Positions 1-64,000 of a DNA stretch of 64,000 bases are shown here, piece by piece. The translations under genes and the position numbers were made by a program. Numbering within the stretch: position 1 is the stretch's first letter; the number at the start of each line of letters is the position of its first letter. The notes under the pieces were generated by a model that saw nothing but the letters and a program-made list of their open reading frames with translations, had not been told where the DNA came from and searched no databases. This stretch comes from Haloferax elongans ATCC BAA-1513. GTDB lineage: Archaea; Halobacteriota; Halobacteria; Halobacteriales; Haloferacaceae. The stretch covers positions 186,001 to 250,000 of the forward strand of contig NZ_AOLK01000019.1 in assembly GCF_000336755.1 (NCBI RefSeq). The letters are read 5' to 3'.

Positions 1-1404
1 CTGCTGAATCCGTTCGAGCTTGTTCCGCCGCCGTTCGAGCATCTCTTCGCGTCGCTTCTGGTCGCTGATATCGGCGTTCACGGCGACGAAGCGGTCGATG
101 TCTCCGTTGTCGTCGACCACCGGTGCGATGGTTTGGTTGACCGTGTAGCGCTCGCCAGATTGCCGTCGATTGACGACCTCACCGTGCCACACCTCGCCCG
201 CAAGTATCGTCTCCCAGAGGTCTGCGTAGAAGTCCTCGTCGTGTTCTCCCGAGTTGAGGATGCTCGGCGTCTCTCCGAGAACGTCAGTCTCGTCGTAGCC
301 AGTCAAGTCCTCGAACGCCGGATTGGCGTACTCGATGGTGCCGTCGGTGTCCGTGAGGTAGACTGAGTGCCCGGTGTGTTCGACGGCCTGCCGAAACGCG
401 CGCAGTTGTCGCTCGCGTTCTTCCCGTGCAGTCACGTCGCGGGCGACACTGATGACTCGCTCGACAGTGCCGTCAGCCCCCATGACAGGAGCACTGTTCA
501 TCACGACCCAGCGTTCTGTTCCGTCTGGCCCCACGAGCCCGAATTCGGCCCCGAACACCGGCTCTCCCGTTTCGGATACGTGGACAATCGAGTGGTCCTC
601 GACCGGAATGGGGTTGCCATCTCGGTCGTGGGCAGTCAGTCCGAGGTCGGTGTACTTTCTGCCGGTCGCTTCCGCCTCAGATAGACCGAGGACTCGCTCC
701 GCTCGGCCGTTGATGCGCGTTATCACACCGTCAGGCGTCGTGACCATCGTTCCGGCCGGTATCGTCTCCAGCAGGCGGTCGAGCATCTCCTGTCGCCGTT
801 CGAGTTCGACGTTCGCATCGAGCTGTGACACGAGGCCGCTCGCGTCAGCCACGACAGCGGAGACGACGTCACGTATCTGCTCGTCGAGCGCCGACGAATC
901 GGTGTAATACAGGACCACGACGGCGACACGCCGACTGTCGGTGTCGAGTGGAACGCCGAACGCTGCCTCGACTGAGTCCGTCGAGCGCGAGTCGGATTCC
1001 GCACTCGGAATCGACCACTCGTCGTCCAACTCGTCGTCCAAGTCACCGGTCCAAAGTGGCTCTGTAGCGGCCCATACTCGCCCGGGGACCCCGTCTCCGA
1101 TTTCAGTCGTAGGGGTTGTCGGCGCTGACGCCGAGGATTCCGAGTCGGCAGCCGCCGTCGCGAGTGCGACCCGTGTGAGACGCTGCTCGTTCGAATCGGG
1201 GCGTACCCACGCCTCAGCAAACGCACACTCGGTCCATGCCTGCAGTGCATCGGTCAACACGTGGAGGCCCTCGTCGAGTGTTTCGACAGTTCCCAGCATT
1301 CGCGCAATACGGCCAAGAAGCACATCTTGCTGCACGGTCGGTGAGTCCGCATCCCGTCCGTGCTGGCTGTTAGACTCGGCTGACCCACCCCAATACCCAC
1401 TCAT
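1..1404 (-). CDS. GAF-PAS-PAS sensor protein, 3' end outside window
   Basis: Probable signal-transducing sensor, probably cytoplasmic (no membrane segment seen in the visible part). The frame is open from an ATG at 1404 to the window edge, giving 468 residues without a stop. Residues about 30-195 look like a GAF domain, 205-325 like a PAS domain (TPDGVITRINGRAE, ending VISVARDVTAREERE) and 335-450 like a second PAS (YLTDTDGTIEYANPAFEDLTGYDETD, PSILNSGEHDEDFY). Helical linkers rich in E and R join them. The output domain is missing because the gene runs off the window; in haloarchaea this order is usually followed by HisKA/HATPase or by a bacterio-opsin activator HTH, so the class of output is open. 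The gene lies convergent to nothing visible and is transcribed in the same direction as the oxidoreductase upstream of it. Confidence 0.85.
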   Translation of the reverse strand, partial: MSGYWGGSAESNSQHGRDADSPTVQQDVLLGRIARMLGTVETLDEGLHVLTDALQAWTECAFAEAWVRPDSNEQRLTRVALATAAADSESSASAPTTPTTEIGDGVPGRVWAATEPLWTGDLDDELDDEWSIPSAESDSRSTDSVEAAFGVPLDTDSRRVAVVVLYYTDSSALDEQIRDVVSAVVADASGLVSQLDANVELERRQEMLDRLLETIPAGTMVTTPDGVITRINGRAERVLGLSEAEATGRKYTDLGLTAHDRDGNPIPVEDHSIVHVSETGEPVFGAEFGLVGPDGTERWVVMNSAPVMGADGTVERVISVARDVTAREERERQLRAFRQAVEHTGHSVYLTDTDGTIEYANPAFEDLTGYDETDVLGETPSILNSGEHDEDFYADLWETILAGEVWHGEVVNRRQSGERYTVNQTIAPVVDDNGDIDRFVAVNADISDQKRREEMLERRRNKLERIQQ

Positions 1405-1483
1405 CGCTTGGAGCGTGCTACGGCCGGTCCGAATAAAAAGTATAGACAGTATATCACTTAGATATCAATCTGGCAGTCGGGTG

Positions 1484-2833
1484 TCAGTCCAACTTCCCGT
1501 TGAGAACTTTCGCAGTCGTCAGGACGGGGTCCCACGTCGGACTGACCGGCGGAGCGTACGAGAGGTCGAAGTACGACAGTTCCTCGACCGTCGTCTCGGT
1601 GTGGAGCGCGGCAGCGACCGTGTCGACTCGTTTGGCGACGCCTTCGTGGCCGACCATCGCAGCACCGAGCACTCGGTTCGAGTCTCGGTCGCCGAGCATG
1701 GTGATGTGAATCGGCTTCGCACCGGGGTAGTAGTGCGCCCGCGACGTCGAGGAGATAGTGACGCTCACAGGGTCGAACCCGGCTTCTCGGGCCGTCTCTT
1801 CGTCGATGATTCCCGTGCGGGCAGCTTCGAGGTCGAACGCTTTGACAGCTGCCGTCCCGGCGATGTCGCCGACTGGAGTCTCGTCACCGGCCATCGTCTG
1901 CCCGATAGCACGGCCGGCCCGGTTCGCGGTTAGCGCGAGCGGAACGTAGTCAGGCTCTCCGGTCACGACGTGTCGGGCTTCGGCGCAATCCCCCGCGGCG
2001 AAGACGTCAGGCGCGCTCGTTCGCCCGAATTCGTCGGTCGCGATTGCGCCCGTCTCGCCGAGTTCGATACCCGCCTCTGCTGCGAGTTCGGCGTTCGGCG
2101 CGACACCGACGCCAACGAGGACGAGGTCCACGTCGTAGGTGGATTCGTCGGCGACGAGCGTCTCGACGTGGCCCCCGCTACCGTCGAACCCATCGACCGC
2201 CGTTTCGAGGTGGAGTTCGACACCCTCGTCGCGGAGGTGGGCTTCGACCTTCTCGCCGACCATCTCACCGAAGGGGGCGAGAACGTGGGGCAGCATCTCG
2301 AAGAGGTGTACCACAGTGTCGTGCTCCGCGAAGGCTTCGGCCATCTCGATGCCGACGTAGCCACCACCGACGACCGCGACTGACTCCGGTTCGTGGGTCT
2401 CCATGGCGTTGCGGACAGCCTTCGCGCTGTCCAGACTGTGCATCGTGTAGACGCCGTCGAGGTCCATCCCGTCGAACGGCGGTTCGATAGCTCTGGCCCC
2501 GGTCGCGACGAGCAGTTGGTCGTACGGTTGCGTACTCGTCCCGGACGGTGATTCGACCGTTACTTCGTGGGCGTCGGTGTCGATAGCGACGACTTCGTGG
2601 TGGAGTCGAAGGTCGATATCGCGCTCCTCGATGAACTCTTCGGGAGCGACCTGCAGGAGGTCGTCGAACTCCTCGACGGACCCCTTGACGTAGTACGGCA
2701 TCCCGCAGGCGGCGTACGACACGTACTCACCTTTTTCGAAGACGACAACATCTCGGTCGGGCTGTTCGCGTTTGAACTTGCTCGCTGCGCTCATGCCGGC
2801 GGCGTCACCACCGACGACGACAATCGGGTCCAT
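1484..2833 (-). CDS. CoA-disulfide reductase / NADH oxidase-like flavoprotein
   Basis: FAD- and NAD(P)H-dependent pyridine nucleotide-disulfide oxidoreductase of 449 residues. The N-terminal FAD site is VVVGGDAAGMSAA, the second nucleotide site is VAVVGGGYVGIEMAE, and the late FAD motif is VFAAGDCAEA. A single redox cysteine, C43 in SYAACGMPYY, is the arrangement of CoA-disulfide reductases and related NADH oxidases or polysulfide reductases, rather than the CxxxxC of glutathione reductase. The C-terminal dimerisation domain is present (SYAPPVSPTWDPV). A purine-rich stretch just before the ATG at 2833 may be the ribosome site. It follows the thioredoxin gene by 76 bases on the same strand, so a joint role in thiol or sulfur redox balance is likely. 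The exact substrate cannot be told from sequence. Confidence 0.9.
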   Translation of the reverse strand: MDPIVVVGGDAAGMSAASKFKREQPDRDVVVFEKGEYVSYAACGMPYYVKGSVEEFDDLLQVAPEEFIEERDIDLRLHHEVVAIDTDAHEVTVESPSGTSTQPYDQLLVATGARAIEPPFDGMDLDGVYTMHSLDSAKAVRNAMETHEPESVAVVGGGYVGIEMAEAFAEHDTVVHLFEMLPHVLAPFGEMVGEKVEAHLRDEGVELHLETAVDGFDGSGGHVETLVADESTYDVDLVLVGVGVAPNAELAAEAGIELGETGAIATDEFGRTSAPDVFAAGDCAEARHVVTGEPDYVPLALTANRAGRAIGQTMAGDETPVGDIAGTAAVKAFDLEAARTGIIDEETAREAGFDPVSVTISSTSRAHYYPGAKPIHITMLGDRDSNRVLGAAMVGHEGVAKRVDTVAAALHTETTVEELSYFDLSYAPPVSPTWDPVLTTAKVLNGKLD

Positions 2834-2909
2834 ACTCCATCCTTCTCGGAGGAGGGGCTAATATATTGCGCCCATTCTACAATAGTAATGAGCGCATCGA
2901 CGCTCCCGG

Positions 2910-3251
2910 TTAGGCAGAGAGGTCGTCGACGACGCGCCGAAGAACGTCTTCACCGCGCATTCCGACGACGCGCTTTTTCGGTTCGCCATCGGCGAAAAAG
3001 ACCACGTTGGGGACGCTTTGAACCTGGTATGCACCGGCGAGTTGCTGGAACTCGTCGATATCGACTTTCGCCACGACCGCGTCCGTGTCTGCGGCGATGT
3101 TCTCGACGATGGGTTCGAGCATCTGACAAGGGCCGCACCAGTCGGCGTAGAAGTCGACGAGGACGACACCGTCGCGGTCGACGACGGATTTGAAGTGTTC
3201 GACAGATTCGACGTGTACCGGTTCGTCGGTCACGAGTTCCGATTCGGACAT
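2910..3251 (-). CDS. trxA: Thioredoxin
   Basis: Thioredoxin of 113 residues, cytosolic dithiol-disulfide carrier. The active site is WCGPC with C39 and C42; the cis-proline loop is SVPNVVFF. The fold is full length and has a short acidic N-terminal extension (about 15 residues) usual in haloarchaea. It lies upstream of the CoA-disulfide-reductase-like gene and downstream of doxX on the same strand. Its upstream spacer holds two short inverted repeats described separately. Confidence 0.93.
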   Translation of the reverse strand: MSESELVTDEPVHVESVEHFKSVVDRDGVVLVDFYADWCGPCQMLEPIVENIAADTDAVVAKVDIDEFQQLAGAYQVQSVPNVVFFADGEPKKRVVGMRGEDVLRRVVDDLSA

Positions 3252-3289
3252 GTATCTCGTCGTACTCGCCCGTTCACCATAACAGTATT

Positions 3290-3322
3290 GTTTTCAAAAC
3301 ACAATTCTAATTCTGGAATTAG
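3290..3322. promoter_or_regulatory. Two inverted repeats upstream of thioredoxin
   Basis: GTTTTcAAAAC (3290-3300) and CTAATTC-tg-GAATTAG (3307-3322) are both exact inverted repeats. They lie 39-71 bases upstream of the thioredoxin ATG, between it and the doxX stop. Their place fits an operator for a redox regulator, but no known consensus is recognised and AT-rich promoter sequence could give such repeats by chance. Confidence 0.35.
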
Positions 3323-3396
3323 CACCCATCAGTCACACGTTCTACCGTACTACCGAGAGAATATGCCGGGGGGTGTTCCCCCGCCACGTCCCTTCC

Positions 3397-3927
3397 TCAT
3401 CCGAGGAGGTTCTTGAGGATGGGGCGCTGCCGGACGAATTCGGTCTTCTCGATTATCGCGTCGAGGCCGAGGATGCGACCCGCGGCGAGAGTGCCGACGA
3501 TGGCGAACATCATGAGCCCGAAGAGGTCACCGTTGACGTAGCCGTGCGCCCAGTCGGCGTTCCCGAGGTAGAAGAACACCATCAGGAAGCCGCCGAAGAA
3601 GGCGGCTAACCGGGTGAGTGCTCCCACGAGGAGGCCGAGTCCGATGAGGGTCTGTCCGAGCGGAATCATGAAGTTCGTGAATTCAAGCATCCACGGCGTC
3701 GCGGCGGCCCACGCGAGGAAGCCGTGAATCGGCGACCCCATCGTCCCGTTTGCCAGCCAGCCAGCGGCGTTAAACGGTTCTGCCCCGAGGTACTTCCCAA
3801 CCCCCGCGTTGAGGAACCAGTAGCCGGTGAGGACACGGACGAGCACGAGCACGTACCCTGTGGCGCCCTCTGAGTAGTCGAAATCCATTCTGTTGCCGAG
3901 TATCTCAATTTGGCCAGTCGTAGTCAT
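3397..3927 (-). CDS. DoxX family membrane protein
   Basis: DoxX-type integral membrane protein of 176 residues with four predicted membrane helices (about 25-43, 85-102, 105-122, 135-155). The family pattern VRVLTGYWFLNAGVGKYL near the N terminus is clear. DoxX proteins are linked to membrane thiol or thiosulfate:quinone redox chemistry and to resistance to thiol stress. The longer frame begins at 4011, but the ATG at 3927 is chosen because AGGTGG lies seven bases before it and the extra 28 residues look uncoded. Its neighbours are thioredoxin downstream and a NosL lipoprotein upstream, all on the minus strand, which supports a shared redox or metal role. Confidence 0.9.
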   Translation of the reverse strand: MTTTGQIEILGNRMDFDYSEGATGYVLVLVRVLTGYWFLNAGVGKYLGAEPFNAAGWLANGTMGSPIHGFLAWAAATPWMLEFTNFMIPLGQTLIGLGLLVGALTRLAAFFGGFLMVFFYLGNADWAHGYVNGDLFGLMMFAIVGTLAAGRILGLDAIIEKTEFVRQRPILKNLLG

Positions 3928-4094
3928 TGTAATCCACCTACGAATGAATTGTCGACCCCATAGAGCATATAAAGAGAGAGTGATTACCGAATCCAGAGAA
4001 TTGAGAATCATCGAAATTTGGCGGTTCTCGGCCTGTGAGAACCATTCGCTGGACTCGACAGCGGTCGGTCAGAACGCTGAATCGAACCTGAACC

Positions 4095-4676
4095 TCAGAG
4101 TCGAGCGATGAGGTCAGGTGAAATATCCGATTCCTCGTACACGTCGCCTCCCTGCTCCTCGGCGAAGGCGACAGCATCCGACTCTTGGGAGAACGGGACA
4201 AGGTCGCTCCCCATCGCACCCTTGATGTCCGTCCCAGCGACGTAGAACAGTTCGTCCATCCGAGCGAACGCCTCGGGGTCGAGGTGGGCGGAGATGAACG
4301 TCGCACCCTCGTCGTCGGAGAGGTCGTAGTCGACCGAACTGTAGTCGGTGAGGTAGCCGACGACCCGCGTCCACCCTTCGTCTTGCCGCGCGAAATTGTA
4401 GCTGAACGTCTCCCAAGCGCTACAGAACCACGCGGGGTTATCGTGGCCCTCAGGGGCGTTGTCTCGGTAGAAAACCTGACCGGCCGGTCCGGGGTGCTGT
4501 TCGATGACCATCCCACACGTATCGCACTGCTTGCCACCAGTCAACGCGATTGGCTCTGGGACGTCACTACCGCCACTTCCACCACCAAGACAGCCTGCGG
4601 TTGCTGCGACTCCGACTGCACCCGCTGTCGTCAAAACCGACCGTCGAGAGATGGTCGGGTCACAATGGTTGCACAT
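4095..4676 (-). CDS. nosL: NosL-family Tat lipoprotein
   Basis: Predicted secreted, lipid-anchored copper-binding accessory protein of 193 residues. It has a Tat motif (ISRRSVL, RR at 11-12), a short hydrophobic segment and a lipobox ending in C29. The mature part holds CDTCGM (51-56), the hallmark of NosL, and a further cysteine at 85 in AWFCSAW, then the family block EGHDNPAWF. NosL proteins deliver copper to nitrous oxide reductase, but many haloarchaea carry copies away from nos genes, as here. The ATG at 4676 is preferred over 4742 since it places the Tat motif near the N terminus. It diverges from cbiP. A paralogue that lacks these cysteines lies at 38417-39025. Confidence 0.88.
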
Positions 4677-4787
4677 AGTATTGCTTGGTTCGCACAGTTC
4701 AAACGAGGTTTGGTTCGGGCGTCGAACGACTCGTACCACCAATCAGGGACCGACAAGTTTGAACATCGACACGCCGAGGTACGGTCG

Positions 4788-6287
4788 ATGACGTCGCCGA
4801 CGCTCCTCGTCGCCGGAACCGCCAGTCACGTCGGTAAGAGTACCGTCACAGCGGGACTCTGTAGGTTGCTTGCGCGGCGCGGCCTCGACGTCGCGCCGTA
4901 CAAGGCCCAAAATATGAGCAACAACGCTCGAGCCGTCGCGCGGGCAGACGGCGACGGCTTCGGCGAAATCGGCGTCTCCCAGTACGTGCAAGCGCGTGCG
5001 GCGGGCGTCTCGCCGACGACAGACCACAATCCGATTCTCCTCAAACCCCACGGGGACGGTCACTCGCAACTGGTCGTACAGGGCCGAGCAGTCGGCGAGA
5101 ACACCGCAAGCGACTACTACGAAAACCACTGGGACGACGCGAGAGACGCCGCCCTCGCATCACACAGACGGCTCGCCGACACAGCCGATATCGTCGTCGC
5201 CGAGGGCGCAGGGTCCATCGCCGAAATAAACCTCCACCACCGCGACTTGGCGAACGTCGAGACCGCACGCTTCACGGACGCGCGAATCCTCCTCGTCGCT
5301 GATATCGAACGCGGCGGTGTCTTCGCGAGTCTCGTCGGCACCCTAGAACTCCTCCCAGACGACCTTCGTGAGCAGGTCGTCGGCGCGGTAATCACGAAGT
5401 TCCGAGGCGACCAGACGATTCTCGAACCCGGACTCGACGCGTTCGAATCGCGAACCGGAGTCCCAGTCCTCGGCGTGCTCCCGTACGACGACCCCGGTCT
5501 TCCAGAGGAAGATAGCCTGTCGCTTCCGGCCGCGGGCGAGAGAGCAACTGTCGGCGATGATGACGGTATCGAAGCGAGTGCGGCGGTCACCATCGGCGTC
5601 CCACGACTCCCACGAATCTCGAACTTCGCGGACCTCGACCCACTCGCCGCGACGCCGGGCGTTCGAGTTTCGTACCTCCCCCTCGATGCGACTCTCGACG
5701 GCATCGACGGAGTGGTCCTGCCGGGAAGTAAAAACACCGTTGACGACCTGTTCGCACTCCGAGACGCCGGGTTTGACCGCGAACTTGCGGCGTTCGACGG
5801 GCCACTCGTCGGTCTCTGCGGGGGCTACCAACTGCTCGGGGAGCGAATCGAGAACGCAGGGGTCGAAAGCACACAGGGCGTCGAGACAGTCGAAGGTCTC
5901 GGCTTGCTCCCCATCATCACCAGATTCTCGACCGAAAAGCAGGTCGAAGCCGTGTCGGTCGAGTTCGACGGTGCAGGCCCCCTCGCAGGAGCGACGGGGC
6001 GAGTCGATGGCTACGAGATTCACATGGGTCGCTCTCGGGTGGTCGGCGACGCGACCACGCTCGCGGGCGACGGAGCAGCCACCGACCGCGTCGCTGGAAC
6101 CTACATCCACGACCTGTTTGCGAACCAGTCGCCGCGAGAGGCCTTCCTCGATGCGGTGTACCGGTGCGCCGGTCAGGAGCGTCCCAAAGTCGAACGTACA
6201 CACGCCGACCCATACGAACGCGCGGCAGACCTCGTCGGCGACAACGTCGACATCGACCACCTGCTCGACACGCTCGGGGTCGCATGA
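4788..6287 (+). CDS. cbiP: Cobyric acid synthase CbiP/CobQ
   Basis: Glutamine- and ATP-dependent amidase that aminates the b, d, e and g carboxylates of adenosylcobyrinic acid in cobalamin synthesis; cytosolic; 499 residues. The N-terminal dethiobiotin-synthetase-like ATPase has [18 protein letters not shown] and [10 protein letters not shown]. The C-terminal class I glutaminase has C344 in GLCGGYQ and H412 in [10 protein letters not shown]. The frame is open far upstream (to 4185), but the ATG at 4788 opens the conserved domain, and the upstream part overlaps nosL on the other strand. No cobalamin riboswitch is seen in the 111 bases between nosL and cbiP. No other corrin gene is adjacent. 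Confidence 0.95.
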
Positions 6288-6350
6288 TAACTAGTCTGCA
6301 ACATATCGCTCCGGAGAAATGTTCTTGTCCTTCGAGTCGAGTCATCAAGT

Positions 6351-6494
6351 ATGTCCCAATCGATGCACCTGCTCGACTCATTCGACGACGACGTGTGCAC
6401 CTACTGTGAGGGCGACCTCGTGACGGGAAGCTACAAGGACAACGACGCGGTTGTCTGCGCCGACTGCGGAACGCCGGCGGTTCAGCTCTGGTGA
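6351..6494 (+). CDS. 47-residue zinc ribbon micro-protein
   Basis: Small open frame read directly from the DNA: ATG at 6351, TGA at 6492-6494. The product has two CxxC knuckles, CTYC (16-19) and CADC (36-39), separated by 16 residues, which is the form of a one-zinc ribbon. It ends in VQLW. Small proteins with two CxxC pairs are a known and widespread class in haloarchaea, with roles in regulation or stress mostly unsettled. It begins 63 bases after cbiP on the same strand, and coding bias (GC-rich third positions) agrees with a real gene. It ends 29 bases from the convergent binding-protein gene. Confidence 0.8.
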   Translation: MSQSMHLLDSFDDDVCTYCEGDLVTGSYKDNDAVVCADCGTPAVQLW

Positions 6495-6523
6495 GCACCC
6501 GACGACTGCATCTGTGAGTCAGG

Positions 6524-7744
6524 TCAGCCGTTGATGATGTCGGCGACGCGTTGCCGGTCGAACAACTGTTCTTCGGCGGGAATCTCCGGGTACGGGCCCG
6601 ACTCGTAGGTCGGCCACGGACCGAAGATGTCGGGGTAGAGCTGCTTTGCGGTCATCTCGGTCTGGAAGAGGTTGAGAATCGGTCCCTGATAGCGGGCCGC
6701 CTGCGCGTAGATGCGGCCGTTCTTCACCGCAGACACTTCGCTCGCAACCGGGTGGTCGGTGAGCGTCTGTCTGATTTTGCCCATATCTGTCGTCGGGTGC
6801 ATCCCACCGAGTGAGAGAATCACGTCCGGGTCGGCTTCGAGCAACGTCTCGAAGTCGATGGTCGCACCGGATTCGACGTCGTCGCCGAGTGCACCCTGCG
6901 CACCCAGTGGTCGCGTGTGTGCCGTCAGGAAACCGGGTGTGTTCAGATTGTAGGCGTAGATGGTCTCGTAGTCGCGCGACGCGAGCATCACGACAGTCGG
7001 CCGCTCGTCTGCCGGCGGAAGCTTCGACGAGATGGACTGTAGCATCTCCTCGCGAATCGACGCGAGGGACTCGTACTTCGCTTCCTCTTGGAGCACCGCA
7101 GCGACCTTCGCGAAGATTTCCCAGAGACCGTAGTGTTCGTAGCGGTCGGCCCACTCGGTCGGCGGGCTTCGGTTGCGGTCGCTGAACGTGTTTCCGAACC
7201 ACGGACTGACGGTGTCCTCGATTTCTTCGAGGTCCGCTTCGTCCCAGCTACCGAGTGCGGCGACGCTCGCCGGGTCCGCGAGGTGAACGTCGCTGTCGAG
7301 TTCATACAGTCGTTCCTTCGACGGCTCCCACGACGAGTAGAGACCGCTCCAGTCGAGCGAGACGCCGTCGAGTCGCGGCGTAAACTGGTTCCACAGCGCG
7401 TCGTAGTAGTCGGGCGCGTGCATCGAGTTGACGGCGTCGCCGTGGCCGAGCGCGAATGCCATCCCTGCGTGGTGGGTCAGACGGGTAAAGATGGTCTCGG
7501 GAACGCTGTCGAACGAAATCTCTCCCATCGGGGCCATCGAGACAGTGTACGACTCGTCTGCAGGAGTCGACTCGGTGGTCTGCTCCGGCGTCGACGATGA
7601 CGACGATTCGGTGGTCGAGGCTGCAGTCGTCTCGCCGTCGGTGTCTTGGCCAGTACAGCCTGCGAGAAGTCCGCCGGTAACGAGTGCGGCACCCGACTTG
7701 AGATAGGTTCGGCGCGTCGACGGATGCTGCTCTTCGAAGTCCAT
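6524..7744 (-). CDS. Iron/cobalamin-type ABC substrate-binding lipoprotein
   Basis: Periplasmic-type binding protein of 406 residues, fixed to the outer face of the membrane. It has a Tat motif (STRRTYL, RR 11-12) and a lipobox ending in C30, then a Thr/Ser-rich linker (about 38-65). The mature part shows the TroA/BtuF-like fold: PETIFTRLTHHAGMAFALG near the start and DFETLLEADPDVIL in the middle. These proteins bind ferric siderophores, haem or cobalamin. A DtxR-type operator directly before the ATG favours iron; the neighbour cbiP would favour cobalamin. No permease or ATPase gene is adjacent, so it is either an orphan or works with a transporter encoded elsewhere. Confidence 0.85.
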   Translation of the reverse strand: MDFEEQHPSTRRTYLKSGAALVTGGLLAGCTGQDTDGETTAASTTESSSSSTPEQTTESTPADESYTVSMAPMGEISFDSVPETIFTRLTHHAGMAFALGHGDAVNSMHAPDYYDALWNQFTPRLDGVSLDWSGLYSSWEPSKERLYELDSDVHLADPASVAALGSWDEADLEEIEDTVSPWFGNTFSDRNRSPPTEWADRYEHYGLWEIFAKVAAVLQEEAKYESLASIREEMLQSISSKLPPADERPTVVMLASRDYETIYAYNLNTPGFLTAHTRPLGAQGALGDDVESGATIDFETLLEADPDVILSLGGMHPTTDMGKIRQTLTDHPVASEVSAVKNGRIYAQAARYQGPILNLFQTEMTAKQLYPDIFGPWPTYESGPYPEIPAEEQLFDRQRVADIING

Positions 7745-7749
7745 ATTTC

Positions 7750-7765
7750 TTTAGGTCTGCCTAAA
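7750..7765. promoter_or_regulatory. DtxR-type operator TTTAGG-N4-CCTAAA
   Basis: Perfect inverted repeat TTTAGG-tctg-CCTAAA six bases upstream of the binding-protein ATG, overlapping its likely TATA region (TTTGTATTTTA on the minus strand). The arms and the 4-base spacer match the core of the DtxR/IdeR site. A second, degenerate copy (TTTAGG-tgag-CCGAAT) lies at 7784-7799. This suggests iron-dependent repression of the transport gene. Confidence 0.7.
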
Positions 7766-7893
7766 ATACAAAGAGCCGTCGATTTTAGGTGAGCCGAATA
7801 ATCGAGCGTAGTCGTCCGATTCGTGGTCGAGTGTAGCGTGGAACAGGCTCGGTCGAAACCCATCTCAGAAGACAAGTGGTGGTCACAGAGGCG

Positions 7894-7998
7894 TTAGCTG
7901 GATTCGTCCTGATGGGCTCGGTAGACTGCCTCTGCGGCGTTTCCGAGCCAGTCTTCGTCCTTGAGGAGTGCCAGAAGGAAGTCCGTTTCTGCGTACAT
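7894..7998 (-). pseudogene. Truncated PIN-domain (VapC-like) toxin remnant
   Basis: A 34-residue frame, ATG at 7998 to TAA at 7894, begins MYAETDFLLALLKDEDWLG, which is the N-terminal strand and first acidic residues of haloarchaeal VapC-like PIN ribonucleases, then AEAVYRAHQDE and stops. A full PIN domain has about 130 residues, so the remaining acidic residues of the nuclease centre are missing. It follows directly on a short antitoxin-like tail. Read as the remains of a type II toxin-antitoxin pair; identity rests on recognition of the N terminus only. Confidence 0.55.
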
Positions 7999-8097
7999 TC
8001 AGCGCCCAGCCTCGTCTCGCTCCGCGTTCCGTGCTTCCTGACGGGGTTCTTCGGCGGTCTTTTCGACGTCCTCGACGTTCAGAACAGGAGTTCTATC
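7999..8097 (-). pseudogene. C-terminal remnant of AbrB/VapB-like antitoxin
   Basis: An open stretch of 32 codons ends in TGA at 7999 immediately before the ATG of the PIN remnant. It reads DRTPVLNVEDVEKTAEEPRQ and then a charged A/E/R tail, closed upstream by an in-frame TGA and with no start codon. The charged helical tail and its place just before a VapC-like start resemble the end of an AbrB-type antitoxin. The DNA-binding part is gone. Confidence 0.4.
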
Positions 8098-8148
8098 TCA
8101 AGTCATAGAAAATCAACATTTTAATCGGTTTACACCTACGGTTCTACA

Positions 8149-8343
8149 ATGAAGGCTACTGACGTCGCTGATTCCGTCTCCGGTGGATGGGGTGGGGTTC
8201 TCTGTGGTTTCATTTTTCTCACTGCTTTTTTGGCAGATGTGTTCAATACCAGTATCAACCTTTTTTTCGCTATAGTCGGTGGAATACTCCTCATATTCAT
8301 CCCCTTCACGTGGAAGTCGTACAAAGAAACAATCGAGAAGTGA
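8149..8343 (+). CDS. Small two-helix membrane protein, unknown
   Basis: Hypothetical protein of 64 residues. Two hydrophobic helices (about 16-32 and 37-53) with a short loop, then a basic tail (KSYKETIEK). No family is recognised. TTTTAA about 30 bases before the ATG at 8149 may be a TATA element. Codon use is less GC-rich than that of the chromosomal genes around it, as in the whole stretch to 9.4 kb. Confidence 0.55.
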   Translation: MKATDVADSVSGGWGGVLCGFIFLTAFLADVFNTSINLFFAIVGGILLIFIPFTWKSYKETIEK

Positions 8344-8499
8344 GCACGCCTCTACTGAACGGCTGTGTCACCACAAGTGGCGTGAAACGAACCGTAATCG
8401 CGTACTGAGTAAATCCTCTATGCGTCACGCCACTGCAAACAGCGTTCGGTGAGATTTCTGCGGTCGTGTTGAACTCAGGGCGTGAGTCGAAGACTCGCC

Positions 8500-8859
8500 C
8501 TAGTTCTGGGAAGTCACTGCAACAAAGAATCCGTAGCCGACGACAGCAACTCCGATAAAGAGTCCCCAACCGAGTTTACTAACGACGCCAGAAGCGAGAA
8601 CGCTACTGATACTAATACCCGTCCCAACGACGACCCAAAAGAGACCTGTTACTCGGGCATTCGCAGTAGCTAACCATGCAGACACCCGAGTCCAAGTTAA
8701 CCTCACAACACCCCACACCCCAACGATAAGGCTCACCACGAGCCCGCGCATATGAACCGGGTTCGTATAGAAGATGAATACCGTTGAAGAGAAGAGAGAA
8801 ACAACGAGGTACATCACGGCTCGTTGTTTTCGATATTGCAGCACATTGGTAGTAGTCAT
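8500..8859 (-). CDS. Hypothetical membrane protein, four helices
   Basis: Protein of 119 residues with about four hydrophobic segments (16-32, 36-52, 67-85, 95-114) and short basic loops. N terminus MTTTNVLQYRKQRAV is cytoplasmic by the positive-inside rule. No known family recognised. It precedes the 8936-9370 gene on the same strand by 76 bases in reading order reversed (that gene is upstream), so the two may be transcribed together. Confidence 0.6.
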   Translation of the reverse strand: MTTTNVLQYRKQRAVMYLVVSLFSSTVFIFYTNPVHMRGLVVSLIVGVWGVVRLTWTRVSAWLATANARVTGLFWVVVGTGISISSVLASGVVSKLGWGLFIGVAVVGYGFFVAVTSQN

Positions 8860-8935
8860 TGATAGAGTCAGTAGCCGTCAAGAGCGGTCGAGTAAAAGTA
8901 TCTTCATGTTTTAGTTGAGACACTTCGACGTGTAC

Positions 8936-9370
8936 CTATTCGCTGCTGAGTACAGTCAATCTATTCACACCAGTGTCGAGCAACACGACGACCCCAAGCA
9001 GGGATGCGGTGAAGAGTGCGATAACCGGGCCAACGAACGCTCCGGAGCCACCGTACGTGAACGCCCCATCGGTCGTGAGGACAGCAGAGACGTTCAACGC
9101 AATGATGCCAAGCGTGAGGATGCCGAGAACGCCAATCAGATACGAGACGAGTCGTTGCGGGCCCGTGCTCACGTGGTAGAGTACGACGACACTGAGAAGC
9201 GTCGGTATCGCCCAAATCCCGAGTGCAATCGCAATTCCAGCAGGCGAACCAGCGGTCATACCCGAGAGTTGAACCGGTGGGATAGCGAGGAGTACCACCA
9301 CGCCGAGCAGGGTTGCAATCGAGAGCACCACCTCAGCTACTCGGACGGCGGGAGTATTTTCTATTGACAT
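8936..9370 (-). CDS. Hypothetical membrane protein, four helices
   Basis: Protein of 144 residues made of four hydrophobic helices (about 9-28, 42-62, 76-96, 111-131). No catalytic motif or family recognised. It lies upstream of the 119-residue membrane protein on the same strand with a 76-base spacer. A CCTAGG-containing spacer precedes its ATG. Function unknown. Confidence 0.65.
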   Translation of the reverse strand: MSIENTPAVRVAEVVLSIATLLGVVVLLAIPPVQLSGMTAGSPAGIAIALGIWAIPTLLSVVVLYHVSTGPQRLVSYLIGVLGILTLGIIALNVSAVLTTDGAFTYGGSGAFVGPVIALFTASLLGVVVLLDTGVNRLTVLSSE

Positions 9371-9601
9371 GTCTTGGCCTAGGTGCGGGAGTGTAAATTG
9401 TTTGTGACGAATCCTGTCTCCGCGGTTTTGACCGGGGTTGTGAACCCTGTGATCCGGTTTTTATGTTGAACCACCCGTACCACCGTAGCTGTCGTGTCAC
9501 TCACAGTCCGAATGCGCGAGTCCCTTCGTGGGCCCTCCTCGTGTGTCTTGACGACGACACAACCACATCGCAAGACGAGTCCGAGTCCAGTTCTGAAGAA
9601 A

Positions 9602-10054
9602 TTACGCTGTCTCTGTCGTCGTGCTGCTCTCGTCCAAGAGTACCGTCCACCCGTCACCGAGTAATTCCGGGTCGGAATGGAACACAACCACAACAGAAGG
9701 CGTCTCCCGGAACGAAACTGTCGCCTCGTAGTCGTAGTAGCGCGTGCAGGACGGACAGTCCGCAGAATCAGTGGCAATCACCTCAACGATAACCCGGTCC
9801 GACGACTCGTTGTTGGTGTAGGAGATGTCGAGCCCTCCACAGTTGGTCGTACCAGAGACGACCCCCTCAAGGCGAAGTTGGTCTATCGACCTATCGTAGT
9901 CGAGGGATGCAGTATTCTGTCTCTCCCCGCAGCCACGCTCGACTACGGTCACTTCTCTGTCTGTAACTATCGGCGTACTCGTTCCGGACCCCAGACACCC
10001 GCTCGCAGCGACGAGGCCTGAAGAGACGCCGGAGAGGAACGTTCGACGGTTCAT
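9602..10054 (-). CDS. Secreted Tat lipoprotein, unknown
   Basis: Protein of 150 residues. Tat motif MNRRTFLSG at the very N terminus and a lipobox ending in C20 (AASGC) predict export and lipid anchoring. The mature part (about 130 residues) is beta-rich and carries two pairs of cysteines that may form disulfides (ERGCGE/TNCGG and DCPSCTRY). No family recognised. Close homologues would be expected only in haloarchaea. It is not obviously co-transcribed with either neighbour. Confidence 0.7.
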   Translation of the reverse strand: MNRRTFLSGVSSGLVAASGCLGSGTSTPIVTDREVTVVERGCGERQNTASLDYDRSIDQLRLEGVVSGTTNCGGLDISYTNNESSDRVIVEVIATDSADCPSCTRYYDYEATVSFRETPSVVVVFHSDPELLGDGWTVLLDESSTTTETA

Positions 10055-10267
10055 AGAGTGACTCGTGGATGTATGAGTGGGTCAAGTTTCATCCGCAACC
10101 AAACAAGTTAGAATTTTAACATTCAGTACTTAATCATTTGGGGTTCGTTCTTGGCCAAACCCGCGGGCGGTGACCGATAGCACCGAAGTTAGCACACTTG
10201 TATTGAAAACCAAATCACCCAAAAATAGAAAGAAGTCGTGCCAGTGGGCAGCCTCTAAGCGCCCGGA

Positions 10268-11848
10268 TTAGTCGAGTACCGATTCGACAGCGGCGCGAAT
10301 CGCGCCGAACCGCACGAGGTCAGCAGCCGTCTCTAACTCCTCGTCGAGCGGCCGGTCCTCGTCCAGCGGTGGGACGACAGACCGAACTTCGTCGCGGGCA
10401 GCACCGGTTCCAGTGCCGAGTTCGAGTCCGTCGTCGAGGAACTCGGCCGCCTGCGCGCCACAGAGGAGTTCGACGCCGACGATAGTCGCGACGTTCTCCG
10501 CGACGCGCCGGGCGTTGAGAGCGCTTTGACCGCTCATGCTCACGTGGTCTTCCTGCCCGCCGCTGACGGGCGTGGAATCGATGGACGGACGACCGAACGA
10601 GCGGCACTCGTTGAGAAGCGCCGCCGCGGTGTACTGCGCAATCATGTAGCCCGAGCGAAGGCCGCTGTGTTCGGTCAGGAACGGCGGCAGGTACTCCTCT
10701 TGGACCTCCGGATTCAGCATCCGGTCGGCGCGGCGCTCCGAGATTGCCGCGAGGTCGGTGAGTGCGCCAGCGGCGTAGTCCAGACGGAGCGCGAGCGGTT
10801 CGCCGTGGAAGTTGCCAGCGGAGACGACCGCCGCAACGTCGGTCCCAGGGGCGCGTTCGTCCACCGAGCCAGCTTCGAACACCAACGGGTTGTCGGTCGC
10901 GCTGTTGAGCTCGACCTCGACAGCCTCGCGGAGGTGGTCGACCGCGTCTCTGGCAGCGCCGTGAACCTGCGGCAGACAGCGAATCGAGTAGGCATCCTGC
11001 ACTCGCTCGCAGTCCTTGTGGGATTCGAGGACGGTCGAGTCGGCGGTCAGGCGGCGAATCGCCGCGGCGCTTTCTTTCTGGCCGGGGTGCGGTCGGACCT
11101 CGTGGATTTTGGGGTCACAGTTCGCCGTGGTCCCCATCGTCACCTCGGTCGTGAGCGCACCGGCGGCGTCGGCCGCGTCGAGAATCTCCTCGGCGTCGAC
11201 GACGAACAGCGAGGCGAGACCGACGGTGAGTTGCGTCCCGTTGATGAGCGCGAGTCCTTCCTTCGAGGCGAGCGTGACCGGTTCGAGGTCGGCGGTCGCA
11301 AGCGCGTCCTCGCCCGAGAGTCGCTCGCCATCGACGAGTGCCTCGCCGCCACCGAGGAGAACGAGCGCCATGTGGGCGAGCGGCGCGAGGTCGCCGCTGG
11401 CTCCGAGACTGCCGCGAGAGCGGACAACCGGATGGACGCCCTCGTTGAGCATCGTCACGAGGTGGTCGACGACGAACGGGCGAATCCCGGAGTAGCCCTT
11501 TGCGAGCGTGTTGACCCGCGTGAGCATCATCGACCGGACTTCCTCGCGAGTGAGTTCCCGGCCCGCGCCCGCGGAGTGACTGCGGACGAGGTTGGTCTGG
11601 AGTTGCTCGATGTCTTCTTCGTCGATGTGCGTCTCGACGAGGTGACCAAAGCCAGTGTTGACGCCGTAGACCGGTTCGCCGGATTCGACGACCGACTCGA
11701 CGCGGTCCCGCGATTCCTGCATGCGTTCGCGGGCGTCGTCATCGAGTTCGACGCGGGCGTCGTAGCGGGCAACCGCCACAACGTCTTCGGGGACGAGCGA
11801 CTCACCATCGACGACGACAACGTCGCGTTGGACGTTTCGGTCACTCAT
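10268..11848 (-). CDS. hutH: Histidine ammonia-lyase HutH
   Basis: Removes ammonia from L-histidine to give urocanate, the first step of histidine breakdown; cytosolic; 526 residues, slightly longer than the bacterial enzyme (about 510). The MIO prosthetic group forms from A150-S151-G152 within GSLGASGDLAPLAH. Other family blocks are YGVNTGFGHL near residue 61 and NPEVQEEYLPPFL and STPVSGGQEDHVSM later. It is the last gene of hutUGIH and overlaps hutI by 8 bases. Confidence 0.97.
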   Translation of the reverse strand: MSDRNVQRDVVVVDGESLVPEDVVAVARYDARVELDDDARERMQESRDRVESVVESGEPVYGVNTGFGHLVETHIDEEDIEQLQTNLVRSHSAGAGRELTREEVRSMMLTRVNTLAKGYSGIRPFVVDHLVTMLNEGVHPVVRSRGSLGASGDLAPLAHMALVLLGGGEALVDGERLSGEDALATADLEPVTLASKEGLALINGTQLTVGLASLFVVDAEEILDAADAAGALTTEVTMGTTANCDPKIHEVRPHPGQKESAAAIRRLTADSTVLESHKDCERVQDAYSIRCLPQVHGAARDAVDHLREAVEVELNSATDNPLVFEAGSVDERAPGTDVAAVVSAGNFHGEPLALRLDYAAGALTDLAAISERRADRMLNPEVQEEYLPPFLTEHSGLRSGYMIAQYTAAALLNECRSFGRPSIDSTPVSGGQEDHVSMSGQSALNARRVAENVATIVGVELLCGAQAAEFLDDGLELGTGTGAARDEVRSVVPPLDEDRPLDEELETAADLVRFGAIRAAVESVLD

Positions 11849-13079
11849 TGACGACCACCCCCGACTTCAGCACGGTCGAGACCGGATTCGTGTCGAAGCG
11901 GTACGAGAGGTGCGTCGCCGTCGGCGTGTCGAGGACGACGAGGTCAGCGGGGCTTCCCTGACGGAGCGTGCCGGTTCCGTCGGTTCTGTCGACCGCCTTG
12001 GCCGCGGCGCTCGTGATACTCCGAATTGCCTCGCGCGGCGTCATGCGCATGCCGACACTTCCGAGGGTGGCGACGAATCCCATACTTCTCGCAAAGCAGT
12101 TGGGATTGAAGTCGCTAGCGAGTGCGACTTCGTGGCCCGCGTCGAGGAACGCCCGCGCGTCGGCGTACTCGGCTCCGAGGCCGAACGCCGTGCCGGGGAG
12201 CATGACGGGGACCACGTCGCCTTCGACCAGCGTCTCGCGACCCTCCGCGTCGGTCTGGAGCAGGTGGTCTGCGCTCGAAGCGCCGACGTCGGCCGCGACC
12301 TCGGTTCCGCCGATTGCGGCGAACTCGTCGGCGTGAATCTTCGGCGTGAGCCCGTATTCGCGACCGGCTTCGAGAATGCGGTGCGACTGCTCGGCGGTGA
12401 AGACCCCGCGTTCGCAGAACACGTCGCAGAACTCGGCGACGCCTTGCTCGGCGACTGCCGGCAGTTGCTCGGAGACGACTTCTTCGACGTATTCGTCGGT
12501 ATCAACGCCGCGCGGAACCGCGTGCGCACCCATGAACGTCGGGATGACATCGACCGGGTGGTCTGCACCGGCCTCGTCGATGGCGGCGAGCATCTTGAGT
12601 TCCGTCTCGGTGTCCAGCCCGTACCCGGACTTCACTTCGACGGTGGTCGTCCCGTGTTCGAGCATCGCGTCGAGGTGCTCGGTGAGGTTCGCGACGAGGT
12701 CATCCTTCGATGCGGTGCGGACTGCCTCGACGGTCCGGAGAATACCGCCGCCAGCCTCCAGAATCTCCTCGTAGGTCTTCCCTTTGAGTTTGGCGACGAA
12801 CTCGTCGGAGCGGTCACCGGCGAACACAGCATGCGTGTGCGGGTCGACGAAACCCGGCAGGACCGTCTGCCCGGACGCATCGAGTACAGTGTCCGCGTCT
12901 TCGACTGGGTACTCGTCGAGGACGTCATCGGTCGGGCCGACCGCGACGACAGTCCCATCGACTGCGGCGACGGCCGCGTCTTCGAGGACTTCGACGCCCG
13001 TCTCGTCGTCAGGGCCGACGACGACCTCTTCGGCACCGTAGACGACCGTTAGCTGGTCAGTCGCTGCGTCGTCACTCAT
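11841..13079 (-). CDS. hutI: Imidazolonepropionase HutI
   Basis: Metal-dependent amidohydrolase that opens imidazolonepropionate to N-formimidoyl-glutamate, third step of the pathway; 412 residues. The metal ligands are visible in [18 protein letters not shown], in the HADEF block and in [10 protein letters not shown]. The substrate-binding region [16 protein letters not shown] is typical. It overlaps hutG upstream and hutH downstream by 8 bases each, so translation is probably coupled. The N-terminal stretch [10 protein letters not shown] is an acidic extension. Confidence 0.96.
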
Positions 13080-14001
13080 CGTTCGTCACCCCCGAGAGGA
13101 AGTGGGCAACAGCACGCGCTGCCGCGCCCGAGGTCCGGCCGGACGTGTCGAGCGACGGGGCGCACTCGACGACTTCGAATCCGGCGACGCGCGAGTCCGA
13201 CGCGACGCGGCGGAGCATCGAGTACAGTTCACGGGTCGAGATACCGCCCGGCGTCGGTGCGCTGACGCCCGGTGCGGCCGTCTCGTCGAGGACGTCCACG
13301 TCGAGACTGACGTAGACGACGTCGCAGGATGCGACTGCGTCGAGTGCGAAGTCCGCGGCTTCTTCGGGGTCGCGGCCGACTTCTTCTGCGGTCAGAATCG
13401 TCCCGCCCTGCTCGCCGAGGAAGTCGGCGTACACGGTCGAGGTTTCGAAGTGGCGCGCGCCGACGACCGCGAGGGTGTCGAGTCCGGCGTCGAACAGTTG
13501 GTGATACGGCGTCCCGCTCGATGGGCCGTCTTGCGGTTCGCGGCAGTCGAGGTGGGCGTCGAAACTGATGACGCCGACCGAGACGTCGTCCGCGAGGAGT
13601 GGCGTGACGTTGGCCACCGAAAGCGAGTTGTCGCCGCCGAGGAAGACCGGGAAGGCACCGCGCTCGTAGACCTGTGCGGCCGCCTCGGCGACTTCGGACT
13701 GTACGTCGGCGACGCCACCGGCAATCTGGTCGACCGCGACGTCACCGAGGTCGGCGACGTTAGCGACTGCGCCCTCGTCGTAGTGGTGGGTCTTGATGCC
13801 CGTGAGAGAGTTCCGAATCGCCTGCGGGCCGTCACGAGCACCTTTGCGGCCGATGACCGCGCCGTCGTAGGGTTCGCCGACGAAGACGGCGTCGTGGTCG
13901 CTGACAGCATCGAGGTCTGTCGTCTCGACGACGTGGCCGAACTGCTCGTCGTTCGGGTCGGACGACGTGCCCTCCCACTGCGATGGTTCGTGGAACATCA
14001 T
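13072..14001 (-). CDS. hutG: Formimidoylglutamase HutG (arginase family)
   Basis: Hydrolyses N-formimidoyl-L-glutamate to glutamate and formamide, the last step; 309 residues. Ureohydrolase metal sites are present: [11 protein letters not shown] (ligand position His replaced here by Asn-Ser, as in several haloarchaeal copies), SFDAHLDCR and [14 protein letters not shown]. It overlaps hutU by 4 bases (ATGA) and hutI by 8. No folate-linked formiminotransferase is seen, so the one-step hydrolytic route is inferred. Confidence 0.94.
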
Positions 14002-15737
14002 TCGTCGTCTCGCATCGGGATATGGACGTTTGACTGAGTCGCCTCGTCAAGCGCGTCCTCGTAGCCGGCGTCTGCGTGCCGGATGACGCCCATGCCGGGG
14101 TCGGTCGTGAACACCGCGCGGGCCTTCTTGGCCGCGAGGTCGGACCCGTCGAGGACGACGTGGTTGTTGCTGTGCAGCGAGTTGCCGATGCCGACGCCGC
14201 CACCGTCGTGGACGCTGACGATGTCAGCACCAGCGGCGGTGTTGACGAGCGCGTTCAGGATGGGCCAGTCGGCGACAGCGTCCGTGCCGTCACGCATGGC
14301 TTCCGTCTCGCGGTTGGGGCTGGCGACAGACCCGGCGTCGAGGTGGTCGCGGGTGACGACGACCGGAGCCGACACTTCGCCGGACGCGACGAGTTCGTTG
14401 ATTTTCAGCGCGAAGCGAGCGCGCTCGGTGATGCCTTCGTCGTCGGTCTCGTAGCCGAGCCAGCAGACGCGAGAGGGAAGTCCCTGGAACGACACCTGCT
14501 CCTGTGCGAGGTCAATCCAGCGCATGAGCGACTCGTTTTCGGGGAACAACTCTCGGATGGCCTCGTCGGTACGGTAGATGTCCTCGGGGTCACCGGAGAG
14601 TGCCGCCCAACGGAACGGACCGCGCCCGCGGCAGAACATCGGCCGGATGTAGGCCGGGACGAACCCGGGGAAGTCGAAGGCGTTGTCCATCCCGCGGTGG
14701 TTCTTCACCTGCCCGCGGATGTTGTTGCCGTACTCGAAGGCGATTGCACCCTCGTCCTGCAGGTCGAGGATGGCCTGCACGTGGCGCTCCATCGTGTCGA
14801 GGCTCTCTTCGACGTACGTCTCGGGGTCCTCCTCGCGGAGTTCGTCTGCCTCTGCGGCAGTGTAGCCGCTGGGGTAGTAGCCTTCGAGTTCGTCGTGGGC
14901 GCTCGTCTGGTCGGTGACGATATCGGGGATTTCGCCGCGCTCGAGGAGTTCTTCGAGCATGTCGGCGATGTTCATCTCGACGCCGACGCTGTAGGGTTCG
15001 CCCGCTTCGATAGCCTCCTTCGCGTTCGCCAGCGCCTCGTCCAGCGAGTCGACGGAGTCCATCAGGTAGTCGGTCTCGACGCGGCGCTCGATGCGGTCGG
15101 GTTGGACTTCGGCCGCGATACAGACGCCGTGGTTCATCGTGACCGCGAGCGGCTGTGCGCCACTCATGCCGCCGAGACCGCCGGTGACGACGAGCTTTCC
15201 GGCCAGGTCGCTGTCGTAGTGCTGCCGGGCGAGTTCGGCCAGCGTCTCGTAGGTCCCCTGAATGATGCCCTGCGTGCCGATGTAGGCCCACGACCCCGCG
15301 GTCATCTGGCCGTACATGATTTTGCCCTCGGCTTCCAGTTCGTGGAAGTGTTCCCAGTCGTCCCAGTGGCCGACGAGGTTGGAGTTCGCGATGAGAACGC
15401 GGGGAGCACGCTCGTGGGTCGGGAACTTCCCGACGGGCTTGCCGGACTGGACCAAGAGTGTCTCGTCGTCGTCCAGATTCCGCAGTTCGTCGAGAATTGC
15501 GTCGTAGGCGTCCCACGACCGGGCCGCGCGACCGGTCCCGCCGTAGACGACGAGGTCCTCGGGGCGCTCGGCAACCTCGGGGTCGAGGTTGTTGTTGAGC
15601 ATCCTGAAGGCCGCTTCCTGCCGCCACGACTGACACTCGGTCAGGTCCGTGCCAGTGGGCGAGCCCTGGTACTCCTTCCACTGCTCGCTCGGTTCACCGA
15701 ACCGCTCGTCTCGACTCTTCGCCTGCTCTTTGCTCAT
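13998..15737 (-). CDS. hutU: Urocanate hydratase HutU
   Basis: NAD+-dependent enzyme that hydrates urocanate to imidazolonepropionate; 579 residues, full length. The NAD-binding region [22 protein letters not shown] and the active-site stretch [15 protein letters not shown] with [10 protein letters not shown] are clear. It is the first gene of the hut operon, opposite in order to the pathway for hutH, and its promoter faces the MFS gene at 15915. The N terminus [20 protein letters not shown] is polar as in haloarchaeal orthologues. Confidence 0.97.
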
Positions 15738-15760
15738 ACACAGTACTTTGTGGCGATTAT

Positions 15761-15780
15761 TGGTAGCAATTTGCTCGCCA
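15761..15780. promoter_or_regulatory. Candidate hut operator (inverted repeat)
   Basis: TGG-t-AGCAA-t-TTGCT-cg-CCA is an almost perfect inverted repeat 24-43 bases upstream of hutU. It sits where transcription from the TATA element at about 15793 would begin, a usual place for a repressor site. No hut regulator is coded next to the operon. Confidence 0.4.
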
Positions 15781-15792
15781 TGCGGAGATGAC

Positions 15793-15803
15793 TTTATAAA
15801 TTA
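15793..15803 (-). promoter_or_regulatory. TATA box of the hut operon
   Basis: On the minus strand the sequence reads AATTTATAAAG, a strong archaeal TATA element, 56-66 bases upstream of the hutU start. This predicts a transcript start near 15770 and a leader of about 30 bases. Confidence 0.5.
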
Positions 15804-15914
15804 TCCCGGTTGAGACGCTAGACACACGATAGCGAACGGCAGTACTTTTGAGACGGGCACATCTCCACCCCAAAGAATCGTAACGCACTGGTAGCGGGTC
15901 TGCAAAGGACGTGT

Positions 15915-17102
15915 GTGACCCAACAGACGGCATCCGACGACCCTGTGTTTGCAGGCTACCGGACTCGGATGTTACTCACCGTCTCACTCGGGTGGGCGCT
16001 ACTGCAAGCCGGGCGATTTCTCCTATCGCCGTTGCTTCCGACGATTATCGACGACCTCCAGATAACGGAGGCGACGGCTGGAATCGCTCTCGCTGTCTTT
16101 CAGGGGATTTACGCTCTCACACAGTACCCCAGCGGTGAGTACTCCGACCGCTGGACGCGAGCGACGCTCATCGTCCCGGGACTCGCGATTCTCGTTGTCG
16201 GATTCGCTACGCTCGGTCTCGTCGGTGGCGTCGCTGGCTTCGTCGCTGCCGTGGGAATCATTGGCTTCGGGAAAGGGCTATTCGCGATTCCGTCGCGGGC
16301 GCTTCTCTCTGACCTCTTCGCCGGGCGTCGCGGTCGCGCCCTCGGGTTGTACGCAGCCGGGACTGACCTCGGTGGACTCCTCGCCTCCGGGCTTGCCATC
16401 CTCGCGCTCACCTACGCCTCGTGGCGAACGCCGTTTCTCCCCGTGGCGGCCGCACTCGGCGTGCTCACGCTCGTCTTCGTGCTGTGGTCGAACGAGGGCT
16501 ACACGGTCGGGTCGCCGCGACTCGACCTCACGCAGACCGTCAAGCGTCTGATATCGAGTCCTGCACAGCGTCGGACGCTCATCGCCTTCGCGCTCTTTTA
16601 TTTCATGGTCGGCGGTTTCATCAACTTCCTTCCGACCTATCTCATCGAAGCAAAGGGCTTCACACAGCAGTTCGCGAGTGTCGCCTTCGCCATCGTCTTC
16701 GTCGTCGGAATCGCTATCAAGCCGGTTGCTGGCGGCCTCAGTGACCGATTCCGACGAGAGTCCATCGCAGTCGTCGGCCTGCTTATCGCCGCCGGGTCGT
16801 TGGCGCTCCTCTCACTTGCGACCACGGAGGCTGTCATCTACCTCTCGGTCGTCGTGATGGCTGTCGGATACAAGATGGAATTCCCGCTCGCCGACGCCAT
16901 CATCGTGGACAACGCCCCCGCCGAGGATATGGGTGCAGACCTCGGTGCGGCCCGGGCGCTGTTTTTGGGTGCAAACGCGGCCGGACCCGCCTACGTCGGC
17001 ATCGTCGCTACCTACGTCGGCTACGTCCCCGCGTTTGCCGGACTCGTCGGCTGTCTCGTACTCGCGGCTGGCCTCCTCTACTGGGACACGCGAGCGAGAT
17101 AA
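15915..17102 (+). CDS. MFS transporter, about 12 helices
   Basis: Major facilitator superfamily permease of 395 residues with twelve predicted helices. The loop 2-3 motif is present in changed form (GEYSDRWTRATLIVP), and the second half repeats it as GGLSDRFRRESIAVV. It begins with GTG at 15915, the only good start before the first helix. It diverges from hutU across a 177-base spacer, so a role in uptake of histidine or urocanate, or in export of a product, is possible but is inference only; substrate cannot be told from sequence. Confidence 0.88.
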   Translation: MTQQTASDDPVFAGYRTRMLLTVSLGWALLQAGRFLLSPLLPTIIDDLQITEATAGIALAVFQGIYALTQYPSGEYSDRWTRATLIVPGLAILVVGFATLGLVGGVAGFVAAVGIIGFGKGLFAIPSRALLSDLFAGRRGRALGLYAAGTDLGGLLASGLAILALTYASWRTPFLPVAAALGVLTLVFVLWSNEGYTVGSPRLDLTQTVKRLISSPAQRRTLIAFALFYFMVGGFINFLPTYLIEAKGFTQQFASVAFAIVFVVGIAIKPVAGGLSDRFRRESIAVVGLLIAAGSLALLSLATTEAVIYLSVVVMAVGYKMEFPLADAIIVDNAPAEDMGADLGAARALFLGANAAGPAYVGIVATYVGYVPAFAGLVGCLVLAAGLLYWDTRAR

Positions 17103-17211
17103 GACGCTCGTCGAGAGGAGCACATCGAGAGTGGATGCGCATCGAGAACTCGAACTGCAAAAGACGATTCGAAGGAAGTCGAGCGAAATACGCCCGGACG
17201 CGGCCGGGGAG

Positions 17212-18291
17212 TTAGTTCGCGGTCAGAAGCTGTTCGGCTTCGTCTTCGACTTCGACGGTGCCCTCGGCGAAGACGACGCCGTGAGCGCCCTCACGCTCCT
17301 TCGCACTCGCTGCGACCCGGACGAACTCGGCCTTCTCGCGGGCGGCCGAAATCGTGTGGCCACCGCAGTAGCTCACACCAGACCGAATCCCGCCGAGGAA
17401 CTCCTCGACGAGCGGTGCGAGCGGGCCGTCGTAGGGCGTCAGCGCCTCGATACCCTCGCCCGCGGCGACGTCGCTTTCCTTGTCGCCGCGGTCGTCCGCC
17501 GCTTCGGTAGACGCCATGCCGCGCGACTGTTTGTAGACCTCGCCGTCGACTTCGACGACGCGGCCCGGTGCCTCGTCGGTCCCGGCGAAGAAGCTGCCCA
17601 TCATGACTGTGTCCGCACCCGCCATGAGTGCCTTCGCGGCGTCGCCAGATGTTCGGATACCGCCGTCGGCCATCACGTGGATGCCGAGTTCGTGCGCGCG
17701 ATCAGCGCAGTCCGAGACGGCCGTCAGTTGCGGATAGCCAGCGCCCGCGACCTTCCGAGTCGTACAGTGAGAGCCGGGGCCAACGCCAACTTTCACGCAT
17801 CCGGCACCGGCCTCATAGAGGTCCTCGACGGCCTCAGGCGTGACGACGTTGCCCGCGACGATTTCGATATCGAACTCGTCGTCGATTGCGGAGACGGCGT
17901 CGAGACACCGCTCCATGTGGCCGTGGGCGATGTCCATCACGACCGCGTCGGCACCGGCGTTCACGAGTGCCTCCGTCCGTTCGAGGTAATCTTCGTTGAT
18001 TCCGACCGCACCCGCGACCGTGCCGCCGCGTTCCGCGACGCTTCGGACCTGTTGGGACTGTTCGTCTATGGTGAGGAACCGGTGGATGACACCCATGCCG
18101 CCCAGATTCGAGAGTTCGGCCGCCAACTCGTCTTCAGTGACCGTATCCATCGCCGCACTGACGAGCGGTGTGTCTATCCGAAGGTTCGGCGTCACATTAG
18201 TTGAGAGGTCCACGTCGCTCCTGCTATCGACCGGCGAGCGCTGTGGAACCAGCAATACATCTCCATACGAGAGACCTGTGCGAATCTCCAT
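17212..18291 (-). CDS. GMP reductase-like IMPDH-family enzyme without CBS domains
   Basis: IMP dehydrogenase/GMP reductase family TIM barrel of 359 residues. The catalytic cysteine is C176 in [20 protein letters not shown]; the CTTR and GxGYPQ form is that of GMP reductase, whereas IMP dehydrogenase has CxT(Q/R) with a CBS pair inserted. No CBS insert is present (residues 75-135 run straight through). The predicted reaction is NADPH-dependent deamination of GMP to IMP, though IMP dehydrogenase activity cannot be excluded. N terminus [16 protein letters not shown] is conserved, so the ATG at 18291 is safe. It is convergent with the MFS gene. Confidence 0.88.
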
Positions 18292-18867
18292 CGTAACCCT
18301 CCACAGCCGAAGGGAGGGACGAATATAGGTGCACCGAAAGGCGATTGGGTCGCCGGGGAGCGAAACTATTACCTGCTGGGTATCGTTTGTTTAGCAACAC
18401 ACGGCGTCGCGTTACGTGCGAATCTCCATCCAATCGTAACCCCAACATTTTCGTGCTGCGCGCGCCGTGTGGCTCAAATTCTCGACGAGCGACTGCACTG
18501 CGCTTCAACCTGAACTCTTGTACGCAGAGCGATGAATTCGGAAGTGTTTTTATCCGTAATTTTTGACATTGCTATGCCGAACCGACGGTCTCGCTGAGTC
18601 GGTGTCGGTAGGTGGTCAGAGGCACCCACGAAACGAACGGACCCGCGTTCGGACGCCCTCCTGGCCCTCCTCTCTCTACTTCGGACTCGTGGCACGTCAC
18701 ACTCAACACGTCACACCCGGTCCATCATACTCACCACAGCGCACTCGACACCGCCGCCACCGCGAACGACGAATCTCGGCCACTCGAACAGCCCTATCGG
18801 TGAATGTGACCAATCGGCATCCGTCTGACGGAAGACATTTCCTTCACGCAGTAACTCGATAACGTAC
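18292..18867. other. 576-base spacer, no gene supported
   Basis: Both neighbours read away from this spacer. Several short open frames exist on both strands but have no coding bias or recognisable product. It contains a partial second copy of the start of the GMP-reductase gene near 18416-18441 and an AT-rich stretch (18525-18575) that may hold promoter elements. Confidence 0.5.
18416..18441 (-). repeat. Partial duplication of the GMP-reductase start
   Basis: The 14 bases gtgcgaatctccat followed after five extra bases by cgtaaccc repeat the sequence around the real start codon (gtgcgaatctccatcgtaaccc, 18278-18299). In the second copy the minus-strand frame reads M-E-I-R-T then TAA, a five-codon mini-frame identical to the start of the downstream enzyme. 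Confidence 0.55.
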
Positions 18868-20094
18868 ATGCAGACTGTCATTCTCGCTGCCGGGCGTGGA
18901 ACGCGAATGCACCCGCTTACCGACAGGCGACCCAAGCCGATGCTGCCAGTCACTGATAGGCCACTCGTCGCGCACACGGTCGACGCCGCAATCGAAGCGG
19001 GAGCGACCAGCCTGACACTCGTCGTCGGGTACGAGGCTGACGACGTTCGGTCGTTCTTCGGCGACGAGCGGGGCGGCGTCCCGGTCGAGTTCGCCGTCCA
19101 AGAGGAACAACGTGGAACCGCCGACGCAGTTCGCGCTGCCGCGCCGACTCTCGACGACGACGAACCGTTCGTCGTCCTCAACGGGGACGCCCTCTACGAC
19201 GTGCCTTCGCTTTCGACGCTGTACGACAGCGTCCCCGCAGTCGGGTCGTATACGGTCGACAACCCGAGTTCCTACGGCGTCTTGGACACCGACACAGACG
19301 GGTTCGTCACCGGAGTCATAGAGAAGCCCGAGAACCCGCCGTCGAACCTCATCAACGCCGGGTCGTACGTCTTCCCGGCCGAGGCACAGCAGTGGTTGAA
19401 CGTCGAAGAGAGCGACCGCGGCGAACTCGAACTGACGGACGTCCTCGCCCGCGCCTGCGACGAGTTCGACGTACAGACTGTCGCCTTCGACCGCTGGCTC
19501 GACGTCGGCCGCCCGTGGGAACTCCTCGAAGCAAACGAGTGGAAGCTCTCGGAACTCGACGGGCGCATCGATGGCGACGTCTCCGACGACGCTGAACTCA
19601 CCGGCCCCGTGGTCGTCGAAGAAGGCGCAACAGTCCGCTCGGGCGTCGTTATCGAAGGCCCTGCCCTCGTTCGCAAGGGGGCAACTGTCGGACCGAACGC
19701 GTACGTCCGCGGGGCGACTGTCGTCGGCGAGGGCGCGAAAGTCGGCCACGCCGTCGAAGTGAAAAACAGCGTGCTGATGGAGGGCGCGACGGTCGGCCAC
19801 CTCTCGTACGTCGGCGACAGCGTCCTCGGCCGCGACGTGAACTTCGGTGCCGGGACGAAAGTCGCCAACCTCCGTCACGACGGCGACGCCGTCCGGCAGA
19901 TGGTGAAAGGCGAGCTCGTCTCGACCGGCCGCCGGAAGTACGGCGTCGTGCTCGGTGACGAGGCCAAGACGGGAATCAACACCTCGCTAAACGCTGGTGT
20001 TCGACTTCCAACCGGCGGAATGACGAAGCCATCTGAATCCGTCCTCTACGACAGAATCGAGGGCGGCAAGGAAGACGAAACTGAGTCAGAGTAA
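18868..20094 (+). CDS. glmU: Bifunctional sugar-1-P nucleotidylyltransferase/acetyltransferase (GlmU-like)
   Basis: Predicted to make UDP-GlcNAc from glucosamine-1-phosphate (acetyl transfer and uridylyl transfer), or another NDP-sugar; cytosolic; 408 residues. The N-terminal nucleotidyltransferase domain (1-230) has LAAGRGTRMHPLTDRRPKPMLPV and the metal site LNGDALYD. From about 240 a left-handed beta-helix of hexapeptide repeats follows (VVEEGATVRSGVVIEGPALV), typical of acyltransferases. Convergent with the glmM-like gene by a 15-base spacer; the pair would perform consecutive steps. Very similar enzymes act as glucose-1-phosphate thymidylyltransferases, so the sugar is inferred. Confidence 0.85.
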   Translation: MQTVILAAGRGTRMHPLTDRRPKPMLPVTDRPLVAHTVDAAIEAGATSLTLVVGYEADDVRSFFGDERGGVPVEFAVQEEQRGTADAVRAAAPTLDDDEPFVVLNGDALYDVPSLSTLYDSVPAVGSYTVDNPSSYGVLDTDTDGFVTGVIEKPENPPSNLINAGSYVFPAEAQQWLNVEESDRGELELTDVLARACDEFDVQTVAFDRWLDVGRPWELLEANEWKLSELDGRIDGDVSDDAELTGPVVVEEGATVRSGVVIEGPALVRKGATVGPNAYVRGATVVGEGAKVGHAVEVKNSVLMEGATVGHLSYVGDSVLGRDVNFGAGTKVANLRHDGDAVRQMVKGELVSTGRRKYGVVLGDEAKTGINTSLNAGVRLPTGGMTKPSESVLYDRIEGGKEDETESE

Positions 20095-20109
20095 GCCGTG
20101 ACCGTGGCG

Positions 20110-21417
20110 TTAGTCGAGGAGCGACCGAGCCGCTTCGAGTAGTTCGTCGGCCCGGTCCGCATCGCGGGCCTCTGCTGTCACCCGCACCAGCGGTTGGGTG
20201 CCACTCGCGCGGACGAGGAACCACCCATCCTCGAATGCAACACGAACACCGTCTATCGTTTCTACGTCGTCGTACTCGGCCAGCACACGCTCTTCGACGC
20301 GGTCCATCGTCGCTTCCTTCTGGTCGGTCTCGATGCTCTCCCGGCGAATCGGATACGCCTCGAAATCTGCGAGGAGCGACGAGAGCGGACCGGCCTCACT
20401 GACGAGTGCCGCAAGCGTACAGGCAGCCAGTGGCCCATCTGGACAGCGTGTCTGGTCCGGCCAAATCCACGCGCCAGACGGTTCGCCACCGAAGGCGAAA
20501 CCGGGGCCTGAGAGCGTCTCTGCGACGTACACGTCGCCAACTTTGGTCCGTTCGATGACGCCACCGACGGGGTCGATGTAGTCGTCGACGGCGAGGCTCG
20601 TGTTCAGCGGGGCCGCAATCTTCTGGTGGTCCTTGTCGATGGCGTGGCGGGCGAACAGTGCGAGGAGCGCGTCACCCGAGAGGAACTCACCGTCTTCCGA
20701 GACGGCCATCATCCGGTCGGCGTCGCCGTCGTGGGCGATTCCGAGGTCGGCGTCGGTCGCTGCGACGACCTCAGTCAAGCGAGCGCACGTCTCCGCGGTC
20801 GGTTCACTCGGGCGCGCCGGGAAACTCCCGTCAGGCTGTGCGTTGAGTGTCTCGACGTGGCATCCGAGGTTCGTGAGGGCGGTTGCCGTGACCTGTCCTG
20901 CTCCGTTGCCCACGTCGACGATGACATCGAGTTCGGTATCGATGTCGACAGCAGATTCGAGCGCGGCAGCGTGATGGGTGACTGCGTCGTCTCGCGTCGT
21001 CTCCGTACCGTGGCCGTCCCAGTCCGCGAAGTCGAACTCGCCGTCGGTCAACCGGGATTCGATTGCGTCGCGCTGTGTCGCGACGAACGCTTGGCCCGAC
21101 GGGTTCCAGAGTTTGAACCCATTGTCAGTCGCGGGGTTGTGAGAGGCGGTGACAGAGACGCCCACGTCCGCGTCGAAGGTCTCAATTGCACGGGCGACGG
21201 TCGGCGTCGACGCCAAGCCGAGCGTGACGACGTCAGCGCCGCACTCGCGTGCGCCAGCAGAGAGGGCATCGACGAAGACGCGCCCACTCTCTCTCGAATC
21301 GCGTCCGACGACGACTGTCTCGTACCCTTCCGAGGCGACCGCCCGCCCGAGGTCGAGTGCCAGCGACGCAGTGATAGTCGAACCGACCGCACCTCGAATA
21401 CCGCTCGTGCCGAACAT
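20110..21417 (-). CDS. glmM: Phosphoglucosamine mutase-like phosphohexomutase
   Basis: Alpha-D-phosphohexomutase of 435 residues that moves phosphate between C6 and C1 of a hexose, probably glucosamine. The phosphoserine is S92 in TASHNPATDNG; the metal loop is DGDADR; the sugar loop is GGEPSGAW, with Ala in place of the usual His after SG. A phosphate-binding RASGTQPLVRV closes the protein. N terminus MFGTSGIRG is canonical. It shares the family with the 39169-40494 gene in this window, so the two may serve different sugars. Confidence 0.87.
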   Translation of the reverse strand: MFGTSGIRGAVGSTITASLALDLGRAVASEGYETVVVGRDSRESGRVFVDALSAGARECGADVVTLGLASTPTVARAIETFDADVGVSVTASHNPATDNGFKLWNPSGQAFVATQRDAIESRLTDGEFDFADWDGHGTETTRDDAVTHHAAALESAVDIDTELDVIVDVGNGAGQVTATALTNLGCHVETLNAQPDGSFPARPSEPTAETCARLTEVVAATDADLGIAHDGDADRMMAVSEDGEFLSGDALLALFARHAIDKDHQKIAAPLNTSLAVDDYIDPVGGVIERTKVGDVYVAETLSGPGFAFGGEPSGAWIWPDQTRCPDGPLAACTLAALVSEAGPLSSLLADFEAYPIRRESIETDQKEATMDRVEERVLAEYDDVETIDGVRVAFEDGWFLVRASGTQPLVRVTAEARDADRADELLEAARSLLD

Positions 21418-21555
21418 ACTACTACTTCACTTATCTCTGATATGTAAGTTCTCACCCAGTCGGCGCGATGTACTTCCCCACTGGCGAGAGAATATTACCC
21501 ATGTCTCACCATACCATACAATTATCATCTGCGGGTCGGAATTGACACACTGACC

Positions 21556-22932
21556 ATGGAACACGGGACGAGAGAGTCGCCGAGCATCCGTGTCCTCTAC
21601 GTCGACGACGACGACGGGTTGCTGACGTTGACAAAGCGGTTTCTCGAGAGCCAGAGTGACCGCCTCGAAATCGAGACGACGCAGTCACCCAAGCGGGCGC
21701 TCCAGATGCTCGACAACCGCGAGTTCGACGTTCTCGTCTCGGACTTCCAGATGCCCGAACTGTCGGGGCTCGAACTCCTCGAAACGGTCCGCCGAGATCG
21801 CAGGTCGTCGATTCCGGTCATCATCTTCACCGGTCGAAGTCGAGAGGAAGTCGCTATCGAGGCGCTCAACCTCGGCGCAGACAGGTACATCCAGAAGGGA
21901 GGAGACCCGTCGACGCAGTACAGCGTGTTGCTGCAGACAATAGAACAGTTGGCGAGCCACCGCCAGGCACGGCAGCGACTCCGCAAGCGAGAAGCACATC
22001 TCGAGATTACGCTCGATTCTATCGCGGAGGCTGTCGTCGCCACCGACGCGTCCGGCGAGATTCAGAAGATGAACCGCACTGCCGAGGAGTTGACTGGCTG
22101 GAATGCGGTCGATGCCGTCGGAAGGCCGCTCCGAGATGTGTTCCGGCTCGTCGACGACGAGGACGGGGAACGACTCATGCCGTCGACAGAGGTTCTCGAA
22201 CACGGTGCCTCGGTCGAACTCGATGATACGACGAAACTCGTCGTCGAGGGAGGCGAAACGCGGTACATCGACGGGAGTGTGTCGCCGATTCTGACAGAGG
22301 ACGGGACGATTGAGGGGCTGGTTGCCGTGTTGAGAGACGTTACGGACGACGTACTCGAACGAGAGCGCCGCGAGCGCCAACAGGAGGCGCTCATCGAGAT
22401 GGCGACCAGCGATGCGATTCTCAGGGGGTCGTTCGACGAAGCGGTTCAGCACATCACCGAGACAGTGGCTGAAACGCTCGATATCGATAGGGCGAGTATT
22501 TGGCTCGCTGACGAGTCCGGCACGACGCTGTTCTGCGAAGACCGCTACGACCGGAGAAATGAGACACACACCTCTGGTGACCAAGTCTCCGCAGAGGACT
22601 ACCCGGCGTACTTCGAAGCCCTCGAATCGAACCGCTCGATTGGGGTTGTGGACGCTCGAACCAACCCACTGACCAGTGAACTCCGCGACGATTATCTCGC
22701 ACCGAGCGAAGTGACCTCGATGCTGGATGCGACGCTGCGGTCCGGTGGGACCATCGCCGGCGTCGTCTGCAACGAACACGTCGGCGACCCCCGGGACTGG
22801 CGGGCCGACGAGATAACCTTCGCCGCAGAGGTCGCTGACACTGTCGTCATCACACTGCTGCAAGCGACCGGCGTCGACCGCCGAGACAAAAACTCGACAG
22901 TTGACCACGAACCACTCACAGACGAGTCGTGA
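21556..22932 (+). CDS. Response regulator receiver-PAS-GAF protein
   Basis: Signalling protein of 458 residues. Residues 10-125 are a receiver domain with acidic pocket D17-D20 and phospho-acceptor D63 (SDFQMPELSG), and conserved Thr/Lys in IIFTGRS and YIQKGG. A PAS domain follows (about 150-270, ALDSIAEAVVATDASGEIQ-like) and then a GAF domain (about 280-440). No HisKA, HATPase or HTH follows, so no classical output is present. It probably relays through protein contacts. The gene is isolated, reading away from glmM. Confidence 0.88.
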   Translation: MEHGTRESPSIRVLYVDDDDGLLTLTKRFLESQSDRLEIETTQSPKRALQMLDNREFDVLVSDFQMPELSGLELLETVRRDRRSSIPVIIFTGRSREEVAIEALNLGADRYIQKGGDPSTQYSVLLQTIEQLASHRQARQRLRKREAHLEITLDSIAEAVVATDASGEIQKMNRTAEELTGWNAVDAVGRPLRDVFRLVDDEDGERLMPSTEVLEHGASVELDDTTKLVVEGGETRYIDGSVSPILTEDGTIEGLVAVLRDVTDDVLERERRERQQEALIEMATSDAILRGSFDEAVQHITETVAETLDIDRASIWLADESGTTLFCEDRYDRRNETHTSGDQVSAEDYPAYFEALESNRSIGVVDARTNPLTSELRDDYLAPSEVTSMLDATLRSGGTIAGVVCNEHVGDPRDWRADEITFAAEVADTVVITLLQATGVDRRDKNSTVDHEPLTDES

Positions 22933-23137
22933 AAGTACATTTTCAATGACAGTCTCTCGAACTGGCTCTTTTACTTTTCAGACGGGAGCTATGCGGTCGT
23001 TCATCGAGGAATCATATTCCACAGATAATCCGAGTCGAATACTTTCATAAGTGTACGGTCGCACTATTTTTCGGGGGTCGGAAATTGTGACGGCCTCACC
23101 GTGAAACCTAAAATGGGGGGGAAGCGAACCGTAGTGT

Positions 23138-23581
23138 ATGTCGAACAGCAGCCGATTCGTCGTCGCGACGCACGTGCTCACGAACCTCGCCGTGCGTCGC
23201 GACGAACGGCTGTCCTCTGACCGTCTCGCGTGGAGCGTCAATACGAATCCCGTCGTCATTCGACAGCTTCTCTGTTCACTCCGAGAGGCCGAACTCGTCG
23301 ATTCGAAGCGCGGTCCGACCGGCGGATTCACACTCGCACGCGACCCCGAGCACATCACGCTCCGGGATATCTACGAGGCAGTCGAGGACCCAGAGCCGTT
23401 CTGTTTCCACGCAAATGAACCGAACGACGAGTGCACGGTTGGAGAGTACATCCAGCCGGTTCTCGGCGAACTACTCGAACCCGCAGTCCAGTCGATGTTA
23501 GACGAACTCGACTCGGTATCTATCGCCGACGTCCACGAGACTATTTTCGACGTCGCCGAGGACGGTTCTCTCGAAGCCTGA
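23138..23581 (+). CDS. Rrf2-family transcription regulator
   Basis: Winged-helix regulator of 147 residues. The start SSRFVVATHVLTNLA and the wing KRGPTGGFTLARDPEHITLRDIYEAVE are the Rrf2 family pattern. Two cysteines (about 89 and 98, in EPFCFHANEPNDECTVG) lie in the region that carries Fe-S ligands in IscR and NsrR, but the usual three-cysteine set is not complete, so cluster binding is doubtful. Convergent with the HxlR regulator. A run of seven G follows CCTAAAA just upstream of its start. Confidence 0.88.
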   Translation: MSNSSRFVVATHVLTNLAVRRDERLSSDRLAWSVNTNPVVIRQLLCSLREAELVDSKRGPTGGFTLARDPEHITLRDIYEAVEDPEPFCFHANEPNDECTVGEYIQPVLGELLEPAVQSMLDELDSVSIADVHETIFDVAEDGSLEA

Positions 23582-23608
23582 GAAATCGGGTATTACGCTC
23601 AGAACTGC

Positions 23609-23980
23609 CTACGCGGACGTCTCTGCCGCCTCGACCTCCACTGCTGGTTGGTCGCTGTCGCCGTCGAGCCATTCGCTTGCCCACTGTTCGATTTCGTCGA
23701 AGACCGGACAGAGGGACTGTCCTTTGTCCGTCAGCGAGTAATAGGTCGCCACGGGAGCGTCTTCTTCGAGTCGGCGGTCCACGAAGCCCGTCTCTTGGAG
23801 GTCATCGAGGACCCGAGAGAGCGTCCGTGAACTCGCTCCAGTCGAGCGCTTGAGTTCGTTGAATCGCTTTTCCCCCTCCTGGAGGTCGTGGAGCACGATG
23901 AGTCGCCACTGCGACCCAATTTGCTGGATGGAGTTGATAATCGGACAGGCGGCTTCGTTGAGTTCCGCGTTGGAGGCCAT
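23609..23980 (-). CDS. HxlR-family winged-helix regulator
   Basis: DNA-binding protein of 123 residues. The start region AACPIINSIQQIGSQWRLIVLHDL carries the conserved HxlR cysteine, used in aldehyde or redox sensing in YodB and HypR relatives. The helix-turn-helix and wing follow: EKRFNELKRSTGASSRTLSRVLDDLQETGFVDRRL. The ATG at 23980 is preferred to 24070 because the upstream part does not look coded and this start gives the common length. A short acidic tail ends the protein. Confidence 0.88.
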   Translation of the reverse strand: MASNAELNEAACPIINSIQQIGSQWRLIVLHDLQEGEKRFNELKRSTGASSRTLSRVLDDLQETGFVDRRLEEDAPVATYYSLTDKGQSLCPVFDEIEQWASEWLDGDSDQPAVEVEAAETSA

Positions 23981-24122
23981 ACAGCGTTGGTGGTGGCGGA
24001 CTGTCTTGAGTGGTTCGGTCAAGAACCAGGTTACATAATGATATCTGCTACGTCTGCAGGCCCGCGTCAATTTCGACGGCGACTGCCGAAGCTATTGTCT
24101 TGTTTGGGACCGTAGGCAACGC

Positions 24123-24536
24123 ATGGCGGAGAGACCAACGTTTTCGACGACAGTCGTCGGTTCGAGCGAACCGACCGGGGCAGGTGTGTTCGACTTCGAG
24201 ACGTCGGTGCTTCTTCGTCGCAGCAAACGTCTTCATCTCTGGGTCTACGACCACCATTTCGTCAGCGACGCCGAGGGCTGTGTCCAAACCGGACAGTACC
24301 TCCTCGTGACGACACCCTCGTCTGGAATCGTCGCCCTCGTGACGAACGCCGCAGCGTCGGATGCCCCGAAACCGAAGACACGCGTGAAAGTCGAATATCG
24401 CTACTCGTGGAACGCCGCTGGCGTTTCGACGGAGCGAACCGTCGATTACTGGTCCAAGGAGTCTATCGAACGTCGAAGGGCGGTCACGCTGGATGACGAC
24501 GCCACTGTCGAGTACATCCGGCCGACGAAGAAATAG
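24123..24536 (+). CDS. Hypothetical protein, 137 residues
   Basis: Not recognised. Soluble, beta-rich, no signal peptide, with strands such as VKVEYRYSW and YLLVTTPSSGIVALV. Coding bias is good and the ATG at 24123 follows a clear spacer to the divergent HxlR gene. No catalytic residue pattern can be named. Confidence 0.65.
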   Translation: MAERPTFSTTVVGSSEPTGAGVFDFETSVLLRRSKRLHLWVYDHHFVSDAEGCVQTGQYLLVTTPSSGIVALVTNAAASDAPKPKTRVKVEYRYSWNAAGVSTERTVDYWSKESIERRRAVTLDDDATVEYIRPTKK

Positions 24537-24596
24537 CGAGATACAACCACAACAGACCGGGACGACGACGGATTCGTTCGAGTCAGCGATACTCCG

Positions 24597-24953
24597 TCAA
24601 GCGAGCAGTTTCGAGATGAGAAGGAAGATGCGTTTGAGGTTCTCGGAGAGTCGTGACTGGCCTTCTGAGTAGAGGACGACGTCGTCTTCGAGCGCGTGAA
24701 TCTCCAGCGTCCTGCCGCGGTCGTTGAGGTCCTTCAGTTCGAAGCCACGGATGGATTCGAACGGGATGATGAGATACCGGAAATCTTCTTCGCTGATGTC
24801 GGCGTTACACTGGTCTCCGTAGACGTGGAGACTCTTCTGTGTGACGGCGACTTCGTAGCCAATGTAGCTCATTCCGGCAATTTCGGCACCCGCGCGGCTA
24901 CCCTTGACTTTCGCTTTGAGTTGTGAGGAATCGAGAAGGACTCCGTCTACCAT
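24597..24953 (-). CDS. PH-like fold hypothetical protein
   Basis: Protein of 118 residues, cytosolic. The run of strands with VTQKSLHVYG and then LIIPFESIRGFELKDL followed by TLEIHAL looks like a bacterial/archaeal PH-like domain, here read from pattern only. Archaeal proteins with such domains include taxis adaptors of the CheF kind, but no che gene is near and the length is shorter. Function not assigned. Confidence 0.65.
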   Translation of the reverse strand: MVDGVLLDSSQLKAKVKGSRAGAEIAGMSYIGYEVAVTQKSLHVYGDQCNADISEEDFRYLIIPFESIRGFELKDLNDRGRTLEIHALEDDVVLYSEGQSRLSENLKRIFLLISKLLA

Positions 24954-25072
24954 ATTCGGCGATTGGTGTTCTTACTCCTATATGTTCGTCTCTAGTTCTC
25001 GAAATTGATTCCCTCAGCCCGTGAATCGGCCGGTATGGTTTTAAGTGAGAATCACCTCAGAACGGCCAGTAG

Positions 25073-26179
25073 ATGCATCGATTCGGTCCATGGGAGCGAC
25101 TTGCTGGGACGCTTCTCATCTGTCTGGTGTTCGCACTGGGACAGATGTTTCTATTCCCAGTCACGTCGCTCGATGTGACGGTACAAACCGTCACTGAGTT
25201 TCTGTTTTTACTGTTCGTCTTTGGACTGCTGTTCGTCCTCGGCGGCGTCAAGCAACCGGACCGAATCAAGAACTCGTTCGGTATCGGACTGACCTTACTC
25301 GCACTCCACGGTGTGACGAACGTCCTCGACCAGTTCGTCGCTCACCCGCCAGAGCTCATCCTCCTCGGAAAACAGATACCGATGCTGATGGGTGGTATCA
25401 CCGTGCTCGCAGGACTCGTTCAGTGGTCGCAGTTCCGTGACCAGCGCGAGAGACACTACGAAGAGCGCGGCGAGCGCCTCGTCGAACAAAACGAGCGCCT
25501 CGAGACGTTCACGTCCGTCGTCTCTCACGATCTCAGGAACCCGATGACTATCGCCCGTGGACGGGTCGAACTCGCCCGCGAGACCGGCGACGTCGAACAT
25601 CTCGAACCCGCGACAGATGCACTCGACCGCATGGACGAGATAATCGACGACGTACTCTCGTTGGCGCGTCTCGGACCCGACGCTATCGAGCCGTCCGAAG
25701 TGGCGCTCGACGCAGTGGTCTCGCAAGCCTGGTCGAGCGTCGGAACCAAAGACGCCACACTTCACACACCAGCGACGCGGTCGACAATCGTCGCCGACAG
25801 TCGATTCCTCCAAGAGGCCTTCGAGAACCTCTTTCGCAATGCAATCGAGCACGCGGGGGCAGACGCGACTATCAGGGTCGGGCTACTCGACATGGGGTTC
25901 TTCGTCGAAGACGACGGCCCGGGTATCCCCGAGTCGAAGCGTGCAGACGTCTTCTCGCCGGGAGAGTCGTCCACTGGCGGCACGGGACTGGGGTTAGCAC
26001 TGGTCGACGAAATTGCTGGTGGCCACGGGTGGGACCTCATGGTCACGGAGGGCGACACCGGCGGCGCACGGTTCGAGTTCTACGGTGTCAACGTCTCTGC
26101 GACGGACCCGTCTTTTGAGCGGTCAGCGACAGGAGACACGTCTGCGGCGGAACCGACGAAGCCTGACGTCGCCGACTGA
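25073..26179 (+). CDS. Membrane sensor histidine kinase
   Basis: Two-component kinase of 368 residues. Four hydrophobic segments (about 10-30, 38-57, 68-88, 97-118) form a membrane sensor, followed by a charged coiled coil (120-146). HisKA has H152 in VVSHDLRNPM. The HATPase domain has the N box FRNAIEHAG, G1 DDGPGIPESKRADVF and G2 GGTGLGLALV. No receiver is attached and no response regulator is adjacent. The stimulus is unknown. The C terminus (residues 345-368) is a Thr/Glu-rich tail. Confidence 0.92.
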   Translation: MHRFGPWERLAGTLLICLVFALGQMFLFPVTSLDVTVQTVTEFLFLLFVFGLLFVLGGVKQPDRIKNSFGIGLTLLALHGVTNVLDQFVAHPPELILLGKQIPMLMGGITVLAGLVQWSQFRDQRERHYEERGERLVEQNERLETFTSVVSHDLRNPMTIARGRVELARETGDVEHLEPATDALDRMDEIIDDVLSLARLGPDAIEPSEVALDAVVSQAWSSVGTKDATLHTPATRSTIVADSRFLQEAFENLFRNAIEHAGADATIRVGLLDMGFFVEDDGPGIPESKRADVFSPGESSTGGTGLGLALVDEIAGGHGWDLMVTEGDTGGARFEFYGVNVSATDPSFERSATGDTSAAEPTKPDVAD

Positions 26180-26223
26180 CGGCTCACGCCAGCTGCTGAC
26201 GATTCTCGATAGATGCTGACGAC

Positions 26224-26988
26224 TCACGCCAGATACCGTGGGAACGGGAGCGGCGTCCGGCGACCAGTGCCGTCGGATTCGATACTCGCATACGTCGTCT
26301 GGAGGTAGGTGACGAGATAGTCGACAGTCGATGGGTCGTAGGTCCAAAATCCCGTGAATCCAGCTTCTTGCGGGCGTTCTTCGGCGACGAGCGCGCACTT
26401 GTAGTCGTTGATGCCGTTGCCGTCGTAGACGACGAACCAGGAGTTGCGAATCTCTTCGGTGCGAGCGAGGTGCAGTTGGAACGAGTCCGCCTGTGGGACG
26501 CGTTCTGACGGATAGACGTAGGCGTGAACCGATAAGTCGCCGCGGGACCCAAGCCGTTCGTACGCCGTCTGCTGGGAGCGGAGGTTGTCACCGGTCTGGA
26601 AGCCACTGTAGAGGTGTCCAGCACCGACACGCCACGCTCTGTCTTCTATCTCACGCGTCGCAGCGAGCATCTTGTCGCGGTCGTACGAGGTAAACAGTGT
26701 CTCGTCGAGGTGGTCCAACACAGGAGCGTACTGCTGGCGCTCGAATCCCGGTTCGACCTGCTCGGATGGTTCGAGGAGTTCGTCGACAGCTACCGCCGTG
26801 TGGAACGTCTCGCCCGTACTGAGCACGGCATAGTTCGATGGACCGTGCGGCGAGCGCGCGGACGTAACCGAGATGTTGCGGTCCGAAAAGTGTGCGGCGA
26901 GTCGGTCGGTGACGTCACCAACCGGATTAAACACCGTCAGCGTCTTCTCTGACGCGACGACACCGTCGATAAGGTCACCGAGCGACAT
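26224..26988 (-). CDS. DICT sensory domain protein
   Basis: Protein of 254 residues with the DICT sensory fold: SLGDLIDGVVASEKTLTVFNP at the start, central RDKMLAATREIEDRAWRVG, and later WFVVYDGNGINDYKCALVAEE. DICT domains occur in haloarchaea alone or joined to kinases and are thought to sense light or a ligand. Here it stands alone with no output domain. It is convergent with the histidine kinase (44 bases apart), which may or may not be its partner. Confidence 0.82.
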   Translation of the reverse strand: MSLGDLIDGVVASEKTLTVFNPVGDVTDRLAAHFSDRNISVTSARSPHGPSNYAVLSTGETFHTAVAVDELLEPSEQVEPGFERQQYAPVLDHLDETLFTSYDRDKMLAATREIEDRAWRVGAGHLYSGFQTGDNLRSQQTAYERLGSRGDLSVHAYVYPSERVPQADSFQLHLARTEEIRNSWFVVYDGNGINDYKCALVAEERPQEAGFTGFWTYDPSTVDYLVTYLQTTYASIESDGTGRRTPLPFPRYLA

Positions 26989-27154
26989 CGATGAGAGATA
27001 GCAATCGCACAGAGCATTTTATTCTTTGTGTTAGGACAGACACGCCGAAATGACAGTCAGATAGTCGAAACAAAACCACTCATTGACGGGTAGGAAGTGC
27101 GTTATTCGGTGACACGGCCTCCTAACTATGCATCAGTGAGTCGTACATTTGTGT

Positions 27155-27379
27155 ATGATTTCCGAGCGTACCCAGCTGAATGCGGAGGTAGCCGAGGGTG
27201 ACGAGGGAATCACCGATTGGTTCGCACACGAAGCACCCGGTATCGTCGCCGGGCTCGAAGCGTCACAGTCCATCGGGCCGGTGACGGCAGCGACAGCGTG
27301 GGAACTCATCGCTGCTGGCAAACCGGTCGCAGCAGTCGAACTCGTCCTCGGCGAAGTCGACGAGTCCTGGCGACACTGA
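27155..27379 (+). CDS. Small acidic hypothetical protein
   Basis: Protein of 74 residues from ATG at 27155 (a TTG two codons earlier is possible). Mostly helical and acidic (ELIAAGKPVAAVELVLGEVDE). No family recognised. Coding bias favours a real gene. It follows the DICT gene divergently. Confidence 0.5.
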   Translation: MISERTQLNAEVAEGDEGITDWFAHEAPGIVAGLEASQSIGPVTAATAWELIAAGKPVAAVELVLGEVDESWRH

Positions 27380-27470
27380 ACTTCCCGAACGTCACGTTCC
27401 GACGCTTGTTTTTCCGATTCTCGTTCCCACTCTCGCCCTCACCCTCGTTTTTCACACCGAGAAACGCCCC

Positions 27471-28028
27471 TCACTGCTCTCGGGAGGACGTGTCGCGAAC
27501 GTAGAGTTCGACCAACGCGTCGAGGAGATGCGGCGCGAGTTGGAATCGAACGTCCACGCTGTTCGTACTCCGGTCGTACGAGAGGTGCTGCACGTCGAGC
27601 GAGGCGAGCAAGGTTCGCATGGCGTCGACGACGTAGTCACTCGCTCCTGCCTCGACTCGGAGCGATTCGCCGATGTGAATCGAGAGCCCGTCGACGACGG
27701 TCTCGTAGCACGTCTTGCTCGGGGACTCGACGCGCTGAGTTCGTTTGACGAGACCGAGCGACGACAGCGTTTCGAGGCGACGGTAAATCGTCGACTCCGA
27801 GACGTCACAGTTCTCTGCGAGTTCCTCGGCTGTCATCGGCGAGCGTTTGCACGCCCTGAGGACGTCTCGCGAGACGTCATCTCCGAGTGCGTCGAGGAGG
27901 TCTTCGTCGGCGTTCTGTGGAACCGTCGTAGCCGTCTTTTCGGACACGGCGTCCGAATCGTCGGTTAGTGGACCGTCTAGTTCGTCTGACGACGAGAGAA
28001 CGTCGTCCACGAGGTCCCGCCTGGTCAT
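27471..28028 (-). CDS. Winged-helix transcription regulator
   Basis: Protein of 185 residues: a 45-residue disordered acidic N terminus, a winged helix (about 45-105) with DVLRACKRSPMTAEELAENC and ESTIYRRLETLSSLGLVKRTQ, and a C-terminal domain of about 75 residues with MRTLLASLDVQHLSYDRST. The pattern is that of ArsR/TrmB-like haloarchaeal regulators. It reads in the same direction as the nucleotidyltransferase-glmS pair and lies just downstream of glmS (111 bases). A role in control of amino-sugar genes is possible but unproved. Confidence 0.85.
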   Translation of the reverse strand: MTRRDLVDDVLSSSDELDGPLTDDSDAVSEKTATTVPQNADEDLLDALGDDVSRDVLRACKRSPMTAEELAENCDVSESTIYRRLETLSSLGLVKRTQRVESPSKTCYETVVDGLSIHIGESLRVEAGASDYVVDAMRTLLASLDVQHLSYDRSTNSVDVRFQLAPHLLDALVELYVRDTSSREQ

Positions 28029-28139
28029 TGAGAGCTAGTAACGTGTGCGAGGGTTATGTAATGCGGTGGTGAATTTCGGATAGAAACTGGTATGCTAACA
28101 GAGTGAGGCGTGCGGAGAAAATTGGCGTTCTTTGTGTTC

Positions 28140-29957
28140 TCACTCCACTGTGACGCACTTCGCGAGGTTTCGGGGTTTGTCGATGGGACGGTCGAGTAAC
28201 TTTGCTGCGTGGTACGCGACAAGTTGCAGTTGGACGTTCGCGAGAACACCCGCCACGTCGGGGTGCGTCTCGGGTATCGCGAGGACGTAGTCGGCGAACT
28301 CGGAGATTTCGCCGTCGGTGTCGCTCGTGATGGCGACGACGGGCGCGCCGCGCGCTTGCACCTCTTTGACGTTGCTCAGCGTCGCCTCGTCTTCCTCACC
28401 GGTGAAGATAGCGAACACGGGTGTCAGAGGTGTGACGAGCGCAAGCGGGCCGTGTTTCAGCTCAGACGCAGCGAACCCCTCGGCGTGCTCGTAGGATATC
28501 TCCTTGAACTTCAGCGCACCTTCGAGTGCGACGGGGTGGGCGATGCCACGCCCAATGAAGAAGTACGCGTCGCTGTCTTGGTATTCGGCCGCGATATCCG
28601 CTGCTGCAGCGGTGTCGAGGACCTCTTGGACGTCTCCCGGGAGCCGCGAGAGCGCATCGACGATGTCGTGTGCGTCACCAGATTTCGTCCCAGTCACGTC
28701 CTCGACGAGACGCTCTGTGAGGAGCGTCAGTGCCGTCACCTGCGACGAGAACGTCTTGGTCGCTGCGACACCGATTTCCGGGCCAGCACGGATGAGCAAC
28801 TCGGCGTCACACTCGCGGGTTATCGACGACCCGACGACGTTGGTGACAGCGAGTGTTCGCGCGCCAGCAGCACGGGCACGCCGGACCGCGTCGAGCGTGT
28901 CGGCAGTCTCACCGGACTGTGAAACGGCGACGACGAGCGTTCCGGGCGTTACCGGCGGGACAGTCACGGCGTACTCGCCAGCCATGAAGGGGAACGCCGG
29001 GATTCCCCGTGCAGACATGAGTGACGCGGCGTACATCCCCGCGTGGTGCGAGGTCCCCATCGCGACGAGGTGTATCTGCTCGACGTCGGCGAACGTTCCG
29101 GGAGGGAACGCTTCGAGTTCGACACCGCCGTTGAGTGGGTTCAACCGGCCGTGAATCGTCCGTCGGAGCGCGCCGGGTTGCTCGTGAATCTCCTTGTACA
29201 TGAAGTGCTCGTAGCCGCCCTTCGTCGCCGTCTCAGGGTCCCAGTCGACTGTCTCGACCGAGCGCTCGACCGGGCGACCTGCCGCGTCGGTGATGGTGTA
29301 CCCCTCGCGAGTCGTGACGACGTAGTCGCCGTCGTGAAGGTAGACAACGCGGTCAGTGTACGGAATGAACGCCGGCACGTCGCTGGCGAGGAAGAACTCC
29401 CCGTCACCGACGCCGAGAACTAACGGAGACCCCGAGCGCGTGGCGTAGATTGCTTCGTCGTCGCCGATAATCGCTGCGAGCGCGTACGTGCCAGAGAGTC
29501 TCCCCACGGCAGCACGGAACGCTTCCTCCGGGGTCGCACCGTCGCGAAGGCTCGCTTCGATGAGATGGGGAACGACCTCAGTGTCGGTCTCGCTCGCGAA
29601 GACGTGGCCGTTCGCTTCGAGTTCGGTTCGGAGCGACTGGAAGTTCCCGATGATACCGTTGTGGACGACCGCGATTCGGCCAGCCTCGTCGGTGTGGGGG
29701 TGAGCGTTCTCGTTTGTGACCCCGCCGTGGGTCGCCCAGCGGGTGTGGCCGATGCCGAACGTTCCATCGAGTGGGTTTTGCTCGACTGCAGTCACGAGTT
29801 CCGAGACTTCGCCGACGCGCTTGGTCAGCGAGAGCCCGTTCGGCCCGTTGACAGCGATTCCGGCCGAGTCGTAGCCGCGGTATTCGAGCCGTCGAAGGCC
29901 GGACATGAGCGGGTCGACAGAGTCTGTCGTGCCGATGCAGGCGGTGATTCCGCACAT
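28140..29957 (-). CDS. glmS: Glutamine--fructose-6-phosphate aminotransferase GlmS
   Basis: Isomerising aminotransferase that makes glucosamine-6-phosphate from fructose-6-phosphate and glutamine; cytosolic; 605 residues, full length. The N-terminal Ntn glutaminase has catalytic C2 (MCGITACIG) and RRLEYRGYDSAG. Two SIS domains follow: AMGTSHHAGMYA with SQSGETADTLDAV, and FIGRGIAHPVALEGALKFKEISYEHAEGF. The C terminus PRNLAKCVTVE is canonical. The start overlaps the stop of the upstream nucleotidyltransferase by one base, so the two form an operon. First committed step to UDP-GlcNAc. Confidence 0.97.
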   Translation of the reverse strand: MCGITACIGTTDSVDPLMSGLRRLEYRGYDSAGIAVNGPNGLSLTKRVGEVSELVTAVEQNPLDGTFGIGHTRWATHGGVTNENAHPHTDEAGRIAVVHNGIIGNFQSLRTELEANGHVFASETDTEVVPHLIEASLRDGATPEEAFRAAVGRLSGTYALAAIIGDDEAIYATRSGSPLVLGVGDGEFFLASDVPAFIPYTDRVVYLHDGDYVVTTREGYTITDAAGRPVERSVETVDWDPETATKGGYEHFMYKEIHEQPGALRRTIHGRLNPLNGGVELEAFPPGTFADVEQIHLVAMGTSHHAGMYAASLMSARGIPAFPFMAGEYAVTVPPVTPGTLVVAVSQSGETADTLDAVRRARAAGARTLAVTNVVGSSITRECDAELLIRAGPEIGVAATKTFSSQVTALTLLTERLVEDVTGTKSGDAHDIVDALSRLPGDVQEVLDTAAAADIAAEYQDSDAYFFIGRGIAHPVALEGALKFKEISYEHAEGFAASELKHGPLALVTPLTPVFAIFTGEEDEATLSNVKEVQARGAPVVAITSDTDGEISEFADYVLAIPETHPDVAGVLANVQLQLVAYHAAKLLDRPIDKPRNLAKCVTVE

Positions 29958-31126
29958 CAGTTCGTCACCTCCGCGCGTTCGCGGACATCTCCATGCAGGA
30001 CAGTGCCGACGCCGACAATGGCTTCTGCGCCGACCCGACTTCCGGGCGAGAGCGTCGAGTTGGCACCCACGGTCGCGCGGTCGCCGACGATGCTGCCCAA
30101 GCGCCTGTCAGTGTACAGTTTACGGTCGATGACGACGTCACCACGACCGCCAGGTGAGACGACGCCGTCACCGATAGTGGCACCTGAGCCGACCACCGAG
30201 TCGCGGAGCACGACGCCAGCGCCCACGCGAGAGTCGGACGAGACGAGAGAGCGTTCGATGACAGTGTTCGCGCCCACGACGACGTTGTTCTGCAGGCAGG
30301 TTCCAGCACGGAGGACCGCACCCGGTCCGACATCACAGTCCGGGCCGATGACGACAGGGTCCTCGACGATGGCGTTCTCGTGGAGCCGTGCCGAGTCAGC
30401 GACACCGGCCAAGCCCGGGCGCATGAGTAACGATTCGGTCACGGAGAGCAGTCCCCACGGGTGAGACGGGTCGAGCCAACCGCCGTTGACGAGGACCGAC
30501 GTCACGGGGCCGTCGAGTTGGTGGACGACGTCCGGGAGTCGTGTCTCGCCTTCGTAGGGAGGGGTGCGCCTGAGCGCCTCGAAGACGCCTGCGTCGAAGA
30601 CGTACACACCAGCGTTCACCAGGTAGCCGTCGGTCTCTGCCGGGTGTTCGTCGATGTCGGAGATGTGCCCGTCGTTCGTGACGACGACACCGTACTCTTC
30701 GGGCGTCTCGGACTGGGCGACAGCGACCGTCGCGACCGAGCGTGTCATCGAAAACCGTTCGAGGACAGACGAGACGATGTCGGCGTCGACGACGTTGTCG
30801 CCGTTGCAGACGAGGAACGGCCCGTCGACTTTCCCCTCGGCTTGCAGGAGTGCGTGTCCGCTTCCGAGTCGCGTGTCTTGGTGGACGAACTCGACGTTCG
30901 CGTCGGGATACCGGGCGGTCACGAACGTCTGGATGCGGTCGGCGCGATAGCCGACGACGACGACGACGTGTTCGATGCCGGATTCGAACAGTGCATCGAG
31001 GACGTATTCGACGACCGGGCGGTTCGCCACGGGAAGCATCGGCTTCGGTTGGAACGTCGTCAGCGGACGAAGTCGCCGCCCTTCACCCGCTGCAAGAACT
31101 ACAGCCTCGGTGATTCGGTCGTTCAT
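29957..31126 (-). CDS. Sugar-1-phosphate nucleotidyltransferase with beta-helix tail
   Basis: GlmU/RmlA-like enzyme of 389 residues. The nucleotide site is LAAGEGRRLRPLTTFQPKPMLPV and the metal site CNGDNVVDAD. From about 245 the sequence becomes hexapeptide repeats (AIVEDPVVIGPDCDVGPGAVL and on to VGANSTLSPGSRVG), a left-handed beta-helix. With glmS in the same operon, the natural guess is GlcNAc-1-phosphate uridylyltransferase plus glucosamine-1-phosphate acetyltransferase. It duplicates the function proposed for the 18868-20094 gene. Confidence 0.85.
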   Translation of the reverse strand: MNDRITEAVVLAAGEGRRLRPLTTFQPKPMLPVANRPVVEYVLDALFESGIEHVVVVVGYRADRIQTFVTARYPDANVEFVHQDTRLGSGHALLQAEGKVDGPFLVCNGDNVVDADIVSSVLERFSMTRSVATVAVAQSETPEEYGVVVTNDGHISDIDEHPAETDGYLVNAGVYVFDAGVFEALRRTPPYEGETRLPDVVHQLDGPVTSVLVNGGWLDPSHPWGLLSVTESLLMRPGLAGVADSARLHENAIVEDPVVIGPDCDVGPGAVLRAGTCLQNNVVVGANTVIERSLVSSDSRVGAGVVLRDSVVGSGATIGDGVVSPGGRGDVVIDRKLYTDRRLGSIVGDRATVGANSTLSPGSRVGAEAIVGVGTVLHGDVRERAEVTN

Positions 31127-31468
31127 CGGCCCGAACCGACCCCACTGTCCCGAAGCTGTCTCCGATAGGTGCGTGACGATGTCATACAGAAGATGGGGCG
31201 TCGGACGGGAATTGTTATAAGCTGTGTTACATGCCAGCCACGGGAGGTTAAGGTGTCCTATCGGGAGGACCGCGTTGCCCCGAGAGAGTCGAATCCACGC
31301 TACTCGGTGGTATCAAGTCACCTAACCGGTCGAATCGGCACCGTACTCGACCGGACAGCGTGTTACCGGCGACCGGGCAAACACAGTGCGGCCCGGACAG
31401 CCCAAGGATGACTCTCTGTCGCCGAGGGATACACAATGAAAATGGAGACCGAACGGAAATCCAGTGAG
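31127..31468. other. 342-base spacer, no gene supported
   Basis: Lies between the minus-strand nucleotidyltransferase start and the stop of the 31469 gene. Short frames in it lack coding bias. It contains GGAATTGTTATAAGCTG near 31208, which on either strand could be a promoter TATA element for the operon below. Confidence 0.4.
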
Positions 31469-32110
31469 CTACGCTGGGAGGTATTCTTTGTACGATTCCA
31501 TCGCGGTGATGGCCATCAGCGTCGCGGTACTGACGACCGCCCAGCCCGCTGCTGGGATCTGTTCGAGGCCCGGCACACCAAGCAGTCCTGCCGAGACAGT
31601 CGCAGCCACACCACCAGCGATAGCGAGGTTTCGCTTCGCTGCCGACGCCCCCCCGACCGTCGCCGTGTCAGCGTCGGGAGCGGAGACGATGTCCCCCTCC
31701 AGATACTGGTCCAGCTGCTTTGCCGTTTCGAGTATCCGAATGTCCCCCCGGTTTTTGTCGAAATCGACGACTCCAGCCGAGTCCATCTTCGGCAGATGGC
31801 ACTGGTAGAGACCGATGTACACACGCTTGCGTTGGCTCGACGAGAGTGCGGCGATGTCGATGTCGTTCTCTTTGGCGGCGATGAACTCGGCCATGTCGCC
31901 GAGTTTCGCTTCCCCATCGTTCTCCTTGAGATATCGGAGCGCATCGCGTCGGCGCTGGTTCTTGAGAATCTCGAAGACGACGTCCTTCGAGAGAAGTTCC
32001 GGTTCGGACTGTTCCTGGATACTCTGAGAACCTCCAGTTGCGTCACCTAATTGTTCTATCCCTGCATCGTCAGCGGCACCAGTTTTCGATTGTAGTGAAT
32101 CTGTAACCAT
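31469..32110 (-). CDS. Membrane-anchored winged-helix regulator (DUF7344-like)
   Basis: Protein of 213 residues. An acidic leader (1-40) is followed by a winged-helix domain (about 40-140): LSKDVVFEILKNQRRRDALRYL, then GDMAEFIAAKEN and RKRVYIGLYQCHLPKMDSAGVVDFD. Two hydrophobic helices (about 165-205) predict a membrane anchor. This is the haloarchaeal DUF7344-type layout. The ATG at 32110 is chosen over 32236 because GGGGGAGG lies six bases before it. A paralogue lies at 32591-33124. Genes of this type often sit beside surface-glycan genes, as here. Confidence 0.85.
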   Translation of the reverse strand: MVTDSLQSKTGAADDAGIEQLGDATGGSQSIQEQSEPELLSKDVVFEILKNQRRRDALRYLKENDGEAKLGDMAEFIAAKENDIDIAALSSSQRKRVYIGLYQCHLPKMDSAGVVDFDKNRGDIRILETAKQLDQYLEGDIVSAPDADTATVGGASAAKRNLAIAGGVAATVSAGLLGVPGLEQIPAAGWAVVSTATLMAITAMESYKEYLPA

Positions 32111-32590
32111 TGTTTTCCTCCCCCCACTAGCGGATAGCGTGTCGCACCCGCGACCAAGTGAGAGCCGAGCAGTGAATCTCGACCCCACCACGGTGACGCG
32201 ACATCGGGGCGGCCCCACCAGGCACGCCCCTAACACCAGAGGGTCAACGAGTCAATAGGTTAAACACGGATAAATACTTGTCTGACAGTCTCACACATTG
32301 ATTTGTCCGGGGGTTAGGATTGCAAAATCTGCAAGTAGATTGCGTGTAACTATCTAAATAATCACAGACGTTCTGTGTATCCGACACGAATAAAATAATG
32401 AGTCTCTTAGCACTCTGTCTATCGGTTAAGCAGGTTCATTACAGTCGATATAGGCAGACTATCTATTTTTTCGATCAGTAAATTCGAATAGGAACGTCAT
32501 ACGGACTACCACGAGCTGAGAACGGCGGTTAGACAGATGTGTCAACACCTAACACCCATGTTAGTAAGTTAGCTATCACTTTTCAGCGCG
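32111..32590. other. 480-base AT-rich spacer
   Basis: Between two tandem minus-strand paralogues. AT content rises strongly from 32250 to 32570. No open frame with coding bias is present. Probably the promoter region of the 31469-32110 gene plus the 3' end of the upstream one; a transferred or decayed segment is possible. Confidence 0.45.
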
Positions 32591-33124
32591 TCATTCGACC
32601 AGTGTTTCAAACGCTCCATCAGCGGTATCCATCCGCTCTTCGACGAGGTATTGAGCGACCACCAACACGAGAAGTGCCGTCGAGACGAACGCCGCGATGG
32701 CCGACCACGGCAGGAGAACGAATCCCGGGAGTCCAAGCCACACGGCGAGAATAAGTATCCACCCAAGGACACCAACGCCCGCGTAGTAGAGACTCCACGA
32801 AGTGGTCGGCTCTGACTGCATCCAGAAGAATCCCCGCCGGGCGACGTCCGAGACGAGTCTGACGGTTCGCTCTTCGTCGTCGTAGTTCACCAAGTCCGCA
32901 GATTCGAGCTTGGGGAGGTGCGTCTGGTAGAGCGAGATGTACACACGCTGGCGCTCCTCGTCTGTGACCTCCTCGACGGCAGTTCCGTTCTCTCGTGCAG
33001 CCACCATCGCGGCGAGTTCCTTCAGAGAGAGGGCGTCCCCTTCCCGATGAAGGAAGTAAATTATCTGCCGTCGTCGCGAGTTGCTCAAGATTCGAAACAA
33101 CTCGTCTTTGGATAGCTCTGTCAT
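32591..33124 (-). CDS. Membrane-anchored winged-helix regulator (DUF7344-like), paralogue
   Basis: Protein of 177 residues, start at ATG 33124. The DNA-binding part (5-105) has LSKDELFRILSNSRRRQIIYFL, KELAAMVAAREN and RQRVYISLYQTHLPKLESADLVNYD, matching the 31469-32110 protein along its length. Two membrane helices follow (about 115-135 and 140-160, GVGVLGWILILAVWLGLPGFVLL) and an acidic tail. Acts perhaps as a membrane-tethered regulator. The longer frame from 33154 adds ten residues with no ribosome site. Confidence 0.83.
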   Translation of the reverse strand: MTELSKDELFRILSNSRRRQIIYFLHREGDALSLKELAAMVAARENGTAVEEVTDEERQRVYISLYQTHLPKLESADLVNYDDEERTVRLVSDVARRGFFWMQSEPTTSWSLYYAGVGVLGWILILAVWLGLPGFVLLPWSAIAAFVSTALLVLVVAQYLVEERMDTADGAFETLVE

Positions 33125-33463
33125 CGTGGTGTGCGGGCGTCCCCGCGCTTGCACGAGAGGACAATCTCCGGTTGTACACCTCTACGAGACAAGTCACCTT
33201 TGTTATCGTCACGTTTCCCGGGTAGTTGTCGCCGACGAACTCACAGCATTAAGCTCATATTCACGAGAAATTCGCTACACGCTGGACGGTCAGGAACTGG
33301 TTTTTATCCGAATCGTAAGGAGGTTTATTCGAGTTGGAGACCCGTGAAAGCTCACGTGAACCATACACCACCAAATCGTTAGTTCGAGTGGTAATACCTC
33401 AAAACTGGAAGTATAGCAGTGGCTAACAATACCCGATGGCAGCAATATCTACGTTCGAGACTC
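33125..33463. other. 339-base divergent spacer
   Basis: Separates the divergent DUF7344-like and PadR genes. AAGGAGG at about 33326 resembles a ribosome site but is not followed by a convincing gene; the nearest frame (TTG at 33342) has 33 codons. No repeat seen. Likely holds both promoters. Confidence 0.4.
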
Positions 33464-33742
33464 ATGTTCGAACTAACCGGCTTTCAGCGCGACCTCCTGT
33501 ACGTCATCGCCGGAACGGAGCGACCGTCCGGCCAAGAGATCAAAGAGATCATCAGCAGGGATGTCGGCGAGGTCAACCACGGCAGACTGTACCCGAATCT
33601 CGACGCGCTCGTCGAGCAAGGATACGTCAACAAAGGCCAACACGACCGTCGAACGAATTTCTACGAGATATCGGAATCGGGGAAGACAGCCATCCGCGAC
33701 CGCCGCGATTGGGAGAACCAACACGTCGACGTCAGCGAGTGA
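33464..33742 (+). CDS. PadR-family transcription regulator
   Basis: Small winged-helix protein of 92 residues starting MFELTGFQRDLLYVIAG, the usual start of haloarchaeal PadR-like proteins, with GRLYPNLDALVEQGYVNKGQHDRRTNFYEIS as recognition and wing. A GTG at 33419 would add 15 residues, but the family start favours ATG 33464. Autoregulation or control of the neighbouring regulators and wecBC is possible. Confidence 0.88.
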   Translation: MFELTGFQRDLLYVIAGTERPSGQEIKEIISRDVGEVNHGRLYPNLDALVEQGYVNKGQHDRRTNFYEISESGKTAIRDRRDWENQHVDVSE

Positions 33743-34276
33743 ACAGACATCGACACACCGTGTTCTGACCGAGTGAGATAAATCTCTGTGTCGCGCGTGC
33801 CGGACGCCGAACATCCACTTCTCATTCTCGACTGTCTTTCAAGACGGTTCTTTCCGAGTCCTGATTCTGAGCCGGGGCTCAAGTACACAAACTGAGTCAG
33901 CCTCAACTACACAAACCGAGTCGGGTCTGGACTATTGGCCGAGCCGTCACACGATCCCTGTTTTTCGGGCAGTTGGACGCCACACCAATCCAAGCCAGCA
34001 GACACCCACCAATCCAGGCAAGTAGACACCCACCAATCCAAGCCAGCGGACGCCACACCACCGAAACCCAGAGAGCACCATACCATGGGGAGTCGAGCCT
34101 GAGTCGAGCAGTTTCGTGTCGCTGAAAACCGGCGAAGAGAGTCGTTTTCTCCGACAGTCGCCCCATAACAAAGCACGTTCCCGACGCGATGACTGGTAGT
34201 GAGTTTCCCCTATGACGAAGCAACGAATTAGCGGCCGCCGAGCCCCGACGAGACCGTCCCCCTGGGGAGGACAGCG
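33743..34276. other. 534-base spacer with tandem repeats, upstream of wecB
   Basis: No gene supported; long minus-strand frames here are extensions of a shadow of wecB. Contains a 24-base tandem repeat (33976-34070) and, earlier, two near-copies of a short word ACACAAACtGAGTC at about 33884-33920. The wecB promoter must lie in the last 150 bases. Confidence 0.45.
33976..34070. repeat. 24-base tandem repeat, four imperfect copies
   Basis: Units start at 33976, 34001, 34025 and 34049 and share gacrCC-acc(a)cc-AATCCAAGCCAGC, with the first 25 bases long and the last diverging after its 12th base. They lie 207-301 bases upstream of wecB. No similarity to a known operator is seen. Confidence 0.7.
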
Positions 34277-35386
34277 ATGACGACTCCCCAATCGGTCGCA
34301 ATCGTCCTCGGGACACGGCCAGAGATAATCAAGTTCGCGCCGATAATCGACGCCTGTGAGCGCCGCGGCGTACGCTGTCTCATCATTCACACCGGCCAGC
34401 ACTACTCGCCGGACCTCGACAGCGTGTTCTTCGAGGAACTCGAACTTCCCGAACCGGACTACAACCTCGGCGTCGGGTCCGGAAGCCACGGCGTCCAGAC
34501 GGGGACGATGCTGGCCAGCATCGAGTCGGTCTTCCTCGACGAAGCGCCGGACGTCGTCCTCGTGCAGGGAGATACGAACTCCACGCTCGCGGGCGCACTC
34601 GCGGCAGTGAAACTCGGGATTCCAGTCGGCCACGTCGAGGCGGGCCTCAGAAGCTACGACCGCGAGATGCCCGAGGAGATAAACCGAGTCGTCGTCGACC
34701 ACGTCGCAGACTTCTGCTTCCCGCCGACACCGGACGCTGCGGATATCCTCGAAACCGAGCACGTTCCGGGGAGCATCCACGTGACCGGCAACACCATCGT
34801 CGATGCGATACACAGCTATCGCGACGTCGCCGCCCGAAAGAGCGACGTGCTCGACCGCCTCGGCCTCGAACCCGGCGAGTTCTACCTCCTGACGGCGCAC
34901 CGCGCCGAGAACGTCGACGACGCCGAGCGGTTCGCGTCGATGCTCGACGGCGTCGCGCGCGTGGTTGAATCGACTGGGCGAGAGGCAATCTACCCGATTC
35001 ATCCCCGGTCGAAGGCGCGATTGGTCGAGTTCGACATCGAGGTTCCAGCGGGAATCCGCGTCGTCGAGCCGCTTCCGTTCCTCGATTTCCTCCGGCTCGA
35101 AAGCACGACCGCCCTGGCGTTTACTGACTCCGGTGGCGTTCAAGAGGAGACGTGTATCCTCGGTGTTCCCTGTGTGACGATGCGCTACTCGACCGAGCGA
35201 CCGGAGACGGTCCACGTCGGCGCGAACTGCGTGGCCGGAACCGACGCTGCGGACATCGTCGATGCCGCGGAAATCATGCTCGGCAAAGACGGGTCGTGGC
35301 CGATTCCGTTCGGTGGTGGAGACGCTGCAGAGCGAATCATGGACGCCCTCGCCGTTCCAGACGCGAAGTCGGAGGTCACACAATGA
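34277..35386 (+). CDS. wecB: UDP-GlcNAc 2-epimerase WecB
   Basis: Non-hydrolysing epimerase that turns UDP-GlcNAc into UDP-ManNAc; cytosolic; 369 residues, family length. Family signs are VLGTRPEIIKFAPII, GHVEAGLRSYDREMPEEINR, HPRSKARL and the nucleotide-binding DSGGVQEE. It overlaps the dehydrogenase gene by 4 bases (ATGA), so both are surely co-translated. Feeds a surface polysaccharide or N-glycan. Confidence 0.96.
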   Translation: MTTPQSVAIVLGTRPEIIKFAPIIDACERRGVRCLIIHTGQHYSPDLDSVFFEELELPEPDYNLGVGSGSHGVQTGTMLASIESVFLDEAPDVVLVQGDTNSTLAGALAAVKLGIPVGHVEAGLRSYDREMPEEINRVVVDHVADFCFPPTPDAADILETEHVPGSIHVTGNTIVDAIHSYRDVAARKSDVLDRLGLEPGEFYLLTAHRAENVDDAERFASMLDGVARVVESTGREAIYPIHPRSKARLVEFDIEVPAGIRVVEPLPFLDFLRLESTTALAFTDSGGVQEETCILGVPCVTMRYSTERPETVHVGANCVAGTDAADIVDAAEIMLGKDGSWPIPFGGGDAAERIMDALAVPDAKSEVTQ

Positions 35387-36672
35387 CGACCGTCTGTGTC
35401 CACGGCATCGGCTACATCGGGCTTGCGACCGCTGCGCTGCTCGCCAACGGTGGCTACGACGTGGTCGGCTACGACCCCGACGAAAAGCTCGTCGAGCGCA
35501 CCCGCGACGGGAATCCACGGACGACCGAAGCGGACCTCCGAGAGTTCGTCTGTGACGCGCTCGACGCGGGGTTCGAACCGAAGACGGAACCTGTGCAGGC
35601 AGACATCCACATCGTCTGTGTGCCCACGCCACTGGACGACGAAACGAAGCGTGCAAATCTCGATTACGTCGAGTCGTCCGGCCGGACGGTGGCGAACCTG
35701 CTCCGAGAGGGGGACACGGTCATTCTGGAATCGACGGTTCCACCGGGAACCACCGAGACGTTCCTCGCTCCGATTCTCGAATCGTCCGGCCTCGTCGCTG
35801 GCGCGGACTTCCACCTCGCGCACTGTCCCGAGACAGTCCTCCCGGGGAACATCGTCCACGAACTCGTCCACAACGACCGCATCGTCGGCGGTATCGACGA
35901 TGCCTCGACCGATGCCGCAATCGCGCTCTACGAACCACTGGTCGAGGGAACGATTCACCGCGCGCCGGACGCGACAACTGCAGAGTTCGCCAAACTCGCG
36001 CAAAACGCTTACCGCGACGTGAACGTCGCGTTCGCGAACGAAGTCGCCAGACTCGCACACGACTACGACATCAGCGCCCGGTCGACGGTCGAGTTAGCGA
36101 ACAGCCATCCACGGGTGAACGTCCTCCAACCGGGACCGGGCGTCGGTGGACACTGCCTCCCCATCGACCCGTACTTCCTCGGCCACGAGTCCGACGACCT
36201 CGACCTCATCCTCGCCGCACGGCGCGTCAACGACTCGATGGCCGACTATCTCGTCGACCGACTGGAAGAGGAACTCGGGTCTGTCACGGACGCTCGAATC
36301 GCGGTCCTCGGCGTCGCCTACAAGGGGAACGTCGACGACGCGCGGCACAGCCCCGGCTACCACTTCGCCGACCGCCTCGTCACTCGCGCGCGACTCGCAG
36401 AAGGGTCTGCGGCTGAAGCTGCGACCGATGGCGGGCTCCACGTCGACGTTCGCCTCTCGGACCCGCACGTAGACGACGAACGGCTCGTCTCACTCGAAGA
36501 CGCTCTCCGCGACGCCGACGCGATGGTCGTCACAGCCGACCACGACGAGTACCGCCACCTCGACCCAGACAGCGTCTCGTCGCTGATGGCTGGCCGCGTC
36601 GTCGTGGATTCGAAGTCTGTTCTCGACCCCAGTGAGTGGGCCGCAGCCGGCTTCACCTACCTCGGGCTCTGA
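35383..36672 (+). CDS. wecC: UDP-ManNAc/UDP-glucose 6-dehydrogenase (WecC type)
   Basis: NAD+-dependent four-electron dehydrogenase making a UDP-uronic acid, most likely UDP-ManNAcA given wecB; 429 residues from ATG 35383. The NAD site is HGIGYIGLATAALLANGG, the catalytic cysteine is C258 in GPGVGGHCLPIDPYF, and the lysine region is AKLAQNAYRDVNVAFANE. ESTVPPGTTE is also typical. The C-terminal UDP-binding domain is complete. An earlier start in the same frame (35152) lies within wecB and is not used. Confidence 0.95.
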   Translation: MTTVCVHGIGYIGLATAALLANGGYDVVGYDPDEKLVERTRDGNPRTTEADLREFVCDALDAGFEPKTEPVQADIHIVCVPTPLDDETKRANLDYVESSGRTVANLLREGDTVILESTVPPGTTETFLAPILESSGLVAGADFHLAHCPETVLPGNIVHELVHNDRIVGGIDDASTDAAIALYEPLVEGTIHRAPDATTAEFAKLAQNAYRDVNVAFANEVARLAHDYDISARSTVELANSHPRVNVLQPGPGVGGHCLPIDPYFLGHESDDLDLILAARRVNDSMADYLVDRLEEELGSVTDARIAVLGVAYKGNVDDARHSPGYHFADRLVTRARLAEGSAAEAATDGGLHVDVRLSDPHVDDERLVSLEDALRDADAMVVTADHDEYRHLDPDSVSSLMAGRVVVDSKSVLDPSEWAAAGFTYLGL

Positions 36673-36798
36673 CACATATCAGATTCAGTTACTTTCGTTT
36701 TCCGGCTAATATATTGTATCTGTTATGTTATTCAGACTCACTTAACGCGAGCATAAGAGCGACATTAATTTTGGAATAATATACCGCCGTACCCCGAT

Positions 36799-36839
36799 TT
36801 TAGGCTGCTTTTGCGAACGCCGTAAAATCACGATTTAGG
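36799..36839. promoter_or_regulatory. Two TTTAGG half-sites upstream of a Tat protein
   Basis: TTTAGG at 36799-36804 and at 36834-36839 lie 35 bases apart, 100-140 bases upstream of the 36939 gene. Neither has a good CCTAAA partner (second has CTCAAA). The spacing resembles the 36-base step of the operator pair at 41859-41910, so weak DtxR-type sites are possible. Confidence 0.25.
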
Positions 36840-36905
36840 CAGACTCAAACGAGAATGTATATCTTCGATAGACACTCACAAATTCCTACTAATGTAATTA
36901 CCATA

Positions 36906-36916
36906 ACATTTATTGC
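36906..36916 (+). promoter_or_regulatory. TATA element for a probably leaderless transcript
   Basis: ACATTTATTGC is centred about 28 bases before the ATG at 36939. An archaeal TATA box at this distance from the start codon predicts a leaderless mRNA. The spacer before it is very AT-rich. Confidence 0.4.
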
Positions 36917-36938
36917 ACTCATGGCCTATTGACCGACC

Positions 36939-37367
36939 ATGGCACGCGAACTGGCCCACGACCAGGACCGCGACGACGACGACGAGAGCGATTCGTCCGT
37001 CGGCCGACGTGGATACCTCGGTCTGTGCGGCACGGTGGCGGCCACCGGCGCACTCACCGGGTTCACCGGGTTGGGTGCGGCGACGAACCGCCCTGAAGAG
37101 TCCTCCAGATCGTCCGACGAACACACTCTTATCGTTGCTGGCACCGGAACGTCGAGTTCCTTCGAAGTCACCGTCAGCGACACCATCAGCCCACTCGAAG
37201 CCAGTGGGGCACTCAGTACGACTGGGACAGTTGGCCCCGCTGCAGAGGGTGCTGTCCACGATGGCGCACGAAGCTACCGCTTCACCGGCGACATCACCGA
37301 CATCCGTAGTAGTGGCCCGGTCTCCGTCTACGTAGACGGCGTCCAAGTCCCCGACGACGCGTACTGA
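36939..37367 (+). CDS. Tat-exported small protein, unknown
   Basis: Protein of 142 residues with a very acidic N terminus and a Tat motif (SVGRRGYLGL, RR 23-24) followed by a hydrophobic stretch to about residue 47; no lipobox cysteine at the right place, so probably released or cell-wall bound. The mature part (about 95 residues) has THE sequence pattern of a small beta domain: HTLIVAGTGTSSSFEVTVSD and ending VSVYVDGVQVPDDAY. Similar sequences occur as single secreted domains in haloarchaea. Lies after wecBC and convergent with a nucleotidyltransferase. Confidence 0.75.
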   Translation: MARELAHDQDRDDDDESDSSVGRRGYLGLCGTVAATGALTGFTGLGAATNRPEESSRSSDEHTLIVAGTGTSSSFEVTVSDTISPLEASGALSTTGTVGPAAEGAVHDGARSYRFTGDITDIRSSGPVSVYVDGVQVPDDAY

Positions 37368-37436
37368 GCGCGACACCGAACATCGGCTTTTTCGAGCCCG
37401 AAAACGAGAGCGACCGCGCAGTCACGACCGCGACGC

Positions 37437-38186
37437 TCAGTCATCCGGGTCGAGCGCGCTGTCCGTCGCGTCTGCTTCGGCGCGCAGTCGGCGCTCAGCC
37501 TCGTCGCGGTCGTCGGGATACCCAACGTCGATTCGCCAGCCCTCCAATTCGACGGTTTCGACGCGCATTCCCGCGCGGACGAGCAGTGCAATCGCGTCCG
37601 GCAGTTCGTACTCACCTCTGTTGGATGGTTGGACGAGACGACACGCACGAAAGATAGCAGGCGAGAACGTGTAGAAGCCAGTAGTCACCAACGTCGACTG
37701 CGGGTCGTCCGGCTTCTCGACGATACCGACGAGTTCGCCGCGTTCGTTCGTCGTGCAGACGCCGTGTCGTGAAGCCTTCTCGTACGAGACCGATTCGACG
37801 AGCAGCGCCGCATCGACTCCCTGCTCTCGCTGTGTTTCGACCACGTCGGCTAGGTTCGCCCTGAAGACGTTGTCACAGAACATGAGCATGAAGTCGCCGT
37901 CGATGTGCGGTTCGGCGGTCAAGAGCGCGTGGGCAAGCCCCTTCTGTTCGCGTTGGTGCGTGTACGTGAGTGGGATGCCGTGGTACTCGTCGCCGAGTCG
38001 TTCGATAAGCTGTGCTTTCAGATAGCCGACGACGAGTGTGGCCTCGGTCGCCCCAAGCGCCCGAAGTTGGTCGAGACAGTGTTCGACGAGCGGGACTCCG
38101 TCAACTTCGACCAACGCTTTCGGTCGGTCGTCCGTGAGCGGCCGAAGTCGCGTGCCTTTGCCCGCAGCGAGAAGGACGGCTTGCAT
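37437..38186 (-). CDS. Sugar nucleotidyltransferase (AglF/RmlA-like)
   Basis: Nucleotidyltransferase of 249 residues without the beta-helix tail: LLAAGKGTRLRPLTDDRPKALVEV at the nucleotide site and MFCDNVFRANL at the metal site, EKPDDP later. The size and motifs match glucose-1-phosphate uridylyl- or thymidylyltransferases such as AglF of archaeal N-glycosylation. Third nucleotidyltransferase of the window. Product sugar unknown. Confidence 0.88.
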   Translation of the reverse strand: MQAVLLAAGKGTRLRPLTDDRPKALVEVDGVPLVEHCLDQLRALGATEATLVVGYLKAQLIERLGDEYHGIPLTYTHQREQKGLAHALLTAEPHIDGDFMLMFCDNVFRANLADVVETQREQGVDAALLVESVSYEKASRHGVCTTNERGELVGIVEKPDDPQSTLVTTGFYTFSPAIFRACRLVQPSNRGEYELPDAIALLVRAGMRVETVELEGWRIDVGYPDDRDEAERRLRAEADATDSALDPDD

Positions 38187-38298
38187 ATGCAGAAGAGACG
38201 GGCGCTGCTGGCATTGTTAGTCGATAGGTAGTGTGATACTGAAAAACAACATGTCTCGATTCGAGACGGTATGGGCTTCGAACGTCGTCGTTACTCAG

Positions 38299-38361
38299 GA
38301 CACAGTGGTGTTCCGACGAGACACAGTGATGTTCCGACGGGACACAATGGTATCCCGACGA
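38299..38361. repeat. 21-base tandem repeat, three copies
   Basis: Units at 38299-38319, 38320-38340 and 38341-38361 follow gacacartgrtrtyccgacgr with few changes. They lie between the start of the nucleotidyltransferase and the stop of the NosL paralogue. Confidence 0.75.
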
Positions 38362-38416
38362 GCGTGCAGTCTGGGGAAGTAGTTCGATGGACGTCCGCCA
38401 CCGAACTGGCGAACGA

Positions 38417-39025
38417 CTACCGCTGGAGGTAGCCGTCGAGCCACTCCATGGTCACGTCGTCGAACGAAACCGTGGTTCCGCCGTGTTCCTCGACGAACGA
38501 ACTCGCGTCGTCTCCGTTCGAGAACGGAATGAGGTCGGGACCCATTCCACCGTGGACGTCGCTGTCGACGACGTACGTCATTTTCTCGGCGTCGCCGAAG
38601 GTGTCGGCTCCGGTGTGCGTCGAGATGAACGTCCGTTCCTCCTCGGTTCGGAGTTCGTAGTCGACAGTCGAGTAGTCGGTCACGTAGATGGTAGTTGCCG
38701 TCCACCCCTGACGTTTGTGCTCGAAGTAGTAGGGGAACAACCCCATGCTGAGGGTGTGGAACCACGCCGGGTTGTCGTGGCCTTCGGGAGTGTTGTCGGC
38801 GTAGAAAATCTGTCCGTTTGGCCCCGCGTGCACGCCGATGACCATCCCGCCTTGGTCGTCTTCCTTCCCGCCCGAAAGGTCGATTGGCTCCGGTTTCGGC
38901 TCAGACTCGCCACCACCGAGACAGCCTGCGAGAGCTGTGACAGCGCCGAGTGAGATGGCTCGCGTCGCTGTCCGGCGAGAGACTGCACGGTTCGTCCAGC
39001 TATCCGGTGTTGGGTCACGTGGCAT
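38417..39025 (-). CDS. NosL-like Tat lipoprotein lacking the metal-site cysteines
   Basis: Protein of 202 residues with Tat motif (VSRRTATRA, RR 17-18) and lipobox ending in C35. It aligns from end to end with the NosL protein at 4095-4676 ([40 protein letters not shown]), but CDTCGM is EDDQGGM here and the later cysteine is a histidine (H90). Apart from the lipid-anchored residue no cysteine remains in the aligned region, so the classical copper site is gone. It may bind another ligand or be structural. Stands alone between sugar genes. Confidence 0.85.
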   Translation of the reverse strand: MPRDPTPDSWTNRAVSRRTATRAISLGAVTALAGCLGGGESEPKPEPIDLSGGKEDDQGGMVIGVHAGPNGQIFYADNTPEGHDNPAWFHTLSMGLFPYYFEHKRQGWTATTIYVTDYSTVDYELRTEEERTFISTHTGADTFGDAEKMTYVVDSDVHGGMGPDLIPFSNGDDASSFVEEHGGTTVSFDDVTMEWLDGYLQR

Positions 39026-39168
39026 CGACTCGTCTACCCGATGGTCGGGTCGACTTCCTATTTAAAACTCGAGGTATGGAATCGATATTCGAGCATCGAA
39101 CCGGAAAAGCAGCGCCTCGCACGGTATCGTCGGGCACAGACGTAGCGAGAGTTCGACCAGCCAGCAAC

Positions 39169-40494
39169 TCAGGCCGCGATGCGGACACCCTCGACGAGCG
39201 AGCACACGTCGTCGAAGAGTTTGTCCGCAGTGTCGGGGTCGCGAGCCTCGGCAGTGACACGAATCAGCGGTTCGGTACCACTCGCGCGCACGAGGAACCA
39301 GCCATCGTCCGTGTCGACGCGGAGTCCGTCTGTCGCGTCGATGTCGTCGTAGGTGGCGTAGAGGTCCCTCGCGATGCGGTCCATCGCGTGGTCCGCGTTC
39401 TCGGTCTCGACGCTGGTTCGGCGGGTCGTGTACGCAGTGTCGCCGAGCGAGGCGACCTGTTCCGAAAGCGGGCCGTTACGAGTGACGAGTTCGGCGAGTT
39501 TCAGCGCCGCGTAGTGGCCGTCGGGCGCCAGCGTCTCGTCGGGCCAAATCCAGACGCCGGACTGTTCCCCGCCGAAGACGAATCCGGGATGTGCCACTGC
39601 CTCGGCGACGTTGACGTCTCCGACAGGTGTGTACGCGACAGAGCCGCCCGCGCTCTCGACGACGTCCTGTACGAGCAGGCTGGTGTCGACGGGGACCGCG
39701 ACGACGTCCCCCGGTTCGACCGCGTCACGCGCAAACAACGCGAGTAGGGAGTCGCCATCGACGTAGGTGCCAGTCTCATCGACTGCGACGAGCCTGTCGG
39801 CGTCGCTATCGTGAGCAAGACCGATATCCGCACCCAGCGCGGGGACGGTCTGTCTGAGCGCTGACAGCGTCTCGGCGGTTGGTTCGCTCTTTCGGGCGGG
39901 GAATCGCCCGTCGTACTGGCCATCGAGCGTGTTGACCGTTGCGCCCAACTGGTGGAGCGCGTCGACCGACACGCGGCCCGTCCCGTTCCCGAGGTCGAAC
40001 GCGACAGTCAGGTCGTCGAAGGAGTCGAATGCCGAGACGAGATGGTCGACGTGTCGGGCACTCACACCCGGGTAGAGTCGCTCGTCGCCGAACGCGTCCC
40101 AGTCGGCGCGTTCGATGTCACCGCGGTTGAGTCGGTGGACGATTTCCCGCGTCTGCGCACGGTCGAAGGCGCGGCCACTGGACGACCAGAGTTTCAGTCC
40201 GTTGTCGGACGCCGGGTTGTGTGAGCCCGTGACTGCGATTCCAGCGTCGGCACCGAGCCAACCGACGGCACGTGCGACGGTCGGCGTCGAGACGACGCCC
40301 AATCTGATGACGTCAGCACCGGACTCTCGGAGTCCAGCACTGACGGCGTCGGTGAGGACGTCGCCACTGAGGCGGGCGTCCTGACCGACGACGACGGTCC
40401 GGGAGTCACAGCCAACCGCACGGCCGATGCGGAGCGCGAGGTCGGCAGTGACGGTTCGGCCGACCGGACCCCGGATGCCACTCGTTCCGAACAT
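39169..40494 (-). CDS. Phosphohexomutase (GlmM/PMM family), second copy
   Basis: Alpha-D-phosphohexomutase of 441 residues. Phosphoserine S91 in TGSHNPASDNG; sugar loop GGEQSGVW; phosphate loop RASGTEPLIRV. The metal loop reads DSDADR rather than DGDADR, with all three aspartates kept. The start MFGTSGIRGPVGRTVTADLA resembles the copy at 20110-21417 closely, so the two are paralogues. Substrate (glucosamine, mannose or glucose phosphate) not settled. Confidence 0.86.
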   Translation of the reverse strand: MFGTSGIRGPVGRTVTADLALRIGRAVGCDSRTVVVGQDARLSGDVLTDAVSAGLRESGADVIRLGVVSTPTVARAVGWLGADAGIAVTGSHNPASDNGLKLWSSSGRAFDRAQTREIVHRLNRGDIERADWDAFGDERLYPGVSARHVDHLVSAFDSFDDLTVAFDLGNGTGRVSVDALHQLGATVNTLDGQYDGRFPARKSEPTAETLSALRQTVPALGADIGLAHDSDADRLVAVDETGTYVDGDSLLALFARDAVEPGDVVAVPVDTSLLVQDVVESAGGSVAYTPVGDVNVAEAVAHPGFVFGGEQSGVWIWPDETLAPDGHYAALKLAELVTRNGPLSEQVASLGDTAYTTRRTSVETENADHAMDRIARDLYATYDDIDATDGLRVDTDDGWFLVRASGTEPLIRVTAEARDPDTADKLFDDVCSLVEGVRIAA

Positions 40495-40625
40495 ACCGGG
40501 ACAGACGCTGCAAACGTGTTTTGGTATATGTCGCCTACCAACACACTGTGGGTTTCAGGGACGTCCTACTCAGATTCAGACAGTGAGTAATCGGGTGACT
40601 GCGGTGAGTTACTGTCGCTGGAGGG

Positions 40626-40946
40626 TTAGTTCCGAGTCAGCGCCCGCGTCTCGTCGATAGGTGTAATCTCGATACGGTCTGCGGCGTGAATCGCGACTCG
40701 GTAGCCAGCATACGAAAAAGAGAGCATCGCGTCGTCGGTTCCACAGAAGACCTGGTCAAGTGCATCTGGGTCAATCGTACGTGCAAGTGGGGGTAGTTCA
40801 GTTGGCCGAACTCCCTCGATTGCCGCGACGCTCAAAACCACGTTCGTGCTGAGCGGTTCGTCGTGTTCTCGTCCCACTCGATAAAAGCCCGTCGAGTGGT
40901 CGTACTCTACCTTTGATTGCATCCATTGTTCCGTCTGTGCCATCAT
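40626..40946 (-). CDS. HalOD1 output domain protein
   Basis: Protein of 106 residues from the ATG at 40946, consisting of a HalOD1 domain: STNVVLSVAAIEGVRPTELPPLARTIDPDALDQVF and later LSFSYAGYRVAIHAADRIEI. HalOD1 proteins are common single-domain proteins of haloarchaea, thought to act as outputs of two-component systems. The frame is open to 41150, but only the part from 40946 fits the family. No kinase adjacent. Confidence 0.85.
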   Translation of the reverse strand: MMAQTEQWMQSKVEYDHSTGFYRVGREHDEPLSTNVVLSVAAIEGVRPTELPPLARTIDPDALDQVFCGTDDAMLSFSYAGYRVAIHAADRIEITPIDETRALTRN

Positions 40947-41315
40947 GCTGAGAGACAATGATGGGTGTGCAGTGGTGGTTCTTAAAACCGTGCAATTTGT
41001 GAACAGTTGTATATCGTGAGAGTCACGAATTAGTGAAGATAACATTACCGGCACAGAATCCAAAAGCGCCCGTGAAACTTCCACAGAGGGAGTCAAATTA
41101 GTCCGTGACAGTTGGAAAGTCAATAACGAACCATATCTGTGTCGAGACAATCATGGTCGACAGAACGAATCAGCGCAGATATCGAACGCCCTGCGAACGA
41201 AAGTGAGCGAGACGGGTCACTCAGTGTTCATCGAACTCATCGAATCGACCGAGAAGGGTAAATGAGAGTACTCAGCAGCTGTCGGCGGCGATTCGCCTCG
41301 TCGAAGACGCAGTAG
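40947..41315. other. 369-base spacer with a startless open frame
   Basis: Both flanking genes are on the minus strand. On the plus strand a frame of about 75 codons is open and closes with TGA at 41263-41265; its last 30 codons read VRDSWKVNNEPYLC and later HSVFIELIESTEKGK, which looks protein-like, but no ATG, GTG or TTG lies before its middle. It may be a gene remnant. Nothing else seen. Confidence 0.35.
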
Positions 41316-41642
41316 TTAGAACGGCGGGCTGTAGTCTTCGTACTCGTCCATCTCTTCCATTTCGTCGGTCTTGTTCGGCATCACAGCCGCTCGCGGGCCG
41401 TTCGCGCGACGGACGGTCACTTTGGAGAGGTCCTCGACTTCGTCGGGGAGCCGGTGGCGAATAGCTCGCATCGTCATCGGTGCGATGCCACAGCCAGAGC
41501 AGGCACCACCGATGACGACCGTCACTTCACCGGTTTCGTCGTCGACGTCCTCGATCTCGAAGTGGCCACCGTGTTCTTGAATCTGCGGTACGTTGTCGTT
41601 CAGGAAACTTCGCGTCTGTCGTTCGAGGCTTTCTGCGCTCAT
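41316..41642 (-). CDS. NifU-like Fe-S scaffold (NifU C-terminal domain)
   Basis: Protein of 108 residues with one NifU C-terminal domain: GGHFEIEDVDDETGEVTVVIGGACSGCG, the CxxC pair that holds a bridging Fe-S cluster, then TMRAIRHRLPDEV. Role: carrier or scaffold in Fe-S cluster assembly in the cytosol. The ATG at 41642 opens the domain; the frame runs on to 41726 without support. A cluster of TTTAGG sites lies upstream, pointing to iron control. The C-terminal tail EMEEMDEYEDYSPPF is very acidic. Confidence 0.9.
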   Translation of the reverse strand: MSAESLERQTRSFLNDNVPQIQEHGGHFEIEDVDDETGEVTVVIGGACSGCGIAPMTMRAIRHRLPDEVEDLSKVTVRRANGPRAAVMPNKTDEMEEMDEYEDYSPPF

Positions 41643-41858
41643 ACAGGTAACCATTCGCCGCATTTGTGTTAAAACTATGGAGTTTGGACGCCCTAAATTT
41701 GAATATGTGATTTTTAGGCTATCCAAACAATTACAAATGCATGATTTTACTACTGCTTCCGATGGATACCGCTATAGTACCAACCAGTAGACGGCAGAGC
41801 CGGTATTGTGAGAATATTCCACCCGGTTTATTTCGAATACTAATACCAGGACATTTGA

Positions 41859-41874
41859 TTTAGGGCCGCCTAAA
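41859..41874. promoter_or_regulatory. DtxR-type operator, copy 1
   Basis: TTTAGG-gccg-CCTAAA, perfect arms, spacer of four bases. 80 bases upstream of the ATG at 41955. Confidence 0.75.
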
Positions 41875-41894
41875 ATCCGAAAACCATATGAGTA

Positions 41895-41910
41895 TTTAGG
41901 TTGGCCTAAA
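41895..41910. promoter_or_regulatory. DtxR-type operator, copy 2
   Basis: TTTAGG-ttgg-CCTAAA, perfect arms; its centre is 36 bases from that of copy 1, so two dimers could bind nearly the same face of the helix. It lies 45-60 bases upstream of the coiled-coil gene. Confidence 0.75.
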
Positions 41911-41954
41911 ACCATGGTAGCGGTAGCAAACAGCTACGGACCACTGACGCAGGC

Positions 41955-42767
41955 ATGAACGTCGAGAGACACACTCGACAGGCTCTCGACCGGGTCCACA
42001 GTGAGCGAGAACGCATCTTAGAGAAACAAGCCGCGTACGACGAGTTCGAACGTCGCATCCGCGGCCTCTCTCCCGGCACGCCCAACCAACGAGCGGCGAT
42101 GTCCCAGACGACGGGTGCGAGTGGCCTCGCTGGGTGTGCGGTCAGTCAGGCAAGCACCAACCGGAGTCGAGGAGACCAGTGCCAGCGGGTACGGGAGGCA
42201 TTCGCCCAGACTGTCCGTCCGTGTAGCCTCGACGACGTTCGGACGCAAGAGTCGCTGTTGAAGACGATTCGGGAGGAACTGGGTGAAGACCTTGCGATTG
42301 CACTGGCCCCGGAGAGTGCAAGTCGATTCACACCGGAGACCAAACGAGCAGTTCTCGAGGCGACTGCCGAGCGGTGTGGCGAACTCACCGTCATGGAGCG
42401 AGCGCTCGAACGAGAGGAGCGCTCACTCGAACAGACGGACGACGCGGTCACAGACGCCGTCGACTGGCTTAGCCGAGTCGACGAGACACCCCTTTCGACA
42501 CTCGGATTCGACGAGTTGCAGACGCGACACGCGGAGTTATCCGAGCGCCGGACTCGATGCGACACTCTCGCTCGTGAGCGCCAGTCGACGCTCGCCGAGA
42601 CGTCGAACAGCGGCGTGAGCGTCGCCATCCAACAGCGAGCACTCACCGAGTATTTGTACGCCGAATCGGCGGTCGAGCATCCCGCATTGGCGACGATAGT
42701 TTCCCTCGATAGCGTGCTGGCAGCGTGTCAGCGAGGGGTTCGAGACCATCTGGTTCGGAGGGTATAA
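41955..42767 (+). CDS. Coiled-coil protein of unknown function
   Basis: Protein of 270 residues, soluble, almost wholly helical with charged heptads (RALDRVHSERERILEKQAAYDEFERRIR and ERALEREERSLEQTDDAV). Two regions of low charge with cysteines near residues 56, 70 and 88. Similar coiled-coil proteins with a short N-terminal helical block are common in haloarchaea (DUF7260-like, tentative). It follows two DtxR-type operators and precedes a DtxR-like regulator, so an iron- or metal-linked role is likely but the function is unknown. Confidence 0.7.
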   Translation: MNVERHTRQALDRVHSERERILEKQAAYDEFERRIRGLSPGTPNQRAAMSQTTGASGLAGCAVSQASTNRSRGDQCQRVREAFAQTVRPCSLDDVRTQESLLKTIREELGEDLAIALAPESASRFTPETKRAVLEATAERCGELTVMERALEREERSLEQTDDAVTDAVDWLSRVDETPLSTLGFDELQTRHAELSERRTRCDTLARERQSTLAETSNSGVSVAIQQRALTEYLYAESAVEHPALATIVSLDSVLAACQRGVRDHLVRRV

Positions 42768-42824
42768 GTTGCAATTGGACGACATATATGCGACGAACGC
42801 AACCACCACTCAGCTCGAACACCA

Positions 42825-43241
42825 ATGACAAGTGCATCGCTGTATCTGCTGGCACTGTACATCGTCGAACACAGAGAAGAGCCACCAGTTTCGCCGAGTG
42901 TCGTCGCCGAGCAAGTCGGTCGCTCGTCGGCGACAGTCATAGAGGCCTTCCATCAATTCGACGAGGAGGGATTGGTCTCGTACGAACCGTACAAAGGAGT
43001 GGAGCTAACCGAAGCAGGAACGGAGGCCGCAGAAGAACTCCACGAGACGTATGTGACGCTCTCGTGGTTTTTTCGGAGCGTTCTCGACCTCGACGAGTAC
43101 GAAGCAGAGGCGATGGAGATGGCGGGAATCGTCAGCGGAGACGTCGCAGAACGACTCGTCACGACACTTCCCTACGATGGCAGTTCGCCTGCCGAAATCC
43201 CCGAGATAGACTGGGGGAGCGGAGAACTGGAACAAGATTGA
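42825..43241 (+). CDS. DtxR-like metal regulator, ligands degenerate
   Basis: Protein of 138 residues. The winged helix is clear: SLYLLALYIVEHREEPPVSPSVVAEQVGRSSATVIEAFHQFDEEGLV, then YKGVELTEAG as wing. The dimerisation region has the family histidine (H73 in ELHETY) and VSGDVAERL. Where DtxR has E-A-C-R-W-E-H, this protein has E-A-M-E-M-A-G, so three of the usual metal ligands appear replaced. There is no SH3/FeoA-like domain. Its operator candidates lie just upstream of the preceding gene, 57 bases away, so it may be part of an autoregulated unit. Confidence 0.85.
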   Translation: MTSASLYLLALYIVEHREEPPVSPSVVAEQVGRSSATVIEAFHQFDEEGLVSYEPYKGVELTEAGTEAAEELHETYVTLSWFFRSVLDLDEYEAEAMEMAGIVSGDVAERLVTTLPYDGSSPAEIPEIDWGSGELEQD

Positions 43242-43314
43242 GAACGAGAGCGGAACCGAGAGCAAAAACCGGAATCGAAAGTGGCGACGGTTCCGGTCAC
43301 GCAGACTGGGACGA

Positions 43315-45573
43315 CTATTTTGTATCGCTTCCGTCACCCGGCTCGTCTTCTGACGACGGGTCTTCCTCCGCGTTGATGAGTGCTTCCGCAGTTCCGACAG
43401 CAGTGCTCGCTTCCTCATGTGACGGCGCGCGTGGACTGAACGCGGCTCGTTCGTACCACTCGGTCAACGAACGAAGCATGTCGGAGTCTGCGATACCGTC
43501 CCGAACACTCTCGTAGAACTCGGTGTGAGTCTCCGAATCTGACCCGGGAGCAGCATCGCGGAGTCGACGGCGGGTCGCGATGTATGCACGCTCTGTTGCA
43601 CCTGCCGGGTCGTCACTGAGTCGTTCGCGCGCGAGGCGAAGGAGTTCCCGCGGTGAGAGCGCCGACCGGCCCGTCGAGGATGCGGCACCGCGACCGCCGC
43701 CGACGCGAGCACGCCCGGCGATGGGCGAGGGTGCCACGCCGACGCCGTCTGCGACAGTTCCGATACGCCGGAGCGCGACGAGGCCGCCGAGGACGATGAC
43801 CACGACAGTACCGAGCGCGACTGCGCCGGTCGGCACAATCACGTCACCGACCAGCAACTGTTCTTGCACCGTAACCGACTGGCCACCCGGGAGTGGAACC
43901 GACGGAAGGGCCGGTGCCGGGATAGCGGGACGAGCAGGTGACACCACTCCGAGTTCGACAGCGACCGATTCACTCTCTGCTGCCAGCAGGTTCGACCCGC
44001 GGCCGGGGTACGCGACAGAGACGGCGACAGACCCGTTTTCACGTTGCTCATCGTCCAGTTCGAGCGTGGTAGCGAACCGACCCTGCTCGTCAGTCCGAAT
44101 CCGTTCGACACTCGTTCCGTCGACCCGCACGTCGAGCGTGACGTTCGAAATTGGTGTTTGGTCGACAGTTCGGAAGGTTCCCGACACTCGGACTCCCTCG
44201 TCGGTGGGGGCGACGTTCGCCAGTCGGACGGACGTGGCAGTCGTCTCGACTACGACGGGGCGGGTGACGTTGACCGGGGCGAGCGCCCGTTCTTCGGCCG
44301 GGATTTCGACGCGAAGCTGTCTGTCACCCGGTGCGACGTCAGCCGGTAAGTCGAGTTCGAAGACGAACCGACCGTCCTCGTCTGTGACGTTCTGGGCACG
44401 GGTTCGCCCGTCGAGGGAGAGCGCAACCGTCGCATTCGGTGCGGGAGTCTCATTGACGAACATCCGTCCTTCGACGCGGACGGTCTCACCGTAGGCCGTC
44501 TGTGTCGGCGCGGCGTCGACAGTGAACGCGGGTGTCGACTGCTCGATTCGCAGCGAGAGCACCGTCGTCGACCCGAGGAACGAGGAGTTCGGGTCGGGGA
44601 CGTACGAGACCGAGACGTTCTGCGGGCCGGTTCCGACCATCGTCGGTCGGTAGTCGAGACTGAACGACCCGTCGGCGTCGGTCACGACGCGCGTGGACTG
44701 GGCCCCGACAGTGATGTTGAGTGAGGCGTCTCCAAGCGGTTCACCGTCCGTCTCGGTGACGCGACCGGCAATCGGGAACGGGTCGGCGAACGACCCCGCG
44801 ACAGCCCCGCTTTCTGCCTCGATTTGCGTCCGTCTGAACTCCGCATCTCGGACTTGCTCTTGGCCCTGTTCGACCGACGTACTGACAGTGTCGAGACGCT
44901 CTCGTCCGACGCCGAGTTCGACGCCACCTGACGACTCCACCTCGGTGTAGTTCGCTTCGAGGCGAGTGCGCGACTCTCCCGCTTCGACTGCGAGTTCGTC
45001 GAGTTCGCGCGCGAGGGTTCGCGCACGATTCTCGTTGCCCGCGGCCTTCGCTTCGAGATAGCGCTGGTACGTTCGGTCGTACTCCTGGACGGTTTGGATG
45101 TATTCGAGTTGCCCCTCACGAGTGTCGACGAGGTTCGTCCCGGTGGTGTCGAGGTCACGGTCGCTGGCGATGAGTTCGTACCGGTCGAGAAGTGTGTCGT
45201 ACTCGGGGCCGAGAATCTCGCGCGCGCGTTGGTAGTCGTCGTCCGAGAGGGCTTCTGCACTCGCTTTTAGGCGCTCACCCAGCGCGGTTACGAGATACGC
45301 TTCGATGGACGACACGTTGCCCTGGCCGACCGTCTCGTCGGGGTCGAGATGTCGCGGTGGCGACGACGCGTTCGTCTCGTTCGTCTCGTTTTGCATTCCC
45401 GTCTCGTCCGTCTCACCATCCATCTGTCCAACCCCCACCGTCTCGCCGTCTATCTGTTCAGCTATCGGTGCTCCATCGACCGCGTCTTCGCCGTCGAAGT
45501 CAGCGAACGCGACTGCTGGCGAGACCGCCGAAGCGAGGAGGAGGAAGGCAACTGCGAGGACCAGTGGTCGCAC
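43315..45573 (-). CDS. DUF4129-like surface protein with Ig-type repeats
   Basis: Protein of 752 residues. A signal peptide (1-26, MRPLVLAVAFLLLASAVSPAVA) is followed by an acidic linker, a helical coiled-coil part (about 95-255), three Ig/CarboxypepD-regulatory-like repeats (about 265-350, 355-440, 445-530), a membrane helix (about 590-615, VALGTVVVIVLGGLVALRR) and a cytoplasmic DUF4129 domain (650-735, SPRELLRLARERLSDDPAGAT). DUF4129 proteins go with MoxR, DUF58 and transglutaminase genes. Upstream gene ends 3 bases before it. Confidence 0.85.
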   Translation of the reverse strand: MRPLVLAVAFLLLASAVSPAVAFADFDGEDAVDGAPIAEQIDGETVGVGQMDGETDETGMQNETNETNASSPPRHLDPDETVGQGNVSSIEAYLVTALGERLKASAEALSDDDYQRAREILGPEYDTLLDRYELIASDRDLDTTGTNLVDTREGQLEYIQTVQEYDRTYQRYLEAKAAGNENRARTLARELDELAVEAGESRTRLEANYTEVESSGGVELGVGRERLDTVSTSVEQGQEQVRDAEFRRTQIEAESGAVAGSFADPFPIAGRVTETDGEPLGDASLNITVGAQSTRVVTDADGSFSLDYRPTMVGTGPQNVSVSYVPDPNSSFLGSTTVLSLRIEQSTPAFTVDAAPTQTAYGETVRVEGRMFVNETPAPNATVALSLDGRTRAQNVTDEDGRFVFELDLPADVAPGDRQLRVEIPAEERALAPVNVTRPVVVETTATSVRLANVAPTDEGVRVSGTFRTVDQTPISNVTLDVRVDGTSVERIRTDEQGRFATTLELDDEQRENGSVAVSVAYPGRGSNLLAAESESVAVELGVVSPARPAIPAPALPSVPLPGGQSVTVQEQLLVGDVIVPTGAVALGTVVVIVLGGLVALRRIGTVADGVGVAPSPIAGRARVGGGRGAASSTGRSALSPRELLRLARERLSDDPAGATERAYIATRRRLRDAAPGSDSETHTEFYESVRDGIADSDMLRSLTEWYERAAFSPRAPSHEEASTAVGTAEALINAEEDPSSEDEPGDGSDTK

Positions 45574-45576
45574 GTG

Positions 45577-46557
45577 TTAGGCCTCCATTGTGGGCTCGCT
45601 GACGGTAACCCAGACGTGGACGTGGTCGTCGGCGTTCCCGAACGTCGGGTCGGCGGGCGGTTCGTTGTAGTACAACAGATACGTCAAACGAAGGTCGCGG
45701 CCAGTGAACGACGGCGTGACATCGTGTTCGAGTCGCCACGTCTCGTCGTCTTCGAGGTTCGCCCGGAAGCGGTCGAGTTCGCGCTGTTCCGTCACCACTC
45801 CCTCGTCGTCTACGTCTTGCAACAGCACGACGACGGTGTAGGCCTGCTGGGACCCTTCGCGGTTTTCGATACCGACGACCATCGGCTTCGACTCGCCGAG
45901 TTCGAACTGCGATGGGTAGTTATCGGCGATGAGCGTCCCGTCTTCGGCCTCCGCGAGGAGGTAGAATTCACTGAACGATTCTCCGACGCGCGGTTCCGCG
46001 GCCGCGTACGCAAGGCTCGCACCGGCACCGACGACTGCGACTGCGACAATCACGTCGACCGGGCGAATGGCCCGGCTCTGGAAGGGGTTCGTGAGAATCT
46101 CCGGGGACTCGTACCGTTCGTCACCGGGCAGCGAGGCACGGCGTGCTGCTGCGACGACCGTCGCAGAGAGCGTCACCACGGACAGCGAGACGAGCACCGA
46201 ACCCAGGGTGAGTGAAAACGGCGAGAAGTGGACGCCGAGCGCGACGAGCGGAGCCACGACGATGCTCGTCCCGATGGCGAACGTCAGTCGCTCGACATCG
46301 TCAGGAGTCTCTCGCGAATCCGCCGGTTGGGCTGTGTCGGGCGCTTCGGGGTACAGCGCAGAGACGAGGGCGTACCCCGGCGCGAGGAGGACAAATGCAA
46401 CGGCCAGGAGGCCGCGAATCGCTACCGCTACGGGTTCATCTGGGAGGACCATTGCGACCCAAGTAGCGACGACGACGACGACGAGGATGGTCAGGTCGGC
46501 GGGGAACTCCCGTAAGAACGCGGGCGGTCGAAACTGTAGGCTCGCGTCCGTGGACAT
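45577..46557 (-). CDS. DUF1616 membrane protein
   Basis: Protein of 326 residues with five membrane helices in the first 190 residues (about 22-40, 46-66, 92-108, 115-135, 165-185; LLAPGYALVSALYPE is the family sign) and an extracytoplasmic beta domain (about 195-320, LVVGIENREGSQQAYTVVVLLQ). It lies 3 bases upstream of the DUF4129-like gene in one operon. Its ATG at 46557 diverges from the DUF58 gene. Confidence 0.88.
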   Translation of the reverse strand: MSTDASLQFRPPAFLREFPADLTILVVVVVATWVAMVLPDEPVAVAIRGLLAVAFVLLAPGYALVSALYPEAPDTAQPADSRETPDDVERLTFAIGTSIVVAPLVALGVHFSPFSLTLGSVLVSLSVVTLSATVVAAARRASLPGDERYESPEILTNPFQSRAIRPVDVIVAVAVVGAGASLAYAAAEPRVGESFSEFYLLAEAEDGTLIADNYPSQFELGESKPMVVGIENREGSQQAYTVVVLLQDVDDEGVVTEQRELDRFRANLEDDETWRLEHDVTPSFTGRDLRLTYLLYYNEPPADPTFGNADDHVHVWVTVSEPTMEA

Positions 46558-46684
46558 TGTTCACAATACGTTCGCTTACAGCAAAAATCAGTCGGTGCGA
46601 CACGTCCGAAACGCGACTAGATTGGTCGGCGGACCATCTATCTCACCAACAACTTAAACTCGTTTGCTAACGTTGTACATTCGA

Positions 46685-48151
46685 GTGAATCTCACGAGAC
46701 GTTTCTGGGGTGTGGTCGCGCTTGCCGTTCTCTCGGGGGCGGGAGCGGTGGCGTTCGAACGACCCGCGCTGCTCGTCGCAGCCGTGGGACCGCTGGCGTG
46801 GCTCGTCAGTCGGCAGTACGCGTTCGTCCGCGCCGCCGGCATCGCCGTGTCGGGTCTCGACGTCGAGTTTACCCCGGAGCGTCGGACGACGCCTGCTGGC
46901 AAACCGCTGTCAGTGACCGTCGCTGCGAAGCTCCCGCGGCCGGTGTCGGCAGTCGTTCGTATCGAACCGGACGTGCCCGTCGGTGCGGCGGCAGATACCG
47001 AATCGACCGTGCTACTCGAATCACCGGAGACCGACGGGTCGCTCTCGTTCGACGTCACGTGGCGCGTCGCCGGACGCTACGAACTGCCGCCCGCGCGTGT
47101 CGTCGTCGAGGATGCGGCCGGGTTGTTCTCAGTCGAGACGACCATGGGCGACAGCGTCGTCGTCGACGTGGACCCCGCGCGGGCGACAGACGTGCTCGTT
47201 CGGGGTGGGCGGTCCGACAGGTTCGTCCCGCTCGGCGTCTCGAAACCGTGGCTCGCCGGACAGGGGACCGAAGTCGCCGACATTCGGGAGTACAAACCCG
47301 GAGACCCCACGAACCACATCGAGTGGAAAGCCACCGCACGGCGGGGGTCGCTCCACATCCGTGAGTTCGAAGCCGAGACGAATCCATCGGTGATGGTTGT
47401 CTTCGACGCGCGCGCGAGGCTGTCTGCCGGTGAGACCGGCGGCACCAAACTCGCGTACCTCCGTGAGGTCGCACTGTCGTTCCTCCAGCGGTCGCGAAAC
47501 GTCTCCGAGCCACTCGGTCTGACCGTCGTCAGCGACGACGGCCGACCGACGATGCTCGAACCCGGGAGCGCCGCCAGCCACTACAAACAAGTCCGCGAGC
47601 AGTTGTTCGAAGCCGGCAGCGAGGGCGGGTCCCAGACGAATCAGTCTCGTCGGTCGCCCGGAAGTGCGCGCGCCGCCGCGTTAGCGCTGGAAACTGAGCA
47701 GTCGGCGTTCGCCCGCCACCTCGAACCGTTCTTCCAGGCACGCGCGCCGTACGCGAGCGCAGTCTCGAACGACCCGCTGTATCGAGCAATCGTCCGCCAC
47801 GGGAGCGTCGCTGGCGGGGACTCGCTGACTGTCATCTGCACCGACGACGCCGGCCGGACGGCGCTCGTCGAAGCGGTGACTGCCGCCCGGCGCTTCGGAA
47901 GTCGCGTCCTCGTGTTCCTGACGCCCACGGCGCGGTTCGACGGACGACTCACGCAGGACCGCCTCGACGAGTTCGAGCGCGTTCGCGCGCAACTCGCCGG
48001 AATGCCGAACGTCTGGGCCTACGAGGTCGCACCCGGACACAGCATCGGGACACCCGAGGGCGACACGGAACCACAGTCGGCAGTTGGCCAGCACTCGGCC
48101 GCCGGGCGCGGCGATGCCAACACAGAGACGAACGTCGCGGAGGTGCAATGA
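46685..48151 (+). CDS. DUF58 family protein
   Basis: Protein of 488 residues with two N-terminal membrane helices (about 8-40) and the DUF58 core: RFVPLGVSKPWLAGQGTEVAD, then YKPGDPTNHIEWKATARRGSL and SVMVVFDARA (von Willebrand A-like). Works with MoxR ATPases in assembly or insertion of envelope complexes. Start GTG at 46685 is preferred to TTG at 46664 because it gives the usual NLTRRFWG start. A 4-base overlap links it to the next gene. Confidence 0.9.
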   Translation: MNLTRRFWGVVALAVLSGAGAVAFERPALLVAAVGPLAWLVSRQYAFVRAAGIAVSGLDVEFTPERRTTPAGKPLSVTVAAKLPRPVSAVVRIEPDVPVGAAADTESTVLLESPETDGSLSFDVTWRVAGRYELPPARVVVEDAAGLFSVETTMGDSVVVDVDPARATDVLVRGGRSDRFVPLGVSKPWLAGQGTEVADIREYKPGDPTNHIEWKATARRGSLHIREFEAETNPSVMVVFDARARLSAGETGGTKLAYLREVALSFLQRSRNVSEPLGLTVVSDDGRPTMLEPGSAASHYKQVREQLFEAGSEGGSQTNQSRRSPGSARAAALALETEQSAFARHLEPFFQARAPYASAVSNDPLYRAIVRHGSVAGGDSLTVICTDDAGRTALVEAVTAARRFGSRVLVFLTPTARFDGRLTQDRLDEFERVRAQLAGMPNVWAYEVAPGHSIGTPEGDTEPQSAVGQHSAAGRGDANTETNVAEVQ

Positions 48152-48567
48152 TGCGTATCTCGACCGTCGAGGCGGCGGCCATCGGAGGGTTCGCTGTCGC
48201 CGCGTGGGTCTCGATTGGCCCGCTCGGTGTCGTCATGGCGCTGGCTGTCGGACTGGCATCGTTCCTCTTTTCGGCACCCTACGCGTTCGTCGTCGGTCAA
48301 GTGCTGCTCGTGGCACTCGTCCCGACGACCGCCACGGGATTTCTGGGCGCGGAAGTCGCGCTGCTCGGACTGGTCGTCGGTGACCTCGAAGACGCCGGGG
48401 AAGCTCGGCGGACCGTACCCATCGCCCTCGGGTTTGCGCTCGTGGGACTCAGCGTCGTGTTCGTCGCCGTTCCGTACGGAACCATGGCAGCAGCGGTCGC
48501 GGTCGTGACCGCCGGCGGGCTCGCACTTGGTGTGCTCTCGCAGTACACCGTCGTCGGAGGGACCTAA
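48148..48567 (+). CDS. Small membrane protein of the DUF58 operon
   Basis: Protein of 139 residues with five hydrophobic helices. Start ATGATG overlaps the DUF58 stop. No motif of known function; such a protein appears in haloarchaeal DUF58 clusters in this position. Next gene begins 2 bases after its stop. Confidence 0.78.
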   Translation: MMRISTVEAAAIGGFAVAAWVSIGPLGVVMALAVGLASFLFSAPYAFVVGQVLLVALVPTTATGFLGAEVALLGLVVGDLEDAGEARRTVPIALGFALVGLSVVFVAVPYGTMAAAVAVVTAGGLALGVLSQYTVVGGT

Positions 48568-48569
48568 CT

Positions 48570-49472
48570 ATGCACACATTCGACTCTGAGACATCCGTCA
48601 CCGAATCAGACGTTGCATCGCTCGCCGCACGCATCGACGAACTGGAGGCCGAAAACAAACGTCTCAGGGCGGAGACCAGAGAGCTGAGACAAGTCAGATA
48701 CCGCCGCGTCGCGCTCGGGTTCGCCGTGGTCGGCGTCTTGTCGTTCGTGGCGGGCTGGTACCTTCCCGACTCGCAGACCGTCCTCTTTGGTCTCGGTGGA
48801 GTCGGCCTCTTCGCGTCGCTTTTGATGGTCTCGCTGGTGCCGACCGACATCGTCGCGGCACCGACAGCCAGCCACCTCCGGGCGGCCCACGCCGCCACCG
48901 TCGAAGGAATCGTCTCCGACCTCGGACTGCACCGAACGACAGTGTACGTCCCGACACCGAGCGAGCGGCCGGAGATTGCCGACGTTCGGCTCTACATCCC
49001 ACAACACAGAGAGTACGAGGTTCCGTCGCCGCCAGCGCTTCACGACGTGTTCGTCGTCACCGAAGACGAGCGAAACCGCGGCGTCTCGCTGCCGCCGAGT
49101 GGTGGGGCGCTTCTCGTCGCCCTCGACCGAGACGAAGACGTTCCCCTGCTCGACGCCGACGAGGTAGTCGAACGGCTCTCGGATGCGATTGTCGAAGGGT
49201 TCGAACTTGCAAACGACGTCGAAATCGACGCAGACATCGACGCCGGGAGAGTTTCCGTCTCGGCCTCAGGAAGCGCGCTCGAAGACGCGGAGTTGCTCGA
49301 CCATCCCGTTGGGTCGCTCGTTGCGAGCGCGCTCGCACGGGCACTCGGCACCGAGGTGACACTCACCGTGGAGACGGACGACGAAGAACCAGTGTTCGTC
49401 TGCCGATGGGACCCGAAAGCGACGCAAGACGAGAGTCGGCCCGGGACAGAGACCAGCGGGTTGGCCGCGTAG
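48570..49472 (+). CDS. Coiled-coil membrane protein of the DUF58 operon
   Basis: Protein of 300 residues: a coiled coil (about 10-45, SLAARIDELEAENKRLRAETREL), two membrane helices (about 48-68 and 72-92), and a soluble domain of about 200 residues with HLRAAHAATVEGIVSDLG and ALDRDEDVPLLDADEVVERLSDAIVEGF. No known catalytic residues. Last gene of the three-gene operon and convergent with the F420-type reductase by one base. Confidence 0.78.
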   Translation: MHTFDSETSVTESDVASLAARIDELEAENKRLRAETRELRQVRYRRVALGFAVVGVLSFVAGWYLPDSQTVLFGLGGVGLFASLLMVSLVPTDIVAAPTASHLRAAHAATVEGIVSDLGLHRTTVYVPTPSERPEIADVRLYIPQHREYEVPSPPALHDVFVVTEDERNRGVSLPPSGGALLVALDRDEDVPLLDADEVVERLSDAIVEGFELANDVEIDADIDAGRVSVSASGSALEDAELLDHPVGSLVASALARALGTEVTLTVETDDEEPVFVCRWDPKATQDESRPGTETSGLAA

Positions 49473-49473
49473 A

Positions 49474-50109
49474 CTACCGCGAAACCGACAACTGCCGTAC
49501 TTTCTCTCGCGCTTCTGCCGTCGAAATCTCCCGATGATAGAACACAGAACCTGGCTCTTGGAGTGCGCCGCCATCCTCGAGACTCCCCGTATCGACCGGC
49601 CCGAAGCCAATGTCTCTGACGAGGTCGGCGACGACTGCTTTTGCTTCGGGGTCGTCGCCCGCGAGGAAGATAGCGAACCGTTCTGACTCGGAGATTTCGG
49701 GGTGTCCTTTGTCCCGAAGCGTCTCCCAGTACATCGTGTTGAACGCTTTGACGACACGTGCACCAGGAAGTTGCTTGGCGATGAGTTCCGACGACGTGGC
49801 GTCACCGAGGTCCATCACGTGATAGTCTTCAGTGTACGGATTCATCGCATCGACGACGATACGGTTGTCGAACAGCTCAGCGTCCGGGAGCGTCTCGCGC
49901 TCTCGAAACGGAATGGCGAGGAGAACGAGTTCGCCGAACTCGACCGCACGTGCTGGTTCGACGGGCGTGATTCGCGGCAGGTTCTCGGCGAGGTCGGCCA
50001 ACGAGTCTGGACCGCTTCGGTTCGCAATCGCCACCTCGTGGCCCACCTCGACGAACAGTTGCGCTGCTGTTGCACCTACCTTTCCGGCACCGAGTATGCC
50101 AATTTTCAT
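49474..50109 (-). CDS. NADPH/F420-type oxidoreductase (NpdG-like)
   Basis: Rossmann-fold protein of 211 residues: MKIGILGAGKVGATAAQLFVEVGHEVAIANRS is the dinucleotide site and KAFNTMYWETL a later family sign. It belongs to the F420-dependent NADP reductase-like group, which also holds simple NADPH-binding proteins; whether F420 is bound cannot be told. Stands apart in function from its neighbours, being placed between the two halves of the DUF58/MoxR cluster, with its own AT-rich promoter at 50110-50145. Confidence 0.88.
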   Translation of the reverse strand: MKIGILGAGKVGATAAQLFVEVGHEVAIANRSGPDSLADLAENLPRITPVEPARAVEFGELVLLAIPFRERETLPDAELFDNRIVVDAMNPYTEDYHVMDLGDATSSELIAKQLPGARVVKAFNTMYWETLRDKGHPEISESERFAIFLAGDDPEAKAVVADLVRDIGFGPVDTGSLEDGGALQEPGSVFYHREISTAEAREKVRQLSVSR

Positions 50110-50175
50110 GAATAAAGATTCATGTTAAGTGCATTGAATCTTGGGTGAAAACGAGTGTCCGGGACGCAAGCGGCC

Positions 50176-51171
50176 TTACTCGTCGGTGCCGCCGTCTGCG
50201 ACGCTGGAAGCTTCGTCTGCCGTATCGGCCACACCGGGGGGAGAGACCGATTCGACAACCTCGTCGACGACGCCGCGTTCGTCAACGTCACCGAAGACCG
50301 CATCTGGCCGGAGAACGATGCGGTGGGCGACAGTCGGCTTGGCAAGCACCTTCACGTCGTCCGGGGTGACGTAATCGCGTCCGTGGAGGGCAGCACGGGC
50401 CTTGGACGCAGTGAGGAGCCCAATCGAGGCGCGCGGCGACGCACCGTAGGCTACCGCTGGGTGTTCGCGCGTTTCGGTCACGAGGTCGACGATGTACTGT
50501 TTCACGTCGTCGTCGACGAACACCTCGTCGACCGCGTCGCGGGCCGATTCGAGTTCGTTCATCGTGATGACCTGCTGGATATTGAGCGGGCTGAGGTCCG
50601 GGTTGGTGTCGAACCGGTCGAGAATGACGTGCTCTTCGTCGTCCGAGGGGAGGTCGACAATGTACTTGAGTTGGAAGCGGTCGCGTTGCGCCTTCGGGAG
50701 TTCGAAGGTCCCCTCCATCTCGATGGGGTTCTGCGTGGCGACCACGAGGAACGGGTCCGGGAGCGACAGCGTGTCCCCCTCGATAGTGACCGTTCCCTCC
50801 TGCATCGCTTCGAGCAGCGCCGACTGCGTCTTCGGTGTCGCCCGGTTGATTTCGTCGGCGACGACGACGTTCGTAAACACTGGCCCCTTCTGAATCTCGA
50901 ACGTGCCCGTCTGCTCGCGGTACACTTTCGTCCCTGTGAGGTCGGCGGGGAGCACGTCTGGCGTGAGTTGGATACGGCGGGTGTCGAGGCCAGTCGACCG
51001 AGCGAACGACGCAGCAATAGTCGTCTTCGCGACGCCCGGAACGCCCTCGATGAGGACGTGACCTCCGGTCAGGAGTGCGATGGTCAGTCCCTCGACCACA
51101 GCTGCGTTTCCGACGAGAACTGTTTCCATTTCTTCGGCCAGCGCTTGGTAAATTTCGGAAACGTCAGTCAT
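50176..51171 (-). CDS. MoxR-type AAA+ ATPase
   Basis: AAA+ ATPase of 331 residues. Walker A HVLIEGVPGVAKTT, Walker B VVVADEINRATPKTQSALLEAMQE, sensor 1 VATQNPIEMEGT and sensor 2 YGASPRASIGLLTASKA. MoxR proteins act as chaperone-like ATPases with DUF58 partners, here on the other side of the divergent cluster. ATG at 51171 preferred over 51198. Lies downstream of a DUF4350-type gene with a 95-base spacer. Confidence 0.95.
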   Translation of the reverse strand: MTDVSEIYQALAEEMETVLVGNAAVVEGLTIALLTGGHVLIEGVPGVAKTTIAASFARSTGLDTRRIQLTPDVLPADLTGTKVYREQTGTFEIQKGPVFTNVVVADEINRATPKTQSALLEAMQEGTVTIEGDTLSLPDPFLVVATQNPIEMEGTFELPKAQRDRFQLKYIVDLPSDDEEHVILDRFDTNPDLSPLNIQQVITMNELESARDAVDEVFVDDDVKQYIVDLVTETREHPAVAYGASPRASIGLLTASKARAALHGRDYVTPDDVKVLAKPTVAHRIVLRPDAVFGDVDERGVVDEVVESVSPPGVADTADEASSVADGGTDE

Positions 51172-51266
51172 GACAGTAGTAACAACGGCAAAGGGCAAAA
51201 CTGTTTGTCCAATAACGGGAGAATCGAGTGGTCACAGGAGGAGCCAAACCGGGGAGAGACAATGAC

Positions 51267-52253
51267 TCACGAACTGTCGGAGTCGGGGTGACGTCGCTCC
51301 CGGCGCGGTGCGGCGAGGAACCCAACCGCGAGCGCGACTCCGACTCCAACGATGACCTGAACCCGCTGGTCAGTTCGAACGACCTGCTCGACGACCGCGA
51401 GAGCCGGTGTTCCCGTGCTTCCGGTCTGGTCGATAATGACTCGGTCGTGCTGTTCGATGAGGGCCGACGCGAACGCGCGGTTCCCCGGTCGGTCGAGCAT
51501 CGCGTTGATGAACATACTGGGGTCCGAAACGGCGACGACACGACCGTTACCCACGGGTTCGACAGTCACGACCGGGTGCGCTGCCATCGGCTCTCGCGGG
51601 TCCGGTTCGCCGTCACCGTTTGTGTCGAGATAGGAGAACGTCGACGCGCGGACGAGTGGCGTGAGACTTCCAGGGAGTTCGACCGTGCCATTGGCGGCGG
51701 CGACGGGCGTTCCGTTCTCGTCCAGTGCCGTCGCGCTGTCCGCGTAGATAGCCGTGCCGTAGTTGAGCGTCAGCGCCTCGACGCCGGTCGTGAAGTTGTG
51801 CTGTGTGACGTTCCGTGCGATTGGAAGCGCAGGGTCGCGGTAGTACAGGCGTTCATCTCTGAGAACACGCCCATCGAAGCGCGCGTCCGCGCCGACTCCT
51901 TCGAGGACGGCGTTGCCGCCAGTTCCGTAGTCGTCGGCCACGACGAGCGTGCCGCCAGCGCGGACGAATAACTGAAGGGCAGCGAGTTGTTCGGGTGACG
52001 GGTCGGATGGAGCACCGACGAACGCGACAGCACCGACTGGTTCGACCCGGTCGTACTGTGCGGGTTCTGTGATAGTGAGTGCCCGGATGTCGGAGTCGGA
52101 TGCCACCGCCCGAAGCGACGAGGAACCGTCCCACTCGGTGTTGTAGGCGTCGAACGCTATCGAGGACGTTCCGGCCGCGACGCCGAGTGACGCCGCGACG
52201 ACGACGACGTAGAGGACGAACGCGAGTTTCGGAATCCGGCGGCGAGACGTCAT
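51267..52253 (-). CDS. DUF4350-like membrane protein
   Basis: Protein of 328 residues: one N-terminal membrane helix (about 9-30, LAFVLYVVVVAASLGVAAG), a large extracytoplasmic domain with DUF4350 signs (QLFVRAGGTLVVADDYGTGG and VVAVSDPSMFINAML), and a C-terminal helix (VQVIVGVGVALAVGFLAAP). The ATG at 52253 is taken; the longer open frame to 52484 is GC-rich, basic noise. Overlaps the upstream gene by 4 bases. Confidence 0.88.
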   Translation of the reverse strand: MTSRRRIPKLAFVLYVVVVAASLGVAAGTSSIAFDAYNTEWDGSSSLRAVASDSDIRALTITEPAQYDRVEPVGAVAFVGAPSDPSPEQLAALQLFVRAGGTLVVADDYGTGGNAVLEGVGADARFDGRVLRDERLYYRDPALPIARNVTQHNFTTGVEALTLNYGTAIYADSATALDENGTPVAAANGTVELPGSLTPLVRASTFSYLDTNGDGEPDPREPMAAHPVVTVEPVGNGRVVAVSDPSMFINAMLDRPGNRAFASALIEQHDRVIIDQTGSTGTPALAVVEQVVRTDQRVQVIVGVGVALAVGFLAAPRRERRHPDSDSS

Positions 52254-52525
52254 AGCACGCCACCTTCCTGCAGTATCGTGGACACCCGAGTGACGACGAC
52301 GTAGCCGAACACGAGGAAGCCCGCGAGGATTATCCAGCGCAGGTGGTCTCGCCAGCGCTGGACGTGGTTCACCGGCTCGGTAAGCTCCGTGATGAACAGG
52401 AAGCCGACGAAGACGAAGACGAACAGTAAGTCGAGCGCGACGAGTTCGAGGACTGAGAGAACCGCGACGCTGGCCAGTGTCCACGTCAACAGTGCGTAGA
52501 CGAATCGGAGACGTCCCGGTATCAT
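52250..52525 (-). CDS. Small membrane protein upstream of the DUF4350 gene
   Basis: Protein of 91 residues from ATG 52525 (MIPGRLRFVYALLTWTLASV) with two or three hydrophobic helices. An ATG at 52588 in frame would add 21 polar residues; the shorter form is chosen because its N terminus runs straight into the first helix. Overlaps the DUF4350 gene by 4 bases (ATGA). No family recognised. Confidence 0.72.
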   Translation of the reverse strand: MIPGRLRFVYALLTWTLASVAVLSVLELVALDLLFVFVFVGFLFITELTEPVNHVQRWRDHLRWIILAGFLVFGYVVVTRVSTILQEGGVL

Positions 52526-52653
52526 ATCACATATGTCGTCACGTAGGTACTTGTACCTTCCTCGGAATTTCACACCATCAGACGCCATACCCGTCGATTT
52601 TCCTGAACGAATCGACCACAAGGGGGATACCCTTCGGGCGACAGATACCAGTC

Positions 52654-53214
52654 ATGTGGCCGTGGGGACACCTCGCATTTGGCTACCTTCTCTACTCACC
52701 AGCGGTGCGAGTCAAGACTGGCCGCGCGCCTGAGGGGGTGGCCGCTATCGCGCTCGCGCTCGGGACGCAGTTCCCGGACCTCGTCGACAAGCCGCTGGCG
52801 TGGTATCTCGACGTGCTCCCCCACGGTCGGTCGCTCATGCACTCCGTGTTCGCGCTCGTCGTGGTGTCGCTGGTCGTGATTCGCCTCGGTCGGCGATACG
52901 AATCCCCGGCGGGTGCGGCGTTCGCCGTCGGACACGCGTCGCACCTCGTAGGAGACGCACTGAGACCACTCCTCGCCGGCGACTGGGCGAACCTCACGTT
53001 CCTCGCGTGGCCGCTGCTTCCCGTCCCACTGGCGACAATCGAAGATACGTCGCTGGTGGCACTCCTCACGAGAGTCACACTGTCGAGTGCTGCGTTCGGT
53101 GAGATACTGTTGGGACTCAGCGTCGTGTTGCTGTGGATCCTCGACGGCCGACCGGGCCTGCAAACGATTGGCCGCCTCGTTCGGGAGGCGTCACGAGAGA
53201 ATCGTCGTCACTGA
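52654..53214 (+). CDS. YdjM-like membrane-bound metal hydrolase
   Basis: Protein of 186 residues with four or five hydrophobic helices and the histidine-rich signs of the YdjM/LexA-regulated membrane hydrolase family: MWPWGHLAFGYLLYS, GTQFPDLVDKP, RSLMHSVF and GHASHLVGDAL. Metal dependent, substrate unknown. ATG at 52654 opens the family. Diverges from the preceding cluster. Its stop codon lies within the first unit of a 28-base direct repeat. Confidence 0.87.
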   Translation: MWPWGHLAFGYLLYSPAVRVKTGRAPEGVAAIALALGTQFPDLVDKPLAWYLDVLPHGRSLMHSVFALVVVSLVVIRLGRRYESPAGAAFAVGHASHLVGDALRPLLAGDWANLTFLAWPLLPVPLATIEDTSLVALLTRVTLSSAAFGEILLGLSVVLLWILDGRPGLQTIGRLVREASRENRRH

Positions 53215-53264
53215 ACCACCGTGGCTGAATCGTCATCACTGAACCACCGTGGCTGAATCGTCGT
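53199..53264. repeat. 28-base tandem repeat, 2.4 copies
   Basis: Units 53199-53226 and 53227-53254 differ at one base (gaatcgtcgtcactgaacca / gaatcgtcatcactgaacca, both followed by ccgtggct), with a third partial unit to 53264. The stop codon of the YdjM-like gene (53212-53214) falls in the first unit. Confidence 0.75.
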
Positions 53265-53335
53265 CTGAAACGTCCATACTGAAACGTCAACCAAGCTGAG
53301 TCGCGTGTCGAAAAACAGTGCGGCGTGGGGAGGAG

Positions 53336-53373
53336 AGTGCAGCGGACAAAGACCAGTGCAGCGAACAAAGACC
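53336..53373. repeat. 19-base direct repeat, two copies
   Basis: AGTGCAGCGGACAAAGACC and AGTGCAGCGAACAAAGACC, adjacent, one mismatch. Lies 20 bases before the glycosyltransferase stop. Confidence 0.75.
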
Positions 53374-53392
53374 GAGACAGTTGCAGTGAGGC

Positions 53393-54475
53393 CTACTTTC
53401 GTCGTTTCTGCGACCCGCGAAGTCCGCGACGCTTCGACTCCTGAGAATCGAGAACCATGGCGAGTACCAAGCCGAGGGCACCACCAACCGCGCGTTTGAC
53501 CGAGCGACCCGATGGAGTCTCGAACGACGCGAGCGAGCGAAGGACGCCGAGGAAGCCGAGAAGCGTCACTATCGCGCCAGCGACGTACGAGATGGCAACG
53601 GGATTCCCGGAAGGGACGTACTTCCGCCAGAGCCGCCAGAGGAAGTCCTTGAGCAGGAGCATCGAGAGTTTCGGGACGAACGTCCGGTAGTCGATGCCGC
53701 TTTCCTCGTCGCCGTAGCGGGCCCGCATCGGAACGTTCACCACGGGCATCTCGGCGACGTTGAGTCTGACGAGGAGGTCGTTGAGAAACCCGTAGTCGTC
53801 GTAGATTGCCCCGAGGTCGACCGCACGCAGTGCCTCCGCAGAGATTGCGGTGTAGCCGTTTTGCGGGTCGCGGATGTGCCAGTAGCCACTCGCGATGCGA
53901 GTCAGGAGCGTGAGGATGGTGTTCCCAAACAGCCGATGACCGGGCATATCCGCCCACGAGGCGGGACCAGTGAGTCGGTTGCCGACGGCGTAATCGGCCT
54001 CGCCGCGGGCGACAGGGTCGATGATGTCTTCGAAGATGTCGGGGTCCATCTGCCCGTCCGCATCCATGACGGCGATGATGTCGATGCCGTCTTCGAGGGC
54101 TGCACGGTAGCCGGTCTTGACAGCCGCCCCACGGCCGAGATTCGTCTTGTGACGGATTGGGACGACGAAGTCGCCGGTGAGCGCACCACCGTCAGAGAGT
54201 GCCTCCGCGGGCGTGCGCGAGTCGTCGTCGAACTCACTGCGGAGCACCGGCTCGCGTTCGGTCTCGCCGACACTCGGGGTCGCCGAGCGTGCCGCGTTCG
54301 CGCGGGCTGCGTGGGCGCGGATGACCTCCCACGTGTCGTCGTTAGAGCAGTCGTCGACGATGTACGCTCTGTCCGCGACCGACGGGAGAGTGTCGATGAC
54401 ATCGCCTACGAAGTTCGCTTCGTCGTGGCCCGGAACGACGACGGCGACCGTCTTACCGAGGTACACGTGAGTCAC
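53393..54475 (-). CDS. GT2 glycosyltransferase (dolichyl-phosphate sugar type)
   Basis: Family 2 transferase of 360 residues: GT-A core VAVVVPGHDEANFVGDVIDTL, AYIVDDCSNDDTWEV, RGAAVKTGYRAALEDGID, the metal DAD in AVMDADGQMD, and DPQNGYTAIS. Two C-terminal hydrophobic helices (about 285-305 and 325-342). The layout matches archaeal dolichyl-phosphate glucose/mannose synthases (AglD/AglJ kind). An insert of about 40 Ser/Thr/Glu-rich residues (60-100) breaks the core, unusual in this family. Likely loads sugar onto dolichol-P for the surface glycan. Confidence 0.88.
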   Translation of the reverse strand: MTHVYLGKTVAVVVPGHDEANFVGDVIDTLPSVADRAYIVDDCSNDDTWEVIRAHAARANAARSATPSVGETEREPVLRSEFDDDSRTPAEALSDGGALTGDFVVPIRHKTNLGRGAAVKTGYRAALEDGIDIIAVMDADGQMDPDIFEDIIDPVARGEADYAVGNRLTGPASWADMPGHRLFGNTILTLLTRIASGYWHIRDPQNGYTAISAEALRAVDLGAIYDDYGFLNDLLVRLNVAEMPVVNVPMRARYGDEESGIDYRTFVPKLSMLLLKDFLWRLWRKYVPSGNPVAISYVAGAIVTLLGFLGVLRSLASFETPSGRSVKRAVGGALGLVLAMVLDSQESKRRGLRGSQKRRK

Positions 54476-54886
54476 CTCCCAAGTGTCGGGCGTTCCGCCC
54501 CTGTCCCCGTCTCTTCGGAGGTCGTTTGTCGGCCATCATAGATATTCTCGACAGAATCTTTCGTGAGAGCCACCTTTGTTAAGCGGCAACTCCCCCCAAG
54601 AGGACAACTCCAATACACATTAATTCCGGCGTAATTAGGTCCCTACCTTCAGAATTTGCCGAATGAATTGAAAATATGTCTGTCGTATTTTTCTGAAATT
54701 CAGGAATACAGTACAATCTTGAAAGTCGAAATATACACTGTTCACCTATCACTTATTTTGAGAGTCGAGAGTCCCCTCGTAGGGGGCGAACACAGGACGG
54801 TCGCAATACCGTAATGATGCGTCTCGACGCCCTGGATAGATGCGTCTCGATACCGTGGGTGCGACGAAGTAAAAGAAGGAGAGAGC
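54476..54886. other. 411-base AT-rich spacer
   Basis: AT-rich part at 54590-54760; no frame with coding bias. It holds the promoter of the GT2 gene (minus) and the 3' end of the GT4 gene. Within it, several TATA-like words (AATATACACT, TATTTTTC) occur. Confidence 0.4.
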
Positions 54887-56137
54887 CTACTCAGACCGAT
54901 TCGAAAACACGTCGACACCGCCGTCCGAGAGTGGAGCGTCTCCGTGCGCCGCGTCCTCGACGTGGTCGAGCGCGGGCTGGCGGTCCTCGACCGGGGGTCG
55001 GTGGCCATCGTCCAACACGGCGGCGTACAGAGAGACGATGTCGGCGGCGACGACATCCCAATCGAACTGGTCGCGGACGTAGGCCCGGTTTCGCTCGCCC
55101 ACGGCAGTGCGGAGGGCTTCGTCCTCAACGTATTGCCTGAGCGCCGTGGCGAGTTGCACCCGCGACGGTGGAATGTCGAGAACCGCTCCGTGGATTCCGT
55201 CTTGGATGACGTCTTCGAGCGCCCCAGCGGGAGTCGTGACGACCGGAAGTCGGGCGTTCATGGCTTCGAGGACGACCGTCGGAAGTCCTTCGGAGCGAGA
55301 GAGCGAGACGAACACGTCGGCGGCGTGGTAGGCGGCCTGCAACTCCTCGAACGGGAGGTTCGAGAGGAAGTGGAATCGGTCGTCCGCCCGCGCCTGCAAG
55401 TCGGCGACGAAGGACTCCTCACCGTGGCCGACGACGACGACGTTCACGTCGAGGTCCGCGAGTTCGTCGACAACGGTGTCGACGAGCACATCGGGATTCT
55501 TGAGTTCGACCAGTCGCCCGACGAAGAGAATCGTCGGCCGTGACGGGTCGATGCCGTGAGTTTCGCGAAACGCCTCGACAGTCGATTCCGGGACGTCGTG
55601 TTCGTCGGGGTGGATACCGTTGGGGATGACGACGACCTTCTCCTCGGGAACGCGATACTCGCGGAGGAGTCGCCGCTTTTCGGCCGCACCGAGGACGATA
55701 ATCCGGTCCATTCGGTCGAAGATGAACTGTGCGAAGGGGTGATACGCGAACTCGACTGCCTTGGCGACGAGTCCCCCCATCGGTTGGAACCCGTGAATCG
55801 TCATCACCGTCGGCGCGTCTTTCGGAAGCGCGAGCGTGGCGGCGAGCGACGAGAGGTACCACGGACTGTGGAGGTGATAGACGTCCGCGTCGTACTGGCG
55901 AACGACGCGAAACAGTTCGAGAGAAAGCGGATTGCGCATCACCGTCGCCGTCGTCTTACAGTACGTCACCCCGGATTCCGGACCGAGCGGACTCCGGTCG
56001 TTGGCGAGGCTCATGTCGGTCGTGACGACGTCGACAGCGTTCCCACCTGCCCGGAGTGACTCGGCGAGGCGGTGGCTGTAGTTCTCCAACCCGCCGAGTG
56101 AGGGGCGGTGGAGGTGGTTGACTTGAACGACGTGCAT
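54887..56137 (-). CDS. Family 4 glycosyltransferase
   Basis: GT-B transferase of 416 residues: N domain VNHLHRPSLGGLENYSHRLAESLR; C domain TILFVGRLVELKNPD, VVVGHGEESFVADL and the EX7E site EGLPTVVLE. Cytosolic face, retains sugar configuration. Substrate unknown. A Glu/Asp-rich tail follows residue 385. Confidence 0.92.
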   Translation of the reverse strand: MHVVQVNHLHRPSLGGLENYSHRLAESLRAGGNAVDVVTTDMSLANDRSPLGPESGVTYCKTTATVMRNPLSLELFRVVRQYDADVYHLHSPWYLSSLAATLALPKDAPTVMTIHGFQPMGGLVAKAVEFAYHPFAQFIFDRMDRIIVLGAAEKRRLLREYRVPEEKVVVIPNGIHPDEHDVPESTVEAFRETHGIDPSRPTILFVGRLVELKNPDVLVDTVVDELADLDVNVVVVGHGEESFVADLQARADDRFHFLSNLPFEELQAAYHAADVFVSLSRSEGLPTVVLEAMNARLPVVTTPAGALEDVIQDGIHGAVLDIPPSRVQLATALRQYVEDEALRTAVGERNRAYVRDQFDWDVVAADIVSLYAAVLDDGHRPPVEDRQPALDHVEDAAHGDAPLSDGGVDVFSNRSE

Positions 56138-56299
56138 TGACAGGCGTCGATTGGTCGAGTGGGGCGTTAGTAAGCCGTCGGCTACCGCCGGAACGGGCTC
56201 TGCAGCGCCGGTACGAGTCGCACTTCGGCCCTGGTACGAATCGCGTAACTATCCCGAACGACGGGCAAGAGTAGAGCAGAAGTCGCCCGTCAGACAATC

Positions 56300-57535
56300 A
56301 TGAGCACCGACACACCCCCAGAGTACGAGGCAGAGCGACGACCGGCGACGACACCGGCCGAAGCGACCACGCGAGCGCGGCCCGACGACCGACTCGAAAT
56401 CTGGTACTTCATCGGTGCGCTGACCGTCGGGGGTGCAGAGCGGACGCTCGTGGACCTCGTCAACGGACTCGACAGAGAGCGGTACGACCCAACCATCTGG
56501 ACGCTGTTCGACGAAAACAGACTCGCCGACACGGTCGACCCGGCAGTTCCGATTCGAACGCTTGGACTCGGCGCACAGACCCGAGCAGACGACGCCGCGT
56601 TCGTCGAGGGCGGCAGCAACCCCCTCGACTACGTTCGCGCACCGCTTCGATTCGTCCGCGCCGTCGGTCGCGAGCAGCCCGATATCGTCCAGTCGTTTCT
56701 CTTCTACGACAACACCATCGCCCGCCTGGTCGGTCTCGTCGCTCCGAAGACGACCATCGTGACGGGCGCACGAGGACTCCAGAACATCTCAAACCCGGTG
56801 ATTCGAGCCATCGACACGGCGCTCATTCCGCTCTCCGACCGCATCATCTCGAACTCGAACGCCGGTGCGGACGCCTACGTGGCTCGCGGCGCGGATTCCG
56901 AGCGCGTCGGTGTCGTCCACAACGGCCGCGACCTCTCGACCTTTATCGACGCCGAACCGGCGGGCCTCCGCGCCGAACTCGGACTCGACGAGGACACTCG
57001 GCTCGTCGGGGTCGTCAGTCGCCTCGTCGAGCGAAAAGGCCAGCGTGACCTCATCGACGCGTGGCCCGGTATCCGGCGCGCACATCCCGACGCGCACCTC
57101 GTCCTCGTCGGTGACGGTGTCCTCCGTGACGAGTTCGCTGGCCTCGCGGTCGACCGCGGCGTCTCCAACTCGATTCACTTCCTCGGGACGCGCGACGACG
57201 TGCCGAACGTCCTCGCCGACCTCGACCTCTTTGCGTTCCCCTCGCACTGGGAGGGGCTTCCCGGCGCGCTGCTCGAAGCCATGGCTGCGGGTGTCCCAAT
57301 CGTCGCGACCGACATCCCGGGGAACGACGAACTCGTCACCGACGGCGAAACCGGTGTGTTGGTCCCGGCTCACGACCCAGCCGCGCTCTGTGGTGCAATC
57401 TCGGGAGTGCTGGCGCACCCCTCACAAGCCGAGAGCTACGGGCGTGCCGCACAGGGCGACGCTGTCGACCGATTCGGATTGAATCGGATGGTAAAGGAGT
57501 TCGAAGCGCTCTACGAATCGCTTCGTGACGACTGA
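56300..57535 (+). CDS. Family 4 glycosyltransferase
   Basis: GT-B transferase of 411 residues: IGALTVGGAERTLVDLVNGLDRERYD and FPSHWEGLPGALLEAMAAGVPIVATDIPGNDELV, with EX7E at EGLPGALLE. Divergent from the 54887-56137 gene by 162 bases and followed by the SDR epimerase by 135 bases. A 40-residue acidic N-terminal extension precedes the domain. Part of the surface-glycan locus. Confidence 0.92.
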   Translation: MSTDTPPEYEAERRPATTPAEATTRARPDDRLEIWYFIGALTVGGAERTLVDLVNGLDRERYDPTIWTLFDENRLADTVDPAVPIRTLGLGAQTRADDAAFVEGGSNPLDYVRAPLRFVRAVGREQPDIVQSFLFYDNTIARLVGLVAPKTTIVTGARGLQNISNPVIRAIDTALIPLSDRIISNSNAGADAYVARGADSERVGVVHNGRDLSTFIDAEPAGLRAELGLDEDTRLVGVVSRLVERKGQRDLIDAWPGIRRAHPDAHLVLVGDGVLRDEFAGLAVDRGVSNSIHFLGTRDDVPNVLADLDLFAFPSHWEGLPGALLEAMAAGVPIVATDIPGNDELVTDGETGVLVPAHDPAALCGAISGVLAHPSQAESYGRAAQGDAVDRFGLNRMVKEFEALYESLRDD

Positions 57536-57670
57536 GAAAACGCTGGCCGAATCGGTGGCCGGATCGATGGGCAGAGCGGGTGTCTAGCAGGCCGATAGGG
57601 ACGGCTTTATCGGACTGTCACGCCTGGTAACCGGACCCAAACAAAGGCAGATACCGTCCCATCTCTCCTC

Positions 57671-58696
57671 ATGCGAATTCTCGTCACCGGCGGTGCCGGA
57701 TTCATCGGCGGCCACCTCGCAGAGGCCTTCACACGAGAGGGCCACGACATCGTCGTCGTGGATAACTTCACGCCGTACTACGACCTCGGAATCAAACATC
57801 ACAACGTCGACGTCGCCCGACAGGCGGCGAGCGAATCAGGCGGGTCGTACGAACTCGTCGTCGGCGACGTTCGAAACGCCGAGTTGATGGAGAAACTCGT
57901 CCGCGACAGCGACATCGTCTACCATCAGGCGGCGCAGGCAGGCGTCAGGTCGAGCGTCGACGAACCGCTTCGGGTGAACGAAATCAACGTCCGAGGGACG
58001 CTGAACGTCCTCGAAGCGGCCAGAAACGCCGACCTGGAGCGTGTCGTCTTCGCGAGTTCCTCGTCGGTCTACGGCACGCCCGAGTACCTCCCGTACGACG
58101 AGTCGCATCCGACCTACCCAGTCAGTCCGTACGGAGCCTCCAAGCTCGCCGCAGAATCGTACGTCAGCACGTACAACGAGGTGTACGACCTGCCGACTGT
58201 CTCACTCCGGTACTTCACCGTCTACGGGCCACGGATGCGCCCGAACATGGCCATCTCGAACTTCGTCTCGCGGTGTGCGAACGGCGAGCCACCGGTCATC
58301 TACGGCGACGGACGCCAGACGCGTGACTTCACCTACGTCGACGACATCATCACCGCGAATCTCAGGCTGCTCGACACCGACGCGGCCGACGGGGAAGTGA
58401 TGAACATCGGCAGCACCGACAACATCTCCGTGCTCGACCTCGCAGAGGCGGTCCGGGACCGAGTCGCGCCGTCGATGCAAATCGAGTACGACGAGCGTGC
58501 GCCGGGAGACGCCGAACACACCCACGCCGCCGTCTCGAAAGCTGCCGACCTCATCGGCTACGAACCCCGGACGAGCATCCGAGAGGGAGTCAGCGCGTTC
58601 GTCGACTGGTACGACGCGAACCGCGACTGGTACGAGCCACTCGTGCGGTCGTCGATGGGCGCACCCGACGCTGCGAGCGCCCAATCGAACGACTGA
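57671..58696 (+). CDS. NAD-dependent nucleotide-sugar epimerase (SDR)
   Basis: Extended SDR of 341 residues: NAD site TGGAGFIGG (6-14), SSSSVYG, catalytic Y154-K158 in YGASK, and the C-terminal GRQTRDFTYVDDI and NIGSTDNISVLDL signs. Related to UDP-glucose 4-epimerase and UDP-glucuronate 4-epimerase (YYDLGIKHHNV loop). Supplies an NDP-sugar to the nearby transferases; exact sugar not determined. Confidence 0.92.
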   Translation: MRILVTGGAGFIGGHLAEAFTREGHDIVVVDNFTPYYDLGIKHHNVDVARQAASESGGSYELVVGDVRNAELMEKLVRDSDIVYHQAAQAGVRSSVDEPLRVNEINVRGTLNVLEAARNADLERVVFASSSSVYGTPEYLPYDESHPTYPVSPYGASKLAAESYVSTYNEVYDLPTVSLRYFTVYGPRMRPNMAISNFVSRCANGEPPVIYGDGRQTRDFTYVDDIITANLRLLDTDAADGEVMNIGSTDNISVLDLAEAVRDRVAPSMQIEYDERAPGDAEHTHAAVSKAADLIGYEPRTSIREGVSAFVDWYDANRDWYEPLVRSSMGAPDAASAQSND

Positions 58697-59066
58697 ACCA
58701 GACTGTCTCGTTCTCTTACGTTTCAACTGCCCAGTTCCGACGTAGTGGTCCGATTAATCCGAACTTTTCTGTCGAGCGTTCAGGAAAAACAGCATCTTAT
58801 TCGTGAGTGTTAGCGGTCGCGGTTCGGGCGGAGTCGGCACGCCAGCTGCACCCCCACTACGAATGCTACCAAATACCAAATCCATTTTCACTAATTCCTG
58901 ACTGTCAATCGTTAATTGCGCGTTAATACGCCTCAAACGCCAGAATTCAATGGTTTGAGGCAGTGGTGTAAAACCGACAAATCCGTCGGAATTCGTGAAA
59001 TTCGGTAATATCTGAATATTTTACGAACAATAGATTTATGTAATTAACCCCCTGTTAACCGAGTGA
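58697..59066. other. 370-base AT-rich spacer
   Basis: No gene supported. AT content is high from 58870. A minus-strand frame at 58754-58936 is rejected. The last 40 bases carry the promoter of the Tat-PPC gene. Confidence 0.45.
59032..59044 (+). promoter_or_regulatory. TATA element of the Tat-PPC gene
   Basis: ATTTATGTAATTA is centred about 28 bases before the ATG at 59067, the spacing of a leaderless archaeal transcript. Confidence 0.4.
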
Positions 59067-59879
59067 ATGGCATCCGAACGACAGCCCCAGACAGACTCTG
59101 ACGACGGAGACGGGGACCGGCTCAGCTTCAGTCGGCGGTCGTATCTGCTCATGGCAGGTTCGGCCGTCGCCTCCGCTGCAGCAGCCGGCTGTCTCGGCTC
59201 CGACGACAGTGCATCCCTCCCACAGGAGATGCGGCCCGTCCAGGCCGTGTTTGGTTACGGTGGCGAAACGATGACGATGACCGAGTCGAGTTCCCTCTCG
59301 GGAACCCAACCGAACTCGTTGTCAGTCGCCTCCGAGTCCGAATCGAACGATACCCGTGCGACCGCAGACCCCGTCTCCATGGGGACAGCGGTCACTGGAA
59401 CGCTCGACTCCGCAGAAGTCGATTGGTTCGCGTTCGACGTCACCGCCGGTCAGGCAGTGAACGTGACGCTCGACCGCGTTCCAACCAGTGGTATCACGTC
59501 CCTCATCCTGTACGGGCCGGGCGGCGAATACGTCGATCTCGTGTACGTCGGCACCGATACGCCTGCGACCGTCGATATCGACGAAGCAGCTGTCTCCGGC
59601 ACCTACTATGCACAGGTCGTGGACGTCCAGCAAGGCTCGGGCGACTACGAACTCACAATCGCCGACGGCGCGAGCAGTGGTTCCGGTGGGTCGGACACCA
59701 ACAACACGACGACCACCACGACCACCACGTCGACGCCGACGGACACCACCACCACAACGACCAGCACGACGACTACCACCACGGCCACGCCGACGACCAC
59801 CACCACGACAACCTCCAGCGAGACCGAATACGGGTCTCAGGCGTACGGTGAATACGGCTACGGTGGCATCACGCAGTAA
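59067..59879 (+). CDS. Tat lipoprotein with PPC domain and Thr-rich tail
   Basis: Exported protein of 270 residues. Tat motif (FSRRSYLL, RR 23-24) and lipobox ending in C42 (AAAAGC). A bacterial pre-peptidase C-terminal (PPC) domain spans about 95-205: PVSMGTAVTGTLDSAEVDWFAF, QAVNVTLDRV and YYAQVVDVQQGSGDYELTIADG. A Thr stretch (about 212-252) that could be O-glycosylated follows, then a Gly/Tyr-rich end (GYGGITQ). PPC domains are binding or structural parts of secreted proteins. Probably the first gene of the three-gene surface unit ending at 62190. Confidence 0.88.
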   Translation: MASERQPQTDSDDGDGDRLSFSRRSYLLMAGSAVASAAAAGCLGSDDSASLPQEMRPVQAVFGYGGETMTMTESSSLSGTQPNSLSVASESESNDTRATADPVSMGTAVTGTLDSAEVDWFAFDVTAGQAVNVTLDRVPTSGITSLILYGPGGEYVDLVYVGTDTPATVDIDEAAVSGTYYAQVVDVQQGSGDYELTIADGASSGSGGSDTNNTTTTTTTTSTPTDTTTTTTSTTTTTTATPTTTTTTTSSETEYGSQAYGEYGYGGITQ

Positions 59880-59900
59880 TCAACCCTCCAACACAGAACA

Positions 59901-60209
59901 ATGAGCGAACGCTACAACACCCCCGACGCAGGAACCCTGAACTGGCACGTCCCGCTGAACGAGAACTTCAAGAGCCTCGGCACCGACGTCGAGATTCGCG
60001 ACGACGACGCGAACAAATCGAACTACGACCCCGCAGTCGGCGCGAAGTTCTTTGCGAACGACACGAACAAAGTCTACCTCGGCGACGGTTCCCAGTGGAA
60101 CTACATCGGTGACATCGCCAAGCTCCCCGGCGACGTCGTCGTGAGCGATTCGGAACCGTCGAGCGCGAGTGTCGGCGACATCTGGATCGAGACGAGCTCC
60201 ACCAACTAA
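59901..60209 (+). CDS. Fibre-like structural protein, 102 residues
   Basis: No signal peptide. The start RYNTPDAGTLNWHVPLNENF and the module VGAKFFANDTNKVYLGDGSQWNYIG, then PGDVVVSDSEPSSASVGDIW, resemble small beta modules of phage tail and collar proteins and of some haloarchaeal surface proteins. A similar module (DGTQHVSP-VRYYDGSQWVATSL) recurs in the beta-helix protein. Lies 21 bases after the Tat-PPC gene and 4 bases before the beta-helix gene. Function unknown; likely works with the next protein. Confidence 0.75.
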   Translation: MSERYNTPDAGTLNWHVPLNENFKSLGTDVEIRDDDANKSNYDPAVGAKFFANDTNKVYLGDGSQWNYIGDIAKLPGDVVVSDSEPSSASVGDIWIETSSTN

Positions 60210-60213
60210 GCCA

Positions 60214-62190
60214 ATGACGACCTACTACGTGGACCCGGCAAACGGGAACAACAGTAACTCGGGGACGTCCCTCAACGACGCCTTCGAGGACCTCATGCCT
60301 GTCGAGGTTGACGGCAAAGTCAACCTCCAAGCGGGCGACGTCGTGAAGGTACGCGACACGGCAGTCATGTACCCACCGTCGAAGCCCACATGGTGGCAGA
60401 CCTCGGGTACCGCCGACAACCCCATCGTCATCGAGGCATACGAGAACGAATCGCCCATCATCGACTGCTCGAAGTACGACGGAACCCACGGTCTCGACCT
60501 CCTCGGGACCCAGCACATGGTCTTCCGCGGCCTCGAAATCCGCAACGCCGGGAAGAACGCCGTCCGCTGTAACGGGACCGACGGACAGGACGCTCGCGAG
60601 TGCCTGTTCGAGGACCTGCACATCCACCACTACGGCCAGAACAGCCAGTGGGCCGGCAACGGCATCATCTTCTACGGCAAGTCGTTCGACCACGTCGTCC
60701 GAAACGTCGTCGCCCACCACGGCAGCACCGGTGGCGGCTCCGACGGCTTCTACGTCGGCGGCTCCTCGGGCGCTGGTCGCGGCGGCGGTCACCGCTACGA
60801 GAACTGTGTGGCCTACCTGAACGCAGACGACGGCTTCGACTTCTACGACGCCGACCCGAAGCACCCGAACGTGATGGTCAACTGTGTCGCCCACCACAAC
60901 GGGCACGACGGCATGGGGACCACTGGCGACGGGAACGGCTTCAAGGTCGGCGGCCCGGACTTCGAAACCGGGAACAACGTCCTGAAGCGGTGTGTCGCCT
61001 ACAAGAACGACGAGCGTGGCTTCAACACCAACGGCGCACGCGTCCCCAACGAGTTCTACAACTGTACCTCGTGGGACAACGGCAGCTACGGCTACCACTT
61101 CAGCGGAAGCGCCGACAACGTCGTCCGAAACTGCGCGTCGTTCGACAACGACAAGTCCGACGTAGAGTCCCTTTGGAACGCCGACTCGGCGTACAACTCC
61201 TGGGACCTCGGCATCTCGAACCCCGAGTTCGAGACCACCGACCCGAGTTCGGACAACTTCCTCCGGCCGAAAGATTCCAGCCCGCTCGTCGACGCTGGGA
61301 CCGACGTCGGTCTGGATTACGCGGGTGACGCGCCGGACCTCGGTGCGATTCGCTCGGAGGACTCCATCAACACCTCCGAACCCGAGCCAACGAGTCCGAC
61401 CGCGGCCCTGAAGTTCAACGACGGCACGCAGCACGTGTCGCCTGTCGGCGTCCGGTACTACGACGGCAGCCAGTGGGTCGCCACGTCTCTCAAGGTCATG
61501 ATGGACGGCGGGTTCGTCGAGGCGTTCGGGAAGGTTCCCTACGACGGTTCCAGCACCGACGGCTCGACCTCCGATGGGTCGACGACTGATGATTCGACCT
61601 CCGACGGGTCGACCTCCGGCGGGTCGACGACCATCCTCGAAGACTTCACCAACGGTCTCGGGAACTACGTCGGCGACGTCAGTTCGTTCTCCATCGTCTC
61701 GGCACCCTCGGTCCGCGGCAACGCGGGACTGCTGTACGACAAGACCGGGAGCGACAAACTCATCCTGCGCGACTCGCCCTCCACGACGGTCGTTCAGGAC
61801 ACCACCTACCGCGCCAACATCTACGCGCACTCGGGTGGGAACTACGGCAAGGTGTACTTCTTCGCCAACGGCTCCAGCTGGAGCGACGTGAGCGGGTACG
61901 CCATCGAGTACGACACCAACAAGACGGTGTCGCCGCAGTTCAAGCTCCTCCGTCTCGACAACGGGAGCCTCACGGTTCTCGACGAGGTGTCTGTCTCGCC
62001 GAAACTCGAAGAGTGGATGGACGTCGAATTCACTCCGAAATCGGACGGCAGCATCGTCGCGCGCCTGTACGACGCAAGCGGCTCCGAAGTCGCCAGCGTC
62101 TCGGCGAACGACACGACCTACACCTCAGGGACGTACGGGTTCGGGTGTAACAACCCGAAGGTCAGCTTCGACTACCTCCGGGAAGTCTAA
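60214..62190 (+). CDS. Right-handed parallel beta-helix protein
   Basis: Protein of 658 residues with no signal peptide. Residues about 20-400 form a right-handed beta-helix with Asn-rich turns (VFRGLEIRNAGKNAV, HRYENCVAYLNADDGFDFYDADP, VVRNCASFDND), like pectate-lyase and tail-spike folds. Then come a small module (402-445) shared with the preceding protein, a Ser/Thr/Gly/Asp linker (446-471, DGSTSDGSTTDD and so on) and a jelly-roll-like domain (472-658, EDFTNGLGNYVGD ... VSFDYLREV). Predicted glycan binding or cleavage; no lyase catalytic set is confidently seen. ATG at 60214, 4 bases after the upstream stop. Confidence 0.88.
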   Translation: MTTYYVDPANGNNSNSGTSLNDAFEDLMPVEVDGKVNLQAGDVVKVRDTAVMYPPSKPTWWQTSGTADNPIVIEAYENESPIIDCSKYDGTHGLDLLGTQHMVFRGLEIRNAGKNAVRCNGTDGQDARECLFEDLHIHHYGQNSQWAGNGIIFYGKSFDHVVRNVVAHHGSTGGGSDGFYVGGSSGAGRGGGHRYENCVAYLNADDGFDFYDADPKHPNVMVNCVAHHNGHDGMGTTGDGNGFKVGGPDFETGNNVLKRCVAYKNDERGFNTNGARVPNEFYNCTSWDNGSYGYHFSGSADNVVRNCASFDNDKSDVESLWNADSAYNSWDLGISNPEFETTDPSSDNFLRPKDSSPLVDAGTDVGLDYAGDAPDLGAIRSEDSINTSEPEPTSPTAALKFNDGTQHVSPVGVRYYDGSQWVATSLKVMMDGGFVEAFGKVPYDGSSTDGSTSDGSTTDDSTSDGSTSGGSTTILEDFTNGLGNYVGDVSSFSIVSAPSVRGNAGLLYDKTGSDKLILRDSPSTTVVQDTTYRANIYAHSGGNYGKVYFFANGSSWSDVSGYAIEYDTNKTVSPQFKLLRLDNGSLTVLDEVSVSPKLEEWMDVEFTPKSDGSIVARLYDASGSEVASVSANDTTYTSGTYGFGCNNPKVSFDYLREV

Positions 62191-62719
62191 GCGACACGCT
62201 CTGGGCATCGGGCACAGACCTCCACGCATCGACCACCAACCACCCTCCACCACACCGGGCACACACTGGGCACGCAGGAATCGGGCACCCACCACGACCG
62301 GGCACAAACCGGGCATCCAACACCGGGTAACTACCACAAACCGGGCATCCCCGCTCACACGCTGTCAGAGGCACCCACTGAAAAACAGCCCTCCACCGAC
62401 CCTCCACCACAATCCGGGCAACCCTCCAACCACCAGCCCTCCACCGACCCTCCACCACAATCCGGGCAACCCTCCAACCACCAGCCCTCCACCGACCCTC
62501 CACCACACCAGCCCTTGCACGACGGGGCACGCCGGTCGCCCTCCACCGACGACCGACTCGAATCGCACGCTAACCACTGTCCATCGCGCTCATCCGGCCG
62601 CATCCGCGGCCGAAACCTGACGTCCGGGTCGACGACTGTCGCCCGGGGGTCACGTCCCTGCTGACGCTTCGGTCGTACGTATTCTGCCGACTCCACTCCC
62701 CCGAGAGCCCCGCTGCAAC
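62191..62719. other. 529-base spacer with GGGCA-word satellite
   Basis: Lies between two convergent genes (beta-helix, plus; membrane protein, minus). The plus strand is strongly C-rich with repeated words CCGGGCA and CCCTCCACC; about ten GGGCA occur between 62202 and 62480. It holds a 48-base tandem repeat. No gene is supported; minus-strand frames across it are made of repeat translations. Confidence 0.55.
62386..62508. repeat. 48-base tandem repeat, 2.5 copies
   Basis: Units start at 62386, 62434 and 62482 and share CAGCCCTCCACCGACCCTCC, then ACCACAATCCGGGCAACC and CTCCAACCAC. The first two are identical in sequence as read; the third breaks off at about 62508 after CCACCACA. 48 bases equal 16 codons, so minus-strand translation gives a repeated 16-residue word, but there is no other sign of coding. 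Confidence 0.78.
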
Positions 62720-64000
62720 TCAGCCAGCAGGGAACGTTTCGGTGGCGGCGTTGGGTTTGTCCTCGCCCCACCGGATGTACCATCCCTGGAACCCACCGTT
62801 GGAATAGACCCGATTGACCGTGTGGTCGGCGTCCATCTCGGCGATATCCGACTGGTCATAGAGGAACAACTGCTCTCGCTGGTTGTCGGTGAAGTACGCC
62901 GCGTCGAGGAACCGGCGGTCGTACTCGTGTGTCGCGGCGTAGGAGTGCGTGTACGAAATCGACGCCCGTTCGTACTCGTCGTAGCCGAGACCGGGCGTCA
63001 ATGCGTATCGTTCGCTCTCCTCCGAGAACGTCCGGCGTGGGAGCGTGATGTCCTGCCCGCCGGTGAGGTACCGTTCTGTCTTGACGGTTAGACTGAACGA
63101 CCGGACGGGCAGGTCTGGGTTGTGGTACTGGAGCATGAAGTCCGCGCCTTCGTACTCCGAGTAGGTCATGTGCTTGTTGGGTCCGTAGACCGTGAACGTC
63201 CCGAGGAGCGCCGCGGCGACGACGACGACGACGAGGACTGTCGTCCCGACGACGCGAAGGCGGAAGTTCCCGCGGGCGACCAAGAGCTTCAGGAAACTGA
63301 GCCCGACGAGGAGCGTCGCAAACACGAGCGCGTAGCGAGCGATGCGTATCGGCCCGGTAGCGATGAGATAGGTTCCGAGGAAGACGATGCCGACGGCGGA
63401 ACCGATTCCGAACTGAGTCACGAGGAACCCGTCGTGGTACTTCACGTCGGTTTTGAGGAGCCGGCTGACGAGCCAAAGTGAGAACACCCCGGCCACAGCG
63501 AAGTACAGGAAGACAGCCCCATACAGTTGCACGAACCGCTGGACGAGTTCGAGAGCGGTCAGTCCCGCGTTGCTCGCGAGTTCCGCCCGTTGGCTGGCCG
63601 GGTTCGTCTCGCCGGCGAGCGCGAAGATTTCGATGATACTCAACTGCGTTCGACGGAAGCCGATGTACCACATGAACGCCGCCGGGACGATTGCGAGGGC
63701 AATCGTCGGCCGAATCGAGCGAACAGGGTTCCCCGTCACGCGACGGTAGACGTTGCTGTAGCCGACGGTTCCGACGACAATGACGACGAAGAACAGCGCC
63801 GATATCGGGTGGAAGAAGATGAGCGCGATGCTCGACACGGCGACGAGGCCGAGGTACCGCCGGTCGTTCGTCCGACGGGCGCGCTCGACGAACGCGAGGA
63901 ACACGGGAAACAGCATGAACGACAGCACCGCGGGCTGTAGTTGCGTGTAGAATTTCGCGAAGTACAGCGGCGTCGCGGCGGCGATACCGAGCGGGAGCGC
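62720..64000 (-). CDS. Polytopic membrane protein, 5' end outside window
   Basis: Frame is open from the window edge to a stop at 62720 (426 residues seen). It has about seven or eight hydrophobic helices in the visible N-terminal two thirds (for example SFMLFPVFLAFV, LVAVSSIALIFFHPISALFFVVIVVG, IALAIVPAAFMWYIG, VVGTTVLVVVVVAAALLG) and an extracytoplasmic C-terminal part (about 270-426, MTYSEYEGADFML, GLGYDEYERASIS, SNGGFQGWYIRWG). The layout is like membrane oligosaccharide-handling proteins of surface glycan loci (glycosyltransferase or polymerase type), but no catalytic motif is visible. Convergent with the beta-helix gene. Confidence 0.75.
   Translation of the reverse strand, partial: ALPLGIAAATPLYFAKFYTQLQPAVLSFMLFPVFLAFVERARRTNDRRYLGLVAVSSIALIFFHPISALFFVVIVVGTVGYSNVYRRVTGNPVRSIRPTIALAIVPAAFMWYIGFRRTQLSIIEIFALAGETNPASQRAELASNAGLTALELVQRFVQLYGAVFLYFAVAGVFSLWLVSRLLKTDVKYHDGFLVTQFGIGSAVGIVFLGTYLIATGPIRIARYALVFATLLVGLSFLKLLVARGNFRLRVVGTTVLVVVVVAAALLGTFTVYGPNKHMTYSEYEGADFMLQYHNPDLPVRSFSLTVKTERYLTGGQDITLPRRTFSEESERYALTPGLGYDEYERASISYTHSYAATHEYDRRFLDAAYFTDNQREQLFLYDQSDIAEMDADHTVNRVYSNGGFQGWYIRWGEDKPNAATETFPAG

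Follow-up and report, generated by a model that had tools for sequence, protein, structure and literature searches.

Twin DtxR-type operators bracket the predicted core promoter of a probable idr operon in Haloferax

The 64,000-nucleotide stretch of DNA analysed here (the window) comes from a Haloferax close to Hfx. larsenii, and the locus around its twin TTTAGG-N4-CCTAAA sites (Table 1) is very probably the promoter of an idr operon (leader ORF, DUF7260 gene, idr) that is subject to a block of the TroR type. This reading is carried by the observed sites, their genome-wide enrichment and spacing, the BRE/TATA elements in the gap between them, the position of the start codon, the gene family and the loss of metal ligands. 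Synteny with HVO_0538 and HVO_0539 places the locus, as an idr operon, inside the described TroR/Idr iron regulon. The system is ordinary in kind and part of the known Haloferax iron regulon, and the reading of an earlier note on this DNA has to be adjusted to the fact that it is not new: the Idr family (HVO_0538 by synteny) already stands in the published Haloferax iron network.

Table 1. Coordinates of the features in the window
Feature	Position	Strand	Remarks
Iron-type ABC substrate-binding protein	6524-7744	-	downstream of the 7750-7765 site
Third perfect site	7750-7765	-	5 nt before the start of the substrate-binding protein
Degenerate partner of the 7750 site	7784-7799	-	2 mismatches, spacing 34
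NifU-like (NifU C-terminal domain) Fe-S protein	41316-41642	-	108 aa; Pfam NifU (PF01106) 45.6 bits, cut-off 27; CxxC present as CSGC
Degenerate nifU-like site	41682-41697	-	2 mismatches; starts at -55 from ATG, abuts TATA region
Second degenerate nifU-like site GTTTGGATAGCCTAAA	41713-41728	-	2 mismatches; starts at -86
Distal operator TTTAGGGCCGCCTAAA	41859-41874	+	upstream of BRE; identical in Haloferax larsenii (L115)
BRE-like CGAAA	41878-41882	+	inside the 20-bp gap; consensus AWYCGRAR
TATA-like TATGA	41887-41891	+	inside the gap; consensus TWTRW at gap positions 13-17
Proximal operator TTTAGGTTGGCCTAAA	41895-41910	+	between TATA and predicted start
Predicted leaderless leader ORF MVAVANSYGPLTQA, then stop	41914-41958	+	14 codons; TGA overlaps the DUF7260 ATG (ATGA)
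DUF7260 protein	41955-42767	+	270 aa, all-helical; Pfam PF23921 218 bits; HVO_0539 family by synteny
Idr-family DtxR-like regulator	42825-43241	+	138 aa; N-terminal winged helix PF01325 (Fe_dep_repress) 33.4 bits, cut-off 26; canonical metal ligands replaced

Operator sites and their targets

The two perfect sites start 36 bp apart. The same locus is present in Hfx. larsenii JCM 13917. Between the window and Hfx. larsenii the 52-bp operator block shows no differences, while the sequence upstream of the block diverges. We scanned the 3.95-Mb genome of the window for the site and for its reversed pattern as a control, and it turned out that 19 perfect sites were found against 0 for the control (29 against 3 with up to one mismatch). 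The control had no match across 15 Haloferax genomes, and one 3.95-Mb dinucleotide-Markov sequence contained neither the site nor the control (0 and 0). The twin sites are real and not the product of chance. The operator core of bacterial DtxR/IdeR is TTAGG-N4-CCTAA. The earlier note had described two exact repeats 36 bases apart, had called them DtxR-type operators and had seen degenerate copies near the NifU-like gene; both repeats proved to be exact, the core palindrome is shared with bacterial DtxR/IdeR operators, and the degenerate copies exist, with 2 mismatches each, and are conserved rather than random.

None of the 29 genome sites examined falls within a called gene, and for 26 of them a called start follows within 150 bp. 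When the targets were classed by Pfam, most sites were located ahead of siderophore-synthesis or iron-uptake genes. The targets include Peripla_BP_2 binding proteins (four, at L018, L020, L023 and L024, plus one in the window), an SBP_bac binding protein, IucA/IucC, a GNAT acetyltransferase, a ZIP transporter, an aminotransferase class III with pyridoxal decarboxylase, a DUF5059-plastocyanin and a PAS/histidine-kinase protein. Such enrichment before iron-acquisition genes is the mark of a TroR/DtxR iron regulon, and judged by the predicted functions of the targets the site set is a siderophore and iron-uptake regulon. The iron-regulon reading of the earlier note is borne out by the genome scan that it had suggested, in which the enrichment in front of these genes is strong.

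Two of the targets deserve a separate remark. Three sites (one perfect, two with 1 mismatch) precede the DUF5059-plastocyanin gene (L017:4186-4292), whose presence in an iron regulon is unexpected. The PAS/histidine-kinase gene (L021:5805-7074) has a perfect site directly at its start, and its product matches DUF7551 weakly; DUF7551/DUF7552-like proteins are also found upstream of idr in other genera.

Degenerate sites occupy regular positions as well. In all 18 divergent nifU-like upstream regions a site starts at -54 to -58, and 10 of the 18 have a second one between -85 and -89. For dps, all 24 non-redundant upstream regions have a 2-mismatch site, mostly TTTAGG-N4-(A/G)CGAAA, between -68 and -71; the asymmetric form was seen in L060, L069, L096, L104 and others. 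The nifU-like and dps sites are located upstream of the TATA region or abut it, and their regulatory outcome could possibly differ from that of the bracketed promoters. Martinez Pastor et al. (2024) reportedly describe an activation of storage genes.

Promoter geometry and the leader ORF

We summarized the spacing of close site pairs, leaving out the loci that had been fetched by the pair pattern as a check on search bias, and the 36-bp spacing was exact in 40 of 43 pairs. The 50 unique 20-bp gaps share the consensus AWYCGRAR followed by TWTRW, and the haloarchaeal BRE and TATA elements have been published as CGAAA and TTWT (PMC4983044). At least 4 of the 5 BRE letters were found at fixed positions in 46 of the 50 gaps, compared with a mean of 3.7 and a maximum of 11 in letter-shuffled gaps, a count in which the positions were picked after inspection of the gaps, the better of two orientations was taken in real and shuffled sets alike, and many loci are related and so are not independent events. 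Past the inner site, an ATG or GTG follows within 12 nt in 57 of the 58 listed twin-promoter orientations (a small number of promoters appear in the list twice, once per orientation), with an offset of 4 nt in 33 and 3 nt in 12 of them. Since the 20-bp gap holds the putative BRE/TATA elements and the start codon usually lies 3-4 nt past the inner site, the twin operators bracket the predicted core promoter at a nearly fixed distance.

In the promoters of binding proteins, this ATG or GTG is where the gene itself starts. In Haloferax idr operons, except that of G049, it is the start of an ORF of 14-29 codons, different in sequence from case to case, which ends at or beside a further ATG, in the window that of DUF7260; the equivalent ORF of G049 is longer, with 87 codons or more. 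In Hfx. volcanii, the tested gene pairs with ATGA or TGATG overlaps are coupled (PMC6728339), and by analogy translation of the leader ORF may be coupled to that of DUF7260.

The DUF7260 protein and the Idr-family regulator

The AlphaFold2 (AF2) model of the DUF7260 protein is all-helical with a pLDDT of 84. A comparison with the PDB gave no sequence match and no significant fold match, and in our literature search DUF7260 was named in no paper found. Members of DUF7260 occur in 53 of the 60 genomes sampled from the taxonomic family. We also considered DUF7260 as an iron-specific family and rejected this: an upstream site was present in only 7 and an idr gene in only 6 of 26 DUF7260 loci examined, and the widespread family is mostly unlinked to the TTTAGG-N4-CCTAAA motif. 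For the window itself, control of the coiled-coil gene (41955) and the regulator (42825) as one unit, as the earlier note had it, appears right.

Among DtxR-like subfamilies, the 42825 protein matches best to Idr, which is separate from TroR and SirR and is present in 11 of 15 Haloferax genomes. Its metal-binding and dimerisation domain (PF02742) scores 23.1 bits, under the 27-bit cut-off. For the N-terminal winged helix, the profile aligns with the structures of DtxR, IdeR and MntR. The positions equivalent to H79, E83, H98, C102, E105 and H106 of DtxR are all replaced across the Idr family; the residues most often seen there, in a set of about 69 distinct sequences, are Y, S, E, M, A and G. 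At the same positions the SirR set has H, E, H, D, E and H, and TroR keeps two Glu. Because the canonical ligand positions are replaced, the 42825 protein is, as far as its alignment tells, a DtxR homologue and not a canonical metal-sensing DtxR. One TroR-class regulator (L030:1504-1956) is also without several DtxR ligands; its Cys-rich tail (CPDC...C...C) could be an alternative site for metal.

To name these proteins we relied on gene order. In three Haloferax genomes (G071, G067 and G028) the order is aconitase (read from sequence, without a library scan), a 149-aa membrane protein, twin sites, DUF7260, the DtxR-like gene and dps. HVO_0541 is acnA (PMC3828320) and Idr is HVO_0538 (PMC11349517), so by counting the DtxR-like gene would be Idr and DUF7260 would be HVO_0539. 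The 42825 protein thus probably belongs to the HVO_0538 (Idr) family, but is not necessarily a strict orthologue, because its locus adjoins nifU rather than aconitase and dps and the identity is only about 48%. In related genomes, a published primer that lies upstream of HVO_0863 (PMC6801745) matches just upstream of a pair of a ferritin-like gene and a 150-aa DtxR gene, which points to the latter as TroR. We take SirR to be the class of about 235 aa, located about 41 kb from TroR in G071, as the locus tag HVO_0819 predicts. The mapping of Idr, TroR and SirR to HVO numbers is accordingly a putative one.

Which protein binds, and which metal is sensed

The motif lies at most 1.5 kb upstream of the genes of 55 of 69 distinct Idr proteins, compared with 0 of 16 for TroR and 0 of 5 for SirR, and the result was the same when the count was repeated without pattern-selected loci. 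Perfect sites number 14-23 in the 11 Haloferax genomes with Idr and 3-7 in the 4 without it (G064, G065, G066 and G069). Both observations would suit autoregulation, in which the 42825 protein itself acts on the twin sites as the chief iron-responsive repressor, and the lower numbers in Idr-less genomes suggest that Idr could share the sites where it is present. We nevertheless regard autoregulation as unlikely: the sites persist without Idr, two such genomes (G064 and G065) carry 36-bp pairs in the same geometry round BRE/TATA before binding proteins, and all six aligned ligand positions are replaced family-wide. Since Idr-less Haloferax keep such sites and the canonical ligands are missing from the Idr family, the paralogue TroR rather than the 42825 protein is the likelier primary binder on the basis of phyletic pattern and published work, while Idr would be a target and a possible co-regulator.

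The physiological signal might also be a metal other than iron (Mn or Zn), given that DtxR-family proteins may sense Mn, that the best NCBIfam match of the paralogues is MntR-like (below cut-off) and that a ZIP transporter lies behind one site. This is very unlikely, as the majority of the sites stand before genes for siderophore synthesis or Fe-siderophore-type binding proteins, and published work on Haloferax and Halobacterium links these regulators to iron. Nothing was found in favour of a third reading, a chance or structural repeat with no regulatory role, and it has next to no probability in view of the empty control in 15 genomes and in the Markov genome, the fixed spacing, the conserved core promoter and the invariance of the 52-bp block against Hfx. 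larsenii while its upstream sequence diverges.

Proposed mechanism and comparison with known systems

In the TroR-type block that we prefer, iron dependence, the identity of the binder, the mode of block, the coupling and the role of Idr are the parts we infer. When iron is sufficient, an iron-responsive dimer of the DtxR family, most likely TroR, would occupy both sites and block TBP/TFB or RNA polymerase, so that DUF7260 and idr stay silent. When iron is scarce, the block would lift and transcription would begin within a few nucleotides of the ATG at 41914; translation would start at the leaderless 14-codon ORF, and ribosomes would reach DUF7260 through stop-start coupling. Lacking the canonical metal ligands, Idr may then feed back on the regulon as a partner, a competitor or a secondary regulator. 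A broader positional grammar is conceivable from the site positions but doubtful: 36-bp twins bracketing BRE/TATA would mark repressed genes, sites that touch the core promoter or lie upstream of it (near -70 for dps, near -56 and -86 for nifU-like) would form another, possibly activated class, and a metal-blind Idr, expressed through the leaderless coupled leader ORF, would modulate TroR at the same sites.

The TroR/Idr/SirR network of Haloferax volcanii belongs to the same genus and has the same regulator families and iron-uptake targets. Martinez Pastor et al. (2024) reportedly found in H. volcanii a conserved motif upstream of idr through which TroR represses this gene. The present locus differs in that the idr operon of the window lies beside nifU, whereas that of other Haloferax lies between aconitase and dps; BRE/TATA bracketing at 36 bp, a predicted leaderless leader ORF and the missing ligands are features read here from sequence. 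Idr1 and Idr2 of Halobacterium salinarum were reportedly described by Schmid et al. (2011). Strain DSM 3754 (L117) encodes an Idr-family homologue, 55% identical to the scan query, with no site of up to one mismatch nearby; the genes that follow it are on the opposite strand and were read as dmsD-like and NrfD/dmsC-like. With bacterial DtxR/IdeR, the core palindrome and the homologous N-terminal winged helix are common to both, while here an archaeal BRE/TATA is bracketed by two sites and Idr is without the DtxR metal ligands. MDR1 of Archaeoglobus fulgidus, likewise an archaeal metal-dependent repressor, is reported to block RNA polymerase recruitment (PMC2995911), a likeness of function.

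In conclusion, three details of this ordinary system are worth following, namely the bracketing at a fixed distance, the leader ORF and the missing ligands, and the earlier note had missed both the bracketing of BRE/TATA by the operator pair and the 14-codon leaderless ORF at 41914. With the bracketing, archaeal repression gains a promoter geometry that is simple and can be tested, and DUF7260, an uncharacterised haloarchaeal family, is tied to iron in its idr-linked subset. Besides, the ligand loss raises the question in what way iron control involves a DtxR homologue that lacks metal ligands.
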